Position numbers and translations under genes: made by a program. A stretch of 64,000 nucleotides of DNA from assembly GCF_900188125.1 (NCBI RefSeq), contig NZ_FZOW01000010.1, positions 1-64,000 on the forward strand. Direction: 5' to 3'. Numbering within the stretch: position 1 is the stretch's first letter; the number at the start of each line of letters is the position of its first letter. Source of the stretch: Rhodococcoides kyotonense (GTDB lineage: Bacteria > Actinomycetota > Actinomycetes > Mycobacteriales > Mycobacteriaceae). A model generated the notes under the pieces. It did not search any database. It saw only the letters and a program-made list of their open reading frames with translations, and was not told the DNA's origin. Below are positions 1-64,000 of the stretch, one piece after another.

Positions 1-1100
1 CCGTCGACCCCGCACTGCGCAAAGACCAGAACGTCATCCGAACTTCGTGTGTGAACGCCGGACGCACCATCGCAACCATCCCTCAAGGATCAGGCGCGTT
101 GCGACGACCGCTCGAATCTGCCCCTCTGGTGCGGTAAGCACTGACGCAGCGCCGTGGACACAGAACCGACGAGAGTGTCGAAGGTAGTGAGCGGATGCGC
201 CGGAACGTAGACCGGAAGCATGTTTGCCGTCATGCCGGGAACGAAATTCAAAGACCGGTCGACGCGCGCCCCGACCGGCATCCCGAACGGAAACGCGAAG
301 ATACCGGTCATCGCCGTAGTGAATGCCCTGCCGCACGCGATCAAAAAGGTGGCGACAGACCAGTTGTTGACACCGCATACATCCGCGATACGACTGGACA
401 GCTCGACTCCCAGGTCATATCGCGTTCGCGAAACCTTCCAGGACGCGGAAGGCGCTCGCGCCGATAGCGTCGACGCACTCCATGTCGGATTCAAGGTTCT
501 GCTCCAGAATTCCCGGTCCTCGGCCAAGGCGCCGGAATCGAGATATTTCTGCGTCCGCATCGAAGAGCGATTTCAGGTCTCCGAACCATCGCGGTTGCGC
601 AACCTGTTCGAATGCAAGAGCAGTGTAGTGCTGGGCGATCCTGGTTACTATCAACGCACCGCCGAGTGCATCGAGCGCAAGGTGACTTCCGTACCCGTAC
701 AGGAACTCACGGCGTGGGCCGATGGTGATCACGGCAGATTGACTGCGTATTCGCGTCGATAGAGTTGCTCTGTGCTGATCCGTTCCAACATCCACCGCTC
801 GGCGCTCACCTGCGGGCTCGATTCACCGCTCAAGTCGACGTACTCGACGGTGATCGGCCTCTCGAGATCGATCACTTGACGAACGTTTTCGCCATCGATC
901 TCGAATCGAGTCCTCAGAACCTCGGCCTCACCGACGGTTTTCCGAATCGATTCCTCGAGTAGGTCTTTGTCGATCGTCATGTGCACGTCGAGATATTCAC
1001 CGATGTTGAATGCCATCGACTCCGGTGATATCAGATCCGAAAACCAGACACCTTTTTGTGCGCTCAACAACGCGACGTCGTCGCCAGCAACTCTTACCAC
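1..1100 (-). pseudogene. Frameshifted condensation-domain (NRPS C / PapA-like) acyltransferase, truncated by window edge
   Basis: The translated pieces together look like one condensation-type acyltransferase, a family that joins a thioester-bound acyl chain to an amine or alcohol. The start piece (GTG/ATG at 1100 down to 729) has the N-terminal C-domain pattern (LSAQKGVWFSD, then AFNIGEYLDVH). The sequence then continues in a second frame (about 725 to 555) with the active-site region SHLALDALGG, a weak match to HHxxxDG that keeps the second His and the Asp. It returns to the first frame (about 560 to 90) with RSLNFVPGMTANMLP, matching the later conserved C-domain motif. An in-frame stop at 90-92 follows, and the remaining bases to position 1 show no clean frame. 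It follows the PKS by 78 nt on the same strand, so it would have been the offloading or esterifying enzyme. Decay or sequencing indels are both possible; the intact 7-kb neighbour favours decay. Confidence 0.72.
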
Positions 1101-1178
1101 GACACTTCCTCCCCCGGAATCACTGCATAGCCAGCCGTCGAAATGCGACTGGCGAAAGGTACGAATCGATTCCTGAGA

Positions 1179-4100
1179 TCAAACGCTGGACAACAGGTTC
1201 GTATGGAGATACTTGGCGAGCATCACGGGCGTGGGGTAGTCCATTGCAGCGGTGACGTGCAATTTGATCCCGGTAGCTCCGTGCAGTCTGTTACGGAACT
1301 CCATCGCACCAAGTGAGTCGATTCCGATGTCCTTGAACGGTGTCTCGGAATCGATCTGGGTACCCTCACCCACCACCGCTGACGCGTGCTGGCGCACGAG
1401 CTCCAATATGGCGCGTTCCTGAGCGGAATGGTCGAGTGCCGTGAGCATGTCGGTGAAATCGATTGCCGTTGTGGTGTCGGCCGCGATCTCGGTCGGTGAT
1501 TCGAGTTCCACCAAGTCGCGAAGAACAGCAGGAACTTCCACCGAATATGCAAACGCACGCGCGTCGATTCTGGCCGGTACCACGACAGCGCAGACCGACC
1601 CCAACGACGCATCCAGCAGCCGCAGCCCGTCGTCCATCGACAGAACCGACATACCGCCCCGTGCCAGCCGTGCAGTGTCCTGCTCGCTCAGGTGCCCGGT
1701 CAGTCCGTCTTGCTGCTCCCACAAACCCCATGCCAACGACACCGCGGGCAATCCCTCGCTGCGCCTGCGCGCCGCCAATGCGTCGAGAAATGTGTTCGCA
1801 GCTGCATAGCCTGCCTGGCCCGGCGAACCCAAAATGCCGGCGGCCGAGGAGAAGAGAACGAAGGCCGACAGGTCGAGGTGACGAGTGAGCAGATGCAGGT
1901 TCCACGCGCCGTCGACTTTCGCCCGAAACACCCGGTCGATGTCTTCCGGCGTAGTGGAGGCGAAGATGTTGTCGGATAACTGACCCGCACAGTGAACAAC
2001 AGCACTGAGCGGCTGCTCGGCAGGCAGCTGCTCGAGGACATCCGCCAAGAACTTTCGGTCCGCGACGTCACCCCGTGCAATCGTCACCTCGACTCCGAGG
2101 ATCTCGACTTCCGACAGCAGTTCCTCGACACCGCTGGCCTCGACGCCGGTCCGGCTGATCAACACCAGATGCTCGACACCATAGTTCCGAGCCAGATGCC
2201 GAGCGACGCTGCGTCCGAGCGACCCCGTTCCACCCGTGATCAGTATCGTCCCGTGCAGTGGCACGGAATCAACCGTCAGGTGTGTGTCGGATCGAACGAG
2301 TCGCGGCACCAATGGCGATCCGCCTCGGATCGCAAGTTGGGGCTCGCCCGAACTCACCGCAAACGACACTGCCGCACCCATGTCAGTCGACTCTTCGACG
2401 TCGAGTAGAACTATGCGATCGGGATTCTCGGTCTGAGCCGCTCGTAGAAGGCCCCAGACGGAGGACTGGCCCAGTTCGCGAACATTCTCACCGTCTTCGG
2501 CCGCTACCGCTCCAGCTGTGACGACAACCAACGTTCTGTCGTCCGGATGCTCCACCAACCACCTCTGTACTCGCGCCAGAACGTCCACGACCTCGTCACT
2601 GGCGGTACGCCCCACCTCGGTTTCAGCTTTCGGGACAATGGTCAGCACCGGTTGCGACGCTTCGTCGTGGTCAGCGTCGTCGTTCAACTCGTGCCATCCG
2701 ACGTCGGCCAGTGGTGCGGAGTAAGGCGACGCCACCCAGTCGACCGTGAACATCGCGTCGTCGATTCTGGTGGACAGCGCGGCCAGTCGTGTCAGGCTGA
2801 CGTCAGCGAACATCAACGACTCGACCGACGCAACTACTCGACCGTCGCCGTCTGCGACGGACATCCGAATCCGGCGCTCGCCCACGCGCGAGAGTCGAAC
2901 CCGAAGCTCCGACGCTCCGCCTGCGACGAGCGAAATGCCGGACCACGCGAACGGAAGCAATACCGATTCGGTCGACGAGCCGACTTCGCCAAGTATCAAC
3001 GCGTGCAGAGCCGAGTCCAACAACGCGGGATGCAGCGAGAACGATGCACCATCACGAGCGTCATCGGGCAACGCCACCTCGGCATAGACGTCGTCCCCGT
3101 CGCGCCATGCCTCGCGAAGACCCTGGAAGGCCGGTCCGTACCGGTAGCCTCGCTCTGCGAGCAACTGGTAGACACCATCCAATTCCAGTCTCTCGGCTCC
3201 GAAAGGCGGCCATTCGGTTGCGAATTCGAACTCGTCGGCTCGGGCGACACCATTGGCAGTCCGTCGACCGACACTTCCGCGAGCATGGAGCGTCCAGGGA
3301 AGGTCCGAATGTCCTCCGATCCGTGAATAGATCGAGACAGGACGTTCACCGGCTCGACCTGCCGCATCCACGACGACCTGAAGTTGCACCTCGGTTCCCC
3401 TCGACACGATCACCGGGGCCTTCAGTACCAGCTCTCGTACCTCGGTCGCGTGGACTTCGCGAGCAGCGCGCAGTGCGAGTTCGACCAGCGCAGTGCCGGG
3501 GAGGAGAACGGTGCCGGACACGGAGTGGTCGGATATCCAGTGCGGTCGATCCGCCGAGAGCATCCCCATCAGAACTACCCCACCAGTATCCGGGCGTTGC
3601 ACGACTGCGGCGAGGAGTGGATGTCCGGGATCATCGAGCCATGATGGGTCACCGGCGTCGGAGCGCTTCGAATCCATCCAGTAGGTCTTCGTGTCCCATG
3701 CGTAGGTGGGCAATCGAACGTACCCGGTGGACGGCACGAACCGCTCCCAGTCGACGGGCAGGCCACCGACGTGAAGCTCGGCGGTAGCGCGGTCGATGCA
3801 TGCGTGTGCATCCTCGTCCCGACGGAGCGAACCCACTGCGATCACGTCTCGCCCAGCGTCCGCAGCCACCGTGAGAATCGGTGCGACGAGGGCAGGGTGC
3901 GGGCTCATCTCGACGAAATAGCGATACCCGTCGTCGACCATCCGTTCCACGGTCGAGGAAAACTGCACTGGTTCACGCAGATTGCGGTACCAATAGTCGG
4001 CCGCGATTTCTTTGACTGGCAACCGTTCCCCGGTCACCGTTGAGTACCACGCAGTCCGCCGCGGCTGGGCGATGATTTCCGAAAGATCCTCGTTCAAAGC

Positions 4101-7100
4101 GTCTTTCACCGACTCTACGTGAGCACTGTGCGACGCATAGTCGACCGAGAGGCGACGCGTGAAAATGTTCCTCCCGTCCAGCGCGGACAGGAGACCATCC
4201 AGTGAGTCACTGTCTCCTGCTACCACTACCGACCGTCCGCTGTTCACAGCAGCGATGGTCAAAGAGGCGCCGAACGAACTGATTTCGACCTTCAGCTGGT
4301 CCTCGGACAAGTTCACCACGGCCATTCCACCGCGGCCTGCGGTCTCGGTGAGATGCCTGCTACGGAACACCACGATCGCCGCTGCGTCGGCCAGGCCGAG
4401 CGCCCCGGCCACGTAGGCCGCCGCGATCTCCCCCTGGCTGTGGCCCACCACGCCGGAAGGCTCGATCCCACGGGCCCTCCAGACGGCCGCCAAAGACACC
4501 ATCACCGCGAACAGCACAGGTTGGACGACGTCGTCCGAGTCCATACGGGGAGCACCGTCGTCGCCGCGAAGGACGGCAGCGACGGACCAACCCGTGTACC
4601 TACGGATCGTCGCGTCGCAGCGGTCGAACTCTTCTCCGAACTCGACATCGGTGCCGATGAGTCGACGCGCCATTCCTGCCCATTGCGAGCCTTGTCCGGG
4701 AAAGACGAACGCAACCTTGCCGGAACGCAATGCAGGCTCCAGCCCCTGAACCAAGTACGGGGACTTGCCGCCCTGCGCCAGGGCGACAACCCCGCCTCGA
4801 AGCTCGGAGCGATCGCGGGCAACCACCACCGCGCGTCGCTCGAAATGCGACCTCCTGACCGCCAACGTGCGTGCCAGAGCCGGCAACGACACTGTCGGAT
4901 CGGCATCGAGAGTGTCGAGCAACAGCGCACCCTGACCACGCAGAGAGTTCTCGCTTCGAGCGGAGACGGGAAACAACGCAACCGGCGAATCGAGTGGGGG
5001 TTCGATCGGACGGCGGGGTGCCTCCTGCAAGATCACGTGCGCATTGGTACCGCTGATTCCGAAAGCACTGACTCCGACGCGTCGAGTGCGCTCGCCCGCA
5101 GGCCACGACAACGGTTCGTTCAACAGGGCCAACCCGGAACCGGCCCAATTCGCATGGGGACTCGGCGACGAGGAATGGAGAGTCTGCGGCAGAATCTCGT
5201 GTTGTAGTGCCTCCACCATCTTGATCACTCCACCGACGCCTGCTGCCGCCTGCAGGTGGCCGAGATTGGACTTCAACGATCCGATTCTCAGTGGCCGATC
5301 GGACGGTCTCCCCGATCCGAACACGCGAGCCAGAGCCCGCGCCTCGATCGGATCTCCCAGCGGCGTGCCGGTTCCGTGCGCTTCGACATAGTCGATGTCG
5401 TCGGGCTCCAGATCCGCCGATCGTAGTGCCGCCTTGAGAACACGTTCCTGAGCGATTCCGTTGGGCGCACTGAGCCCCTGGCTGCGTCCGTCCTGATTGA
5501 CGGCCGAACCGGTCATCACCGCAAGGATGGGGTCCTGGTCCCGTACTGCGTCGTCCAGGCGCTTGAGCAGCACGAGACCGCAACCCTCCGCCCACACCAC
5601 TCCATCTGCGTCTGCGGAGAACGGGGAGCACTTACCCGAACTAGCCAGGCCACGCAACCTGCTGAACTCGACGTGCGTCCGCGGGGTGGTCATGACGGTG
5701 ACCCCACCTGCCAGCGCCATGTCGCATTCACCCGCACGGAGTGCCTGCGCCGCGAGATGCATCGCGACCAACGACGACGAGCAGGCGGTGTCGATGGTCA
5801 GCGCGGGACCTTCCAGTCCGAGTGCGTACGAGATTCGTCCGGACGCGACACTGCCCGCTGATCCTGTTCCGATATGACCGTTGAGTTGATCCAGTGACAG
5901 ACCACTCCCGTAGCCACTGTCGTACAACCCCACGTACACGCCGGTCGGTGATCCGCTGAGCGAAAGGGGGTCGATGCCGGCCCGCTCGATCGCCTCCCAC
6001 GCAACCTGCAACAACAACCGTTGCTGCGGGTCCATCGCACGAGCTTCCTGCTCCCCTATGCCGAAGAACGCGGCATCGAACGCCGATATGTCGGCGAGGT
6101 ACCCACCCTCCAGTGAATAGGCCCTACCCAACCTGTCGGGATCATCATCGAGCAGATCGACCGCATTCCATCCGCGCTCGGATGGTGAGCCGACGACGTC
6201 CGTGCCGACCTCCAACAATTGCCATAGTTGTTCCGGGCTGTCGGCGCCACCGGGAAACCTGCACGCAGTCGCGACAATCGCAATATCGCCGCCGGTGAAC
6301 GACGCGTCGGGCGTCGATTCGTCACCTCGTTCGCTGCCGATGGCCGCAGCGATCTTCGCGATCGTCGGATGTTCGAACAGTAGACTCGGCTCCAGAGTTC
6401 GTCCGACCGTCGCGGAGAGCTCCGACGTCAATTCGACCAGTGCCCGCGAACCCAATCCGAATTCGGCAAGAGGCCGGTCGACGTCCACGCGAGCCGAGTC
6501 GATGTCGGCCCGAGCCGCGATCGCGTCCGAGAGCCACGCCTCGATGTCAGCGACGTCGGTGATACTTATCGTCTCCGCTGCACTCAGAATTTCGTCCTCC
6601 GGAGGGCGAATCTGGTCCTCGGTCCCCGCGCCCGGGCGCTGGATTTCGTGCAGCTCTCCCGCCAGGTATGCGGCACGGGTCGCCTGTCGTTGAATTTTTC
6701 CGCTGCTGGTCTTGAAAATCGAACGTGGTTCGATCAGTACCACCGACTCGAGGCCGAGCCCATGATCTCGACTGACCGCAGCACGTACCGCGGACTCGAT
6801 TCGCTCGAGCTCACCGGGATCGGTCGGCTTCAGCTCGGCGACGACGACGGGGCGCTCACCACCGGTCACGTCGTCGACGGAAAAGGCTGCAATACATCCC
6901 GGTCTAACCGCCGGATCGGCTTCCTCGACCGTCAACTCGATGTCCTGCGGATAATGATTCTTTCCGTCGATGATGAGGAGGTCTTTGCTTCGACCGGTCA
7001 CGAACAACTCCCCATCGAGGACGAACCCGAGATCACCGGTCCGCATGAAGGGTCCGCGACCGTCGTCGAGGACTGCATCGAACACCTCGGCGGTTTTCGC

Positions 7101-8333
7101 CTCGTCGCCAAGATATCCCTGCGCCACACTGCCACCCGACACCCAGATCTCGCCGATCTCCTCGGCAGGCACCTCGGCTCTCGCGTGGGGATCCACGATG
7201 ACCACCGACATTCCGATCCCGGGTCGGCCGCTGCTGACCCACTCAGCCGAATCGGATTGTTCGTCCGATCGACGAGTGACGACCCGCGGGGGTGTGTCCA
7301 ATGCACTTCCGGTCACCATGAGCGTCGCTTCTGCCAACCCGTACCCCGGCATGAAGGATGCGTCCCGAAACCCGGCGGGCCGGAACTTGTCGGTGAAGTT
7401 GCGAACGGTTGATGCGCGGATCGGCTCGGCTCCGTTGAAGGCGACGTGCCAGGAACTCAGATCGATGTCCTGTAGCAGCTCCGGCGTAGCACGACGAACG
7501 CACAGTTCGTACCCGAAGTTCGGTGAACCACTGGTGTGACCTCGAAATTTCGACATCGCCCGCAACCAGCGTTCGGGTTTCTGCAGAAAATGCAGCGGCG
7601 ACATCAGAACTGTTGTACCGCCTGTGAAGACCGTGCCCAGCACTGGGCCGATCAAACCCATGTCATGGTAGACCGGCAGCCAACTGACCGTCATGGCGCC
7701 CTCCCAGGAGGCAACACGATCCGGCGTATGTCCCATCAGGCCGGCCATTGCGGTTGCGTTGTGAAGGAGGTTGCCGTGGCTGACGATCACGCCTTTGGGC
7801 GCGGACGTCGAACCAGATGTGTACTGGAGAAAAGCTGTTGCGTCCAAACCGATCCCGAGGTCGCGCCAGCTGCTTTCGGCGGAGCTCGCAATCTCGTCCG
7901 TGGCAATCCAGTCCAGCGCAGCCAGCGCGGGCACGTTGCCGACAACCGTAGCGAGGCCATCGATGATCTGACGATTCGCGAGAACCACGGCGACGTCCGC
8001 GTCGGCAATGATCTGACGCAGTCGTCTTAGGCCGCGATCGAGCTCGTGAAACTGCGGCAGCGGAACCGGGATGGCGACGATTCCCCCGAACATGCATCCG
8101 TAGAACGCCTCCACGAAGTCCATTCCCGGCGGATACAGCATCAGAGCGTTTCTGCCGATCAACTCGCGTTGCTGAAGTGTTGCTCCGATTGCACGCGATC
8201 GCTTGGCCAGTGAGGAATACGTAGTGTCCGTGATGTCGCCGTCGACTTCACCAGTTTCCAAGAATCTGTACACGGACTTGTTCGGTGTATCCGATTCACG
8301 ATTGTTCAACAAATCTACGAATGAGCTGTACAT
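1179..8333 (-). CDS. FAAL-ACP-KS-AT-DH-KR-ACP modular type I polyketide synthase
   Basis: A 2384-residue enzyme that should activate a fatty acid as its acyl-AMP, load it on its own carrier domain and extend it once. Domains in order: fatty acyl-AMP ligase (about 1-580; LQYTSGSTSAPKG at 169-181), ACP (Ser in GLGSRALVEL near 629), ketosynthase (about 680-1105; catalytic Cys in DTACSSSL near 849, EAHGTGTPLGDP, KSNLGHLQ), acyltransferase (GHSQGEIAAAY near 1297; YASH near 1397, the signature usual for methylmalonyl-CoA), dehydratase (DHSVSGTVLLPG near 1602, second motif HPALLDSALHA), ketoreductase (TGGTGSLG near 2034, catalytic Ser, Tyr and Asn region intact) and a final ACP (GIDSLGAMEF near 2338). 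No enoylreductase or thioesterase is present. The expected extension product is therefore an alpha-methyl, alpha,beta-unsaturated acyl-ACP (inference). A GAGGA element lies about 9 nt before the ATG. It is the fifth gene of a minus-strand operon. Confidence 0.95.
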   Translation of the reverse strand: MYSSFVDLLNNRESDTPNKSVYRFLETGEVDGDITDTTYSSLAKRSRAIGATLQQRELIGRNALMLYPPGMDFVEAFYGCMFGGIVAIPVPLPQFHELDRGLRRLRQIIADADVAVVLANRQIIDGLATVVGNVPALAALDWIATDEIASSAESSWRDLGIGLDATAFLQYTSGSTSAPKGVIVSHGNLLHNATAMAGLMGHTPDRVASWEGAMTVSWLPVYHDMGLIGPVLGTVFTGGTTVLMSPLHFLQKPERWLRAMSKFRGHTSGSPNFGYELCVRRATPELLQDIDLSSWHVAFNGAEPIRASTVRNFTDKFRPAGFRDASFMPGYGLAEATLMVTGSALDTPPRVVTRRSDEQSDSAEWVSSGRPGIGMSVVIVDPHARAEVPAEEIGEIWVSGGSVAQGYLGDEAKTAEVFDAVLDDGRGPFMRTGDLGFVLDGELFVTGRSKDLLIIDGKNHYPQDIELTVEEADPAVRPGCIAAFSVDDVTGGERPVVVAELKPTDPGELERIESAVRAAVSRDHGLGLESVVLIEPRSIFKTSSGKIQRQATRAAYLAGELHEIQRPGAGTEDQIRPPEDEILSAAETISITDVADIEAWLSDAIAARADIDSARVDVDRPLAEFGLGSRALVELTSELSATVGRTLEPSLLFEHPTIAKIAAAIGSERGDESTPDASFTGGDIAIVATACRFPGGADSPEQLWQLLEVGTDVVGSPSERGWNAVDLLDDDPDRLGRAYSLEGGYLADISAFDAAFFGIGEQEARAMDPQQRLLLQVAWEAIERAGIDPLSLSGSPTGVYVGLYDSGYGSGLSLDQLNGHIGTGSAGSVASGRISYALGLEGPALTIDTACSSSLVAMHLAAQALRAGECDMALAGGVTVMTTPRTHVEFSRLRGLASSGKCSPFSADADGVVWAEGCGLVLLKRLDDAVRDQDPILAVMTGSAVNQDGRSQGLSAPNGIAQERVLKAALRSADLEPDDIDYVEAHGTGTPLGDPIEARALARVFGSGRPSDRPLRIGSLKSNLGHLQAAAGVGGVIKMVEALQHEILPQTLHSSSPSPHANWAGSGLALLNEPLSWPAGERTRRVGVSAFGISGTNAHVILQEAPRRPIEPPLDSPVALFPVSARSENSLRGQGALLLDTLDADPTVSLPALARTLAVRRSHFERRAVVVARDRSELRGGVVALAQGGKSPYLVQGLEPALRSGKVAFVFPGQGSQWAGMARRLIGTDVEFGEEFDRCDATIRRYTGWSVAAVLRGDDGAPRMDSDDVVQPVLFAVMVSLAAVWRARGIEPSGVVGHSQGEIAAAYVAGALGLADAAAIVVFRSRHLTETAGRGGMAVVNLSEDQLKVEISSFGASLTIAAVNSGRSVVVAGDSDSLDGLLSALDGRNIFTRRLSVDYASHSAHVESVKDALNEDLSEIIAQPRRTAWYSTVTGERLPVKEIAADYWYRNLREPVQFSSTVERMVDDGYRYFVEMSPHPALVAPILTVAADAGRDVIAVGSLRRDEDAHACIDRATAELHVGGLPVDWERFVPSTGYVRLPTYAWDTKTYWMDSKRSDAGDPSWLDDPGHPLLAAVVQRPDTGGVVLMGMLSADRPHWISDHSVSGTVLLPGTALVELALRAAREVHATEVRELVLKAPVIVSRGTEVQLQVVVDAAGRAGERPVSIYSRIGGHSDLPWTLHARGSVGRRTANGVARADEFEFATEWPPFGAERLELDGVYQLLAERGYRYGPAFQGLREAWRDGDDVYAEVALPDDARDGASFSLHPALLDSALHALILGEVGSSTESVLLPFAWSGISLVAGGASELRVRLSRVGERRIRMSVADGDGRVVASVESLMFADVSLTRLAALSTRIDDAMFTVDWVASPYSAPLADVGWHELNDDADHDEASQPVLTIVPKAETEVGRTASDEVVDVLARVQRWLVEHPDDRTLVVVTAGAVAAEDGENVRELGQSSVWGLLRAAQTENPDRIVLLDVEESTDMGAAVSFAVSSGEPQLAIRGGSPLVPRLVRSDTHLTVDSVPLHGTILITGGTGSLGRSVARHLARNYGVEHLVLISRTGVEASGVEELLSEVEILGVEVTIARGDVADRKFLADVLEQLPAEQPLSAVVHCAGQLSDNIFASTTPEDIDRVFRAKVDGAWNLHLLTRHLDLSAFVLFSSAAGILGSPGQAGYAAANTFLDALAARRRSEGLPAVSLAWGLWEQQDGLTGHLSEQDTARLARGGMSVLSMDDGLRLLDASLGSVCAVVVPARIDARAFAYSVEVPAVLRDLVELESPTEIAADTTTAIDFTDMLTALDHSAQERAILELVRQHASAVVGEGTQIDSETPFKDIGIDSLGAMEFRNRLHGATGIKLHVTAAMDYPTPVMLAKYLHTNLLSSV

Positions 8334-8455
8334 GGCACACTGTCCTCGGTGATGTCGGTGATGGGGATGCTGAACGAAGCAGCATTTACGGCTCGATCGA
8401 GTGGCGCCGGGAGCTTGTCGCGGCGCCTATGAATGCGGACTTCAGGAGTTGTCGG

Positions 8456-9175
8456 TCACAGCTTGGACAAAGGTGACCGAGAATCACCGGCGGCCGAGAC
8501 CAATCCGTCGATGCCTGCCACGATCTCTGCCAACATGTCGGACAACAGGTAGGGGTTGTAACGCATTACCTCGTGGCCTTCGTCGATCTCGTATGTTGTC
8601 CACATCGGATCCGAGCGCAGTCGCTCGAAGGTCGACTTGAATGGGCTTGCGCGCCAACCTGTCGCGTGAATGTAGGTTCGATGGATCGATGCGTCGATCG
8701 CCTGTGCCTTGCTAGCCTGCAGGAGGGATGCGATGGGATGCGGATGTGACCGCTCGTCCGCACCCGGCCCTGGCAGGACGAATCGACCGTCCTCGCTGAC
8801 CAGAGCCGCGCACCCTTCGCGAAGAAGCTCGCCCATCAACATCCAACACGAGTCTCCCCGCTCGGGTAGGAATGCATCGATATAGACTGCGCTTCGGCAA
8901 CGCTCGGGCACCATCGCGCACACCCCGGTCGCCACCATCCCCCCGTAACTGTGCGCAGCCAGAACGACGTCCCGCAGATCGTTCTCGACGATGAACGTCA
9001 CCACATCGTCGATGTGATCGTCCAGGTTGTACACGCGTTCCCGCTGAGTCTGTCCGTCGAGACCGGACAAGGTGAGCGAGTGGACCGTATGTCCCTGTAT
9101 CTCCAGCTCAGCGGCTACCGTGTTGTAAGTCCACGCGCCTTCCCAACTTCCTGGAACCAGAACGATAGTCGCCAT
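8456..9175 (-). CDS. Alpha/beta hydrolase, esterase-like (cluster tailoring or release enzyme)
   Basis: A 239-residue single-domain alpha/beta hydrolase without signal peptide. It begins with the typical strand and oxyanion loop (ATIVLVPGSWEGAWTY), has the nucleophile elbow AAHSYGGMV near residue 85, and ends with a conserved His (DEGHEVMRYNP) near 208; the acid is likely in the intervening strand. It resembles small plant-type esterases and EstC-like proteins rather than standard PKS type II thioesterases. The start is set at ATG 9175 because AAGAAAGG precedes it by 7 nt; a start 13 codons upstream has no such site. It lies 36 nt after the monooxygenase and 122 nt before the PKS, so it may hydrolyse the ester made by the monooxygenase or release product. 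Substrate unknown. Confidence 0.85.
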   Translation of the reverse strand: MATIVLVPGSWEGAWTYNTVAAELEIQGHTVHSLTLSGLDGQTQRERVYNLDDHIDDVVTFIVENDLRDVVLAAHSYGGMVATGVCAMVPERCRSAVYIDAFLPERGDSCWMLMGELLREGCAALVSEDGRFVLPGPGADERSHPHPIASLLQASKAQAIDASIHRTYIHATGWRASPFKSTFERLRSDPMWTTYEIDEGHEVMRYNPYLLSDMLAEIVAGIDGLVSAAGDSRSPLSKL

Positions 9176-9210
9176 ATCAGAACCTTTCTTCTCACCTGTG
9201 GCCGAAGAAC

Positions 9211-10734
9211 TCAATGCCGTTGTACGTCGGATTTCTCGTGAGTCGCGAGGCTGGCGGCGGCGTTGGTCGAGACCCCACCGTGCTCGTATGCGTCGAAGTC
9301 GACGCGTCGAGTTGCGTGCGCGTATTCCAGGTGTGTCCCCGGCCAGACTGCGAAAGGTTTACCATCTTTGCCGCTCAACCATCCAGGACATCCAGTGCCG
9401 TACACCGTCTTTGAGAGCGCGACAGCACGTTTGGAGTTGTACTCGTCCTGCGCATCCTGTCGAACATCGACCCATCCGCCGGTCTGCGCGATACGCTCGA
9501 TGACCGTCCGGACGAAGCGTGCTTCTTTCTCCAACATGAAGATCACGGTGTTGACGTTCGATGCGGTGCCGGGACCGTAGATCATGAAGAGGTTGGGAAA
9601 GCCGGACACCGAAATACCCAGGTACGCTTCTGGATTCTCCTTCCACTCGACGTGAAGGTTTCGTCCGTCGCGTCCGATGATGGCGATCGGAGCGAGGTAC
9701 TCGTCCGCTGCGAACCCGGTGCACCAGACAACGACATCGGCGGGCACCGTTTCACCGTCCGACAGCTCGACCGAGTTCTCCGCCACTCGTCGAATCCCCT
9801 GCCGGTGAACGGACACGTGGTCACGATCGAGTGCTGGGTACCAGTCGTTCGACATCAAGAGTCTGTTGCACATTGCCCGATACTCGGGCGTCACCGCCGA
9901 ACGAAGAACCGGGTCACTGATCTGGCGACGAATCTTCAGTCGCATCCACCCCTCGAGAATCCTACGAAACGGATCCATCCGGTTGTAGATCAACGGCGAA
10001 CGAAGTTCGTACCAGAGGAATTCGAGATTGTGTTGCAGGCGCATGACAGAAGGAAAGCGTCGAAGAAGTCGACCGATCAACGGGTTCGCACGGTAGTCGT
10101 GGCGGTCGACCACCCAGTTCGGGGACCGCTGAACCACAGCTAGCTCCGCGACGTCGTCGACGATTTTCGGCACCAGCTGGACCGCACTCGCGCCAGAGCC
10201 GACCACCACGACCCGCTTGCCAGTCAGATCGACCGAGTGATCCCACTCCGCAGAGTGGAACATCGAGCCACCGAACCCGTCACTCACCTCCACGTCCGGA
10301 ATCCTCGGCTTGGACAGCAACCCGGTTGCGCAGATCAGCGCGTCGAACTCGCGATCCTCTCCATCGACGAACTCGAGACGCCAACGATGGTCTTCGAAGC
10401 GTGCTGCCGATACTTCCCGTCCGAACGAGATTTTCGTCGATACGCCGTACTTCTCGGCCGCTCGCTGCAGATAGTCACGGATCTCGGACTGGGTCCCGAA
10501 CCTGGCGGACCAGTCGGCATCCAGATCGAACGAATAGGAATAGATGGACGACGGCACATCGCACGCCGCCCCTGGATAGGTGTTTGCACGCCACACGCCA
10601 CCGACGGAATCTGCGCGCTCGAAGACCTCGTAGGAGTCGATTCCGTTGCGCTCCAGTTCGATTGCCGCTGCAAGACCACCGAACCCAGCTCCAATGATCG
10701 CAACTGTCGGCGAATGCGCATCGGTGTTCGTCAT
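9211..10734 (-). CDS. Flavin-dependent monooxygenase, Baeyer-Villiger type
   Basis: A 507-residue FAD- and NADPH-dependent class B monooxygenase. Two Rossmann motifs are visible: AIIGAGFGGLAAA near residue 13 for FAD and VVVGSGASAVQLVP near 175 for NADPH. Just before the second is FGGSMFHSAEWD, an exact match to the Baeyer-Villiger fingerprint FxGxxxHxxxW[PD]. Such enzymes insert oxygen beside a ketone to give an ester or lactone, though relatives also oxidise heteroatoms. No membrane segment or signal peptide. Its ATG overlaps the stop of the thioesterase gene by 4 nt, so the two are translationally coupled. Placement beside the PKS and a hydrolase suggests tailoring of the polyketide-lipid chain (inference). 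Confidence 0.92.
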   Translation of the reverse strand: MTNTDAHSPTVAIIGAGFGGLAAAIELERNGIDSYEVFERADSVGGVWRANTYPGAACDVPSSIYSYSFDLDADWSARFGTQSEIRDYLQRAAEKYGVSTKISFGREVSAARFEDHRWRLEFVDGEDREFDALICATGLLSKPRIPDVEVSDGFGGSMFHSAEWDHSVDLTGKRVVVVGSGASAVQLVPKIVDDVAELAVVQRSPNWVVDRHDYRANPLIGRLLRRFPSVMRLQHNLEFLWYELRSPLIYNRMDPFRRILEGWMRLKIRRQISDPVLRSAVTPEYRAMCNRLLMSNDWYPALDRDHVSVHRQGIRRVAENSVELSDGETVPADVVVWCTGFAADEYLAPIAIIGRDGRNLHVEWKENPEAYLGISVSGFPNLFMIYGPGTASNVNTVIFMLEKEARFVRTVIERIAQTGGWVDVRQDAQDEYNSKRAVALSKTVYGTGCPGWLSGKDGKPFAVWPGTHLEYAHATRRVDFDAYEHGGVSTNAAASLATHEKSDVQRH

Positions 10735-11159
10735 GCCGAAGGCGCCAGATTCTGCAACCGAACGCGACCGCGTGCTATGTGCTTGTCATTCTCGTCGGAG
10801 ACAACAACTTCCCACAGCTGCTGCAAACGCCCGCGATGGAGTGGATTCGCCTCGGCGTATAGCGCGCCAGTACGCGCAGATCTCAGGAAGTCCGTGCTGT
10901 TGTTGACACCGACAACAGTGCCACCACCGTTCTGACTGAGCCAGGAGAATGCCGCGATGCTCGCGATGGACTCGATGACGCCGCAGTAGACGCCGCCATG
11001 CACCAGCCCGAAAGGCTGGTGGTGGGAAGGTTGCGCCAACCATTCCGCACGTACCCTGTCGGCCGTCACTTCCGTTACTTCGAGCCCAATCAGACCTTCG
11101 AAACCGTTGGGATTGAATATGTTTCTCGCCACGGTAGGGTGTGCAGTCGTCTCGGTCAT
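10731..11159 (-). CDS. PaaI-like hotdog-fold thioesterase
   Basis: A 142-residue protein with the PaaI/YbgC-like hotdog pattern: GLVHGGVYCGVIESIAS near residues 51-67, where HGG begins the long hotdog helix, followed by the strand containing VGVNNSTDFLRSAR. The family hydrolyses acyl-CoA or acyl-ACP thioesters in the cytoplasm. The start codon directly abuts the stop of the acyl-CoA dehydrogenase gene (no spacer) and the stop overlaps the monooxygenase start by 4 nt, which puts the three in one coupled transcript. It could act as the free-standing thioesterase the PKS lacks, or edit stalled carrier proteins; the sequence cannot decide. Confidence 0.9.
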   Translation of the reverse strand: MTETTAHPTVARNIFNPNGFEGLIGLEVTEVTADRVRAEWLAQPSHHQPFGLVHGGVYCGVIESIASIAAFSWLSQNGGGTVVGVNNSTDFLRSARTGALYAEANPLHRGRLQQLWEVVVSDENDKHIARGRVRLQNLAPSA

Positions 11160-12302
11160 TTAAGCGAATCCCATCCACTTGGTCACGATCTCGGTCATGA
11201 TCTCGTCAGTACCGCCGGCAATGGACATCACCCGAGCGTCCCGGTAGTGACGATTGATTTCGGTGTCGCGCATGTATCCACTGCCGCCGTGTAGCTGGAG
11301 CGCTCTGTCGACGACGAATGAACTGGCTTTTGTCGCCTCCAATTTTGCCCAACAGACCTGCGGCACAATGATTTCACCTTCGCTCACGCGAACGATCGTG
11401 TTCTTCAGATACTGGCCGGACACGTCCACCGCTTGCGCCATCTCGGCGAGCCGGTGGCGAACCACTTGCCGTTGGATCAAAGGCCGTCCGAACGTCGACC
11501 GCTCGCGGCACCATTCCACGGCGAGGTCGAGAGACCGCTTTGCTATCCCGTACGCCATGCCAGCTTGGCCGAGTCGCTCGTGCTGAAACAACTCCATGAT
11601 GAGCCGGAAGCCCCCGTTTTCGACGCCGATCAAGTTCGCCGCAGGTACCCTGACGTCGGTGAAGGCGAGCTCCGCGGTGTCGGAGCAGTCCCATCCCATC
11701 TTGTCCAGGCGTCGAGTCACCTCGAAACCCGGTGTGTTCTTTTCGATCACGAGCAGTGACAGACCCTGGTGCCCTGGCTCTCCGGTCCTGACCGCAGTCA
11801 CGACCGCATCAGCACGGACGCCGGAGCTGATGAACGTCTTCGAACCGTTGACGATGTAATCGTCTCCGTCGCGCCGTGCCGTCGTTCGGAGACCCGCGAC
11901 GTCGGATCCACCCTCGGGCTCGGTGATTCCGAGCGCAACGACCATCCGCCCTTCCAACGTCGGTCGTACGAACTTCTCCACCTGCTCGGGTGTCCCGCAC
12001 GAAATCAACGGGGCAAGAGCGACGCGGTGTGTGAAGAGGGCCATCATCAATCCGCTCGACCGGCCCGAAAGAATCAGCTCCTCACCCATGACACAGAAGT
12101 CGATGAGGTCGCCACCGCTGCCGCCCACCGCTTCGTCGAAACCAATGCCCAGGATCCCGACTTCGGCTGCTCTCGCGTGCAACTCCATAGGAATGAATCC
12201 GTCGCGCTCCCACTGGTCGATGTTGGGTGCAACTTCTTTCTCTGCGAAGTTTCGGACCATGTCTTTGAGTGCGACACGTTCCTCGGTTTCGAAGATTTTC
12301 AT
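11160..12302 (-). CDS. Acyl-CoA (or acyl-ACP) dehydrogenase
   Basis: A 380-residue FAD-dependent dehydrogenase of the acyl-CoA dehydrogenase superfamily, covering N-terminal, middle and C-terminal domains at the usual length. Visible landmarks are ALGITEPEGGSDVAG (FAD/substrate loop near residue 130), NGSKTFISSG and the C-terminal FAD-binding stretch ending AGGTDEIM near 365. At the place where medium-chain enzymes carry the catalytic Glu (YEGT), this protein has Gly, as in long-chain and isovaleryl types where a different Glu acts. The start at 12302 is supported by AGGAG 5 nt upstream; a 39-codon extension is not. First gene of the minus-strand cluster operon; likely introduces unsaturation in the fatty-acyl starter or product (inference). 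Confidence 0.93.
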   Translation of the reverse strand: MKIFETEERVALKDMVRNFAEKEVAPNIDQWERDGFIPMELHARAAEVGILGIGFDEAVGGSGGDLIDFCVMGEELILSGRSSGLMMALFTHRVALAPLISCGTPEQVEKFVRPTLEGRMVVALGITEPEGGSDVAGLRTTARRDGDDYIVNGSKTFISSGVRADAVVTAVRTGEPGHQGLSLLVIEKNTPGFEVTRRLDKMGWDCSDTAELAFTDVRVPAANLIGVENGGFRLIMELFQHERLGQAGMAYGIAKRSLDLAVEWCRERSTFGRPLIQRQVVRHRLAEMAQAVDVSGQYLKNTIVRVSEGEIIVPQVCWAKLEATKASSFVVDRALQLHGGSGYMRDTEINRHYRDARVMSIAGGTDEIMTEIVTKWMGFA

Positions 12303-13072
12303 TGAACTCCTAGTTCGATGTGTGACGCCCTGAACCGAGCATCGTGGACTGATCGGCTGAAGCAGCAGTGCCGTATCTCGGTTGTGGTTGCAGGGCAATA
12401 GAATTAGCCGGTCTTTCACTCGACCGGGTTACCACCGCGGAGCGCTCGACAGTGCTGTGTTCCGTGCAGTCCGCGTAATCTGGATTTGCAGTCTCAGTTG
12501 CGTACCGGGTCGCCGATGACCAGATATGAGTGCCGAATGCAATAGTCGAACGCCGCGCTTCGTCGAGCGGTTTGGACGCACTCCAGATCGGTCCCTATTG
12601 CCAGACTTTGGCTCTGCGCCTATCGCGTGTCCCGAAGACGCGCCGAAAGTAAGATCTTTCGATGTAGGAAGTGATGCGGAGCGATCCGCATGCGTCTACG
12701 TCGGCGTTGTCAGCTTCATGTCTCCCCCAACTGAGTCTCGTGCAACCCCCCACAGGTAGCTCGTTCGACGGCTGCGCTTTTCAGCTCGGCACGTCTGGAC
12801 AGAGAATATACCGACCTTTTGGTTTGTTCTACTTGCTACCCTGTGAGGGCAGTCACTGCCGGAGTGAATTGATAGCGAAATATGTTGTCGCATAGTTACT
12901 TCAGCGAATGACATGCCTTATTCTCACCGGTGCGACGAGCGGCCGGTTCGGTGCGGAGCCCACCGATCCCCGTCCCATCCAGTCTCGAAACGGTACCAGT
13001 TGTGGCACGATGATGGGGAGTGAGCACTCGCGGCTGTCACAAGGTCGGCCGCTTAGATCGAGGGGGGTTTCG
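12303..13072 (+). other. Divergent intergenic region between cluster operon and MFS exporter
   Basis: About 770 nt without a convincing gene; the short open frames here show no family signature. It must contain the promoter of the minus-strand operon and that of the plus-strand exporter. On the plus strand, TTGATA at 12869-12874 and CATAGT at 12891-12896 are separated by 16 nt and could be a -35/-10 pair for the exporter, 177 nt before its ATG. The part around 12780-12900 is visibly richer in A and T than its surroundings. No operator could be assigned. Confidence 0.4.
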
Positions 13073-14554
13073 ATGAATTCCACACGCAGTCCATGGTTTG
13101 CGTTGTCCGCCTTGGTTATCGGCTTCTTCATGATCGTCCTGGACATGACGATCGTAGCCGTAGCCAACCCGGCAATCATGGTGGCGCTGGATGCAGATGT
13201 GTCCCAGGTCATCTGGGCGACAAGCGCATATCTGCTGGCATTTGCAGTTCCGCTTCTCGCGAGCGGCCGTCTCGGTGATCATCTCGGCCCGAAGAATCTC
13301 TACATCTGCGGGATCGCAGTCTTCACAGGCGCTTCCCTACTGTGTGGTCTGTCGGGGTCGATCGAGGCACTGATCGCAGCTCGAGCTCTGCAAGGATTTG
13401 GAGCAGCGTTGATGGCTCCTCAAACGATGGCGGTGATCACCCGCATATTCGATCGGGAGAACCGCGCAGCCGCCATGGGCGTATGGGGCGCGGTTGCAGG
13501 GTTCGCGAATTTGGCTGGACCTTTGCTGGGAGGTGTTCTAGTCGATATCGCGGGGTGGGAGTGGATCTTCTTCGTCAACGTTCCGGTGGGCGTTGTTGCG
13601 CTTCTACTCGCAGTCCGTCTGGTTCCGACGTTACCTACGCAGCCGCACAGGCTCGACTGGCGTGGGGTCCTGCTGAGCGGTGCCGGAATCTTTTTGCTTG
13701 TATTCGGACTTCAAGAAGGTCACAGCAGGAACTGGGACACCCTGACGATCGTCATGGTCGTCGGCGGCATCGCGACCCTTGTTGTATTCGTCGTGGATCA
13801 AGCCCGAACCAAGGGCGAACCACTGTTGCCTCTCGTGCTGTTCCGAGACCGCAACTTCGCACTCTCGAACGTCGCGATCGCGATTATCGGCGCCTCGGTT
13901 GCCGCCGTGATGGTGCCGCTGTACTTCTACCTACAAGCAGTACGAGACATGTCACCCACGCGGTCCGCGTTGTTCGCAGCACCGATGGCGATCACCACAC
14001 TGATCCTCGCCCCCATAGTCGGGAAGATCAGCGGTCGTTTCCATCCCAGGACGATTCCGACGACCGGATTCGTACTGTTCGCGCTATCGGTCTTCTGGTT
14101 CTCGACTTTGATGACTCCGGACTCGTCGACGACGATGATTCTCGTAGTGGCCGCTGTTACCGGAGCCGCCAATGCGTGTATCTGGGCGCCGTTGGCCGCC
14201 ACAGCGACTCGTAATCTGCCCGAGCACCAGGCGGGCGCTGGATCTGGCGTCTACAACGCGATACGCCAGGTTGGTTCCGTCCTGGGAAGTGCAGCTATCG
14301 CTACTGTCATGGCCGATCGTATGTCGGCGAATGGCTTGGGGAGTGGCAAGCTTGCGGAAGGTGGGCTCGGTCTCGATGCGATACCCGAGTTCGTCAAGGT
14401 GCCGTTCAGCAGGGCCCTCTCCGAATCGTTGTATCTTCCAATCGGAGTGCTCCTCGTCGGTATCGTGATGTGCGCGTTGTTCGTTCGGGATAAGTCTCCA
14501 TCGGCGACGCGCTCCGAGCCGTCACAGGCAAGCGACGTGGACAGCAAGGCTTGA
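13073..14554 (+). CDS. MFS drug/metabolite exporter, DHA2 (EmrB/QacA) type
   Basis: A 493-residue integral membrane protein with about 14 predicted hydrophobic segments. The first reads ALSALVIGFFMIVLDMTIVA and carries the LDxTIVxVA pattern diagnostic of DHA2 proton antiporters; GRLGDHLGPKN is the motif-A loop between segments 2 and 3. It should export small lipophilic compounds using the proton gradient. The start at 13073 is chosen because GAGGGGGG lies 6 nt before it and the protein then begins right at the first membrane helix; the longer frame adds 55 hydrophilic residues with no family support. Being divergent from the PKS operon, it is a good candidate for product export or self-protection. 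A strong hairpin follows its stop. Confidence 0.92.
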   Translation: MNSTRSPWFALSALVIGFFMIVLDMTIVAVANPAIMVALDADVSQVIWATSAYLLAFAVPLLASGRLGDHLGPKNLYICGIAVFTGASLLCGLSGSIEALIAARALQGFGAALMAPQTMAVITRIFDRENRAAAMGVWGAVAGFANLAGPLLGGVLVDIAGWEWIFFVNVPVGVVALLLAVRLVPTLPTQPHRLDWRGVLLSGAGIFLLVFGLQEGHSRNWDTLTIVMVVGGIATLVVFVVDQARTKGEPLLPLVLFRDRNFALSNVAIAIIGASVAAVMVPLYFYLQAVRDMSPTRSALFAAPMAITTLILAPIVGKISGRFHPRTIPTTGFVLFALSVFWFSTLMTPDSSTTMILVVAAVTGAANACIWAPLAATATRNLPEHQAGAGSGVYNAIRQVGSVLGSAAIATVMADRMSANGLGSGKLAEGGLGLDAIPEFVKVPFSRALSESLYLPIGVLLVGIVMCALFVRDKSPSATRSEPSQASDVDSKA

Positions 14555-14574
14555 ATCTGAAAGGTGCGCGAAGA

Positions 14575-14622
14575 CACCTGAGGGGACCGTCGGCGCTTGC
14601 GCGTCGGTGGTCCCCTCAGGTG
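14575..14622. terminator. Bidirectional hairpin terminator between convergent genes
   Basis: A perfect 14-bp inverted repeat (CACCTGAGGGGACC and its complement) with a 20-nt partly pairing loop. It sits 20 nt after the exporter stop and 47 nt from the stop of the opposing membrane-protein gene, so it can end transcription from both sides. No long T-run follows. Confidence 0.75.
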
Positions 14623-14668
14623 ATGTCGAAATGGGTGCAGTCGAATCGGTTGCAGTCTGGAGTTCGAA

Positions 14669-14947
14669 CTAACGCGTGAGTTTTATCCCGTACGCGATGG
14701 AACCGAGCAAGCCAACTGCCAGGACGATGACAGCGGCAAGTGCCGGCCAGGCAGATACTCGACCCGCCACGGCAAGAACAGTGAACGCCACGGTTGCAAT
14801 GGCCGAGACGACCGACGCTGCGAGGATGAACAGCAATGCCGACGGGATTGCTTCGGTGCCTAGACCGACGGCCCGGGCCGTTGTTCGTTCTTCGCGGTCC
14901 CACGACGTCCGAGTCGAATCGATCGGCTGATGTTCTAGCTGAGACAT
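14669..14947 (-). CDS. Small two-helix membrane protein of unknown function
   Basis: A 92-residue protein with a hydrophilic N-terminal 30 residues and two hydrophobic helices (about 33-58 and 63-85) ending in a basic tail (IKLTR). No conserved enzymatic motif is visible and I do not recognise the family. It faces the exporter gene across a strong terminator and is followed upstream by a separate hydrolase gene, so it is probably its own transcription unit. Codon use and the clean two-helix pattern argue that it is a real gene. Confidence 0.6.
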   Translation of the reverse strand: MSQLEHQPIDSTRTSWDREERTTARAVGLGTEAIPSALLFILAASVVSAIATVAFTVLAVAGRVSAWPALAAVIVLAVGLLGSIAYGIKLTR

Positions 14948-15089
14948 TGCGCTCCCTGAGGTCCATGCCCGATTCTGCGGGCGTAGTTGACGGTGTGAGT
15001 TCTCGCTCTGCGAGTACCCGAATCACGCTGTCCAAGTAGAGATTATGCGCGTCTTCGAAGCGCTGAGGTTCGGGTGAGGTCGTTCGAGA

Positions 15090-15971
15090 TCACCGATTTC
15101 TAGGAGTCACAATGGTGCTGCGGACCCAATCGGCGATCTGCTCGGCGATTTGCTCGCTGTGATTGATCCACGCGATGTGACCGAGCGCCCGGCCCCCGGT
15201 CATCGATTTGTCGAAGTGCTTGCGCGTCAATTCAGCATTGGGGATGTGAGCACACAAGGCATCCAAAGCCGCGGGCGGCGCCATCCAGTCACCGTCGACG
15301 GACGCCGCAAGTACCGGAAGGTCGACCGTCCGCATGAGCTCGGAGTAACGCGTCCCGTGCCCGATCGAATCGAAGCTGTTCGTGCGAGCAAGCCGCGCCC
15401 AGTCGAGTATGAGCGGCTTCGGCTGTCGGCCAAGGAAGTTCAATGTGTCACCGGGGTAGTAGCCGAAGAGGCTGGCAGTGATCGCGGCGAACGAGGTTCC
15501 GAGAAGGGGGGCGAGTGCTGACGTACCGGGGTACACGCGGTAGTACGGAGTGTTCGTTGCGATCAACACGATCCCCGCAAGTTCCACCGGTCGGGCGGCG
15601 GCGTACATGAGGCCGATCTGACCACCGAGGCTGTGACCGAGTAACACGATCGGTCGACCTGGGAACACGTTCTCGATTTCGGCAACGACAGCGGGGAAGT
15701 CGATCGTCGCGATGTCGTGATAACCCACATCGGTGCCGCGCTCGGTGCGCGGTGTGCTTGCCCCGAAGCCTCGGTAGTCCGCCACCACTGTCCCGACCCC
15801 GCGCTTGGCGAATTCGTCCAACAATCGCGTGTACTTTCTAGCTGCTACACCCATAGCAGTCCAGATCATCACCACCGGCATGTCCGGGTCACCTTCGCGA
15901 CTGAGAAGGGAAAGCCTGTCCCCCTGTGCAAGAACGACGGTGTGCTGGTCGGTACTTCGCGTGTCTGTCAC
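15090..15971 (-). CDS. Alpha/beta hydrolase (serine aminopeptidase/lysophospholipase-like)
   Basis: A 293-residue alpha/beta hydrolase. The nucleophile elbow is LLGHSLGGQIGLMYA near residue 112; an Asp in ASVDGDWMAPP near 230 and a His in LGHIAWINH near 265 complete the likely triad. No signal peptide. The GTG at 15971 is the chosen start because GGGGAG sits 7 nt before it; the frame extends another 35 codons but without a binding site. It is transcribed away from an HxlR regulator 161 nt distant, a common arrangement for a regulated detoxifying hydrolase. Natural substrate unknown. Confidence 0.85.
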   Translation of the reverse strand: MTDTRSTDQHTVVLAQGDRLSLLSREGDPDMPVVMIWTAMGVAARKYTRLLDEFAKRGVGTVVADYRGFGASTPRTERGTDVGYHDIATIDFPAVVAEIENVFPGRPIVLLGHSLGGQIGLMYAAARPVELAGIVLIATNTPYYRVYPGTSALAPLLGTSFAAITASLFGYYPGDTLNFLGRQPKPLILDWARLARTNSFDSIGHGTRYSELMRTVDLPVLAASVDGDWMAPPAALDALCAHIPNAELTRKHFDKSMTGGRALGHIAWINHSEQIAEQIADWVRSTIVTPRNR

Positions 15972-16132
15972 AGTTCGTCTCCCCTGAATAGTCGACTTTC
16001 CCGCGATCGACGCCTCACGTGGACGGAAGTAATCCGTCACGGGCGTGTGATGCGGTGGTCGGTTGTCGATTTCCATTCGCCGAAACCGAGGCTAGCAGGG
16101 GTGGTCTCATTTTGAAACTGCAGGAGTAGAAT

Positions 16133-16594
16133 TTGTCCATGCGCTACGGAGAACTCGACGAGATACCGTGCTCGATCACGCGACCGCTGGTCGTCTTCGG
16201 CGACCGTTGGACACTGCTGATCCTCAAGTTCTCTTTCGCGGGCGTGCGACGCTTCAACGAATTCACGACCTCACTCGGAATCTCCAGAAGCAGACTGCAA
16301 GATCGACTCAACCGGTTGGTCGAACACGGCATTTTGACCAAGGCCGCTACCGCAGAGGGAAAGTACGAGGAGTACAGGCTCACCAAGAAGGGGCACGACA
16401 TCTACCCCATCCTGATGGCGATCAAAGACTGGGGCGACAACTACATGGCCCCGGACGGTCCGCCGGTTCTGTATCAACACAGCCGATGCGGAGGTGATGC
16501 CCATGTCTCACTCGAGTGCGATCGTTGCGGGGATCACCTCAACGCCCGCGATATCACCCCGATACTCGGACCAGGCCTGACGGGCGAGGCGTAG
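16133..16594 (+). CDS. HxlR-family winged-helix transcriptional regulator
   Basis: A protein of 151-153 residues. The first 110 match HxlR regulators: CSITRPLVVFGDRWTLLIL opens helix 1 with the conserved N-terminal Cys, and the recognition helix lies in SLGISRSRLQDRLNRLVEHG, followed by the wing EEYRLTKKG. After the winged helix come paired Cys residues (HSRCGG, then LECDRCG), which look like a small zinc-ribbon or thiol sensor. The start is either TTG 16133, 6 nt after AGGAG, or ATG 16139, 12 nt after it. It is divergent from the alpha/beta hydrolase gene and most likely controls that promoter; HxlR proteins often respond to reactive electrophiles or aromatic compounds through cysteines. Confidence 0.9.
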   Translation: MSMRYGELDEIPCSITRPLVVFGDRWTLLILKFSFAGVRRFNEFTTSLGISRSRLQDRLNRLVEHGILTKAATAEGKYEEYRLTKKGHDIYPILMAIKDWGDNYMAPDGPPVLYQHSRCGGDAHVSLECDRCGDHLNARDITPILGPGLTGEA

Positions 16595-16665
16595 TCGGCT
16601 CACCGCCAACTCTCCGTCTCTCGTATTCCCGGGTCGACCGGAACCACGTGTCCAGGGATGGCAAC

Positions 16666-16698
16666 AAAAAAAGCAGGCTCCGACGTATCGAAGCCTGC
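16666..16698 (-). terminator. Rho-independent terminator after tRNA-Leu
   Basis: On the minus strand GCAGGCT and AGCCTGC form a 7-bp stem with a 12-nt loop, followed by seven T residues. It lies 25 nt beyond the tRNA-Leu 3' end, so it ends that transcript. Confidence 0.8.
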
Positions 16699-16722
16699 AA
16701 TCATGTTCTGCAACCAGCTGTG

Positions 16723-16805
16723 TGGGCGGAGGGGGACTTGAACCCCCACGTCCTTACGGACACTGGCACCTGAAGCCAGCGCGTCTGCCATTCCGCCACC
16801 CGCCC
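16723..16805 (-). tRNA. tRNA-Leu(CAG)
   Basis: An 83-nt class II tRNA. The acceptor strand GGGCGGG pairs with TCCGCCC, the anticodon loop is TTCAGGT with anticodon CAG between GCTGG/CCAGT-type arms, a long variable arm (TGTCCGTAAGGACG) is present and the T loop is GTTCAAGTCC. The CCA end is not encoded. It stands between the accessory left end of the window and the conserved fhaA block. Confidence 0.95.
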
Positions 16806-16980
16806 GGGCGACTGGAGAACATTAACACGCACATCCGGCAGCGATGAAATCGCGTCCACCGCGACCACGTCGGCCCGGATGCCCGACGAGCGGCAACGTA
16901 TATCATGCTTGAACGACGACCTCGAGCCGACACGCGCTCGGGAGTCGGCGGCATAACGGAACCGGGAGGAGAGGTCACCC

Positions 16981-18300
16981 ATGGGCATTGTCCAGCGCTT
17001 CGAGCGAAAATTGCAGGGAGCTGTCGGTGACGTGTTCGCCCGTGTTTTCGGCGGCGGTGTCGTTCCACAGGAAGTGGAGGCAGCGCTGCAACAGGAGGCA
17101 TCCGATCGGGTTCGCCCGCTCGACGGTGGCCATTACCTCGCACCGAACAGTTATGTGATCACCATCAACAGTTCCGATCACGAAGAACTTGCCGCCGACC
17201 GTGACCTCACCGTGAAGGCGTTCTCCCGTCACCTCGGCGACTACATCCGCGATCAGGGATGGCAGACGTACGGCGACGTGGTGGTGCGCTTCGAACCGTC
17301 ACCTACTTTGCACACCGGGCAGTTTCGGGCCAGTGGTTCGGTCGATCCCGATGTGGGACGATCACCCACTGCAACCGCACCACCTCCGCGCCCGTCAGCC
17401 CCACCCCAGTCGACATCAGGAGCCGGCCCCATGACGCAGAACTCAGGCTACGACCCGCAACGCGATCCGGCTGACGGCTCTCGCCAGGATCCGCGGGCAC
17501 GCGGCGGCTACCCGGCCCCTGGCCAGGACCCTCGTTACGCGCAGCAGAACGGGTACGACGCACCGGCACGCGACCAGGGCTACCGGAACGGTGCCGCGTA
17601 CCCGGGCAACGCACCTGCCGACGATCGATACGATCCGCAGTCGTACAACCAGGGCTCGTACGACCAGCAGCAGCCGTACGGCCAGCAGGCGTATTCGGAT
17701 CAGAACTACGCCGAACAGGGTTACCAAGACCAGGGCTACCAGGACCAGGGCTACGGCCAGCAGGCATACGCAGACCAGGGTTACGACCAGCAGGCCTATT
17801 CGGATCAGGGCTACGGCCAGCAGGCATACGCAGACCAGGGCTACGACCAGCAGGCGTACACCGGCCAGGGCTACGACCAGCAGGCATACGACCAGCCCGG
17901 TCGTCAGGGCGGCTACCAGCAGCCTGCTTACGACTACCCACCCCAGCAGCAGGGCGGCTACCAGCAGGGCGGCGGCTACCGCTACGACGAGCCCGCCTAC
18001 GGCGAGAGTCAGGGACTGTCCGCGACGCTGCAGCTCGAGGACGGAAGCGGCCGCTACTTCCAGCTCCGTCACGGACAGAACATCATCGGTCGCGGACAGG
18101 ACGCGCAGTTCCGTCTCCCCGACACCGGTGTCTCACGTCGCCACGTCGAGATTCGCTGGGACGGACGCGTCGCGATGCTGTCCGACCTGGGCTCGACCAA
18201 CGGCACCACCGTCAACGGCGCACCGGTACAGGACTGGCAGTTGGCCGACGGTGACGTCATCCGCGCCGGACACTCCGAGATCTTGGTCCGCATCGTTTAA
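16981..18300 (+). CDS. fhaA: FHA-domain protein FhaA (DUF3662 + tyrosine/glutamine-rich linker + FHA)
   Basis: A 439-residue cytoplasmic phosphothreonine reader that in mycobacteria binds phosphorylated MviN/MurJ and regulates peptidoglycan precursor flipping. Residues 1-125 form the DUF3662 domain ([33 protein letters not shown]). Residues about 221-341 are low-complexity, dominated by Gly, Tyr, Gln and Asp in repeats such as [10 protein letters not shown]. The FHA domain fills 345-439, with the conserved [19 protein letters not shown] and [10 protein letters not shown] motifs. GGAGGAGAGG precedes the ATG. It heads the cell-wall operon fhaA-fhaB-pstP-rodA-pbpA-pknA-pknB, whose kinases and phosphatase set the phosphorylation state it reads. 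Confidence 0.96.
17690..17890 (+). repeat. In-frame 66-nt/22-residue tandem repeat in fhaA linker
   Basis: Near-identical units of about 66 nt encode two 11-residue halves of the form QGY[GD]QQAY[ATS][DG]. Unit starts are seen near 17749, 17815 and a partial near 17870. The repeat keeps the reading frame, so length change by slippage would alter linker length without destroying the FHA domain. Confidence 0.8.
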
Positions 18301-18452
18301 ACGGCCCCACCAGTATGGTGATCTCCACACGCAGCTTCACCCTAGGATGCTGCGTGAGACGCCGTGTCTGCACGAAGACACGGTCACGCGGGCCGATTCG
18401 GGGCTCGTCCCGCCGTGAATGACGAAGATGGTGGCGAAGGAGGTGGACGGCT

Positions 18453-18913
18453 GTGCAGGGATTGATTCTGCAGCTGACCCGAGCGGGTTTTCTACTCTTG
18501 CTCTGGTTCTTCGTCTGGGCCGTCCTTCGGACTCTCCGTAGCGACATCTACGCAGCGTCCGGCATGCGGATGCCAGCACGGTACTCGGGAGGCTCGAAAG
18601 TGCTCCCGTCGTTCTCCAAGCAGAAGGTTGCCAAGAATCTAGTGGTGACTCAGGGCGGTCTCGCCGGTACCCGAATCTCGCTCGGCACGCAGCCGGTTCT
18701 CATCGGCCGCGCCGACGATTCCACGCTCGTACTGACCGACGACTACGCGTCGACCAGGCATGCGCGTATCTCTCCTCGGGGCGGTGATTGGTACGTCGAG
18801 GATCTCGGTTCGACCAACGGCACCTACCTGGACCGCGCCAAGGTCACCACGGCCGTCCGTGTCCCGCTGGGCACCCCGGTGCGCGTCGGCAAGACCGTGA
18901 TCGAGCTGCGCCC

Positions 18914-18917
<4 letters not shown>
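18453..18917 (+). CDS. fhaB: Membrane-anchored FHA-domain protein FhaB (FipA)
   Basis: A 154-residue protein with one N-terminal membrane helix (LTRAGFLLLLWFFVWAVL, residues 8-25) and a C-terminal cytoplasmic FHA domain (residues 65-154) bearing LIGRADDSTLVL, STRHARI and GSTNGTYLD. In mycobacteria it is a substrate of the kinases encoded downstream and links FtsZ with FtsQ under stress. The GTG start at 18453 follows AAGGAGG by 9 nt. Its stop overlaps the pstP start (GTGA), giving coupled translation. It follows fhaA by 152 nt, which is long enough for an internal promoter. Confidence 0.95.
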
Positions 18918-20346
<1,429 letters not shown>

Positions 20347-20347
<1 letters not shown>

Positions 20348-21804
20348 TGAGCTCCAATCCATCTGCGGGGGCGTCCTTTCCGAGTCCGCCGGGAGGTTTC
20401 GCTCCTGCGCCGGTGCAGTCGAACCGTCGCAACGTCGAGTTGCTGCTCCTCGGTGCCGCCGTCCTGATCACGACGTTGTCGCTGATCCTGGTCGAGGCGA
20501 GCCAGGAGCAGGCCATCACGTGGGACATCGCGAAGTACGGAGTGGCGTATCTCGCTCTGGTCACCGTGGCGCACTTGGCGGTTCGACGGTTCGCGCCGTA
20601 CGCCGACCCGTTGTTGCTGCCGATCGTGGCGTTGCTGAACGGTCTTGGCCTGGTCCTCATTCACCGACTCGACCTCGCCGATCAGCAGACGGCTGCGTAT
20701 CTGGGACAAGAGATTCCGTCGCCCGACGCCACCCAACAGGTGCTGTGGACGACGCTGGCCATCGCCGGTTTCATCGCGTTGCTCGTGCTGCTCAGGGACT
20801 ACCGCACGTTGGCCCGCTACAGCTACACCGTCGGTTTGGCCGGCCTCGTGCTGCTGGCCATCCCGGCGATCCTGCCGTCGGCGTTCTCCGAGGTCAACGG
20901 TTCGAAGATCTGGATTCGCCTGCCCGGCTTCAGCATTCAGCCCGGTGAATTCGCCAAGATCCTGTTGTTGATCTTCTTCGCGTCGCTGCTCGTCGCGAAG
21001 CGCGAATTGTTCACCACGGCAGGCAAACACGTTCTCGGGATGGACTTCCCTCGCGCACGCGACCTGGGCCCGATTCTGCTGGTCTGGATCGTGTCGGTCG
21101 GTGTTCTCGTGTTCGAGAAGGACCTCGGTACGTCGCTGCTGATCTTCGGCACGGTGCTGGTCATGATCTACATCGCCACCGAACGCGTCGGCTGGCTGAT
21201 CATCGGCTTCGGTCTGCTGTTGGTCGGCTTCCTGTTCGCGTACCAGGTGTTCGGGCACGTCAAGATTCGTACCGACACGTGGCTGCACCCGTTCGACGAC
21301 TACAACGACACCGGGTACCAGATCGTGCAGTCGATGTTCAGTTTCGCGACCGGCGGACTGGCAGGCACCGGCCTCGGCAGTGGACGGCCGTCGCAAGTTC
21401 CGTTCGCCAAGACCGACTTCATCATCGCCACCGTCGGTGAGGAACTCGGCCTGATCGGTCTGGCTGCGGTCCTGATCCTGTACCTGATCTTCATCATTCG
21501 TGGTCTTCGGACCGCGCTCGCCGTCCGTGACAGTTTCGGCAAGCTGCTCGCCGCGGGACTGTCGTTCACTATTGCGATCCAGCTGTTCGTCGTCGTCGGT
21601 GGCGTCACCAAACTCATCCCGCTGACCGGCCTGACGACGCCCTACCTGTCGTACGGAGGATCTTCCCTGCTCGCCAACTATCTGCTGCTCGCGCTTCTGA
21701 TCAAGATCTCCGACGCCGCACGTGAACCCGCGACGCCGAAGAAGAAGCCGGCTCCTGCCGCGCCGATCGCAGAAGCACCGACCGAGATGGTGAAGCGCCC
21801 GTGA
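20347..21804 (+). CDS. rodA: SEDS-family peptidoglycan glycosyltransferase RodA
   Basis: A 485-residue polytopic protein of the FtsW/RodA/SpoVE family, which polymerises lipid II during elongation with the partner transpeptidase encoded next. The N-terminal 35 residues are cytoplasmic and Pro/Ser-rich; about ten to twelve hydrophobic segments follow. Conserved family stretches include VNGSKIWIRLPGFSIQPGEF near residue 190, EKDLGTSLL, and the C-terminal signature GLTTPYLSYGGSSLLANY near 430. It is tightly packed: its ATG overlaps the pstP stop and its stop overlaps the pbpA GTG. Confidence 0.96.
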
Positions 21805-23288
21805 ACACTCCACTTCGGCGCGTATCCATCGCCGTCATGGTGATGGTCGTCGCTCTTCTCGCCAACGCCACGTACCTGCAGGTCATCAAGGCCGACGACC
21901 TGCGCAGCGATCCGCGGAACTCACGCGTGCTGCTCGACGAGTACTCGCGACAGCGCGGTCAGATCTCGGCAGGCGGCCAGGTCCTCGCCGCGTCCGTGCC
22001 GACCGACGACCGGTACAAGTACCTACGCGCGTATCCGCCGAACCCGCTGGCGACGTCGAGCCCGTTGGCGAACGCCCCGGTCACCGGCTTCTACTCGATG
22101 CTGTTCTCGAGCAGCGGCCTCGAGCGCAGCGAGGACGAGGTCCTCAACGGATCCGACGATCGCCTGTTCGGACGACGACTGTTCGACCTGATCTCCGGCC
22201 GGGATCCACGCGGCGGCAACGTCGTCACGACGATCGATCCCGTCGTGCAGCAGGTCGCCTACGACCAGCTCACGTCGCGCGGGTACACCGGCGCAGTCGT
22301 CGCGATCGAGCCGTCGACCGGAAACATCCTCGCGATGGCGTCGACCCCCAGCTACGACCCCAACACGCTCGCCAGCCACGACGGCGAACAGACCACCGCG
22401 GCGTGGGACGAGTTGAACGCCGATCCGAGCAAGCCGCTGCTGAACCGAGCGATCTCGGCGACGTACCCACCCGGGTCGACGTTCAAGGTCCTCGTCACCG
22501 CGGCTGCCCTCGAAGAAGGTGCGACGCCCGACGACCAATTGACGGCCGCGCCGAACATCACGCTGCCCGGTACCGAGACGACCCTCGAGAACTACAACGG
22601 CAGCACGTGCGGCGGTGCGCCGACCGCGTCGTTGCGTGAAGCGTTCGCCCGCTCGTGCAACACCGCTTTCGTCGAACTCGGCATCAAGACCGGCGCCGAC
22701 GCGCTGCGTGACACGGCGTCGGCGTTCGGGATCGGCAGCGAGACGACGTCGGTGCCGCTTCCCGTCGCGGACAGCACGATCGGTTCCATTCCCGACGACG
22801 CGGCACTCGGCCAGTCGAGCATCGGCCAGCGTGACGTCGCACTGACTCCGTTGCAGGATGCGATCATCGCCGCGACGGTCGCCAACGGCGGTGTCCGGAT
22901 GGCCCCGCACATGGTCTCTCAGCTCCAATCCCCCGACCTGTCCGACCTGGCCACGACCACTCCGCAGTCGGAGGGTCAGGCGATCAGCCCGGAAACCGCC
23001 GCGACGCTGACGTCACTGATGGTCGGCGCCGAGAACAACGCCGGTTCCGAAGGCAAGATCCCGGGCGTTCAGATCGCGTCGAAGACCGGCACTGCCGAGC
23101 ACGGAACCGATCCCCGGAACACGCCGCCACATGCGTGGTACATCGGGTTCGCACCTGCGGACAACCCGAAGATCGCGATCGCCGTCATCGTCGAGGACGG
23201 TGGCGACAGGGCACTCGCCGCGACGGGTGGCTCGGTGGCCGCTCCCGTCGGTCGAGCCGTCATCGCGGCCGGATTGCAGGGGAGGTGA
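21801..23288 (+). CDS. pbpA: Class B penicillin-binding protein PbpA (transpeptidase)
   Basis: A 495-residue DD-transpeptidase with an uncleaved N-terminal membrane anchor (residues 7-25, [20 protein letters not shown]) and a periplasmic penicillin-binding domain. The three active-site motifs are present: STFK (in [10 protein letters not shown] near 224), SCN ([10 protein letters not shown] near 289) and KTG (ASKTGTAEH near 431). It cross-links peptidoglycan made by RodA and in mycobacteria is a PknB-regulated septal and elongation enzyme. Translation starts at GTG 21801, overlapping the rodA stop. Confidence 0.96.
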
Positions 23289-23295
23289 CGAAAGA

Positions 23296-24717
23296 ATGCC
23301 GTTGAGCAACGGTGCGCTCATCGCGCAGCGATACCGACTGATCCGTCTCATCGCCACCGGCGGTATGGGACAGGTCTGGGAGGCGATGGACTCGCGCCTC
23401 GACCGCAAGGTCGCGGTCAAGGTTCTCAAGGCCGAGTTCTCCGAGGACCCGGAGTTCTTGCAGCGCTTCCGGTTCGAGGCTCGAACCACAGCGCAGCTCA
23501 ACCACTCGGGCATCGCGGGGGTCTACGACTACGGCGAGACCCGCGACGAAGCAGGCGAGTCGCTGGCGTACCTCGTCATGGAACTCGTCAACGGCGAACC
23601 ACTCAACGCGGTCCTCGGCCGGATCGGACGACTCCCGCTCGGTCATGCCCTCGACATGCTCGAGCAGACCGGTCGTGCGCTGCAGGTTGCGCACTCGGCC
23701 GGCGTCGTGCACCGCGACGTCAAGCCCGGCAACATCATGATCACGCCTGCAGGACAGGTCAAGATCACCGACTTCGGCATCGCGAAGGCCGTCGACGCGT
23801 CCCCGGTCACCAAGACCGGCATGGTGATGGGCACCGCCCAGTACATCGCCCCCGAACAGGCACTCGGCAGTGAAGCGACCGCGGCCAGCGACGTCTACTC
23901 GCTCGGAGCCGTCGGATACGAAGCGCTGTCCGGTCAGCGGCCGTTCACCGGTGAAGGTGCCTTGACGGTCGCGATGAAGCACGTCCGCGAGATGCCCGCG
24001 CCGCTTCCGACGGATCTTCCGCCGCATGTACGTGAGCTCATCGAGATCACGATGGCCAAGGATCCCGTCGCACGTTATTCCAACGGCGGCGAGTTCGCCG
24101 ACGCGGTCGCCGCGGTCCGTGCAGGCCGTCGTCCTCCCGCCCCTGGCAACGGACGCGGCCCTGGCACCGGTCGCGTGATGATGCCGGGCGTCGTAGCCCC
24201 GTCGAGCACGCAGATGATGCCGACGTCGCAGAACCAGTACACCGGGCCGCAGACAGGTTCCGCCGAACCCACGCCTCCGGAGAAGTCCGGCATGACGAGT
24301 GCTCAGAAGGCACTCGCGTGGGGTGGTGCCGGCCTGCTGATACTCGCTCTGCTGATCGGTGGTTTCGTATTGTTGAACGGGCCGGACGACACCCCTGCCC
24401 CGTTCACTCCCCCGACGTCGACGACGCTTCCGACCACCACGACGACCACTGTCGAACCGACGACCGAGCCACCGACGACCCGGCCGACGACGACGACCGA
24501 GGAACCGACGACCACCACCGAGCCGCCGACCACGACACCTGAACCGACCACGACGACGCCGCAACCGACGACCACGACGGTTGCGCCGACGACCACGACG
24601 GGTGGCTTCACACTGCCCAGCTTCACGTTGCCGTCGCTCCCCGGTGCAGGCGACGAAGAGAGTCCCGGCGAACTCGAGAACCCCTTCCTCATGCCAGATC
24701 GACAAGGACAGCGATGA
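23296..24717 (+). CDS. pknA: Ser/Thr protein kinase PknA
   Basis: A 473-residue Hanks-type kinase. The kinase domain (about 10-275) has the glycine loop [12 protein letters not shown], the VAVKVL lysine, catalytic loop [19 protein letters not shown] and an activation loop with [17 protein letters not shown]. One membrane helix ([19 protein letters not shown] near 340) separates it from an outer tail that is almost only Thr, Pro and Glu. It lacks PASTA domains, as expected for PknA. Start ATG 23296 has GGGGAGG about 10 nt upstream, within the end of pbpA. The stop overlaps the pknB ATG by 4 nt. Confidence 0.96.
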
Positions 24718-26633
24718 CGACTCCCCGCAATCTCTCCTCCCGGTACGAGCTGGGCGAGATTCTCGGCTTCGGCGGCATGTCCGAGGTCCATCTGGCGCGC
24801 GACGAACGGCTCGACCGTGACGTCGCGATCAAGGTCCTGCGCGCCGATCTCGCGCGTGATCCTACGTTCTACCTGCGGTTCCGTCGTGAAGCGCAGAACG
24901 CCGCAGCACTCAATCATCCCGCGATCGTCGCCGTCTACGACACCGGCGAGGCCGAGACCGAAGCGGGCCCACTGCCGTTCATCGTCATGGAGTACGTCGA
25001 CGGGCACACGTTGCGCGACATCGTGCGCGCGGAAGGCCCGATGGCGCCGCGCCGTGCGATGGAAGTAATCGCCGACGTCTGTGCCGCGCTCGATTTCAGC
25101 CACCGCAACGGCATCGTGCACCGCGACGTCAAGCCGGCGAACGTCATGATCAACCTCGCAGGCGCGGTCAAGGTCATGGACTTCGGTATCGCCCGTGCCA
25201 TCGCCGACAGCTCCAGCCCGATGACGCAGACCGCAGCAGTGATCGGCACCGCGCAGTACCTCTCGCCCGAACAGGCCAGAGGCGAGCAGGTCGACGCTCG
25301 GTCCGACGTCTATTCGCTCGGCTGCGTGCTGTTCGAGATCCTCACCGGCGAACCGCCGTTCAAGGGTGACTCGCCGGTTGCAGTCGCCTACCAGCATGTG
25401 CGGGAGGATCCGCAGCTACCGTCGCGCGTCAACCCATCGGTGCCGCGTGAACTCGACTCCATCATCTTGAAGGCGATGGCGAAGAACCCGGCGAACCGGT
25501 ACCAGACGGCAGCCGAGATGCGGACCGACCTCGTGCGGGTTCTCGGCGGACAGCGCCCGAGTGCGCCGACCGTCATGAACGACGAGGACCGCACGACGAT
25601 CCTCGGTTCCATGGACGCGCGTCAGCCCCGGTCCGACGAGCCGCGCACGGTGACTGGATCCGGCGGACGCCACTCCGACGGCGACGAGGAGCCGAAGCGT
25701 CGCGGACTCCGTATCGCACTGATTGCCATCGCGGCGATCGTCGTCATCGGAATCGTCGGTGCGTTCCTGTGGTCGCTCGGACCCGGATCCAGCCCCGACC
25801 GCGTCGCGATCCCCGACGTCACCAACCTGTCCTCGTCCGACGCCGAATCCCGACTCCTCGAGGCCGACCTGCGCGTCGCCATCCAGGAGAAGCCCGACGC
25901 GACCGTCGCCGCAGGCAACGTCATCACTACCCGTCCCGGCGCGGGGTCGGAAGTGGACTCCAAGAGCACCGTCAACCTCGAGGTCTCCACAGGCCCAGAA
26001 CAGGTTCAGGTCCCTCAACTGAGCGGCAAGACGCAGCAGCAGGCGGCCCAGGCGCTGTCCGCGCTGGGCCTCGAGCTCGACGGAACCGTCGGACGCGCCG
26101 CGTCGACACCGGAGAACCTCGACAAGGTCGTCGAGCAGAATCCGTCGTCGGGAGTGGGAATCACGGTCGGTTCGGCCGTGCGCATCACCCTCGGCAGCGG
26201 ACCGGCTCAGATCCGCGTGCCCGACGTCGTCGGACAGCAGCTCGACGTCGCACAACCGAACATCGAAGGTGCCGGATTCAAGGTCGAGGTCGAGAACATC
26301 GACTCGAGCCAACCCGTCGGGCAGGTCGTGTCGACGTCACCCGCAGGTGGGTCCAGCGCGACCGAGGGCGACACGATCACGCTTCGCGTCTCCAACGGCG
26401 ACAAGATCCCGATGCCCGACCTGCTCGGACTGACGCCGTCGCAGGCCAGGGACGCCCTCGAAGGAGCAGGCTGGACGGGAACGGCGTCGAACATCACCTC
26501 GACGAACCAGAGCACGCTCGACCCGACGCTCGTCGGGAAGGTCGTCAATCAGGCCGAGCCGGCCGGGTCGGAGATCACGAAGACCCAGAGCATCGGCATC
26601 AGTGTCGGAACGTTGGGCATACCGCCTCGGTGA
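24714..26633 (+). CDS. pknB: PASTA-domain Ser/Thr protein kinase PknB
   Basis: A 639-residue transmembrane kinase that senses muropeptides or lipid II and phosphorylates CwlM, FhaA, MviN and division proteins. Kinase motifs: [40 protein letters not shown], and activation loop [18 protein letters not shown] membrane helix ([20 protein letters not shown] near residue 335) is followed by four PASTA repeats: starting at [44 protein letters not shown] and [14 protein letters not shown]. Last gene of the cell-wall operon, followed by a very long hairpin. Confidence 0.97.
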
Positions 26634-26646
26634 GGCAGCTCTGCAG

Positions 26647-26692
26647 CTCGTGAGTGTTTATGTATAGAGGGCTATACATAAACACTCACGAG
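26647..26692. terminator. Very long AT-rich perfect palindrome between convergent pknB and trpG
   Basis: Two 21-nt arms, 26647-26667 and 26672-26692, are perfectly complementary around the loop AGGG. The arms begin CTCGTGAGTGTTTATG. It lies 13 nt after the pknB stop and 11 nt beyond the trpG stop on the other strand, so a bidirectional terminator is the simplest role. There is no flanking T-run. Confidence 0.75.
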
Positions 26693-26703
26693 GGGCGTAG
26701 CCA

Positions 26704-27360
26704 CTAGGCATGCACGGCCGGCGCAGCCGCACTCGCGACCTGCGCTTCGAGCTCACGCACCAGCGCGTCGTCCACCTTCAGGCCACATACTTCGAGCCAG
26801 TTGGCCAGCATTCGGTGCCCGCCCTCGGTCAGGATCGATTCCGGGTGGAACTGGACACCGTGGATGGGCAGCTCACAATGACGCATCGCCATGACCAGAC
26901 CCGAATCGGTAAGCCCGGTCACCTCGAGGACGTCAGGAATGGTGTCCGCCAGCACCGTCAGCGAGTGGTATCTCGTCGCCGTGAACGGCTCGTTCAGTCC
27001 CGCAAGGACGCCGACACCGGAGTGATGGACCTTGCTGGTCTTGCCGTGCAGCAGTTCGGGGGCGCGATCGACCGTGCCACCGAACGAGGCACCGATGGCC
27101 TGATGTCCGAGACACACACCGAGCAGAGGCGTCTCCGCACGCGCAGCAGCAGCGACCAGATCCATCGTGGCGCCCGCGCGCTGCGGAGTACCGGGTCCGG
27201 GACTGAGCAGAATGCCGTCGAACTTCTCGGCGACGGCGTCGCGGTCGGCAAGCCGATCGTCGTCGTTGCGCCACACGGTCGCGTCGACCCCCAACTGACC
27301 GAGATACTGGACGAGGTTGAAGACGAAGCTGTCGTAGTTGTCGACGACCAGGATGCGCAT
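26704..27360 (-). CDS. trpG: Glutamine amidotransferase of anthranilate/aminodeoxychorismate synthase (TrpG/PabA)
   Basis: A 218-residue class I glutamine amidotransferase that passes ammonia to TrpE or PabB. It starts with MRILVVDNYDSFVFNLVQYL and has the oxyanion loop LLSPGPGTPQRAG, the nucleophile elbow LLGVCLGHQAIG with Cys near residue 85, and the His-Glu pair in GVQFHPESIL near 182. Full length for the family. In mycobacteria the orthologue sits in the same place facing pknB. Because the partner subunit is not in the window, tryptophan and folate roles cannot be separated; a dual-use subunit is likely. Confidence 0.93.
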   Translation of the reverse strand: MRILVVDNYDSFVFNLVQYLGQLGVDATVWRNDDDRLADRDAVAEKFDGILLSPGPGTPQRAGATMDLVAAAARAETPLLGVCLGHQAIGASFGGTVDRAPELLHGKTSKVHHSGVGVLAGLNEPFTATRYHSLTVLADTIPDVLEVTGLTDSGLVMAMRHCELPIHGVQFHPESILTEGGHRMLANWLEVCGLKVDDALVRELEAQVASAAAPAVHA

Positions 27361-27398
27361 ACGGCCAGGATAGGCGAGCGGGTAAACCGCCCCCCACG

Positions 27399-28151
27399 TC
27401 ACCTCACGGGCTGTGCGTAGCGCGTGCGCACGACGCCGGTGTACCCAGGGACTGTCAGGTCGTCCGCGGCTGTCGCGTCGTAGCCGAGCCCGTACCGCAG
27501 CGCATACTGCTGGAACACCCGCACACCGCGATTGTTCTCGAGCGCCGCGGTGAGTCGAGCCGGATCCCCGAGCGCCGTCACGACGTACGGCGGACTGTAC
27601 GTACGGCCACCGAGCAACAGCGTGTTCCCGATGCACCGGGGTGCGATCTCGCTGACTATCCGCTGGTCCTGCATCGCGATGGCCGACGCGCCACCCGTCC
27701 ACAGTGCGTTGAGCACACTCTGTACGTCCTGTTGATGAACGACGAGATCGTTGGGCGCCGCGCCCGACGCGTATCGGCCGTCGGCACCGCGTGGCGCATC
27801 GGTCAGGGTGACGACGACGCCTGCTCCCGATTCGGGATTCAGCCCGGCTGCGCCGCTCAGTGCCTCGGATTTCGCGAGCGCGTCGCCGACTTCGGCGTCC
27901 TGCGCGCCTGCGGCACTCTGAAGCTCCTCGAGTCGACGGGTCAGATCGGCGCGAGCCGTGTCCGCGTCGTCGGTGCTGCTCTGGGCGCTGCGTACGAGAT
28001 CGGATATCCGTGTCGTGTCGGACCTGCGGATTTCGTCGCCCGAGGAGAGCTGACGCGTCGTCGCCAACAGAATTCCGACGACGACACAGACGACGACCAC
28101 CATGATCTGCCAGACACGGTCGGTCAGGCGCGCTCGACGACGGTCGGTCAT
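27399..28151 (-). CDS. DUF881 family membrane-anchored protein
   Basis: A 250-residue protein with a basic N-terminus (MTDRRRARLTDRVW), one membrane helix (IMVVVVCVVVGILLATT, residues 16-32), an Ala/Asp-rich coiled-coil segment (about 50-95) and an extracellular DUF881 domain including VVVTLTDAP, NDLVVHQQDVQSVLNALW and a conserved Cys in APRCIGNTLLL. Orthologues lie between trpG and crgA in mycobacteria and are thought to belong to the division/envelope set, but the biochemical role is unknown. The start is placed at ATG 28151, which begins the usual basic cytoplasmic head; a 22-codon extension is possible. Confidence 0.88.
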   Translation of the reverse strand: MTDRRRARLTDRVWQIMVVVVCVVVGILLATTRQLSSGDEIRRSDTTRISDLVRSAQSSTDDADTARADLTRRLEELQSAAGAQDAEVGDALAKSEALSGAAGLNPESGAGVVVTLTDAPRGADGRYASGAAPNDLVVHQQDVQSVLNALWTGGASAIAMQDQRIVSEIAPRCIGNTLLLGGRTYSPPYVVTALGDPARLTAALENNRGVRVFQQYALRYGLGYDATAADDLTVPGYTGVVRTRYAQPVR

Positions 28152-28291
28152 GGCTGAAGTCCGGTGCTCTCCCGTGTGAATCTCCTGCGCTAGCGTGTAC
28201 TGGACGAGTGTCGGCACGTGCGGCGCTCACCTTTGAGAACAGACGCTACCCGCTCGAGTGTGCATGGGCCCGTCCACAACTTGTCCCAAGG

Positions 28292-28300
28292 TTGTCCACA
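28292..28300 (+). promoter_or_regulatory. DnaA-box-like site upstream of crgA
   Basis: TTGTCCACA matches the actinobacterial DnaA-box form and lies 45 nt before the crgA start. A weaker CGTCCACA is at 28271-28278. Both point opposite to the four boxes downstream. Confidence 0.5.
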
Positions 28301-28344
28301 GGCCGGGCCCCACCTACGAGCAACGACGACGAAGAGGTTCGGAC

Positions 28345-28608
28345 ATGCCCAAATCGAAGGTTCGCAAGAAGAAGGACTACTCCATCGCGCCCGGGACACG
28401 TACTCCCGGAGCCGTGAAAGCGGGTCCGTCGAGCACCCTCTACGTGTCGGTGATGCTGGGATTCATGCTGGTAGGGCTCTTGTGGCTGCTGGTGTACTAC
28501 TTGGCAGCCGACGACCTCGCATGGATGAACGCGCTCGGTGCCTGGAACTTCCTGATCGGTTTCGGCTTCATGGTCGTCGGACTCGTCATGACCATGAGAT
28601 GGCGATGA
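28345..28608 (+). CDS. crgA: Cell division protein CrgA
   Basis: An 87-residue protein with a basic cytoplasmic head ([12 protein letters not shown]) and two membrane helices (about 32-52 and 66-84) separated by a short loop with [13 protein letters not shown]. This is the standard CrgA architecture; CrgA interacts with FtsZ, FtsQ, FtsI and PBPs and helps place or stabilise the divisome. GAAGAGG lies 8 nt before the ATG. The next gene follows by 45 nt and begins inside a pair of DnaA boxes. Confidence 0.94.
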
Positions 28609-28653
28609 TCCCGACCCCTTCATCCCAAGTTACACACATGTCATTCATCAACA

Positions 28654-29136
28654 ATGTGGATAACTTCTGTGGATAACTTCGAAAACGATCCACAGGATGT
28701 GCACAACCTGTCGTGGGCGACGCCGATCAGCGCGGTGGTCGCGCTGGCCGTTGGCGGATTAGCGCTGGTCACCGTCGCGTTCGTCACAGACGTCGATCCG
28801 GCGGGCCGATTTCTCGTGACGGCAGCGGCGCTGGGCCTGTGGATAATTTCGGGATCGGCGGCTTTTCAGCGTCCCAGGCTGTGGATAAACGATGGATCGT
28901 TGTCGATGAAGCGGCTGACCGGCGTTCGCACGTACCGTCCCGACGAGATCAAACGCGTCAAGCTCGTCCGTTACCCGCGGCTCGGCCGTCGCGTTCCCAT
29001 GCTCGAACTCGACGTCCAACGAGCAGGCGATGACGACGACCGACTCGTCATCTTCGGTCGCTGGGACCTCGGAACCAACCCACAGGACGCGTACGACGCC
29101 CTCGAGCGACACGGGTTGGTCCCACCCGGACGCTGA
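28654..29136 (+). CDS. PH-like domain membrane protein
   Basis: A 160-residue protein (155 if it starts at GTG 28669). Two hydrophobic helices span about 23-43 and 52-69, followed by a bacterial PH-like domain with RLWINDGSLSMKRL, the YRPDEIKRVKLV strand and a C-terminal helix (NPQDAYDALERHGL). This matches the membrane protein next to crgA in mycobacteria (Rv0010c type), of unknown biochemical role. All three ATA codons in the gene fall inside DnaA-box sequences, whereas its other Ile codons are ATC or ATT. No good ribosome-binding site precedes either start. Confidence 0.85.
   Translation: MWITSVDNFENDPQDVHNLSWATPISAVVALAVGGLALVTVAFVTDVDPAGRFLVTAAALGLWIISGSAAFQRPRLWINDGSLSMKRLTGVRTYRPDEIKRVKLVRYPRLGRRVPMLELDVQRAGDDDDRLVIFGRWDLGTNPQDAYDALERHGLVPPGR
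28655..28888 (-). promoter_or_regulatory. Cluster of four perfect DnaA boxes outside oriC
   Basis: TTATCCACA on the minus strand (TGTGGATAA on the plus strand) occurs at 28655-28663, 28668-28676, 28838-28846 and 28880-28888, all in one orientation. The first pair has a 13-nt repeat distance, the second pair 42 nt. They lie in and at the start of the PH-protein gene, 20 kb from the dnaA-linked boxes. Confidence 0.75.
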
Positions 29137-29140
29137 GCCG

Positions 29141-29911
29141 TCAGCGCGCCGACGTGAGGATTTCGGCACCGTCGTCGGTGATCGCGATCGTGTGCTCGCT
29201 GTGGGCCGTCAAGCACCCCGTCTTGCTGCGCAGAGTCCACCCGTCGGCGTCGGTGACGAGTTCGTCGGTGTCCTCCATGACCCACGGTTCCAGAGCGAGC
29301 AGCAGCCCGGGACGTAGCTTGTAGCCACGTCCTGCTCGGCCGGTGTTCGACACGTGCGGATCCTGGTGCATCGTCGAGCCGATGCCGTGACCGCCGAATT
29401 CGACGTTGATCGGGTATCCGGCGTCGTGCAGCACGGTGCCGATCGCATGGGAGATGTCACCGATGCGCGCGCCCGGTCCTGCAACGGCGATTCCGGCGGC
29501 GAGTGCGCGCTCGGTCGCGTCGATCATCTCGATGCTTCCTGCGGGCCTCTTCTCACCGACGACGAAGCTGATGGCCGCGTCCGCCGCAAGTCCGTCCTTG
29601 ACCACGGCGAGGTCGAGCGTCAACAGGTCGCCGTCCGCGAGCACGTAGTCGTGCGGCTTCCCGTGCAGCACAGCATCGTTGACTCCGGTGCAGATGTAGT
29701 GCCCGAACGGCCCGCGTCCGAACGACGGCGCGTAGTCCACGTAGCAGGATTCGGCCCCCGCTCCGAGAATCATCTCCTTGGTCCACAGGTCGACGTCCAG
29801 GAGATTGGTGCCGACGGTGGCGCGCGCCTTCATCGTCTGCAGAATGTCGGCGACCAGTGCGCCTGCCTGGCGCGCTCGCGGCAGCTGACTGGGCTTCAGT
29901 ATCTCGATCAT
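29141..29911 (-). CDS. map: Methionine aminopeptidase, type I
   Basis: A 256-residue metallo-aminopeptidase that removes the initiator Met from new proteins. The five metal ligands of the pita-bread fold can be seen: Asp in LLTLDLAVV and ADAAISFVVG, His in GGHGIG, Glu in ALEPWVME and Glu in HSEHTIAIT; the catalytic His is in GHYICTGVNDAVLHG. Start ATG 29911 follows AGGAAGG by 6 nt; eight extra codons upstream lack a site. It is convergent with the PH-protein gene (4 nt between stops) and divergent from the XRE regulator, which may control it. Confidence 0.95.
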   Translation of the reverse strand: MIEILKPSQLPRARQAGALVADILQTMKARATVGTNLLDVDLWTKEMILGAGAESCYVDYAPSFGRGPFGHYICTGVNDAVLHGKPHDYVLADGDLLTLDLAVVKDGLAADAAISFVVGEKRPAGSIEMIDATERALAAGIAVAGPGARIGDISHAIGTVLHDAGYPINVEFGGHGIGSTMHQDPHVSNTGRAGRGYKLRPGLLLALEPWVMEDTDELVTDADGWTLRSKTGCLTAHSEHTIAITDDGAEILTSAR

Positions 29912-29927
29912 GCGGCGCCTTCCTAGG

Positions 29928-29971
29928 GATACCAATAACTATCCCGGTAATGTTATCCCGGTATTAGTATC
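29928..29971. promoter_or_regulatory. Shared map/XRE promoter with repeated TATCCCGGTA operator
   Basis: TATCCCGGTA occurs twice, at 29940-29949 and 29954-29963, framed by GATAC at 29928-29932 and GTATC at 29967-29971. TAGTAT at 29965-29970 could be the -10 of the XRE gene, 7 nt before its ATG. The layout suggests operators overlapping both divergent promoters. Confidence 0.55.
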
Positions 29972-29976
29972 GGCTC

Positions 29977-30261
29977 ATGGTCAGGTTGCCACTCACATCC
30001 GTCGAGCTCGAGCGTGGACAGCGCCTCGGTGCGCTCCTGCGCCGCTCGAGAGGGTCACGTTCGATGCTCGACACCGCCCTCGACGCGGGTGTGTCACCCG
30101 AGACTCTGCGCAAGATCGAATCGGGCCGCGTGGCGACGCCTGCATTCCCGACCATCGCCGCGATCGCCGATGTTCTCGGCCTGTCGCTCGACGACGTCTG
30201 GGCAGAGATCAACGCCCCCGTCGACGCCGGCGGGAGCCGCAGCGCGCGGGAGGCGTCGTAG
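29977..30261 (+). CDS. XRE-family helix-turn-helix regulator
   Basis: A 94-residue DNA-binding protein consisting almost only of a Cro/C1-type helix-turn-helix (residues about 13-72; QRLGALLRRSRGSRS, then AGVSPETLRKIESGRVATP as the recognition helix, then PTIAAIADVLGLSLDDVW). No Shine-Dalgarno sequence precedes the ATG, and a -10-like TAGTAT ends 6 nt before it, so the message is probably leaderless. It is divergent from map over a 65-nt gap with repeated operator-like elements, which suggests autoregulation and possible control of map. Confidence 0.9.
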   Translation: MVRLPLTSVELERGQRLGALLRRSRGSRSMLDTALDAGVSPETLRKIESGRVATPAFPTIAAIADVLGLSLDDVWAEINAPVDAGGSRSAREAS

Positions 30262-30268
30262 ACGAGTT

Positions 30269-31168
30269 CTAGATCCCCATCTGGGCACGAATATCGAGGA
30301 TCCGGAGTGCGATGACCGCCAACGCGACGACGGCAACCGCAGCGACACCCACCCACGCCAGCCGAGGTGAACGCGTCGGGCTGGGGAGAAAGACGATGGC
30401 AGCGGTCGCGGCAGCGCCGGCGACCAAACCACCCATGTGACCCCACAGCGAGATTCCGGGGATCGAGATGCTGATGACGATGTTCACGCCGATGATGACC
30501 AGAACGGGCGTCGGGCTGCGCTTCAAACGCAGCAGTACGACGGCCTGAGCACCCAGAAGACCGAAGATCGCGCCCGACGCACCCACCGTGACGGCTCCGG
30601 GTGACTCGAGGACCAACACCGAAGCGCTGCCGCCGAGCAGTGAGACCGCGTAGACGGCGACGTATCGCGCCTTGCCCAGGACCGCCTCGAGATCCCTGCC
30701 GATGATGTACAGGGCGAACATGTTGACGAGCAGGTGAATCGGGCCGTAATGCAGGAACCCGCTGCCGATCACGCGCTGTACGTCGCCGGTGGCGACCAAC
30801 GGAGAGTAGAGCGCCCAGTCCTGGAACAACGCGGAATTGCGAGTGTTCTCCAACAACGAGCTGGACTGCGCAGCCGTCACCGCGAACGCCAGGACGTTGA
30901 GTCCCATGATGATGTACGTGACCAAGCCGTACCTCGACGAAGCAGGCGCGCCGACGACGGTTCGCACCTGTGCAGTCGATCTGTTGGCCGCCTGAATGCA
31001 CTCGAGGCAGTGCTGCCCGACCGACGCGGGCCGGAGACACTCGGGGCATGCGGGCCTGCCGCACCGCGAGCACGCGAGACCGGTGGGCCGGTCGGGGTGC
31101 CGGATGCACCTCGACTGAGGTGGGGTGGGCTGATCGCCGGGCGCGCCACCCCAGCCGGGGTTCGTCAT
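30269..31168 (-). CDS. Rhomboid family intramembrane serine protease with N-terminal zinc-binding motif
   Basis: A 299-residue membrane protease. Residues 21-60 hold a Cys/His-rich B-box-like zinc motif (CIRHPDRPTGLACSRCGRP, then CPECLRP and HCLECI). Six or seven membrane helices follow from residue about 82. The catalytic Ser is in GASGAIFGLLG near 196 and the catalytic His in WGHMGGLVAG near 245; HLLVNMFALY is the helix-2 HxxxN region. Rhomboids cut membrane helices of substrate proteins; the substrate here is unknown. It is convergent with the XRE gene and lies 31 nt downstream of ppiA. Confidence 0.94.
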   Translation of the reverse strand: MTNPGWGGAPGDQPTPPQSRCIRHPDRPTGLACSRCGRPACPECLRPASVGQHCLECIQAANRSTAQVRTVVGAPASSRYGLVTYIIMGLNVLAFAVTAAQSSSLLENTRNSALFQDWALYSPLVATGDVQRVIGSGFLHYGPIHLLVNMFALYIIGRDLEAVLGKARYVAVYAVSLLGGSASVLVLESPGAVTVGASGAIFGLLGAQAVVLLRLKRSPTPVLVIIGVNIVISISIPGISLWGHMGGLVAGAAATAAIVFLPSPTRSPRLAWVGVAAVAVVALAVIALRILDIRAQMGI

Positions 31169-31199
31169 GTTCTTACGAGTTCCTTCTGTAGGCCAACCG

Positions 31200-31727
31200 T
31201 CAGGCGATGGTGACGCTGTTGATGACGACCTCGTCGACCGGACGGTCGCCGCGACCGACAGGCGTTCCCGAGATCGCGTCGACGACCTTCTTCGACGCCT
31301 CGTCGGTGACCTCGCCGAAGATGGTGTGGCGACGGTTCAGGTGCGGGGTCTTCACCGACGTGATGAAGAACTGCGAACCGTTGGTGCCCGGGCCTGCGTT
31401 GGCCATGGCGAGCAGGTACGGACGGTCGAACGACAGTTCCGGGTGGAACTCGTCGCCGAACTTGTAGCCCGGGCCACCGGTTCCGGTGCCGGTCGGGTCG
31501 CCGCCCTGGATCATGAAGCCGTCGATGACGCGGTGGAAGACTGCGCCGTCGTAGAACGGTCCGGAGTTTCCGCCGGATGCGTTGGTCGTCGTGTACTCCT
31601 TCGAGCCGTCGGCCAGGCCGACGAAGTTCTCGACAGTCTTCGGCGCGTGGTTGCCGAACAGTTCGATGACGATGTCGCCGCGGTTGGTGTGCAGCGTTGC
31701 CGTGGATGTCTTGTTTGGTGAAGTCAC
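31200..31727 (-). CDS. ppiA: Peptidyl-prolyl cis-trans isomerase, cyclophilin type (PpiA)
   Basis: A 175-residue cytoplasmic cyclophilin that speeds prolyl isomerisation during folding. Family core: FHRVIDGFMIQGGDPTG (catalytic Arg of FHR), MANAGPGTNGSQFFIT and HTIFGEVTD. No signal peptide. The GTG at 31727 is chosen because it begins just before the first cyclophilin strand; the open frame upstream has no family match. It is divergent from cwsA (78 nt), the same pairing as in mycobacteria. Confidence 0.93.
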   Translation of the reverse strand: MTSPNKTSTATLHTNRGDIVIELFGNHAPKTVENFVGLADGSKEYTTTNASGGNSGPFYDGAVFHRVIDGFMIQGGDPTGTGTGGPGYKFGDEFHPELSFDRPYLLAMANAGPGTNGSQFFITSVKTPHLNRRHTIFGEVTDEASKKVVDAISGTPVGRGDRPVDEVVINSVTIA

Positions 31728-31805
31728 ACCACCATCGTGCCACCCTTGCCGCTCCTCGTGGCCAGGTGCCGGGGCTTGGCCGCATCTTTGTGGAACAGTG
31801 GTCAC

Positions 31806-32189
31806 ATGACCAGCACATCGAAGTCGACTCGGATCCGCGACGTCGCCGTAGGCGCGGGTGGAAATCTGCTGCAGGCTGCAAAGGTCTTCGGCACCGGCAC
31901 GGCGGGCATCAGCGTCACGCTGGCCTCGAAGGGTTACTCGCTCGCCCGCCAGGAACTCGAGCGACGCAAGAAGGCTCAGAAGCGCAAAGCACGTTCGACG
32001 CCGCGCATCTCCCGCCGGACCAGACGAGTCATCGTCTTCGGAACGTTGTTCGGAGCAGCTGCAGGCGCCGCCGTGATCGCGACGAAGCGCCGTAGAACCA
32101 CCCAGCCTCCCGCTGACGCACCCCCGAGTCTGGCCGATTACGCCGACGAGACACCCCGGACCTCGGTGACCGAAGCACCTCAGGTCTGA
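31806..32189 (+). CDS. cwsA: Cell wall synthesis and shape protein CwsA
   Basis: A 127-residue protein next to ppiA, in the position of mycobacterial CwsA, which interacts with CrgA and Wag31 to support polar growth and shape. The long N-terminal part is amphipathic and basic (VGAGGNLLQAAKVFGTG, then RQELERRKKAQKRKARS), and one membrane helix follows near residues 77-94 (VIVFGTLFGAAAGAAVIA) with a short Pro/Thr-rich tail. Family assignment rests on size, layout and position. Its last 10 nt overlap the end of the DUF1023 gene on the other strand. Confidence 0.8.
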   Translation: MTSTSKSTRIRDVAVGAGGNLLQAAKVFGTGTAGISVTLASKGYSLARQELERRKKAQKRKARSTPRISRRTRRVIVFGTLFGAAAGAAVIATKRRRTTQPPADAPPSLADYADETPRTSVTEAPQV

Positions 32190-33757
32190 CCCAGGCCGGC
32201 CACCACTCGGGCGATCGCGTCCTGCGTGGTGGTCCCCTCGGCGAAGTACTGACCGTGCCCGTCGGGCGCACGTAAGTCTCCCGCCGCCGCCGTCGGGAGC
32301 GTACGGACGCCGTCGAGTTCGCTGGGATCGGTACCGAACGCACCGAGATCGGCGACGACGTCGTTCCGCGCTTCGCCGACGAAGACGTGGCCTGCCGGGA
32401 CGGACAGTTCGTGCACCGTGCCGACGCCGAGCCCGGGCGACCCGACTGCAACGAGTTCGTCGACGCCGGTGGCCTCCGCGTCGCGCACGGCATGCGCAGC
32501 CGTCAGCGATCCGTACGAATGGCCCAGAAGCGACAGATGTGGGTCCGTGCGTCGTGACGCGTCGAGTCCGTCGAGAAACACGCTCAACCGAGCGGCACCC
32601 GTGACCGCTGCGGTAGCGCCGACGACGGATCGGTTCGGGTCCAGCAGACTCCACCCGGTATGAGGCGCCGCGTAGTCCATCCACGTGACGACCGCGACGC
32701 CGTCCTCCTTCGGAACAGACTGCTGCACAAGTTCTTTCAGGGAGTCCATGTCGCCGTCGTACCGTCGCATGTCACCCTGCACGTCGGAATCCAGCCCAGG
32801 AACGAACACCGCGACATGAGTCGCGGTGTCGACGTTGCCCACCGCGATGGCCGCCAACGTGTCGTCCGCGCTGTGATTGTCGAGAACCAGAAGCTGTCGG
32901 TCTCCCTGCGCCAAGGTCTCGGAAATGGCGTCGAGCGCAGCCAATCTCTTCTCCGTCTGAGCCAGACCCGCATCTGCGTTGTCGAACATTCCACCGAAGA
33001 TGTTGTCGTCCAGCCGTTTTCGAAGCTCGACCGCGACTCCCTGCAGACGCGTCCGCTCGAGCGTCAACACACGCCGGTTCGCGGCGTCCCTAATCTGAGC
33101 CGGGATTCCGTCGAGGCCGCCCAGCAGGTCGGGCCGCTGGACGAGTAGCGCGGTGCGCTGCGCCTGAGTCGACGCATCCCAGAAGGCGGCATTCGCAGCG
33201 GGGCTTCCCGACGTCGGCACCTCCACCGCCGCCGGACGCATCGGCCGAGGTTCGACTTCGGACTGCAGCAATGCCTCTGCTGTGTGCCGATCGAGATCAT
33301 CTGCACGAGAAAGCAATTCGCGTGCACGCTGTTCGATGTCCCGTCGGCAGCGGAGTCGATCTCGTGCAATACTCCAGGCATCCACCGCGGCACTCGCATA
33401 GACCGGGATCCCGTCCCTGACCGTGGCGTCGTCCTCGATCGTCATGGACCACTCGTTCGCCCGACCCTCGCACGCCTGCACTGCATGGACGAGGGGATAC
33501 ATGTCCCGTGTCGCGGCGTACACACACCGACCGATGTCGTCGAGCACCCGTGCACGATCGAGGAATTCGCTCTGCACTCCGGACAGGGACGTTCGCGCCG
33601 CGTCGGCAGCCGTCCCATGCCAGTCGAGTTGCTCGAGCAGAACCGTCACGTCGTCGATCCGGCCGGTCAGGATGCGAGACTGCGCACGCACCCGATGTGC
33701 GAGCACACTCAGATCTGCCGGATCCCACCGTTGAACGTCCCCCCAGGACATCGACAT
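32180..33757 (-). CDS. DUF1023 alpha/beta hydrolase with WXG100-like N-terminus
   Basis: A 525-residue protein. The first 90 residues are helical and contain WHG at 46-48 in a helix-turn-helix like WXG100/ESX proteins (VTVLLEQLDWHGTAADAA). A further helical stretch leads to a DUF1023 alpha/beta-hydrolase domain (about 290-520) with nucleophile elbow LLGHSYGSLTAAHA near 412 and a His in DGHGQYFAEG near 500. No signal peptide. The fold combination suggests a protein linked to type VII secretion, with unknown substrate. Start at ATG 33757 follows GGGGGCG; an alternative ATG lies two codons on. Confidence 0.85.
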   Translation of the reverse strand: MSMSWGDVQRWDPADLSVLAHRVRAQSRILTGRIDDVTVLLEQLDWHGTAADAARTSLSGVQSEFLDRARVLDDIGRCVYAATRDMYPLVHAVQACEGRANEWSMTIEDDATVRDGIPVYASAAVDAWSIARDRLRCRRDIEQRARELLSRADDLDRHTAEALLQSEVEPRPMRPAAVEVPTSGSPAANAAFWDASTQAQRTALLVQRPDLLGGLDGIPAQIRDAANRRVLTLERTRLQGVAVELRKRLDDNIFGGMFDNADAGLAQTEKRLAALDAISETLAQGDRQLLVLDNHSADDTLAAIAVGNVDTATHVAVFVPGLDSDVQGDMRRYDGDMDSLKELVQQSVPKEDGVAVVTWMDYAAPHTGWSLLDPNRSVVGATAAVTGAARLSVFLDGLDASRRTDPHLSLLGHSYGSLTAAHAVRDAEATGVDELVAVGSPGLGVGTVHELSVPAGHVFVGEARNDVVADLGAFGTDPSELDGVRTLPTAAAGDLRAPDGHGQYFAEGTTTQDAIARVVAGLGQT

Positions 33758-33882
33758 ACTGCGCCCCCGTTGTCTCCGTGCGCCGATCGAGAGATCGGCG
33801 ATCTGCAGAGGATTCAACACCGAATGGCAGCAGAGCCTCGAAATTCATCCCCAGGCTGTGGATGAATTCTGTGGAGAACGGG

Positions 33883-34881
33883 TCAGCGCGCTATTCGCCA
33901 CTCCGATTCGCCGGTGTCCGGTGGCTCGGAGCGCGACGCCTTCTGTGCCCGTGGACGGCTACGCTTGGCTCGATAGAGGTCTGCGTCGGCGGCGCGATAG
34001 ATGTCGATCCACCGACGAGCGGCAGGCATACAGACGAGGCCGACACTCCACTCCGCCCGATGAGCCCGACGGAGTCTCTCGACGATCTGCCACGCCTCGG
34101 CCTCGAGCACGCCGGGCATGAACAGTACGAACTCGTCGCCGCCGAGTCTGCCCAACACATCGCGTCGACCGAGCTCTGCTTTCCACGCTTTGGATACACG
34201 TGAGAGCAGCACGTCACCGGCGATGTGCCCGTACTCGTCGTTGATCTGCTTGAAGTTGTCGAGATCGAGCACGGCGACACTGACGGACAGACCGCGACTT
34301 GCGCACGCGGGCAACATCTTTTCGACCTTGGACTCGAACCCGAAACGATTGTGGAGACCGGTCAGGGTGTCGTGTGTCGCCGAGTAGCGCATGCGCCGTG
34401 CGAACACCCCGAAGACTTCGGTGGCGCCGACGATGCCCAGTGCCACGAGTACGTAACTGACGAACGACGAGTCGAACGGGCCTGCCGCCGCACCCGAAAC
34501 TGCCGAAACAGCAAGGGCCGCAACCCAGATGCTTGCGTTTCGCTCCGACCAGAAGGCCCCGATGTGCATGCCGAGAAAGATCGCGGCCTGGACGCAGATC
34601 AGAAACGCCGGCAGCGTCGCGCTCGTCGAGAACGACGCAGTCAACGCGACGATCGCGAGAAACGTCACTGTGCCGATGGTCCGCTTGGGGCTCGGAGGTC
34701 GTGAGCGTACGAGAACCACGACTGCAGCGATCCCGCACATCACCGAGATCGACACCGCGATTCGGCCAAACGTTCCGTGCTCGGACCACGAAGCACTTCC
34801 CGCGGCCGCGTACAGCAGAGTCGTGCCGATCACGAACACCAGCAGGGTGATTCCGGCCTCGTCGAACTTGGGCCTGATCAC
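33883..34881 (-). CDS. Membrane-bound diguanylate cyclase (GGDEF)
   Basis: A 332-residue protein with about six hydrophobic helices in the first 160 residues and a C-terminal GGDEF domain (about 168-310). DTLTGLHNRFGFE opens the domain, VAVLDLDNFKQINDEYGH provides the substrate and metal site, and RLGGDEFVLF is the intact active-site loop, so c-di-GMP synthesis is expected. The inhibitory I-site appears incomplete: where PleD has RxxD before the loop, Arg is Gly here while Asp is kept. Start is GTG 34881. The membrane part has no recognised sensor domain. Confidence 0.9.
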   Translation of the reverse strand: MIRPKFDEAGITLLVFVIGTTLLYAAAGSASWSEHGTFGRIAVSISVMCGIAAVVVLVRSRPPSPKRTIGTVTFLAIVALTASFSTSATLPAFLICVQAAIFLGMHIGAFWSERNASIWVAALAVSAVSGAAAGPFDSSFVSYVLVALGIVGATEVFGVFARRMRYSATHDTLTGLHNRFGFESKVEKMLPACASRGLSVSVAVLDLDNFKQINDEYGHIAGDVLLSRVSKAWKAELGRRDVLGRLGGDEFVLFMPGVLEAEAWQIVERLRRAHRAEWSVGLVCMPAARRWIDIYRAADADLYRAKRSRPRAQKASRSEPPDTGESEWRIAR

Positions 34882-35404
34882 GCGTGGAGCGTCCTTGCAT
34901 TGCAGCGCGCGATTCCGGAGCCTCCGGTGCTAGAGCCTCCGGTGCTGGAGCGGAGCGCGAACACGAGCAGAACCCGACCCGGCACGGTCTACCTCCCCAT
35001 GAACACCACGCGCAACCGACTTTCGTGCCGGGACTTTAACACCTTCCGCCGACTTCTCGGATGCGTAAGCAGCGAAAGGCAGGTATCGCAGGTCGGAACG
35101 GGGAGAAGCGGCTCGCCGGCGTGTGGGTCTCGGCCGGAATGCACCCCCCTGCGGTGCATTCTTGCCGGACACGTCTCTGCCTCGTACCGACCGAACACTA
35201 AGGCCTCGAGTACATGCCGTCACGCGCACCGCAGAAGTCTGGGCCAGTCCAACATCCCAGCAGGAACCGCTTGGCATCGATCACAGTTCCGGGACTCACT
35301 GGGCAGCTACCCATGTGTACGGGAGGCGGGCTATGGCAGTTTCTCGATGTACATTGGCATTGCTGCCACTGTCGGAGCGCAGACCGCGAGCCGACACTGT
35401 CCAC
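34882..35404. other. Intergenic region between GGDEF gene and tRNA block
   Basis: A 523-nt stretch in which I see no gene. It holds a short tandem repeat, two copies of GAGCCTCCGGTGCT at about 34917-34945, just upstream of the cyclase, and an inverted pair of CCGGCGAG-like and GTGCATTC-type elements without clear function. Confidence 0.5.
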
Positions 35405-35647
35405 ATGACAACCTTCATCGCACTCGTCGTCGCCCTGATCTTCGTTCACGTCGCCGCGACCACATATGTCCGTCACGGACGATCGCAGGCTGTCCGCGAC
35501 CTCTGGGACAGTCCGTATCGCTACAACTATTTCCGCCCGGACGCCGTTCGCGCGAACGACACGTCCAGCGACGACGACGAAGTGGGCAGACAGCAAGAAA
35601 GGCGCCCGATCCGTGAGGATCGAACGCCTTCTTCTTGTGGAGCCTAG
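35405..35647 (+). CDS. Possible small membrane protein
   Basis: An 80-residue frame beginning with a clear membrane helix (MTTFIALVVALIFVHVAATT) followed by a hydrophilic segment (QAVRDLWDSPYRYNYFRP) and an Asp-rich tail. The frame runs through the tRNA-Ala terminator and ends 10 nt into the tRNA-Ala gene on the other strand, so the last 15 residues are not protein-like. No ribosome-binding site is seen before the ATG. I do not recognise a family; it may be genuine with a recently lost stop codon. Confidence 0.4.
   Translation: MTTFIALVVALIFVHVAATTYVRHGRSQAVRDLWDSPYRYNYFRPDAVRANDTSSDDDEVGRQQERRPIREDRTPSSCGA
35599..35630 (-). terminator. Rho-independent terminator after tRNA-Ala
   Basis: On the minus strand AAGGCG-TT-CGATCC pairs with GGATCG-GG-CGCCTT around TCAC, then TTCTT. 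It ends 8 nt from the tRNA-Ala 3' end. Confidence 0.75.
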
Positions 35648-35710
35648 GAGATTCGAACTCCTGACATCTGCCTTGCAAAGGCAGCGCTCTACCAACTGAG
35701 CTAAGGCCCC
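35638..35710 (-). tRNA. tRNA-Ala(TGC)
   Basis: A 73-nt tRNA: acceptor GGGGCCT pairs with AGGCTCC and carries the G3-U70 wobble pair that identifies alanine; anticodon arm CTGCC-TTTGCAA-GGCAG with anticodon TGC; T loop GTTCGAATC. CCA is not encoded. Confidence 0.96.
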
Positions 35711-35762
35711 GGGTCGTGCCGGACAAGCGAATTACAGCTTACACGCTTGCAACCAGCGGACG

Positions 35763-35873
35763 TCAGGCGGCTGTAACCTCGTGCCAGACACCGTCTCCCG
35801 CGCGTACGGAACGCACTTTCGACAGAGCCACCACAACTGCTACGACCGCGCCGACGAGAACGAGAATCTTCAC
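35763..35873 (-). CDS. DLW-39 family small protein
   Basis: A 36-residue open frame between tRNA-Ile and tRNA-Ala. GTG 35873 is preceded by GAGGTGAG 5 nt upstream. The product has one hydrophobic helix (KILVLVGAVVAVVVALSKV), a basic patch (RSVRA) and ends GVWHEVTAA, resembling the DLW-39 family of tiny actinobacterial proteins encoded near gyrA, whose tails end in a similar Asp-Leu-Trp-x-Glu-Ala-Thr pattern. The function of the family is unknown. Orientation follows gyrA and both tRNAs. Confidence 0.75.
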   Translation of the reverse strand: MKILVLVGAVVAVVVALSKVRSVRAGDGVWHEVTAA

Positions 35874-35902
35874 AGAATCTCACCTCTTCGTCTCGCTCGG
35901 TG

Positions 35903-35976
35903 TGGGCCTAGGAGGACTTGAACCTCCGACCTCTTCCTTATCAGGGAAGCGCTCTAACCGCCTGAGCTATAGGCCC
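35903..35976 (-). tRNA. tRNA-Ile(GAT)
   Basis: A 74-nt tRNA: acceptor GGGCCTA/TAGGCCC, D arm GCTCAGGCGGTTAGAGC, anticodon loop CTGATAA with anticodon GAT, T arm GGAGGTTCAAGTCCTCC. CCA is not encoded. It is the first of the tRNA-Ile/DLW-39/tRNA-Ala group downstream of gyrA. Confidence 0.97.
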
Positions 35977-36085
35977 GTGTACCTCGGTGACCGGAAAGAT
36001 TTCTCTTTCCGAACCGAGGAGAGAGATTACCGTATCGAACCGCCGTACTCCAAAACGGCTCGATGCGGTGCCCTCTACCAGCGCA

Positions 36086-37450
36086 TCAGTCCCGATCCGC
36101 CAACGTCACTTCGACTCCACCGACCAGGTCGGAGGACAGGTTGTAGATGAAAGATCCGATGGTCGTCAACGCGGTGAACAACACCACATTGATGAGTCCG
36201 ATCACTGCGGCATATCCGAAGACCTGCCCCGCGCTGACGAGACCGCCACCACCGCCGGACTCGTTGACGATCTCGGTGAACGCACTGTTCAACCGATCCC
36301 AGACGCCCATGCCATCCAGAACTGCGTACAACAGACCGACGGCAACCATCCACACGAAGAACAGCGAAACTGCGATCACCAGCGAGATCTTGAGCGTCGA
36401 CCACGGATCGATCTTCCGCAGCTGAATGGTGGCCCGCAACGGGTCACCCTCGGAGCGTGCGACGACCATCGCGGGCGCTGCCGCAGGCTGCTTTTCCGTA
36501 GCCGGCTCCGGGTGACGGACCGCCGACAGGTCCGGCATGTCCTTTGCCAGATCCTTGCGCTCGATATGACGCGTCGGACCATCGATGACGGCTGCCTTCG
36601 ACTTCGCTGCTTCACGCCGCTGAGTCTTGGCGTCGGCGTCCTCGGCGACCGGCTGTGCGGCGGTCCGATCGGCCGAGCTCGTGTCGACGGGCCCACCGGC
36701 GGGCAACGACCCTCCGCGATTCGTCAGATTGGTCTGCGGCGTGCTCTGCGGCGCACCCTGATTCGGCTGATCGGGTCGCTGGGTGCGCTGCCACGGCGGC
36801 GCCTGAGGAGCACCGTTGGTTGCCGCCTGCTGAGGACGTGCGTCGTCTTGTGGACCGGCGAAGGCCGCAGTCGGTGGCTGCTGAGTCTCGCCTGCCCGCA
36901 ACGGATCCAATGGACGCCTCGGGTCCGACGCGGGACCCTGTGGTGCGCGCTGCTCGGATTGGCCGACCGCAGGAGTTGCCTGAGTCGGCGGCTGCGATTC
37001 GGGTGCCGGACGCTGAGGCGCGGACGCCTGCGCCTTCGGTGACGAAGCCCCCTCCGGTTTCCCGGCTTGTTCGGGCTTCCGGTCGGCGGGCCGAGCAGCT
37101 GCTTCCCGATCCACAGGCTGCTGAGTCGGTGCAGTCGCGCGCTCGGAACCCGGCGCCTGCTGAGGCGTCGGGCGCTGCGCAGGCTGAGCAGCCTGCTGCG
37201 GCCGCTGCGCAGGTGGACCTTGCGGGGGCTGCTGCCCCTGCGGGGCACCCTGCCCAGGTGCCTGACCCTGTGACGGCCGTGCCGGTGGCCGAGTGCCGCC
37301 CTGCGGAGGCTGCTGCGCACCGACAGCAGGCCGACCCGCCGGGGGGCCGGCAGGCCGTGAGGCCGGCTGCGGCCTCACGGGCTGCCGTGGCTGTTCGGCT
37401 CGATCACTCTGCGGGCCGGGCCTGCTGCCCGGCCTGTTGGGAGTGCTCAC
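36086..37450 (-). CDS. DUF3566 membrane protein with long Pro/Gln-rich N-terminus
   Basis: A 454-residue protein. Residues 1 to about 300 are disordered and built from Pro, Gln, Ala, Gly and Arg. The C-terminal 130 residues hold DUF3566: [20 protein letters not shown] leads into the first membrane helix ([20 protein letters not shown]), then a loop with Gly-rich NESGGGGG, and a second helix ([20 protein letters not shown]). Orthologues follow gyrA in most actinobacteria (Rv0007 type); they are membrane proteins of unknown function. The GTG start shares one base with the gyrA stop, so translation is coupled. Confidence 0.92.
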
Positions 37451-39996
37451 TACGACTCCTTCGGTGCATCATCTTCAGTGCTGGCTGCGCCGGGCTCGGG
37501 CTCGGCCTCGTCTGCGTTGCGGGCGATAGCGAGCAGTGTGTCGCCTTCACCGAGATTCATCAACCGAACCCCCTTCGTCTGACGACCAGCCTTACGTACC
37601 TGCTTCGCCGCGGTACGAATCACACCGCCACTCGAGGTGATGGCGTAGAGCTCGTCGTCGTCGTCGACGATGAGAGCCCCCACCAGGGTGCCACGCTTCT
37701 CGTCGTACTGAATCGTGAGCACGCCCTTGCCGCCACGACCCTGCTGCGGGTAGTCCTCCATCGCCGTGCGCTTGGAGTAGCCACCGGACGTCGCCACCAG
37801 GAGGTACTTGCCCTCACGGACGACGTTCAGCGACAGCAGGTGATCCTCGCCGTTGAAGCGCATGCCCTGCACACCGGACGTCGCGCGGCCCATCGGTCGC
37901 AAGACCTCGTCGGTGGCCGAGAAACGGATCGACTGTCCCTGTCCGGAGACGAGCAGAAGGTCGTCGTCGGACGACGCCAGCACGGCACCGACCAGTTCGT
38001 CCTCGCCGCGGAGGTTGACTGCGACGATGCCGCCGCTGCGGTTGGAATCGAAGTCGGTGAGCTTGGACTTCTTGACAAGACCACCCTTGGTGGCGAGCAC
38101 CAGGTAGGGCGCGTCCTCGTAAGTCTTGATCTGAATGACCTGGGCAATGCGCTCGTCCGGCTGGAAGGCCAGCAGGTTCGCCACATGCTGGCCGCGGGCG
38201 GTGCGATTGGCCTCGGGCAGCTCGTACGCCTTTGCGCGGTAGACCCGACCCTTCGTGGTGAAGAACAGGATCCAGTCGTGCGTGGAGCAGACGAAGAACT
38301 TGCTGACGATGTCGTCCTGCTTCAGGCCCGCACCCTGAACTCCCTTGCCGCCGCGCTTCTGCGAGCGGTACAGGTCGGTTCGCGTGCGCTTGGCGTAGCC
38401 GGTCTCCGTGATCGTGACGACGACGTTCTCACGTGCGATGAGGTCCTCGTCGTTGACGTCACCGTCGCTGGCGATGATGCGGGTACGACGGTCGTCGCCG
38501 AACTTCTCGACGATCTCCGAGAGCTCGTCGCGCACGATCTGACGCTGACGCTCCGGGCGAGCCAGAATGTCCTGCAGTTCGGCGATCTCGAGCTCGATCT
38601 CGGCCAACTCGTCGATGATCTTCTGACGCTCGAGAGCGGCCAGACGACGCAACTGCATCGCCAGGATCGCGTCGGCCTGGATCTCGTCGATGTCGAGGAG
38701 CTCGATCAAGCCTGTTCGAGCGACGTCGACGGTCTGCGACGCGCGGATCAACGCGATGACCTCGTCCAACGCGTCGAGCGCCTTGACGAGACCACGCAGG
38801 ATGTGTGCGCGCTCTTCTGCCTTGCGGAGGCGGTAGCGCGTACGACGGATGATGACCTCGAGCTGGTGAGCCACGTAGTAGCGGATCATCTGATCGAGAC
38901 GCAAGGTGCGCGGAACTCCGTCGACGATCGACAGCATGTTCGCGCCGAAACTCGTCTGCAGCTGCGTGTGCTTGTAGAGGTTGTTCAGCACGACCTTGGC
39001 CACGGCGTCACGCTTGATGGTGACGACGATGCGCATGCCGACACGGTCCGAGGACTCGTCGTCGATCTTGGAGATGCCCGCGAGTTTGCCGTCGCGAACC
39101 TGCTCGGCGATCGAGGTGATCATGTTGTCCGGGTTGACCTGGTAGGGCAGCTCGGTGATCACGATGGTCGTGCGGCCGTTCGAATCCTCTTCGATCTCGA
39201 CGACGCCGCGCATACGGATCGAGCCGCGACCGGTCGAGTACGCGTCCTGAATTCCCTGGCCGCCGACGATGAGCCCGTGCGTCGGGAAGTCGGGACCCTT
39301 GACGCGTTCCATGCACGCGGCGAGGGTCGCTTCCTCGTCTGCCTCGTGGTTGTCGAGAGCCCAGAACACGGCCTCGCCCAGTTCGCGGAGGTTGTGCGGC
39401 GGAATGTTGGTGGCCATACCGACGGCGATGCCGTTGGATCCGTTCATCAACAGGTTCGGCACACGTGACGGAAGTACCGTCGGCTCTTGGGTTTTGCCGT
39501 CGTAGTTGGGGATGAAGTCGACGGTTTCCTCGTCGATGTCGCGCAACATCTCCATGGCGAGCGGCGTCAGGCGGGCCTCGGTGTAACGCATGGCGGCTGC
39601 GCCGTCGTTGCCACGAGAACCGAAGTTGCCCTGACCGTCGACGAGTGGGTAACGCATCGACCACGGCTGTGCGAGACGGACGAGCGCATCGTAGATCGAC
39701 GTGTCACCGTGCGGGTGGTAGTTACCCATCGTTTCGGCAACGGGCCGTGCGGATTTCACGTAACTACGGTCCGGCCGGAAACCCGAGTCGTACATCGCGT
39801 ACAGCACTCGGCGGTGCACGGGCTTGAGACCGTCGCGCACCTCGGGAAGCGCGCGACCGACGATGACGCTCATCGCGTAGTCGATGTAGCTGCGCTGCAT
39901 TTCCTGCTGAATGTCGACCGGATCGATCCGGTCGTGACCATCCCCGTTGGTGCTCTGTCCGGGAGGCCCGACAGGAGGCTCGGTGATGTCCGACAT
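37450..39996 (-). CDS. gyrA: DNA gyrase subunit A
   Basis: An 848-residue breakage-reunion subunit of DNA gyrase. The active-site Tyr is in [10 protein letters not shown] at 138. The quinolone region reads [12 protein letters not shown], with Thr99 at the position where M. tuberculosis has Ala90 and E. coli Ser83, then Asp103. The C-terminal half has the beta-pinwheel repeats, including the GyrA-box-like [10 protein letters not shown] (written here as [10 protein letters not shown]). Start is ATG 39996, with AAGGAG 5 nt before it; a TTG one codon earlier is less likely. It follows gyrB by 43 nt and overlaps DUF3566 by one base. Confidence 0.98.
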
Positions 39997-40039
39997 CAAT
40001 TCTCCTTCGAAATTCTTGTGGCGTAGTCAGTTTCAGGTA

Positions 40040-42253
<2,214 letters not shown>

Positions 42254-42373
42254 CTACTGGTAGACACCGACAGCATGGGAACGATGACACCCCGAAATGG
42301 CCCCTGAATGCCTCACAGACGGATTTTCTGAGCTTCCGCCGACAAATATGGACGGTGAACGCGTGACGTCCGG

Positions 42374-43495
42374 CTACAGGTCCAGCACGATCTTTCCGCC
42401 CGTCGACCGCGACACGCAGATCAGCATTTCCCGCTCACGTTCCTCGCTCGAGAGCCTGCTGTCGCGATGTTCCGGGCTCCCGTGAAGCACCCGAACACGG
42501 CACGTACCGCAGAACCCTTGCTGGCAGGAGTACGCGACGTCGGGTACGACCTCCCTGATCGACTGCAGCGCAGTCTTGTCGGCGGGCACCGTCACCACCA
42601 CACCCGATCGAACCAGTTGCACGTCGAACTCGAGCCCGTCACGAACGGGCGGAGGTGAGAAACGCTCGAAATAGAGATGCGTCGCTCCGGTGGAGTCGAA
42701 CGCCCGCCTCACACAGTCGATCATCGGCGGCGGGCCGCAGCAGTACACCGCGCCGCCCGTCACGTCCTGCATCAGATCCGAACCCGTCGGGACGCCGTCG
42801 ACGTCGTCTGTGCGCACCGTCACACGGCCGGAATCCCACGACTCGATCTCGTCGAGAAATGGAAGCGACGCGCGCGATCGCCCGCAGTAGATCAACCGCC
42901 ACTCCATACCGAGCGACCGGGCGGCACGCACCATCGGCAGAATCGCGGTGATTCCGATCCCGCCTGCCACGAACGTCGCCTGTTCGTGCGGACCGAACGG
43001 GAAGCCGTTGCGCGGCTCGCGCATCGTCACCGTGTCTCCCGGCTCGAGGGCATGCATCTCCTCGGATCCACCGCCGCCGTCCGGAACATGGCGCACCGCA
43101 ACGGTATACGTACTTGCCGACGGGTCACCGCACAACGAGTACTGACGTCGACGCCCCGACGACAACTCCACGTCGATGTGCATGCCGGGTGACCACGACG
43201 CGAGCGCCGCACCATCCGTCGACGCGAACGTCAGCCGGACGACCGGTTGATCGACGCACATCACCTCGCGCCGCTCGACCGTGAGAGACACCGGGCGTCG
43301 AATCACCGGGGCAACGTACTCGGGCACGTACGTACCGTCGTCGAGAAGTGCGAACCACTTGTCCAGGGCATCGGTGACGAGCGACATCGTCTGATCCGGC
43401 ACCGATCGTCCGTACAGGTCCGATGGAATCGTGCGATCCAGTCGGTACGACTCGACCGCCTTCGTCATGTCGGATATCCTGCGGCGCAGGCTCAT
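42374..43495 (-). CDS. PDR/VanB-type ferredoxin-NAD(P)H reductase with 2Fe-2S domain
   Basis: A 373-residue electron-transfer flavoprotein. After about 75 leader residues comes the flavin barrel (RRQYSLCGDPS), the NAD(P) domain (VAGGIGITAILPMV, then YCCGPPPMID) and a C-terminal plant-type [2Fe-2S] ferredoxin with CQQGFCGTCRV and a last ligand in MLICVS. Such proteins pass electrons from NAD(P)H to an oxygenase. Its ATG overlaps the stop of the upstream hydrolase-like gene by 4 nt, so that diiron-like protein is the probable redox partner. A later ATG at 43468 is an alternative start. Confidence 0.9.
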   Translation of the reverse strand: MSLRRRISDMTKAVESYRLDRTIPSDLYGRSVPDQTMSLVTDALDKWFALLDDGTYVPEYVAPVIRRPVSLTVERREVMCVDQPVVRLTFASTDGAALASWSPGMHIDVELSSGRRRQYSLCGDPSASTYTVAVRHVPDGGGGSEEMHALEPGDTVTMREPRNGFPFGPHEQATFVAGGIGITAILPMVRAARSLGMEWRLIYCGRSRASLPFLDEIESWDSGRVTVRTDDVDGVPTGSDLMQDVTGGAVYCCGPPPMIDCVRRAFDSTGATHLYFERFSPPPVRDGLEFDVQLVRSGVVVTVPADKTALQSIREVVPDVAYSCQQGFCGTCRVRVLHGSPEHRDSRLSSEEREREMLICVSRSTGGKIVLDL

Positions 43496-44391
43496 TCGGA
43501 TACCGGCCCGCCTGCGGCGCGCGCCGCGGGCGACGACGCGAGATACCGCTCGGCCTGATCCGTCGAGCCTTCCTGCGACGGGTGGTAGTCGGACCTGAAG
43601 TACCGAAGGGACGCACGGAAGAGCATGCCCGGCCCAGGGAACAGACCCTTCGCCGCGACGCGGCGGTACTGCTTGAACGACGGCCGACGCCTCTTCTCCG
43701 GCAAGTACTTCAGCGTCGGATCCTGACTCGTCAGGTAGCGGACCCCACGCGCCCAGAACCATACGAGCGCGGGCGCGATCACCAGATAGGTACGAATTCT
43801 GCGCGCCGGACGCACGTCGAAGTACTGCATCACTTCATAAGCGACACAACGGTGTTCGACTTCCTCGGCACCGTGCCACCGCAACAGGTCGAGCATGGTC
43901 GGATCGAACTCGACGTCGTCGAGCGCGTCGGCGTTCAGAACCCAGTCGCCGAGAAAAGCGGTCAGATGTTCGACGGCAGCAATGAGCGCGACTCGCTCGA
44001 CCAGACTGTTCTTACCGTGGTGCGAACGGTTGCCCAGCGCGCGTCCGAACAGAAAGCGCATCTGCTCGACGTACGGCTTCACGTCGATGCCGTACGCCGT
44101 CAACTGATCCAGTACCTGCGTGTGTGCCTGAGCGTGCACAGCTTCCTGACCGATGAAACCGATGACGTCCTCGCGGAGTTGCTCGTCGTCGATGAGCGGC
44201 AACGCTTCCTTGAACGTCCGCACGAACCATTCCTCGCCCTCGGGGAGCAGCAAGTGCATGACATTGAACAGGTGCGTGGCAAGGGGATCACCGTCGGCGT
44301 AGTGCAACGGCAGCGATCCCCAGTCGAAGGAAACGTCTCGTGGTCGCAGAACGACCCGGTCCCCCGGCGTCGATCCTTCGGTAGCGGACAT
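43492..44391 (-). CDS. Metal-dependent hydrolase family protein (PF10118 type, ferritin-like helices)
   Basis: A 299-residue helical protein of the family annotated as predicted metal-dependent hydrolase. Conserved metal-ligand candidates lie in helices: GEEWFVRTFKEALP, FIGQEAVHAQAHTQV (ExxH), AAVEHLTAFLGD and HGAEEVEHRCVAYEV (ExxEH). The repeated ExxH pattern is like diiron ferritin-fold oxidases, so hydrolase may be a misnomer. It is coupled by a 4-nt overlap to a ferredoxin reductase, which fits an oxygenase role. Substrate unknown. Together they form a two-gene unit set between gyrB and dciA. Confidence 0.82.
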   Translation of the reverse strand: MSATEGSTPGDRVVLRPRDVSFDWGSLPLHYADGDPLATHLFNVMHLLLPEGEEWFVRTFKEALPLIDDEQLREDVIGFIGQEAVHAQAHTQVLDQLTAYGIDVKPYVEQMRFLFGRALGNRSHHGKNSLVERVALIAAVEHLTAFLGDWVLNADALDDVEFDPTMLDLLRWHGAEEVEHRCVAYEVMQYFDVRPARRIRTYLVIAPALVWFWARGVRYLTSQDPTLKYLPEKRRRPSFKQYRRVAAKGLFPGPGMLFRASLRYFRSDYHPSQEGSTDQAERYLASSPAARAAGGPVSE

Positions 44392-44553
44392 TCAGTCACC
44401 TCGTCACTCGCGAACGTCGGTGGCGCCCCCGCACCGATCTCTCTGGGGTCGGACGGCACGCTACGGGACCGACCCCTACGAGAGCAACCAAGATCACAGT
44501 TGACACAGCTATGTTACGAGTGTTACTGCGAAACCTCGGTAGGTGACCGCTTT

Positions 44554-45111
44554 CTACCCGTACGTGTCGCGCGGACCGCGTCCTTTGATGTGCCGATCGC
44601 CCTTGCGCCAACTCTTCGTCGTCGGCCCGGTGATCTTCAGGGTCTTCACCACACCGTGCCCGACGGCGGCCGCTATCTTCGCCAGAATCTGAGGCTGCAT
44701 CAGACGTAGCTGAGTTGCCCACGCCGTCGATTCGGCCGACACACTGAGCACGCCGTCCTCGAGTTTCGTCGGCGTCGCGTGCGACGCGATGTCTTCCCCG
44801 ACGACGGCCGTCCAGCGGCCCAGAACCGTTCCCTCCGAGACTTTGTCGGACCATCCGCGCTTCTTGGCGATCGAACCCGCCAGCGCCCCGAGCGTCTGAG
44901 GATCCCGATCGTCCGGCCCCGCGCCCGACCACCCTCGCTTGCGTCGACCTCGAAGCGCGCGAACGCCACCGGTCGGCGACGACCGACCCTGCCCGACGGA
45001 TTTGCCACTCGCCTTGGCCGCAGCGCGTGCCTCCTCGAGCGCTCGGCGCGCCAGATCGACGCCTCGCAGCTCGGGCTGGGGCTCGGAGGAACTCTGTTCG
45101 TCGTCGTTCAC
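44554..45111 (-). CDS. dciA: DciA-like DUF721 protein (helicase loader family)
   Basis: A 185-residue protein with a disordered, basic N-terminal half and a C-terminal DUF721 domain ([39 protein letters not shown]). DUF721 includes DciA, the ancestral loader of the replicative helicase, and the orthologue in mycobacteria (Rv0004) sits at the same spot after recF. GTG start overlaps the recF stop (GTGA). Confidence 0.9.
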
Positions 45112-46328
45112 GGGGTGACACCTTCGCTCTCGTCGATGGCGCTGATCCTCGACACACGACCAGTGTCCTCCTGGTGTGCAGCAACTGCCCAGCGGCGCGC
45201 CTCGAGCTCCGGGGGCACGTCCTCGGCGACCGCTGCCGTGATCAGCACCTGCTCGGCATCGACGGCCACCCGAGCCAACGCACTACGACGCTTGCGATCG
45301 AGTTCGGCGAACACGTCGTCGAGCATCAGAACCGGATCGGTTCCCTCGGCACGAAGCAACCCGAACGACGCCAACCGCAACGACAATGCGAAGGACCACG
45401 ATTCACCATGACTCGCAAAGCCTTTCGCGGGTTGGTCACCGAGCATCAGCTCGAGGTCGTCGCGATGCGGCCCGACGAGACACACCCCGCGTTCGATTTC
45501 CCGACGTCTCATCACCGAAAGCTGATGCAGGAAAGCAGCTTCCAGCACGTCGACGTCGTCCGTCTCGGGAGTGCGCGACGGGTCGGCGAACTCGGGCGGC
45601 AGTGCCTCGGCCAGACTGCTGCGATAGCGAATCGCCGCAGGCCGCGATTCCGGCGCGATCGACGAATACGACTCCGCGACAAACGGAGTCAGCTCGTGTA
45701 CAAGACCGATTCGAGAGAACAGCAGCTGCGCGCCGTGAGCTGCCAAGTGCCCGTCCCAAACATCCAGAGTGGCAAGAGCACTCGCGCCGTCGCTCGAGCT
45801 GGTCCCGCGACGAAGCGCTCCTCCCGCGGTCTTGAGCAGAGCCGATCGCTGCCGCAGCACTTTCTCGTAATCGCTTCGGACACCGGCCATTCGAGGACGA
45901 CGCGTCGTCGCCAACTCGTCGAGGTATCGACGTCGATCACCCGGGTCCCCTCGGACGAGCGACAAATCCTCCGGGGCGAACAGCACGCTGTGCAGCACAC
46001 CCAGAATTTCCCGTGGTCGCCGAACCGGCGAACGGTTCATGCGTGCCTTGTTCGCCTTGCCGTCCTGTATCTCGACGTCGATCGTCAGCTCGCGACCATG
46101 ATTGACGACGGACGCGCCCGCGAACGCTCGCTCGGCGCCCGCCCGTATCAGCGGACTGTCCGACGACACCCTGTGCGACGACAGTGTGGCCAGATACCCG
46201 AGCGCTTCGAGCAGGTTCGTCTTGCCGTGTCCGTTGGGGCCGACGAACACCGTCGAACCCGGCTCGAGTTCGACGGTGACACCGTCCCACGAACGAAAGT
46301 CACGCAGGGAGAAGGAGCGAACGAACAA
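45108..46328 (-). CDS. recF: DNA replication and repair protein RecF
   Basis: A 406-residue SMC-like ATPase that helps load RecA at gaps. Walker A is [16 protein letters not shown] near residue 30, the ABC signature region follows [13 protein letters not shown], and Walker B is [13 protein letters not shown] near 347. Start is a TTG at 46328, three bases after the gnd stop; the protein then opens with [14 protein letters not shown], aligning with the usual RecF N-terminus. Stop overlaps the dciA GTG. Confidence 0.96.
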
Positions 46329-46331
46329 GGC

Positions 46332-47252
46332 TTATTTCTTGGGGTCGGGAGCGCGAAGCGTCTCTTCGGTGGTGGCACGTTTGACGGCGTGCCCGCCGAA
46401 CTGGTTGCGCAGGGCGGAGACTGCTTTCATCGCGGGAGAGTCGTCCTGGCGGGACGCGAACCGCGCGAACAGTGCCGCGGAGATGACCGGAGCCGGGACA
46501 GCGTGGCGGATCGCTTCTTCGACCGTCCACCGGCCTTCGCCGGAATCCTCTGTGTAGCCGGAGATTTCGCGGAACTCGGGATCCTGTGCGAGAGCTTGGA
46601 CGAGCAGGTCGAGCAACCACGAACGTACGACGGTGCCCTGACTCCACGCACGAAGCACACCGTGAACGTCGTGGACGAGGTCTTCCGCCTCGAGCAGTTC
46701 GTAGCCTTCGGCGTACGCCTGCATGAGCCCGTACTCGATTCCGTTGTGCACCATCTTCGAGTAGTGGCCCGCACCGACAGGACCGGCGTGGACGAAACCG
46801 TCGGCTCGATCGCCTTCCGGTCGCAATGCGTCGAAGATCGGTAGCGCACGCTCGACGTCGGCCTCCGAACCGCCGACCATGAGCCCGTATCCGTTCTCGA
46901 GGCCCCACACACCACCGGAGACGCCGGCATCGATGTAGCCGATACCCTTCTCGGCCAGCAGGTCCGCATTGGGCTTGTCGTCGGTGAACCGAGAGTTGCC
47001 GCCGTCGATGACGAGGTCGCCCTCCTCGAGGGCGTCACCGAGCGCGACGATCGTCTCGCGAGTGATGTCACCTGCAGGCACCATGACCCACACGACGCGC
47101 GGGGCGCTGAGTGCACCGGCGAGATCGCGGAGCGACGGGGTATCCGTCACCTCGGGCCTCGGGTCGTATCCGATCACTTCGTGACCGTGCGCGCGGAGAC
47201 GCTCGCGCATGTTGAAACCCATTTTCCCGAGGCCGACCAGTCCCAGCTGCAT
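46332..47252 (-). CDS. gnd: 6-phosphogluconate dehydrogenase, decarboxylating (short type)
   Basis: A 306-residue enzyme of the pentose-phosphate pathway, converting 6-phosphogluconate to ribulose 5-phosphate. Rossmann motif GLVGLGKMGFNM opens the protein; IDGGNSRFTDD and YIDAGVSGGVWGLENGYGLM are substrate-binding stretches, followed by KMVHNGIEYGLMQAYAEG with the catalytic Lys-His-Asn-Glu set. The roughly 300-residue length is that of the YqeC/GntZ type, often NAD-linked. It sits between dnaN and recF, as in several actinobacteria. Confidence 0.95.
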   Translation of the reverse strand: MQLGLVGLGKMGFNMRERLRAHGHEVIGYDPRPEVTDTPSLRDLAGALSAPRVVWVMVPAGDITRETIVALGDALEEGDLVIDGGNSRFTDDKPNADLLAEKGIGYIDAGVSGGVWGLENGYGLMVGGSEADVERALPIFDALRPEGDRADGFVHAGPVGAGHYSKMVHNGIEYGLMQAYAEGYELLEAEDLVHDVHGVLRAWSQGTVVRSWLLDLLVQALAQDPEFREISGYTEDSGEGRWTVEEAIRHAVPAPVISAALFARFASRQDDSPAMKAVSALRNQFGGHAVKRATTEETLRAPDPKK

Positions 47253-47283
47253 GAGAAACGTCCTTCTCTAGTGTGCGGTCATT

Positions 47284-47313
47284 CGTAGGCCTGCTCGAGG
47301 GAGCAGGCCTACG
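47284..47313. terminator. Hairpin between dnaN and gnd
   Basis: A perfect 13-bp stem (CGTAGGCCTGCTC and its complement) with loop GAGG, 15 nt after the dnaN stop and 32 nt before gnd. No T-run follows, so it may only attenuate dnaN transcription. Confidence 0.6.
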
Positions 47314-47327
47314 TAGTCCGTACCCGA

Positions 47328-48512
47328 TCAGCCCGGTAGTCGAACCGGCATCAGCAGATAGGTGTACGCACTCTGCGGTGCCGCGAACTTGCCCGACGCA
47401 TCGGGTACCAGTTCATCATCCCCAGTGGGGCGCAGAACCGCAGGCCTACTGGGCGTGGTGAATCCGAACGTGACCTTCTCGCTGTGCAGCGAGGACAACC
47501 CGTCGATCAGGTAGCCGGGGTTGAAGGCGATGGTCAAGGCTTCGCCTTGGAAGTCCGCCATCAACGATTCCTCGGCGCGGCCTGCGTCGTCGCCACCTGC
47601 CGACAGCATCAGGCCCTCGGGGGAGAACTCGAGTCGAACCTGAGCTCCACGCTCGGCGACGAGTGCCACACGCTTGATCGCCTCGACGAGAGGAGCGATC
47701 TCGACGACGGCAATCGCGGTGTGCTCGGGCGGCAGAAGCTGGCGGAACTTCGGGAAATCGGCGTCGAGCAGACGCGTCGTCGTGCGACGGCCTTCGCTGA
47801 TGATGCCGAGCAGGCCGTCGGCCCCGACGGACGAACCGGACCCCAACGCGAGCTCGACGGGTGAATTCGCACCGCCGCCCAGCGTTTTCGCGGATTCGGA
47901 CAGTGTCTTGGCGGGGATCAGAACCTCGGTCTTGGTCTCACCGTTGGCCGGCATCCACTCGAGCTCTCGGACTGCGAGACGGAAACGGTCGGTCGCTGCG
48001 AGAACGACAGTCGTGCCCTGGATCTCGACGCGGATGCCGGTCAACATCGGCAGCGTGTCGTCGCGGCCTGCCGCGACAGCGACCTGGGAGATCGCTTCGG
48101 AGAACACGTCGTTGGCGATGGATCCGGTCTGCGTCGGCAGTTCGGGCAGCTGCGGGTAGTCCTCGACGGGCATCGTGGGCAACGAGAACTTGGCGCTGCC
48201 GCAGTTGATGAGCACCCGGGTCCCGTCGATGTTCACGTCGACGGGCTTGTTCGGAAGCGACTTGGTGATGTCGGCCAGCAGCTTGCCCGAGACGAGAGCG
48301 CGGCCAGGAGTCGCGACCTCGGCGGAGACGCGGACCTGGGCAGATACCTCGTAGTCGAACCCGGACACGGTCAATCCCTGCTCGTCAGCCGCAAGAAGGA
48401 CTCCACCGAGAACAGGAACAGGCGGCCTGGACGGCAGGCTTCGAGCTACCCATGCAACGGAATCGGAGAAATCTTCACGAGCAACGCGAAACTTCAAACT
48501 TCCAAGCTCCAT
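47328..48512 (-). CDS. dnaN: DNA polymerase III sliding clamp (beta subunit)
   Basis: A 394-residue ring-forming processivity factor with three repeated clamp domains. It opens [19 protein letters not shown], has [21 protein letters not shown] in domain 1 and ends in [12 protein letters not shown], the conserved C-terminal MPVRL motif. ATG 48512 is chosen because it begins the family sequence; the upstream 46 codons lie in the dnaA-dnaN intergenic region. It follows dnaA by 576 nt on the same strand. Confidence 0.97.
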
Positions 48513-49030
48513 CGCTCGGCATTTCCTCTCGTTCGGCAGCGGTTCGTCTCGAAGAAGGGTCTTCGGTGAGTGCGGTGCACTCGTGGGTACCGGTGCATCA
48601 AAGAGTCTGACACAACCGGCAGATGCACACCGTATGCCCTTCGAGACCAACTTGAAAGCCGAAGATGTCGCTTCGGAGCGCTCGAGGCGAGCCTGTGAAC
48701 GGATCTGTCCCCAACACCTGTTTTAGAAGAGATTCCCTCGAAGAGAAAATCTTCGTATTAATAGGTCCTGTGGAATCTGTGCACCCGCCCCTCGAGCCGC
48801 AGGTCGTCAGGCGTGGTGTCGTGGGGATGAATTCGGGACCAATCCACGGTGGCGATGGGGAGGACTGTGGACGAGCCACCAACGGTGCACAGGCTCCCAC
48901 AGTCCATCCCCAAATCCGCGCCTTTGTCCACATGGTTATCCACAGGTGTGCATCATTCGGAAGCGTCTCGAAAATTTTCTCGAGAAGACGGCTCTCGAGG
49001 GGTCGCGTGGGGCGTCGTCGACACGAAAAC
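48513..49030. other. dnaA-dnaN intergenic region, main oriC candidate
   Basis: The non-coding region where actinobacterial origins lie. DnaA boxes seen: perfect TTATCCACA at 48936-48944, TTGTCCACA at 48924-48932 and weaker TGTGGACGA at 48866-48874. The stretch 48721-48772, with GAGAAAATCTTCGTATTAAT, is the most A/T-rich and a likely unwinding element. AAAATTTT within a TCTCGA palindrome lies at about 48965-48985. Confidence 0.75.
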
Positions 49031-49069
49031 GTCGGGCGGTCCCACTCGAGGTGAGTGGGACCGCCCGAC
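49031..49069 (-). terminator. Terminator of dnaA
   Basis: A perfect 17-bp stem (49031-49047 and 49053-49069, arms starting GTCGGGCGGTCCC) with a 5-nt loop, 20 nt after the dnaA stop. TTTT follows on the minus strand. Confidence 0.85.
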
Positions 49070-49088
49070 GTCGTCGATGTTCCGGTCG

Positions 49089-50621
49089 TCAGCGCTTCGA
49101 GCGCTGCTTTATCCGTGCTGTCAGCTCCTGCACCTGGTCGTACACCTTGCGACGCTCGGTCATCTCCTTGCGGATCTTCTTGTCGGCGTACATCACCGTG
49201 GTGTGGTCTCGCCCGAACGTCTGCCCGATCTTCGGAAGCGACAGGTCGGTGAGCTCACGGCACAGGTACATCGCGATCTGACGAGCCATCGCGAGGGCAC
49301 GGGCCTTTCCTGGCCCGCACAGGTCGTCGATCGTGGTGTTGAAGTACTCGGCTGTGACGGCCATGATCGTCGCCGCGTTGATCTCGAGGCTCGAGGAGTC
49401 CGGCATCAGATCGCGTAGGACGACTTCGGCGAGAGTGCGGTCGAGCGCCTGCCCGTTGAGCGACGCGAACGCGGTGACGCGAATCAGCGCGCCCTCGAGC
49501 TCACGGATGTTGCGTTCGATTCGGCTTGCGATCAGCTCGAGGACGTCGTGCGGTACATCGAGCCGGTCCATCCTGGCCTTCTTGCTCAAGATCGCGATAC
49601 GCGTCTCGAGTTCCGGCGGCTGGACGTCGGTGATGAGTCCCCACTCGAACCTCGTGCGCAGGCGTTCCTCGAGGGTGGCCAGCTGCTTCGGCGGACGGTC
49701 GGACGACACGACGATCTGCTTGTTCGCGTTGTGCAGCGTGTTGAAGGTGTGGAAGAACTCCTCCTGGATGCCTTCCTTGCCTTCGATGAACTGGATGTCG
49801 TCGACGAGGAGGACGTCCGTCTCGCGGTAGCGGCGTTTGAAGGCGACCTTGCGATCGTCACGGAGGCTGTTGATGAAGTCGTTGGTGAATTCCTCGGTGG
49901 AGACGTACTTCACTCGCATACCGGGGAAGAGACGTTGGGCGTAGTGGCCCGCAGCATGCAGAAGATGAGTCTTGCCGAGGCCCGACGCACCCCACACGAA
50001 CAGCGGGTTGTAGGCGCGGGCAGGTGCCTCGGCGATCGCAACGGCGGCCGCGTGCGCGAAGCGGTTGGAGGCACCGATGACGAAGGTGTCGAACGTGTAT
50101 TTTGCGTTCAAACTGCCTGCACCTGCGGGAGGTGCCGTCGTCTCGGGGGGTTTGGTGAAGTACGTCGGCCACGAATTCTGAACGCTGGTGAGTGCGTCGC
50201 CGTCGTCGTCGACCTCTTCGTAATCCGCGGTCTCCGAGTCCGACGGTTCGTCGTCGGAGCTCGTGAGAAATCGACGACGGTACGTCGGTGAGCTGGGTGT
50301 TTCGGGGTGTTGGACGCGGTCGCCGTCCGACTTCTCCTCTTCGGGTGCCGAGATACGGACGCCGAGACCTTCGACTCCCTGGCCCAGATGACGGCCGAGC
50401 GCATGAAGGATCGGCTCGCGCAGGTCTCGCTCGATCGCTTCCTGTGCGAAAGACGACGGTACGGCGAGCAGAGCGAAGCCCTGCGTCAGAGTCAGTGGCT
50501 CGACCAGCGCCAGCCAGGCCTTCTGCCCCTTGGTCAGGGGTGGACCGCTGTGCCGATCGGACGTCAACTCCGTGACAACCTCAGGCCAGACGCGCGCCAG
50601 CGCACCCGGATCGTCGTTCAC
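49089..50621 (-). CDS. dnaA: Chromosomal replication initiator DnaA
   Basis: A 510-residue AAA+ initiator. Domain II is long and acidic (about 95-165, [20 protein letters not shown]). Domain III has Walker [15 protein letters not shown] near 212 and Walker [15 protein letters not shown]. Domain IV ends with the DNA-binding signature [14 protein letters not shown] near 475. GTG 50621 is the start because AGGAGG precedes it by 6 nt and the protein then begins [15 protein letters not shown]; the 58-codon upstream extension lies in the rpmH-side intergenic region. Confidence 0.98.
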
Positions 50622-51224
50622 GGTGCCTCCTATTCGAACAGTGTCTACAACGGCTGAATCCGATGATCTTTTTCCCACCCGCGTCACGTCGAATTCGGCT
50701 ATCGTCCCCTCATCACGACGTTCTTCGGGGGATCCACAGTCGAGCAGTGCACACGCGCCGGGTACGAATATGCCACTCGAGCCGTGTTTCCACACAATTA
50801 TCCACAGGTGTGGATTAACGACACCGTTGTTACCCCATCCGGAGCCGCCGGCGCTTTTTCGGGCTTTTCGATGGTTCTGACCAGCTGCGTTATGAGGATT
50901 CGCGAAACTCGAGTTATGGGACCGGCCTGTGAGTAACGCACGACACGGTCCGGGATGCGGTTATGCACACACCTTCGTCCCCATGGATGTGGATGAATTA
51001 CACGGTTGTAGTCCTCGAGGCGTAGATTCGACGAGTTTGACCACTGCGGGGTCGATCAGTACTCTCGAACAGTCACCCAAGGCGAGGTGGCCGATGCTTG
51101 CTGGCTGCATACAGTCTGTGTTCACTCGGATTCTCGCTCGGGGATGTAACCGGCGTTCGACCGAACCCGTTACCACCGTTGCCGACGCCCTCAGGGCGTC
51201 AATGATTTTCGAGGAGTGTTCACC
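50622..51224. promoter_or_regulatory. dnaA-rpmH intergenic region with DnaA boxes
   Basis: A 603-nt divergent region without a gene. It has a perfect TTATCCACA at 50798-50806 beside TGTGGATTA at 50809-50817, plus 8/9 matches at 50961-50969 (TTATGCACA) and 50988-50996 (TGTGGATGA). These can serve dnaA autoregulation and a second lobe of the origin. Promoters for dnaA and the rpmH operon must lie here. Confidence 0.7.
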
Positions 51225-51368
51225 GTGGCCAAGGGCAAGCGGACGTTCCAGCCGAACAACCGACGCCGCGCGCGTGTTCATGGCTTCCGTCTTCGTATGC
51301 GTACGCGTGCAGGTCGTGCAATCGTTTCTGCACGTCGGGGTAAGGGCCGTAAGGAACTCACCGCCTAA
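51225..51368 (+). CDS. rpmH: 50S ribosomal protein L34
   Basis: A 47-residue basic protein beginning at GTG 51225 with GAGGAGTG 7 nt upstream. It contains the L34 core [20 protein letters not shown] and [18 protein letters not shown]. It is the first gene of the rpmH-rnpA-yidD-yidC-jag operon, divergent from dnaA. Confidence 0.97.
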
Positions 51369-51400
51369 TTCATTGTTCGTCCGAATTTACGGAGCTCGGG

Positions 51401-51781
51401 GTGTTGCCTGAGCCGCACAGATTGCATCGCAGCGCTGATTTCTCACGTGTGATGCGTCGAGGCCGCCGAATGGGTAGACAAGACTTGGTCGTGCACGCGT
51501 TCGCGCGTGACGACGAGGCTTCTGTTGTCGGTCCCGGTGCCGCGAGATTCGGATTGATCGTCAGTAAAGCTGTCGGGCCGGCGGTAACTCGTCATCGAGT
51601 TGCACGCCGGCTTCGGCATATCTGCGCCACGATGATGCTCGACGTACCCGCTACCAGCGACATCGTGATCCGAGCGCTTCCGGGCGCGGCAGATTCGTCC
51701 TCGAGGGACCTGCAACGGCAGGTTCGCGCGGGGCTGAAGAAACTCGGATACATCGACACTGCGAAAGACATTCGCTCATGA
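51401..51781 (+). CDS. rnpA: Ribonuclease P protein component
   Basis: A 126-residue basic protein that supports the RNase P RNA in maturing tRNA 5' ends. Landmarks: LHRSADFSRVMRRGRRMG, GLIVSKAVGPAVTRHRVARRLRH (the RNR-type motif region) and DIVIRALPGAADSS. Start GTG 51401 follows GGAGCTCGGG. Stop overlaps the yidD ATG by 4 nt. Confidence 0.95.
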   Translation: MLPEPHRLHRSADFSRVMRRGRRMGRQDLVVHAFARDDEASVVGPGAARFGLIVSKAVGPAVTRHRVARRLRHICATMMLDVPATSDIVIRALPGAADSSSRDLQRQVRAGLKKLGYIDTAKDIRS

Positions 51782-52116
51782 CGCTGTTTCGCGTCGTCCG
51801 CTCGCTTCCTGCGCGGACACTCATCTTCTGTATCGAGCTGTATCGCACCTACGTGTCTCCGCTGAGACTGCCCACCTGCCGTTTTTCGCCGACGTGCAGT
51901 GAGTACGCAGTCGAGGCGTTGAGAACGCACGGCGCGATCAAGGGCTCTCTGTTGTCCGTTGTCCGGTTGCTGAAATGCGCGCCCTGGCACTCTGGAGGGT
52001 GGGACCCGGTTCCCGAGCGCGGCTCCTGGCGCCGCAGTTCACCGGTGACAGCCGAACAGACTTCGACCGAAGAAAGCCACGATCTCGTGAGAGTGGACGA
52101 ACAGAGGAGTACATAG
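51778..52116 (+). CDS. yidD: Membrane protein insertion efficiency factor YidD
   Basis: A 112-residue protein with the family core [23 protein letters not shown] (quoted in part: [17 protein letters not shown]) and [16 protein letters not shown]. YidD assists YidC. The conserved Cys residues are present. The C-terminal 30 residues are hydrophilic and variable. ATG overlaps the rnpA stop. Confidence 0.94.
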
Positions 52117-52120
52117 ACCC

Positions 52121-53239
52121 GTGCTCGATTTCATTTACTACCCGGTCTCCTGGATTCTCTGGGTGTGGCACAAGGTATTCGGTGCCGTTCTGGGCGCCGA
52201 CAACGGTTTCGCCTGGGCGCTGTCCGTGGTGTTCCTGGTGTTCACTCTCCGACTGATTCTGTACAAGCCCTTCGTCAAGCAGGTGCGTACGACTCGCCAG
52301 ATGCAGGAGCTGCAGCCGCAGATCAAGGCGCTGCAGAAGAAGTACGGCAAAGACAAGCAGCGCATGGCCGTCGAGATGCAGAAGCTGCAGAAGGAACACG
52401 GGTTCAACCCGATCATGGGTTGCCTTCCTGTCCTTGCTCAGGCGCCGGTGTTCATCGGCCTGTTCCACGTGCTGCGGTCCTTCAACCGAACCGGTACCGG
52501 CGTCGGTCAGCTGGGCTTGTCGCCCGAGGAGAACCGTCAGCTCGGGAACTACGCCTTCTCGGTGAGCGATGTGCAGTCGTTCCTCGACGCTCGACTGTTC
52601 GGTGCTCCGATCTCTGCCTGGATCACCATGCCGCAGGCTCAGCTCGATGCGTTCGTGAACCCGGAAAAGGGACTCGGAATTCCGTCGGTGTGGACGATCG
52701 TCGCGGTCTCCGTCCCGCTCATGATCATTGCCGCGATCGCGACGCACCTGAACTCGCGAGCGTCCGTTGCCCGCCAGAGTGAGGCTGCAGCAGCGAACCC
52801 GCAGTCCGCGATCATGAACAAACTGGCCCTGTACGTCTTCCCGCTCGGTGTCCTCGTTTTCGGTGCATTCCTGCCGATCGCCATCCTGTTGTACTGGGTG
52901 AGTAACAACGCGTGGACCTACGGTCAGCAGCATCTCGTGTTCGGCAAGATCGACCGCGAAGAAGAAGCGAAGAAGAAGGTCGCCCTCGAGAAGCGAACCG
53001 AGAACGCGCCCAAGCCGGGAGTCAAGCCGGTCACCAAACCGAAGCCGGGTGCGCGTCCGAAGTTGTCGAAGATGACGCCTCCCCCCGCCACGGATGGAGC
53101 TGTGTCCGACGGCGAAGCTGTCGAGGCGGATTCGGAGAGTCCGACCAGTACTCCCCCGGCAGGAAATGCTGGCACCCCGCGGCCCAAGAACCAGCGCGTT
53201 CAGCCGAACCGCAACAAGCCCAAGCGCAAGCGGCGCTGA
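52121..53239 (+). CDS. yidC: Membrane protein insertase YidC
   Basis: A 372-residue Oxa1-type insertase without the large Gram-negative periplasmic domain. Five membrane helices are visible: [20 protein letters not shown], then [17 protein letters not shown] with the conserved Arg of the hydrophilic groove, [37 protein letters not shown] and [24 protein letters not shown] coiled cytoplasmic hairpin ([16 protein letters not shown]) follows helix 2. The C-terminal 90 residues are Lys/Pro-rich and basic, fitting ribosome contact. GTG start 52121 follows AGAGGAG. Confidence 0.96.
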
Positions 53240-53266
53240 CCGAGTCGATCGATGACAGGGACGAAG

Positions 53267-53899
53267 ATGTCTGCAGATACCGATGGAACAACGAGTACTG
53301 ACAACGCAGTGAACGCTGGGGACGGAGCTGGTGAGGTCGTGGCAGTCGAAACCGAGAAGGTCGTCGAGGACGAGGCCGTGAAGAAGTCCGCTGTCGACGA
53401 GTCGGTCGACGACGCGGTGGACGACGACGAAGATGCCGAGGACTACCTCGTCGAGGAAGGCGAGATCGCCGGTGACTACCTCGAGCAGCTTCTGGACGTT
53501 CTGGACTTCGACGGTGATATCGATCTGGACGTCGAGGGTGATCGTGCGATCGTCAGCATCGACGGCGGCGACGACCTGAGCAAGCTCGTCGGGCGTAAGG
53601 GCGAGGTGCTGGACGCGCTGCAGGAACTGACGCGGCTCGCGGTGCAGCAGTCGACGGGTGAGCGCAGCAAGCTGATGCTCGACGTCGCTGGATGGCGCGC
53701 CGGTCGTCGAAGCGAGCTCAGCACATTGGGTGTCGAGGCAGCTCGTCGAGTACTCGAAAGCGGAGATCGTGAGGAGCTTGCTCCGATGACTCCCTTCGAG
53801 CGAAAGATCGTGCACGACGCCGTAGCCAAGATCGATGGTGTCGACAGCGAGAGTACCGGTGTGGAACCTGCACGACGTGTGGTCGTCGTGAAGTCCTGA
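53267..53899 (+). CDS. jag: Jag/R3H-domain RNA-binding protein
   Basis: A 210-residue protein: a very acidic N-terminal 65 residues (VDDAVDDDEDAEDYLVEEGE), a KH domain (about 80-140, VGRKGEVLDALQELTRLAV) and a C-terminal R3H domain (ESGDREELAPMTPFERKIVHDAV). It is the usual partner gene of yidC. The ATG at 53267 is preferred because AGGGACGAAG precedes it; an ATG five codons earlier is possible. A strong terminator follows. Confidence 0.93.
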   Translation: MSADTDGTTSTDNAVNAGDGAGEVVAVETEKVVEDEAVKKSAVDESVDDAVDDDEDAEDYLVEEGEIAGDYLEQLLDVLDFDGDIDLDVEGDRAIVSIDGGDDLSKLVGRKGEVLDALQELTRLAVQQSTGERSKLMLDVAGWRAGRRSELSTLGVEAARRVLESGDREELAPMTPFERKIVHDAVAKIDGVDSESTGVEPARRVVVVKS

Positions 53900-53916
53900 T
53901 TTTCTGTTCGACGCCG

Positions 53917-53956
53917 CGAAGGCCCCCAACTCCGGTTGGGGGCCTTCGTTTGTTTT
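53917..53956 (+). terminator. Rho-independent terminator of the rpmH-jag operon
   Basis: A perfect 14-bp stem CGAAGGCCCCCAAC/GTTGGGGGCCTTCG with loop TCCG, followed by TTTGTTTT. It begins 18 nt after the jag stop. Confidence 0.92.
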
Positions 53957-54025
53957 GGGGCTTGTTTGTTTCGGGGGTTGCTCGGCGCCGGCGATGTTAA
54001 ATCGCATCGGTGTGATTTTCGGCCG

Positions 54026-54041
54026 TGTTTCACGTGAAACG
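54026..54041. other. parS site 1
   Basis: TGTTTCACGTGAAACG: perfect 14-nt core GTTTCACGTGAAAC, a ParB-binding palindrome. Confidence 0.93.
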
Positions 54042-54473
54042 GGGCGGTGCGAAGAAACGTCACAGTGACGATGCCGGCCTAGGGCTCGGTGCATCCAAAT
54101 TCAGCGTGTTTTCGCCGATTTCTACCGTCGTCCGGAGGATGTCGAAGATGCTGGCACCGTCGTTTCGGTGGCGTGGAAGTGTGTCCACAGTCGACGGGAG
54201 CCATGCGGTTGAACTCATCGATCCTTGTCGGAATGCCAAGGCGTTTCGCGGAATGTAACGACAGACCCGGTAAGGCGTCTGTGATCAACTCGCTCGGTGC
54301 GGAGTGGACCCACGACGTTCGGTTGAGGTTGTCCAGGGTTGGGGTGAATCCGGGCCGGCTACCCGGGCTGAAGCTCGACGCCACGAGAATTCTTCGAGCA
54401 TTGGGTTTCGGCCACGGCGCGCTTGTTCGCCTCGATCCTGTTTGCTGCGCGGCCCGCCACCCTGCTGCCGAGT

Positions 54474-54489
54474 CGTTTCACGTGAAACA
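54474..54489. other. parS site 2
   Basis: CGTTTCACGTGAAACA: perfect core palindrome. Confidence 0.93.
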
Positions 54490-54808
54490 GAAGATGCTTC
54501 GGTGTTGTCCGAGGACGCTGAACATCTATGGCACATATTGCCGCCGAAGTTGACGATCAGCTGCGCTCCGCGTGGTGCCCTCGATTCGGTTCGATTCCGC
54601 CCCGGGATCTGAATGCGTTGTCGGCAACCACTTGTGCGGGGTCCGTCGCAGTCTGTGTCGGCCGAGAGGGAAGTCCAAACTTATGACGCGACGGACCATG
54701 TCAGTGGAACGGAACATCTCCGATCGGTGTGGATGGTGAGCTAGGCGGTTGGTGAGAAGTTCGGTTCGGTCGTCGATGTACTCGTGGGACGGGAGACATG
54801 GTTCAGGT

Positions 54809-54824
54809 CGTTCCACGTGAAACC
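54809..54824. other. parS-like site 3 (one mismatch)
   Basis: CGTTCCACGTGAAACC: core differs at one base (GTTCCACG for GTTTCACG), so ParB binding may be weaker. Confidence 0.7.
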
Positions 54825-55127
54825 GGTCCCCTACTCTCAGGGTCTGGATGATGTCCGCGGAGCGTCCGTCGGACTGGCTTCGGTTGCACCGTAGAGATGG
54901 GTCCTCATTCCGAACGATTGTGAGTGCCGGGACATCGGATTCCGACAACCATTGAATTCCGGTGGCAGGGTGCAGATCATCGATCGACCCGGATCCGTTT
55001 CGTCGGACAACTCCTTCGAGTGCTCGGCGGGTGACTGTGCCGAGGCGGCCGCTAGCGCACCCAGTTGTGCGCGGCAGGGTAAGAACACAGGAAGTAGGCG
55101 ACACGGTCGCAACCAACGGCGGACCGT

Positions 55128-55143
55128 CGTTTCACGTGAAACC
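55128..55143. other. parS site 4
   Basis: CGTTTCACGTGAAACC: perfect core palindrome. Confidence 0.93.
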
Positions 55144-55638
55144 CGGTGCATCGCGAAGCGGTCCTGAGTTGGGCGGCGTTGCACTTGACTCATTGGCTCC
55201 GAGCATCGGTAGATGATCCAGAGCTGACCTTCCTTAAAGGAGTGGCTGCTGCATCGAAGATGCTGGATCTATCTGTCAGTGCGATCGAGTGCATCGTGAG
55301 TTCGAGGTTGAGACGTCGCTGGGCGAGGCAGCGATCCGGGAACGATCGAATCTCCGGAGGGCACCGAGCCGTACTGTCGAATCAAGAGTGTTCGGAGCAC
55401 GACGCCGCTAGTGCCGTCGCGTGATGGAACCGTCGACGGGTGCTCGACGCAGATCTGGATCCGTAGGTGGTCGGTATTCTGCGGGACCTCGTTGAGAGAC
55501 CGACGACGTTCGGTACAACGTCGCCGGTGGAACTGTGCTCGTCCTGCCTCTCAGGCCGAGTCTGGGACTGTCTGCACAGCTACCCGACAGCGCGCGAGAG
55601 CGCGGTGCATGATCCTTCGGCACCCTGAAGTCGGTGCC

Positions 55639-55654
55639 AGTTTCACGTGAAACC
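55639..55654. other. parS site 5
   Basis: AGTTTCACGTGAAACC: perfect core palindrome. Confidence 0.93.
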
Positions 55655-56207
55655 CAGGATCCTCGGAGAACCAAGTCCCGCGTTCGATTCGACTCGATCG
55701 TTGCCGGTTTAGCGGGGCGAGTACGGACTGCGCGCGTCTTGTTGGGATGGACTCGGGCAACGGGCTCTGTACGGCCCCCGTCCATCGGTTGCGGTTGGAT
55801 ACAGCCCACGGGGGTTCGGCAGTGGCACGGCTGTGCCGCCAGCATTGGCTTCTTCGTGGTTCACGATGGCACCGAAGTGCTAGCGGGCAGAACGGCGTGG
55901 CAACCCAAGTCTGTTGCTGCATTCGCGCGTCGGATCGGGCAGACGGGTTGGTGTCTGTCGTTCCCCTTGAACCCGACGATCACAAAGAAGCACGCGCGCG
56001 TCATCTGGGTCCTCGGCTGAACGACGCCCGTCGAATGACACCCGCGTTCGTCGGTGTCTCTGCATACGCCCTGTCGAGCGCCGCACGACCCCACTCCCCC
56101 CACATGAGTCCGTTGAGCGGTATAGGCGCACCACGGTCCGACAGCGCCGGTACTCGAGAGGTCTCCTCGAGCCGAACATCCAGTCAGCTCGGTCAGGAGA
56201 CTTCGCC

Positions 56208-56223
56208 AGTTTCACGTGAAACT
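56208..56223. other. parS site 6
   Basis: AGTTTCACGTGAAACT: perfect 16-nt palindrome. Confidence 0.93.
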
Positions 56224-56272
56224 CAGTCCTCCATGCTTCGCGGGTGATTCGGCCATGAACCTGGACTTTCAC

Positions 56273-56288
56273 CGTTTCACGTGAAACG
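56273..56288. other. parS site 7
   Basis: CGTTTCACGTGAAACG: perfect 16-nt palindrome, 65 nt after site 6 and 57 nt before the rsmG start. Confidence 0.93.
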
Positions 56289-56344
56289 GAGCGGGCCATG
56301 AGTCGGCCACGCGGCCGAGTGTGATCGAGAGAACGGAGATAAAC

Positions 56345-57070
56345 GTGTCGGATGCATCCGATAGTTTGGCGAACAGAGGCCCGACGCGGGAGGATGATTC
56401 AGTGGAATCTGAGGCGTTGAATGACGACCATGTGATGGCAACGGCAGAGCGCGTATTCGGCCCTCGGTTCGATCTCGCGAGGAAGTATTACGAGTCCTTG
56501 GCGACCGCCGGAGTCGAGCGTGGCCTCATCGGCCCGCGGGAGGTTCCTCGGCTCTGGGAGCGCCACATCTTGAATTGCGCTGTCGTCGCCGAGTTGATCG
56601 ACGAAGGCGAGCGCGTCGTCGACGTCGGCAGTGGAGCCGGCCTTCCCGGAATCCCGTTGGCGATAGCCCGGCCAGATCTTCACGTCACTCTCGTCGAGCC
56701 ACTCCTCCGCCGCACGGTCTACTTGGCCGAGTTCATCGAGGAGAACGATCTCAATGTTCTCGTGGTGCGCGGTCGCGCCGAGCAACCCGGCGTCAAGAAG
56801 GAAGCGGGTGGTGCAGACGTCGTCACTTCGCGAGCCGTCGCACCGTTGGAGAAGCTCGCCAAGTGGTCCCTCCCGCTGATTCACGAGGGTGGGCGGATGC
56901 TCGCGCTCAAGGGAAGTAGTGCCGAGGAGGAGATCGAACGCGATCGCCCTTCCCTTACCCGCATGGGTGCTGGCAAGCTAGAGGTAGTGAAATGTGGGGT
57001 CGGTATCGTGCCGACTCCGACCATCGTTATCCGTGCGGAACGTGTCCCTCGACGTTTCCAACGCACATGA
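56345..57070 (+). CDS. rsmG: 16S rRNA (guanine-527-N7)-methyltransferase RsmG
   Basis: A 241-residue SAM-dependent methyltransferase acting on 16S rRNA. The N-terminal 30 residues are variable. [17 protein letters not shown] precedes the SAM-binding loop [20 protein letters not shown] near 97; [17 protein letters not shown] is the catalytic-face motif. GTG 56345 is chosen as start because GGAG lies 6 nt upstream; a GTG eight codons earlier lacks a site. First gene of the rsmG-parA-parB unit. Confidence 0.94.
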
Positions 57071-57127
57071 CGATCGATTCCAAGCAACTTGTTCTGCACC
57101 AATCCAGTTCCGCATTAAGGAGCACGT

Positions 57128-58141
57128 ATGTCGGGTGGATCTGATCCCGCTGTTTCACGTGAAACAGAGTCCGAGAACGGTAGCGCATCGACGCGATCCG
57201 AAAACCGATCGACAGGTAGCTCGGGCTTCAGCGCCTACAGCAGTATCTCTTCCGACGACACTCCCATCGGTGCGGCCGCGCACCGAGCAAGCCAGATTCT
57301 CCATCCGGGTAGCGGTGGAGTCTCGATCCCGAAGCCCGCGCAGAGGCGGATGCTCACCATCGCCAATCAGAAGGGCGGCGTCGGTAAAACCACCACAGCG
57401 GTGAACCTGGCTGCCGCCCTCGCTATCCAAGGTCTGACCGTCCTGGTTGTCGATCTGGACCCTCAGGGCAACGCCAGCACGGCGTTGGGCGTCGAACATC
57501 ATTCGGGTGTGCCCTCGAGCTACGAGGTGCTACTCGGTGAAGTCACAGCGCGCGAGGCGATCCAGAAGAGCCCACACAGTGACCGGCTCTACTGCATCCC
57601 CGCGACCATCGACCTTGCCGGCGCCGAGATCGAACTCGTGTCCATGGTTGCTCGTGAAGGCCGTCTGAAGACCGCCCTGGCAGATCTCAAAGAGGTCGAT
57701 GCAGACTTCGTACTCATCGACTGCCCCCCTTCTCTCGGGCTGCTGACGGTCAACGCATTGGTAGCGGCCAGCGAAGTGCTGATCCCGATCCAGTGCGAGT
57801 ACTACGCGCTCGAGGGTGTCGGTCAATTGCTGCGCAATATCGAACTCGTCCAAGCACACCTCAATCCGGTGCTGCACGTCTCGACGGTCATTCTGACGAT
57901 GTACGACGGCCGCACCAAGCTCGCAGATCAGGTCGCAGAGGAAGTACGCAAACACTTCGGTGACGCGGTTCTGCGGGCTGTCATACCGCGGAGCGTGAAG
58001 GTATCGGAGGCTCCTGGGTACGGTATGACCGTCCTGGACTACGACCCAGGTTCGCGTGGAGCAATGAGCTACCTCGACGCAGGCAGAGAATTGGCAGCCC
58101 GATCCGCGGTCGCGGCAACAGACGGAACGCAGGAGCGCTAG
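57128..58141 (+). CDS. parA: Chromosome partitioning ATPase ParA
   Basis: A 337-residue Walker-type ATPase that drives origin segregation with ParB. The N-terminal 70 residues are a Ser-rich, disordered extension. The deviant Walker A is [11 protein letters not shown] at 80-90; [11 protein letters not shown] and [11 protein letters not shown] follow as Walker A' and B. Codons for residues 8-13 (AVSRET) are themselves a perfect parS site. It is followed by parB after 4 nt. Confidence 0.96.
57151..57166. other. parS site 8, inside the parA coding sequence
   Basis: TGTTTCACGTGAAACA: the full 16-nt consensus palindrome, in frame within codons 8-13 of parA. Confidence 0.95.
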
Positions 58142-58145
58142 AAAT

Positions 58146-59198
58146 ATGAGTCAAGCACGCAAGGGTGGATTGGGCCGCGGGCTCGCGGCTCTCATCCCCA
58201 CGGGCCCGGATGCGGGACCTCGGCTCGGCAATGCCGCTGCGGATGTCGTCATCGGCAAGGAACGGTCGGTCATCGCTGCAGAGAAGGCTGCTGCAGCACC
58301 GGTGAAGAAAGCCGATCCGGAAGAAACTGCGTCGGCGCCCACCCCCACTCCCCCGGTCCGCAGCACAGACGAGGATCTGGAACCGGCCGGTGCCGTCTAC
58401 CGCGAGATCGCGCCGTCACTGATTCGGCCGAACCCCAAGCAGCCTCGGTCGGTCTTCGACGACGAAGCTCTCGCGGAACTCGTGCATTCGATCCGTGAAT
58501 TCGGACTGATGCAGCCGATCGTCGTACGTGCGCTCGGCGACGACAAGTACGAACTCGTGATGGGTGAGCGGCGCTGGCGCGCCAGCCAGGAAGCCGGCCT
58601 CGAGTCGATCCCGGCGATCGTGCGGGAAACCACCGACGACGCGATGCTTCGCGATGCGCTCCTCGAGAACATTCATCGTGTTCAGCTGAACCCCCTCGAG
58701 GAAGCCGCCGCCTACCAACAGCTCCTCGAGGAGTTCGAGGTGACTCACGAGGAATTGGCGGCGAAGATCGGTCGCTCACGTCCGGTCGTCACCAACATGA
58801 TTCGTCTTCTGAAGCTGCCCATTCCGGTGCAGCGTCGCGTCGCTGCGGGTGTTCTGTCCGCTGGGCACGCTCGAGCGTTGCTGTCGCTGGACGCGGGATC
58901 GGACGCTCAGGAAGCGTTGGCTGCGCGCATCGTCGCCGAGGGACTGTCGGTCCGTGCGACCGAAGAAGCCGTCACTTTGGCCAACCGGAACGACGACGGT
59001 ACCCCGTCGCCGGCACCGAAACGTAAGCCGATTCAGATGCCGGGTCTTCAGGATGTTGCCGATCGGCTCTCCGACTCCTTCGATACCCGCGTGACGGTCA
59101 GCCTCGGTAAGAGAAAAGGCAAGATCGTCGTCGAATTCGGTTCGGTCGACGACCTTCAGCGCATCGTCGACATGATGGAAAGTCAGAAGGGAAAGTAG
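58146..59198 (+). CDS. parB: Chromosome partitioning protein ParB
   Basis: A 350-residue CTP-dependent clamp that loads at parS. It starts with the basic ParA-contact motif [14 protein letters not shown], then a low-complexity linker, the CTPase domain ([29 protein letters not shown] with the GERRxRA motif, and [18 protein letters not shown] with the ENxxR motif), the helix-turn-helix ([20 protein letters not shown]) and a C-terminal dimerisation domain. Follows parA by 4 nt. Confidence 0.97.
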
Positions 59199-59431
59199 CT
59201 CGGGATTTTCAGGACCTGGCGTACGCGGTAGATACGTCACTGTGACGAAGGTGTGTTTGCGAGTACGGCCGATCGACGGAGGGGACCCGAAATATGTTGG
59301 CTTGTAATAGCTTTCGCTTCGCACCGATTCGACACGTCCGAAACGGAACCGATCGCCTATCCTTGGCGAGGGTAGCCGGCACTCGACGCACACGATTGCC
59401 TGGATTCGGTGCTTGGAGGCTGAGGTAAGTA

Positions 59432-60118
59432 GTGTCGTCGTTCGTCACCGGAGTCACCCTGGACTCGTTCGATCAATTGCCGGCTCACACGAGACGGTGT
59501 CGCTTCTGGGTGCTCGATCCGAAGTCCGTCGCTCCCGGTTCCGAGTCCCTCGATCTCGAATTCGAGAACGAGGCATGGCTGTCGATGATCATGCTCGAGT
59601 GGGGTTCGTGCGGTCAGATGCTCTCGAGCGGTGGAGAGACCGTCGGCTGCGCTCTGTACTCACCACCCGGAGCCGTTCCCCGCGCATCGACGTTCCCGAC
59701 GTCACCCGTCAGTGCAGACGCAGTCCTGTTGACGACGCTGCGAGTCGAATCGGAAGTCGATCGCGAAGACCACTCTGCGTCGCTGATTCAGGCCGTCGTC
59801 GCCGATCTGGTCAATCGTGGTGTGCGGGCCCTCGAGGCCTTCGGTATTCGGAGGACCGCCGACGACGCGAAGACCGGACCCAACGCGACGGCGCAGCTCG
59901 TCTGTTCGGATACCGCGTGCATGATCGATGCCGACTTCCTCGAGAAGATGGGGTTCGACGTCGTTGCTCCCCATCACCGCTACCCGCGGCTGCGACTCGA
60001 GTTGGATCGTGATCACGGATGGAAGCAGGACGTCGAGTCGGCGCTCGAGCGGCTACTGATCGCGGCCAGTCTGACGATGGTCGATATCGAGCACAAGGAC
60101 CCCGTCGGCGTCGGATAA
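59432..60118 (+). CDS. GNAT-like acetyltransferase family protein, conserved beside parB
   Basis: A 228-residue protein occupying the position of mycobacterial Rv3916c between parB and cwlM. It resembles GNAT folds: a central strand-helix (DAVLLTTLRVESEV, then HSASLIQAVVADLVNRGVRALEAFGI) and a late segment with DADFLEKMGFDVVAPHHRYPRLRL, typical of acetyltransferase C-termini. No clear Q/RxxGxG/A acetyl-CoA loop is visible, so activity is uncertain. Start GTG 59432 follows GGAGG upstream. Its stop lies inside a terminator hairpin. Confidence 0.8.
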   Translation: MSSFVTGVTLDSFDQLPAHTRRCRFWVLDPKSVAPGSESLDLEFENEAWLSMIMLEWGSCGQMLSSGGETVGCALYSPPGAVPRASTFPTSPVSADAVLLTTLRVESEVDREDHSASLIQAVVADLVNRGVRALEAFGIRRTADDAKTGPNATAQLVCSDTACMIDADFLEKMGFDVVAPHHRYPRLRLELDRDHGWKQDVESALERLLIAASLTMVDIEHKDPVGVG

Positions 60119-60127
60119 CCGACGGGG
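60100..60127. terminator. Terminator shared by the acetyltransferase gene and cwlM
   Basis: CCCCGTCGG at 60100-60108 pairs with CCGACGGGG at 60119-60127 across a 10-nt loop that includes the acetyltransferase stop codon. It lies between convergent genes. Confidence 0.65.
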
Positions 60128-60130
60128 GAG

Positions 60131-61321
60131 CTAGCTACGTTCCGAAGCAGCCAGTTCTTCGGCCAACAGTTCGGCGAAAGTGAATGTGCCAGTGGGCTGA
60201 TCGTCCTGGCCGAGGAGGTACAGGCGCTTCACCGCGATCAGAATTGCCTCGGCGATGATGTCGCGTGAGCGAGGGTCGCTGAGTACTTCGATGTCGGAAG
60301 CATTGGTGAGGTAGCCGATGTCCAGTTGGACGGTCGGCATGTTGGTGAGCCGCAACAGATCCCAAGTGCGACCGTGACTACGGCAATCGAGAAGCGGTGT
60401 GCGAGCCACGATTTCGCGTTGGATGTAGCCGGTCAGCACCTGACCGATGAGCGATGTCGATCCGTGTGAATTGCCGAAATGGAAACTTGCGACGCCATTG
60501 GCGGCGGGACTGGAACTCGAGGCGCACCGCAACGAGATCATCAGATCGGCATTGAAGGCGTTGGACGTTTCCGCGCGTTCGGCGACACTCGGATTGGTGC
60601 CGCGGGCACGAGAGAGGAACGTTTCCATCCCCGTCGCGGCCATTCTGCCTTCGAGGCGGCTGGCGACGTCCCACAGAATCTCGGCTTCGCTGATGCGGCC
60701 GAAGATGCCGTCGACGATGAGTCCGGTGTCGGCACCGCCGAGATCCGGGTCGATCACGATGCGTTTGCCGGTCAGTTGCGGACCGGACTGACGAACCAGT
60801 TCTTCCTCGCTGATGGCGTGCGGCGACCCACCGGTGACGCGGGCGCCGAGCAGGTCCAGTGAGCGCAGTGTCGCGGGACCGCAGATGCCGTCGGGTGACA
60901 GGCCGATCTCACGCTGGAAGGACGACAAGCCGTCGTGCGTCTTGGGTCCGAAGTAGCCGTCGACACGTTCGCTGTAGAAGCCGAGGTCCTGAAGACGCGT
61001 CTGCAAGGTGGCGACGTCGTCACCGTAGAGAGGGGCCGACAGTTGGTAGATCAGCGTACGAGCACCGAGGCGGTACGACGCCTCCTTGAGGAATCGATAG
61101 GTGGCTTGGCCGACGACACCGTCGACGAGCAGGCCACGATGCTGCTGGAATGCGCGGACTGCGCTGTCGAGCGCACTGTCGAACTCCGACACCGGTGCTG
61201 TCCAGTGCAGTGGGTCCGCCGAGTGCGCCGCAGCGTCTTCCTGCAGAAAACCCAGGGAGACGAGAGTGCTCCGTACCTCCGCAACGGCGGGTCCTGAATC
61301 GCCGCGACTGAGTCGGTGCAT
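60131..61321 (-). CDS. cwlM: CwlM, amidase-like regulator of peptidoglycan precursor synthesis
   Basis: A 396-residue protein with two peptidoglycan-binding-type repeats (about 5-75 and 95-160: VDGVVGQATYRFLKEA; VDGYFGPKTHDGLSSFQ) and an Amidase_3 domain (about 188-375: IVIDPDLGGADTG, LSRARGTNP, DLMISLRCASSSS). It has no signal peptide. In mycobacteria CwlM is cytoplasmic, is phosphorylated by PknB and then activates MurA. At the first zinc position Amidase_3 enzymes have His; here the stretch is IDPDLGG, which supports a regulatory, non-catalytic role. Confidence 0.92.
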   Translation of the reverse strand: MHRLSRGDSGPAVAEVRSTLVSLGFLQEDAAAHSADPLHWTAPVSEFDSALDSAVRAFQQHRGLLVDGVVGQATYRFLKEASYRLGARTLIYQLSAPLYGDDVATLQTRLQDLGFYSERVDGYFGPKTHDGLSSFQREIGLSPDGICGPATLRSLDLLGARVTGGSPHAISEEELVRQSGPQLTGKRIVIDPDLGGADTGLIVDGIFGRISEAEILWDVASRLEGRMAATGMETFLSRARGTNPSVAERAETSNAFNADLMISLRCASSSSPAANGVASFHFGNSHGSTSLIGQVLTGYIQREIVARTPLLDCRSHGRTWDLLRLTNMPTVQLDIGYLTNASDIEVLSDPRSRDIIAEAILIAVKRLYLLGQDDQPTGTFTFAELLAEELAASERS

Positions 61322-61431
61322 ACCTGATTACCTCTCGTCGAAAATAGGTCGACTTCCCTGTGGACAGTATCCACTTCCGGACTGATTCTCGAGGACGTCC
61401 GGAAGTGCACGTTGCCCACGCCTTGGGAGCC

Positions 61432-61459
61432 GATGTGCCGACGAGCGCGTCGGCACATC
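61432..61459. terminator. Hairpin between trxA and cwlM
   Basis: A perfect 12-bp stem GATGTGCCGACG/CGTCGGCACATC with loop AGCG, 58 nt after the trxA stop on the minus strand. No T-run. Probably separates trxB-trxA from cwlM transcription. Confidence 0.6.
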
Positions 61460-61516
61460 AGATGATTGTCGCAGAAAGTGTTCGCCGGACTGCAATCCAC
61501 GCCGTCCGGCGACGGA

Positions 61517-61849
61517 TCACAACACCGAGTCGAGGTCCTTGAGCAGGGCTGCTTTACCCTTTGCTCCGACGATCTGCTTGACGGGCTTGCCACCCTGGAA
61601 CAGGATCAACGTCGGAATCGACATGACCTTGAAGTCACGCGCCGCCTGGGGGTTGGCGTCGATGTCCAACTTGGCGATGGTGAGTTTGTCGGCGTGCTCG
61701 GCTGCGATCTCTTCGAGGACCGGAGCGACCATCTTGCACGGACCGCACCACGTGGCCCAGAAGTCGACGAGTACAGGCTTCTCGCTGGTCAGGACATCAT
61801 CGGCGAACGATGCGTCGGTGATGGTGACGGTCTTCTTGTCGTCGGACAT
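61517..61849 (-). CDS. trxA: Thioredoxin
   Basis: A 110-residue classical thioredoxin with active site WATWCGPCKMVAP at about 31-43 and the cis-Pro loop MSIPTLILFQGGKP. Reduces protein disulfides using electrons from the trxB product. It begins 43 nt after trxB, in the same transcript. Confidence 0.97.
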   Translation of the reverse strand: MSDDKKTVTITDASFADDVLTSEKPVLVDFWATWCGPCKMVAPVLEEIAAEHADKLTIAKLDIDANPQAARDFKVMSIPTLILFQGGKPVKQIVGAKGKAALLKDLDSVL

Positions 61850-61892
61850 CGGGGTGTATCTCCTTCGGTGATCGAGCGGTGAGATGGTGGGA

Positions 61893-62879
61893 TCAGGCTG
61901 TGACTGCGTCGACCGGCTGATCGGCGTGTTCGAGAGTATTGCTCGTGATGTCGCCCTGCTCGGCGAGCCAACGCTCGGCGTCGATCGACGCGGTGCAACC
62001 GGTGCCTGCTGCGGTGATGGCCTGCTGGTACACGTGGTCCACCAGGTCGCCGGCCGCGAACACGCCCTCGATGGACGTGGCCGAGGATGGCGACGCGACC
62101 TTCACGTATCCGGCGTCGTCGAGCTCGACCTGGCCTTTGACGAGTTCGCTACGCGGATCGTGACCGATAGCGACGAACATGCCGGTGATATCCAAGGTCG
62201 AGGTCTCTCCGGCAGCGTTCTCCAAGGTGAGACCCGTCACCGACGTGTCGCCCAACACCTCGAGCACCTTGGTGTCGGTCAGGAAACGGATCTTGTCGTT
62301 GTTCTTCGCGCGTTCGAGCATGATGCGCGATGCTCGGAATTCGCTGCGACGGTGAACGATCGTGACGCTGCGAGCGAAACGGGTCAGGAACGTGGCCTCT
62401 TCCATCGCGGAATCGCCACCGCCGATGACGGCGATGTCCTGGTCGCGGAAGAAGAATCCGTCACACGTCGCACAAGCGCTGACGCCGCGACCGAGCAGCT
62501 TCTCCTCACCGGGAATGTTCAGGTATCGCGCAGCTGCGCCCATCGCGAGGATGACGGCGCGCGCCTGATACGTTTCGCCACCGGCAGAGACGGTCTTGAT
62601 CTCGCCACTGAGGTTCAACTCTTCGACGTCTTCGGTGCGGATGTCGGCTCCGAAGCGCTTCGCCTGCTCACGCATCTGTTCCATCAGATCCGGACCCATG
62701 ATGCCGTCGCGGAATCCGGGGAAGTTCTCGACGTCGGTCGTGGTCATGAGAGCACCACCGAACTGTGTTCCTTCGAACAGAATCGGCTCCAGCTCAGCCC
62801 TGGCTGCGTACACACCTGCGGTGTATCCGGCCGGTCCCGAGCCGACGATGATGAGATCGTGAACCTTGGGCGTAGTCAT
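61893..62879 (-). CDS. trxB: Thioredoxin-disulfide reductase
   Basis: A 328-residue low-molecular-weight flavoprotein reductase using NADPH. FAD motif [15 protein letters not shown] near 13, redox-active CATC in [13 protein letters not shown] near 134, NADPH motif [11 protein letters not shown] and the second FAD motif [19 protein letters not shown] 62879 follows GGAAGG by about 6 nt. Usual mycobacterial order sigM-rsmA-trxB-trxA-cwlM. Confidence 0.97.
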
Positions 62880-63031
62880 GCGGGCCTTCCGATAGATGTT
62901 CTGTGCCGACGAGGGTGCTGCCGACGGATATGACAACACCAGGGTAGAGGGTGTTGTTCCCAGCGGGCTCGAGGCGCAAACGACAGCGGTGACTTCAGCC
63001 CACGACGGTGCTGCCGAAGGGACGACGAGGT

Positions 63032-63736
63032 TCAGCTCAGGTCACGGCGAAACAGCGGATTCGGGTCGCCCGTCCCGCAGCCGGAGCCGACGGCCAGAAC
63101 AGTGAGGCCGGCCTCGGGGCTGCGAGACAGGACCAACATGGTGCCCGCATGGCCGTCGATGTCGACGGGCGCCGCGCCGAGAACCGTGCTGGATCGGTCG
63201 ATTCCGTTGGCCTGCAGACAATCCGGGAGATCCCCGGAATCGATGAGCTGCACCGGATCTCGCTGTGCCATCACCGAATTGACGACCGAATCGTCGATGT
63301 CGGACGATTCGAGGGTCAGAACGGGCTTCTCGGCGACGACGTCGGGCTCGGATGTGTCGGAGCTGTGAACGAAAATGCTTGTGGCAGTGGCGATCACAAC
63401 GAGCACTGCGGCAGCGATCCCGAGCAACCGAACGGAACGACGGCGGGAACGCGCACGTCCGATCGTGGGAATACCGGCGCCGGCAAGGGTGCGATCGATA
63501 CGTTCGGCGATGTCCGGAGGCATCGGCTCCCCGGCGTCGAGGTCCGCTCCGAGATCTCCGAGACGGGCGGACACCGCGTCGAGCGCAGCGAGGACCCGCC
63601 TGGCGTCTGCGTCCGCTTCGACGATCGGCCACAGTTGGTCGCTGACGGATCGCGGCAGAACGCCTGCATGCAAGTCGGCCAACAACTCGAGTGAGTACGG
63701 CGCGACGGGTAGTGGCTCGGTACCGCGTGACGTCAC
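63032..63736 (-). CDS. rsmA: SigM anti-sigma factor (RsmA-like)
   Basis: A 234-residue single-pass membrane protein. The cytoplasmic N-terminus (about 1-95) should bind the sigma factor; [13 protein letters not shown] resembles the actinobacterial anti-sigma helix, without an HxxxCxxC zinc motif. The membrane helix is [20 protein letters not shown] near residue 103, and the outer domain has a pair of Cys (DCLQANG and GSGCGTG). Start GTG 63736 follows AGGAG by 7 nt. The sigM stop lies 58 nt upstream. Confidence 0.85.
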
Positions 63737-63794
63737 TGCGGTCTCCTCTCCCCTGCGCACATATGCCTACACAGGGTAAGACGTGATGAAACGG

Positions 63795-64000
63795 CTATCG
63801 GTTCCCGTCGTCGCGCAAGTCCTGCAGCTGCACCGCCAACTTCTGTCTGGCTCTGGCGCAGCGACTCTTGATCGTCCCGGTCGGGACGCCGAGCAGCGCG
63901 GCCGCGTCGGCGACCGAGTAACCCTCCATGTCGACGGCGACGACAGCGGCGCGTTGTTCCGGAGGAAGCGCCATGAGCGCGGTGCGCACCTCGATGGACG
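63795..64000 (-). CDS. sigM: ECF sigma factor SigM, C-terminal part (cut by window edge)
   Basis: The last 67 residues or so of an ECF sigma factor. Region 4 is clear: ALPPEQRAAVVAVDMEGYSV, then the helix-turn-helix AAALLGVPTGTIKSRCARARQ, which contacts the -35 element. The gene's start lies beyond position 64000. Identity as SigM comes from the following rsmA-trxB-trxA-cwlM genes. Confidence 0.9.
   Translation of the reverse strand, partial: SIEVRTALMALPPEQRAAVVAVDMEGYSVADAAALLGVPTGTIKSRCARARQKLAVQLQDLRDDGNR

What the first reader, a model, noticed from the sequence alone, without database searches (positions are those of the whole stretch)
28655..28888. Four perfect DnaA boxes packed in and at the start of the PH-protein gene, 20 kb from oriC
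Seen: TGTGGATAA four times within 234 bp, all in one orientation, more perfect copies than I found in either intergenic region beside dnaA. All three ATA (Ile) codons of the gene lie in these boxes, while other Ile codons are ATC or ATT, so the boxes seem kept at the expense of codon preference. Known precedents are DnaA-titration (datA) and reactivation (DARS) loci. I know of no such locus described beside crgA.
Basis: partly seen in the sequence, partly recalled or inferred. Interest (0 to 1): 0.75.

Follow-up and report, generated by a model that had tools for sequence, protein, structure and literature searches.

The report
Conserved DnaA-binding element beside crgA
Beside a cell-division gene close to the replication origin, this bacterium carries a cluster of binding sites for the replication starter protein DnaA; a similar cluster sits beside the same gene in most actinobacterial genomes examined, which points to a shared and still unexplained control point for chromosome replication.

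Summary
In detail: four perfect TTATCCACA in 234 bp, of only 24 in the 6.31-Mb genome. The site is conserved, but its core is not the four boxes. It is a composite just downstream of crgA: a palindrome (TTACA-N4-TGTAA), a convergent DnaA box, then further boxes at fixed spacing. With up to 5 of 28 mismatches it is found in 132 of 139 family genomes and 89 of 131 genomes of other families of the class. DnaA boxes alone (up to 1 mismatch) lie within 250 bp of the crgA stop in 117 of 131. A rhomboid gene convergent to crgA lies within 1.5 kb in 82 of 131, so a promoter role cannot explain it in general. Boxes 3 and 4 occur only in near relatives.

The locus is not undescribed: Hicks 2020 (PMC7738170) found DnaA bound at the orthologous Rv0010c-Rv0011c gap (M. 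tuberculosis DNA in vitro, M. smegmatis in vivo) and saw no correspondence in other species. New here: depth of conservation, the palindrome, the convergent setting, the DARS-like box polarity. Best reading: an extra-origin site controlling DnaA activity; its biochemical step is unproven.

The parts
28630..28643 (+). palindrome TTACACACATGTCA (TTACA-N4-TGTAA, one mismatch), directly before the first DnaA box
   Evidence: the only TKACA-N4-TGTMA in the window; within 2 mismatches in 118 of 139 family and 84 of 131 class loci, control windows 5 of 1061 and 17 of 1765
28645..28653 (+). degenerate convergent DnaA box TCATCAACA (2 mismatches), one base before box 1
   Evidence: convergent pair conserved
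28655..28663 (-). DnaA box 1, TTATCCACA, perfect
   Evidence: family-wide
28668..28676 (-). DnaA box 2, TTATCCACA, perfect, 13 bp from box 1
   Evidence: family-wide
28698..28706 (-). weak DnaA box TTGTGCACA (1 mismatch)
   Evidence: varies among near relatives
28838..28846 (-). DnaA box 3, perfect, inside the PH gene; perfect in 12 of 32 genus loci examined
28880..28888 (-). DnaA box 4, perfect, inside the PH gene; perfect in 2 of 32 genus loci examined
28345..28608 (+). crgA, the gene beside which the element is found
   Evidence: Pfam CrgA PF06781, E 1.5e-34
28654..29136 (+). PH-domain membrane protein gene whose 5' end the boxes overlap
   Evidence: Pfam bPH_6 PF10756, E 2.8e-11
28292..28300 (+). 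further DnaA box TTGTCCACA on the other side of crgA; near relatives have boxes there too
30269..31168 (-). rhomboid gene; in 82 of 131 loci outside the family it lies within 1.5 kb of crgA and convergent to it
   Evidence: Pfam Rhomboid PF01694, E 1.6e-27

Best explanation
It is an extra-origin DnaA-binding control element, not a promoter feature of the PH gene. DnaA loads on a short array of fixed polarity and spacing (one convergent pair with a 1-2 bp gap, plus a same-direction neighbour 12-13 bp away), 9-124 kb from dnaA, next to a palindrome that either takes up a second protein or is itself a special DnaA site. The nucleoprotein complex most likely changes the activity or nucleotide state of DnaA, acting in trans on oriC; because it is copied soon after initiation, its dosage would report that initiation has happened. 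Among such roles I favour a DARS-like positive one (restoring active DnaA) over simple titration, because spacing and polarity are fixed and because mutations at the orthologous site copy dnaA mutations. Shown here: boxes, conservation, architecture, convergent setting. Shown by others: DnaA binding at the mycobacterial ortholog and the mutant phenotype. Inferred: action in trans, the DARS-like step, a partner protein. In this genome boxes 3 and 4 add binding capacity.
For: Genome-wide rarity and clustering. In 151 family genomes the exact tandem pair occurs 104 times: 53 at the PH gene, 38 on the same contig 0.85-55 kb away, 1 further off, 12 on other contigs or in genomes without the PH gene; 0 of the reversed control. 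In four of the 38 (G000, G140, G068, G074) dnaA coordinates put the pair beside or just before dnaA. Outside the family: perfect TTRTCCACA 0-250 bp after the crgA stop in 84 of 131 genomes (26 of 37 families), up to 1 mismatch in 117 of 131 (35 of 37), reversed control 2 and 29; in 120 loci with full flanks, 74 and 18 genomes have a perfect box in the two 150-bp bins after the stop and at most 2 in any of 18 other bins. Convergent pair: 118 of 139 and 100 of 131, control windows 3 of 1126 and 4 of 1144. Convergent rhomboid within 1.5 kb in 82 of 131; 74 of these have a box wholly between the two 3' ends. The PH gene follows crgA in only 4 of 131; in G017 and G043 it has moved away and the element stays at crgA. 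Hicks 2020: in vitro and in vivo DnaA binding, mutants lengthen cells like dnaA mutants, and neither flanking gene's expression changes in dnaA mutants.
Against: No binding or initiation assay here. Hicks reports an unchanged initiation rate together with longer cells, which does not fit a plain initiation regulator. Boxes near crgA are absent (0-250 bp, up to 1 mismatch) in 14 of 131 class genomes, including all of f2 and f4 (one genome each) and 6 of 10 of f26; G031 in the family has none. 5 of 10 Corynebacterium-like (g3) genomes have no perfect box within 1.5 kb downstream of crgA. The Streptomyces-like family f19 (10 genomes) and f17 (10) have boxes but not the composite. crgA is always near dnaA in the genomes checked, so linkage to the origin and to crgA cannot be separated. 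The DARS spacing is not met.
Confidence: 0.6

Rival explanations
1. DnaA titration (sink) site: the boxes simply hold DnaA away from oriC and double in number soon after initiation.
For: Perfect, presumably strong boxes near the origin; 4 of the genome's 24 exact copies; Corynebacterium-like G033 has 7 perfect boxes 159-534 bp after crgA and G002 has 5. Titration by the chromosome is shown in E. coli, with boxes enriched around oriC (PMC12371093, abstract and section 6). Recalled: deleting the D78 cluster raises initiation in Streptomyces.
Against: Fixed spacing and polarity and the palindrome are not needed for a sink; the ancestral core has only about three boxes. Loss should cause over-initiation, whereas Hicks reports an unchanged initiation rate.
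Confidence: 0.25
2. DnaA acts as a local transcription factor for the PH gene or crgA.
For: In this family the boxes lie at the 5' end of a codirectional gene and overlap its predicted start. PMC11205783 (passages) reports that HigA2 binds the Rv0010c 5' region, at what it calls the same site as the DnaA site, and that Rv0010c goes up in a higA2 mutant.
Against: Convergent setting in 82 of 131 loci outside the family (67 with a gap of 400 bp or less, counted from the listing); the PH gene follows in only 4 of 131; expression of Rv0010c and Rv0011c unchanged in dnaA mutants.
Confidence: 0.1
3. The inverted boxes are really an RNA hairpin, a two-way transcription terminator between convergent genes.
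For: Convergent setting; the head-to-head pair is an inverted repeat.
Against: The exact 9-mer is kept, not just complementarity: reversed and permuted 9-mers are not enriched. In the window and in most family genomes the well-kept pair is tandem, not inverted. DnaA binds the ortholog. No folding test was run.
Confidence: 0.03
4. A relic or spare origin: a former oriC half left beside crgA.
For: The same tandem spacing (12-13 bp) is seen at the dnaA side.
Against: Too short and without an obvious unwinding region; no test was run. Kept with fixed spacing across families, so not decaying.
Confidence: 0.02

Closest known systems
DnaA site in the Rv0010c-Rv0011c gap of M. tuberculosis / its M. 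smegmatis homolog (Hicks 2020, PMC7738170)
   Same: Same place between crgA and the PH-type gene; boxes in a palindromic cluster; this is the ortholog. By arithmetic from that paper (155-site gap, hot spot 65 bp upstream of the Rv0010c start) the published hot spot ends about 90 bp after crgA; in all 9 g29 (mycobacterium-like, my label) genomes examined the palindrome spans about +74 to +88 and its junction with the first box reaches +90.
   Different: The paper treats it as without obvious correspondence in other species and reads the palindrome as two DnaA-like boxes; here it is a wider family of elements with a palindrome that differs from the DnaA consensus. The M. tuberculosis sequence itself was not fetched.
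E. coli DARS1 and DARS2
   Same: Three-box core with one box opposite to the other two, head to head (PMC5742627 passages); same order of orientations as the family-type core.
   Different: Spacing: DARS offsets 14 and 12, here mainly 10 and 13. DARS2 uses IHF and Fis sites; here a palindrome of unknown ligand. Reactivation untested.
E. coli datA
   Same: Non-coding DnaA-box cluster outside oriC; in the window all four perfect boxes point one way.
   Different: datA's essential boxes all have the same direction and need IHF; the conserved core here contains a convergent box.
Bacillus subtilis DnaA-box clusters outside oriC
   Same: Clusters of DnaA boxes outside the origin (PMC13220808 passages, citing Okumura 2012).
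   Different: No shared gene neighbour or box layout was compared here.
Streptomyces coelicolor clusters H24, H69, D78 (Smulczyk-Krawczyszyn 2006, recalled; not in the held library)
   Same: Clusters near the origin that bind DnaA; the 10 f19 genomes (Streptomyces-like, my label) have perfect boxes at crgA. Whether H69 is this site is a guess.
   Different: f19 lacks the palindrome composite; the location of H69 could not be checked.

Membership tests
Rv0010c-Rv0011c DnaA site (ortholog) | lies between crgA and the PH-type gene | tested here: met
   Pfam CrgA and bPH_6 flank it; Rv0011c = crgA is recalled
Rv0010c-Rv0011c DnaA site (ortholog) | cluster of DnaA-box-like sequences including a palindrome | tested here: met
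Rv0010c-Rv0011c DnaA site (ortholog) | bound by DnaA | not testable with these tools
   published for mycobacteria only
DARS | three-box core, box I opposite to II and III | tested here: met
   convergent plus tandem layout in most loci; in the window the convergent box is degenerate, 2 mismatches
DARS | fixed DARS spacing (offsets 14 and 12 in E. coli) | tested here: not met
   measured in NC_000913; here mainly 10 and 13
DARS | ADP release from DnaA; IHF/Fis dependence (DARS2) | not testable with these tools
   biochemical
datA | essential boxes all in one direction | tested here: not met
   conserved convergent box in 118 of 139 and 100 of 131 loci
datA | DnaA-ATP hydrolysis with IHF | not testable with these tools
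   biochemical
DnaA-regulated promoter | boxes placed to control a flanking gene | tested here: not met
   convergent rhomboid in 82 of 131 loci, boxes between the 3' ends in 74; inside the family the geometry alone would allow it

The most novel reading that the evidence does not exclude
A two-part replication-control element that goes back to the early history of Actinomycetota: an unknown protein binds the palindrome and, together with DnaA held head to head on fixed boxes, resets DnaA activity, an actinobacterial answer to DARS/datA with its own partner. The published mutation hot spot at the mycobacterial ortholog would then be the partner's site rather than an ordinary DnaA box.
Probability: 0.3. 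Interest if true: 0.9.

Novelty: new variant of a known kind. Interest (0 to 1): 0.78.

Why it matters
How Actinobacteria set DnaA activity is poorly known. A short element with a fixed address (just after crgA) that can be deleted in laboratory strains makes the question directly testable, and it puts an isolated tuberculosis finding into a wide evolutionary frame. The palindrome also predicts a DNA-binding partner to look for.

Tried and rejected
Palindrome shared with the dnaA promoter: the window has a second palindrome-plus-box at 50998 in the rpmH-dnaA gap, but 0 of 20 dnaA upstream regions from other genomes has it, two of the same genus included; rejected as a general feature. Palindrome at the genome's other DnaA boxes: none (up to 1 mismatch) in the 15 regions that hold 18 other TTATCCACA copies. 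Exact tandem pair as a crgA-specific mark outside the family: 34 pairs in 27 of 148 class genomes, 9 of them at crgA by comparing coordinates, 1 control match, so not unique there. One named-genome scan gave a single locus, Rhodococcoides kyotonense. Searches for print: 'DnaA box'+cluster+crgA gave 1 paper, with one mention of each of DnaA box and crgA, unread; D78+H69 gave none; Rv0010c+Rv0011c+DnaA gave 3; DnaA-reactivating sequence in actinobacteria gave no relevant title among 15 listed; crgA with DnaA box, Streptomyces, intergenic and replication origin, at least 4 of 5 terms, gave 24 papers, 10 listed, none of these with crgA. The library lacks most subscription papers, so these are not proof of absence.

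Limits of the statistics: the composite score was set after seeing these sequences, so its counts are descriptive. Relatedness was handled only by counting genera and families. Column conservation is inflated for the palindrome, because loci were chosen by it. In one search I used only the 12 genomes with an intact box 3; the 6 other Trp-Ile genomes are given above. In one search the reversed 9-mer at up to 1 mismatch also peaks weakly after crgA (17 and 11 of 120 genomes), as expected for AT-richer gaps. Note 3 says at most 2 genomes 'elsewhere', which holds for perfect boxes only; note 4 omits G114 from the g3 genomes without a perfect box.

Full report
Observation. Four perfect TTATCCACA on the - strand at 28655, 28668, 28838 and 28880 are real. 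The genome has 24 in 6,308,867 bp, the reversed control 8. Codon remarks hold: ATA at codons 3, 64, 78 only, against 4 ATA in 100 Ile codons of six neighbours. The nearest named genome found is Rhodococcoides kyotonense KB10, 79% identical in the PH protein.

What is conserved in the family. The PH protein (Pfam bPH_6) was found in 139 of 151 genomes of the family, 29 of 31 genera. Near its aligned start (-100 to +70), 121 of 139 have a perfect TTRTCCACA and 136 a box with up to 1 mismatch; the reversed control gives 0 and 37. The three misses are G031, G017 and G043. G017 and G043 keep the element just after crgA although the PH gene lies about 1.4 kb away; G031 has none. The exact tandem pair was searched in all 151 genomes: 104 places, 53 at the PH gene, 38 on the same contig 0.85 to 55 kb away, 1 further, 12 on other contigs or in genomes without the PH gene; control 0. 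Two of those 12 (G002, G007) are themselves within 0.8 kb downstream of crgA.

Boxes 3 and 4. Of 32 genus loci examined (of 37 genomes in the genus), boxes 1 and 2 are both perfect in 28, box 3 in 12, box 4 in 2. So the in-gene boxes are a recent enlargement. Their synonymous constraint is suggestive: 11 of 11 Leu-Trp-Ile genomes use ATA; the neighbouring Ile65 is ATC in 7 and ATT in 5 of the 12 chosen genomes.

Beyond the family. CrgA (PF06781) was found in 141 of 148 class genomes; 10 are of the family, the other 131 (37 families) were read in full. Within 250 bp after the crgA stop 84 of 131 have a perfect box, 117 one with up to 1 mismatch, 104 at least two; reversed control 2, 29 and 4. 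The 14 misses are G152, G272, G205, G240, six of f26 and four of f27. In other classes of the phylum CrgA is rarer (48 of 100 genomes in a phylum draw, 9 of them in the class Actinomycetes, my name for it); of 21 loci obtained outside the class, 9 have a perfect box downstream and 9 the composite, one of these about 0.3 kb away.

Architecture. The commonest box pairs are tandem at 13 or 12 bp (74 and 29 family loci; 54 and 22 class loci) and convergent at 10 bp (15 and 40 loci at up to 1 mismatch per box). With up to 3 mismatches in the pair, convergent pairs at offset 9-12 are in 118 of 139 and 100 of 131, control windows 3 of 1126 and 4 of 1144. Before the first box lies TTACA-N4-TGTAA. In 206 loci with it, a + box starts at +15 in 126 and a - box at +38 in 131. 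The composite (up to 5 of 28 mismatches) is in 132 of 139 (26 of 29 genera) and 82 of 131, plus 7 loci in reverse, so 89 of 131 and 29 of 37 families; elsewhere in the same loci 3 on the same strand and 0 on the other in 280 kb, and 3 and 13 in 414 kb, the 13 including reversed copies in the gap; 0 of 5400 shuffled windows. The 10 f19 and 10 f17 genomes lack it though they have boxes. 5 of 10 Corynebacterium-like g3 genomes have 2 to 7 perfect boxes within 1.5 kb after crgA (G033 7, G002 5, G054 5, G101 4, G071 2); 5 have none.

Setting. A rhomboid-like frame lies within 1.5 kb on the opposite strand in 82 of 131 loci, 27 families; in 15 of these the gap exceeds 400 bp and may hold another gene. 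79 of 82 have a box with up to 1 mismatch in the first 260 bp, 74 a box wholly between the two 3' ends, 55 a perfect one. The rhomboid naming rests on Pfam for the window gene and one f19 gene and on a profile from 9 such frames. The PH gene follows crgA in 4 of 131. In 27 genomes where both genes lie on one contig without crossing its end, crgA is 9.1 to 123.8 kb from dnaA, median 33 kb; ten further genomes have them near opposite ends of a contig and were not measured.

Known biology. PMC7738170 (abstract, passages, section 10): DnaA of M. tuberculosis enriches five regions in vitro, Rv0010c-Rv0011c among them; ChIP-seq in M. smegmatis finds homologs of the same five; changes at the site lengthen cells like dnaA mutations; [quoted passage not shown] the authors leave titration or nucleotide exchange open and see no obvious correspondence elsewhere. 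Its hot spot, '65 bp upstream of the Rv0010c start' in a 155-site gap, falls by arithmetic at the edge of the palindrome as placed in nine mycobacterium-like genomes. The authors read that palindrome as two DnaA-like sequences; its arms do differ from the DnaA consensus, so a second ligand is possible but not shown. PMC11205783 (passages) names HigA2 as a binder there.

Mechanism and odds. Control of DnaA in trans 0.6 overall, with a DARS-like positive step my first choice within it; titration 0.25 as a separate rival. Polarity matches DARS, spacing does not. The positions taken for DARS1 and DARS2 in NC_000913 were recognised from recalled gene neighbours and from the equal 14/12 spacing.

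Noticed in passing
window 33857-33878: Two one-mismatch DnaA boxes 13 bp apart on the - strand, just upstream of an alpha/beta hydrolase gene (32180-33820, -); same spacing as the crgA element.
   Followed up: no
window 50988-51011: A palindrome of the crgA-element type with a DnaA box at the same distance lies in the rpmH-dnaA gap; absent from 20 other dnaA upstream regions.
   Followed up: yes
   Followed up: no
L344 (G033), L339 (G002), L346 (G054), L338 (G101): Corynebacterium-like genomes with 4 to 7 perfect DnaA boxes within 1.1 kb downstream of crgA, without the palindrome composite.
   Followed up: partly
window 28292-28300 and near relatives: DnaA boxes also on the other side of crgA in this genus, e.g. 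an exact tandem pair in G116 850 bp from the PH match.
   Followed up: no
L355 (own genome C24:155155-155176): Two perfect convergent boxes 13 bp apart in a gap upstream of a recR-like frame (name recalled).
   Followed up: no
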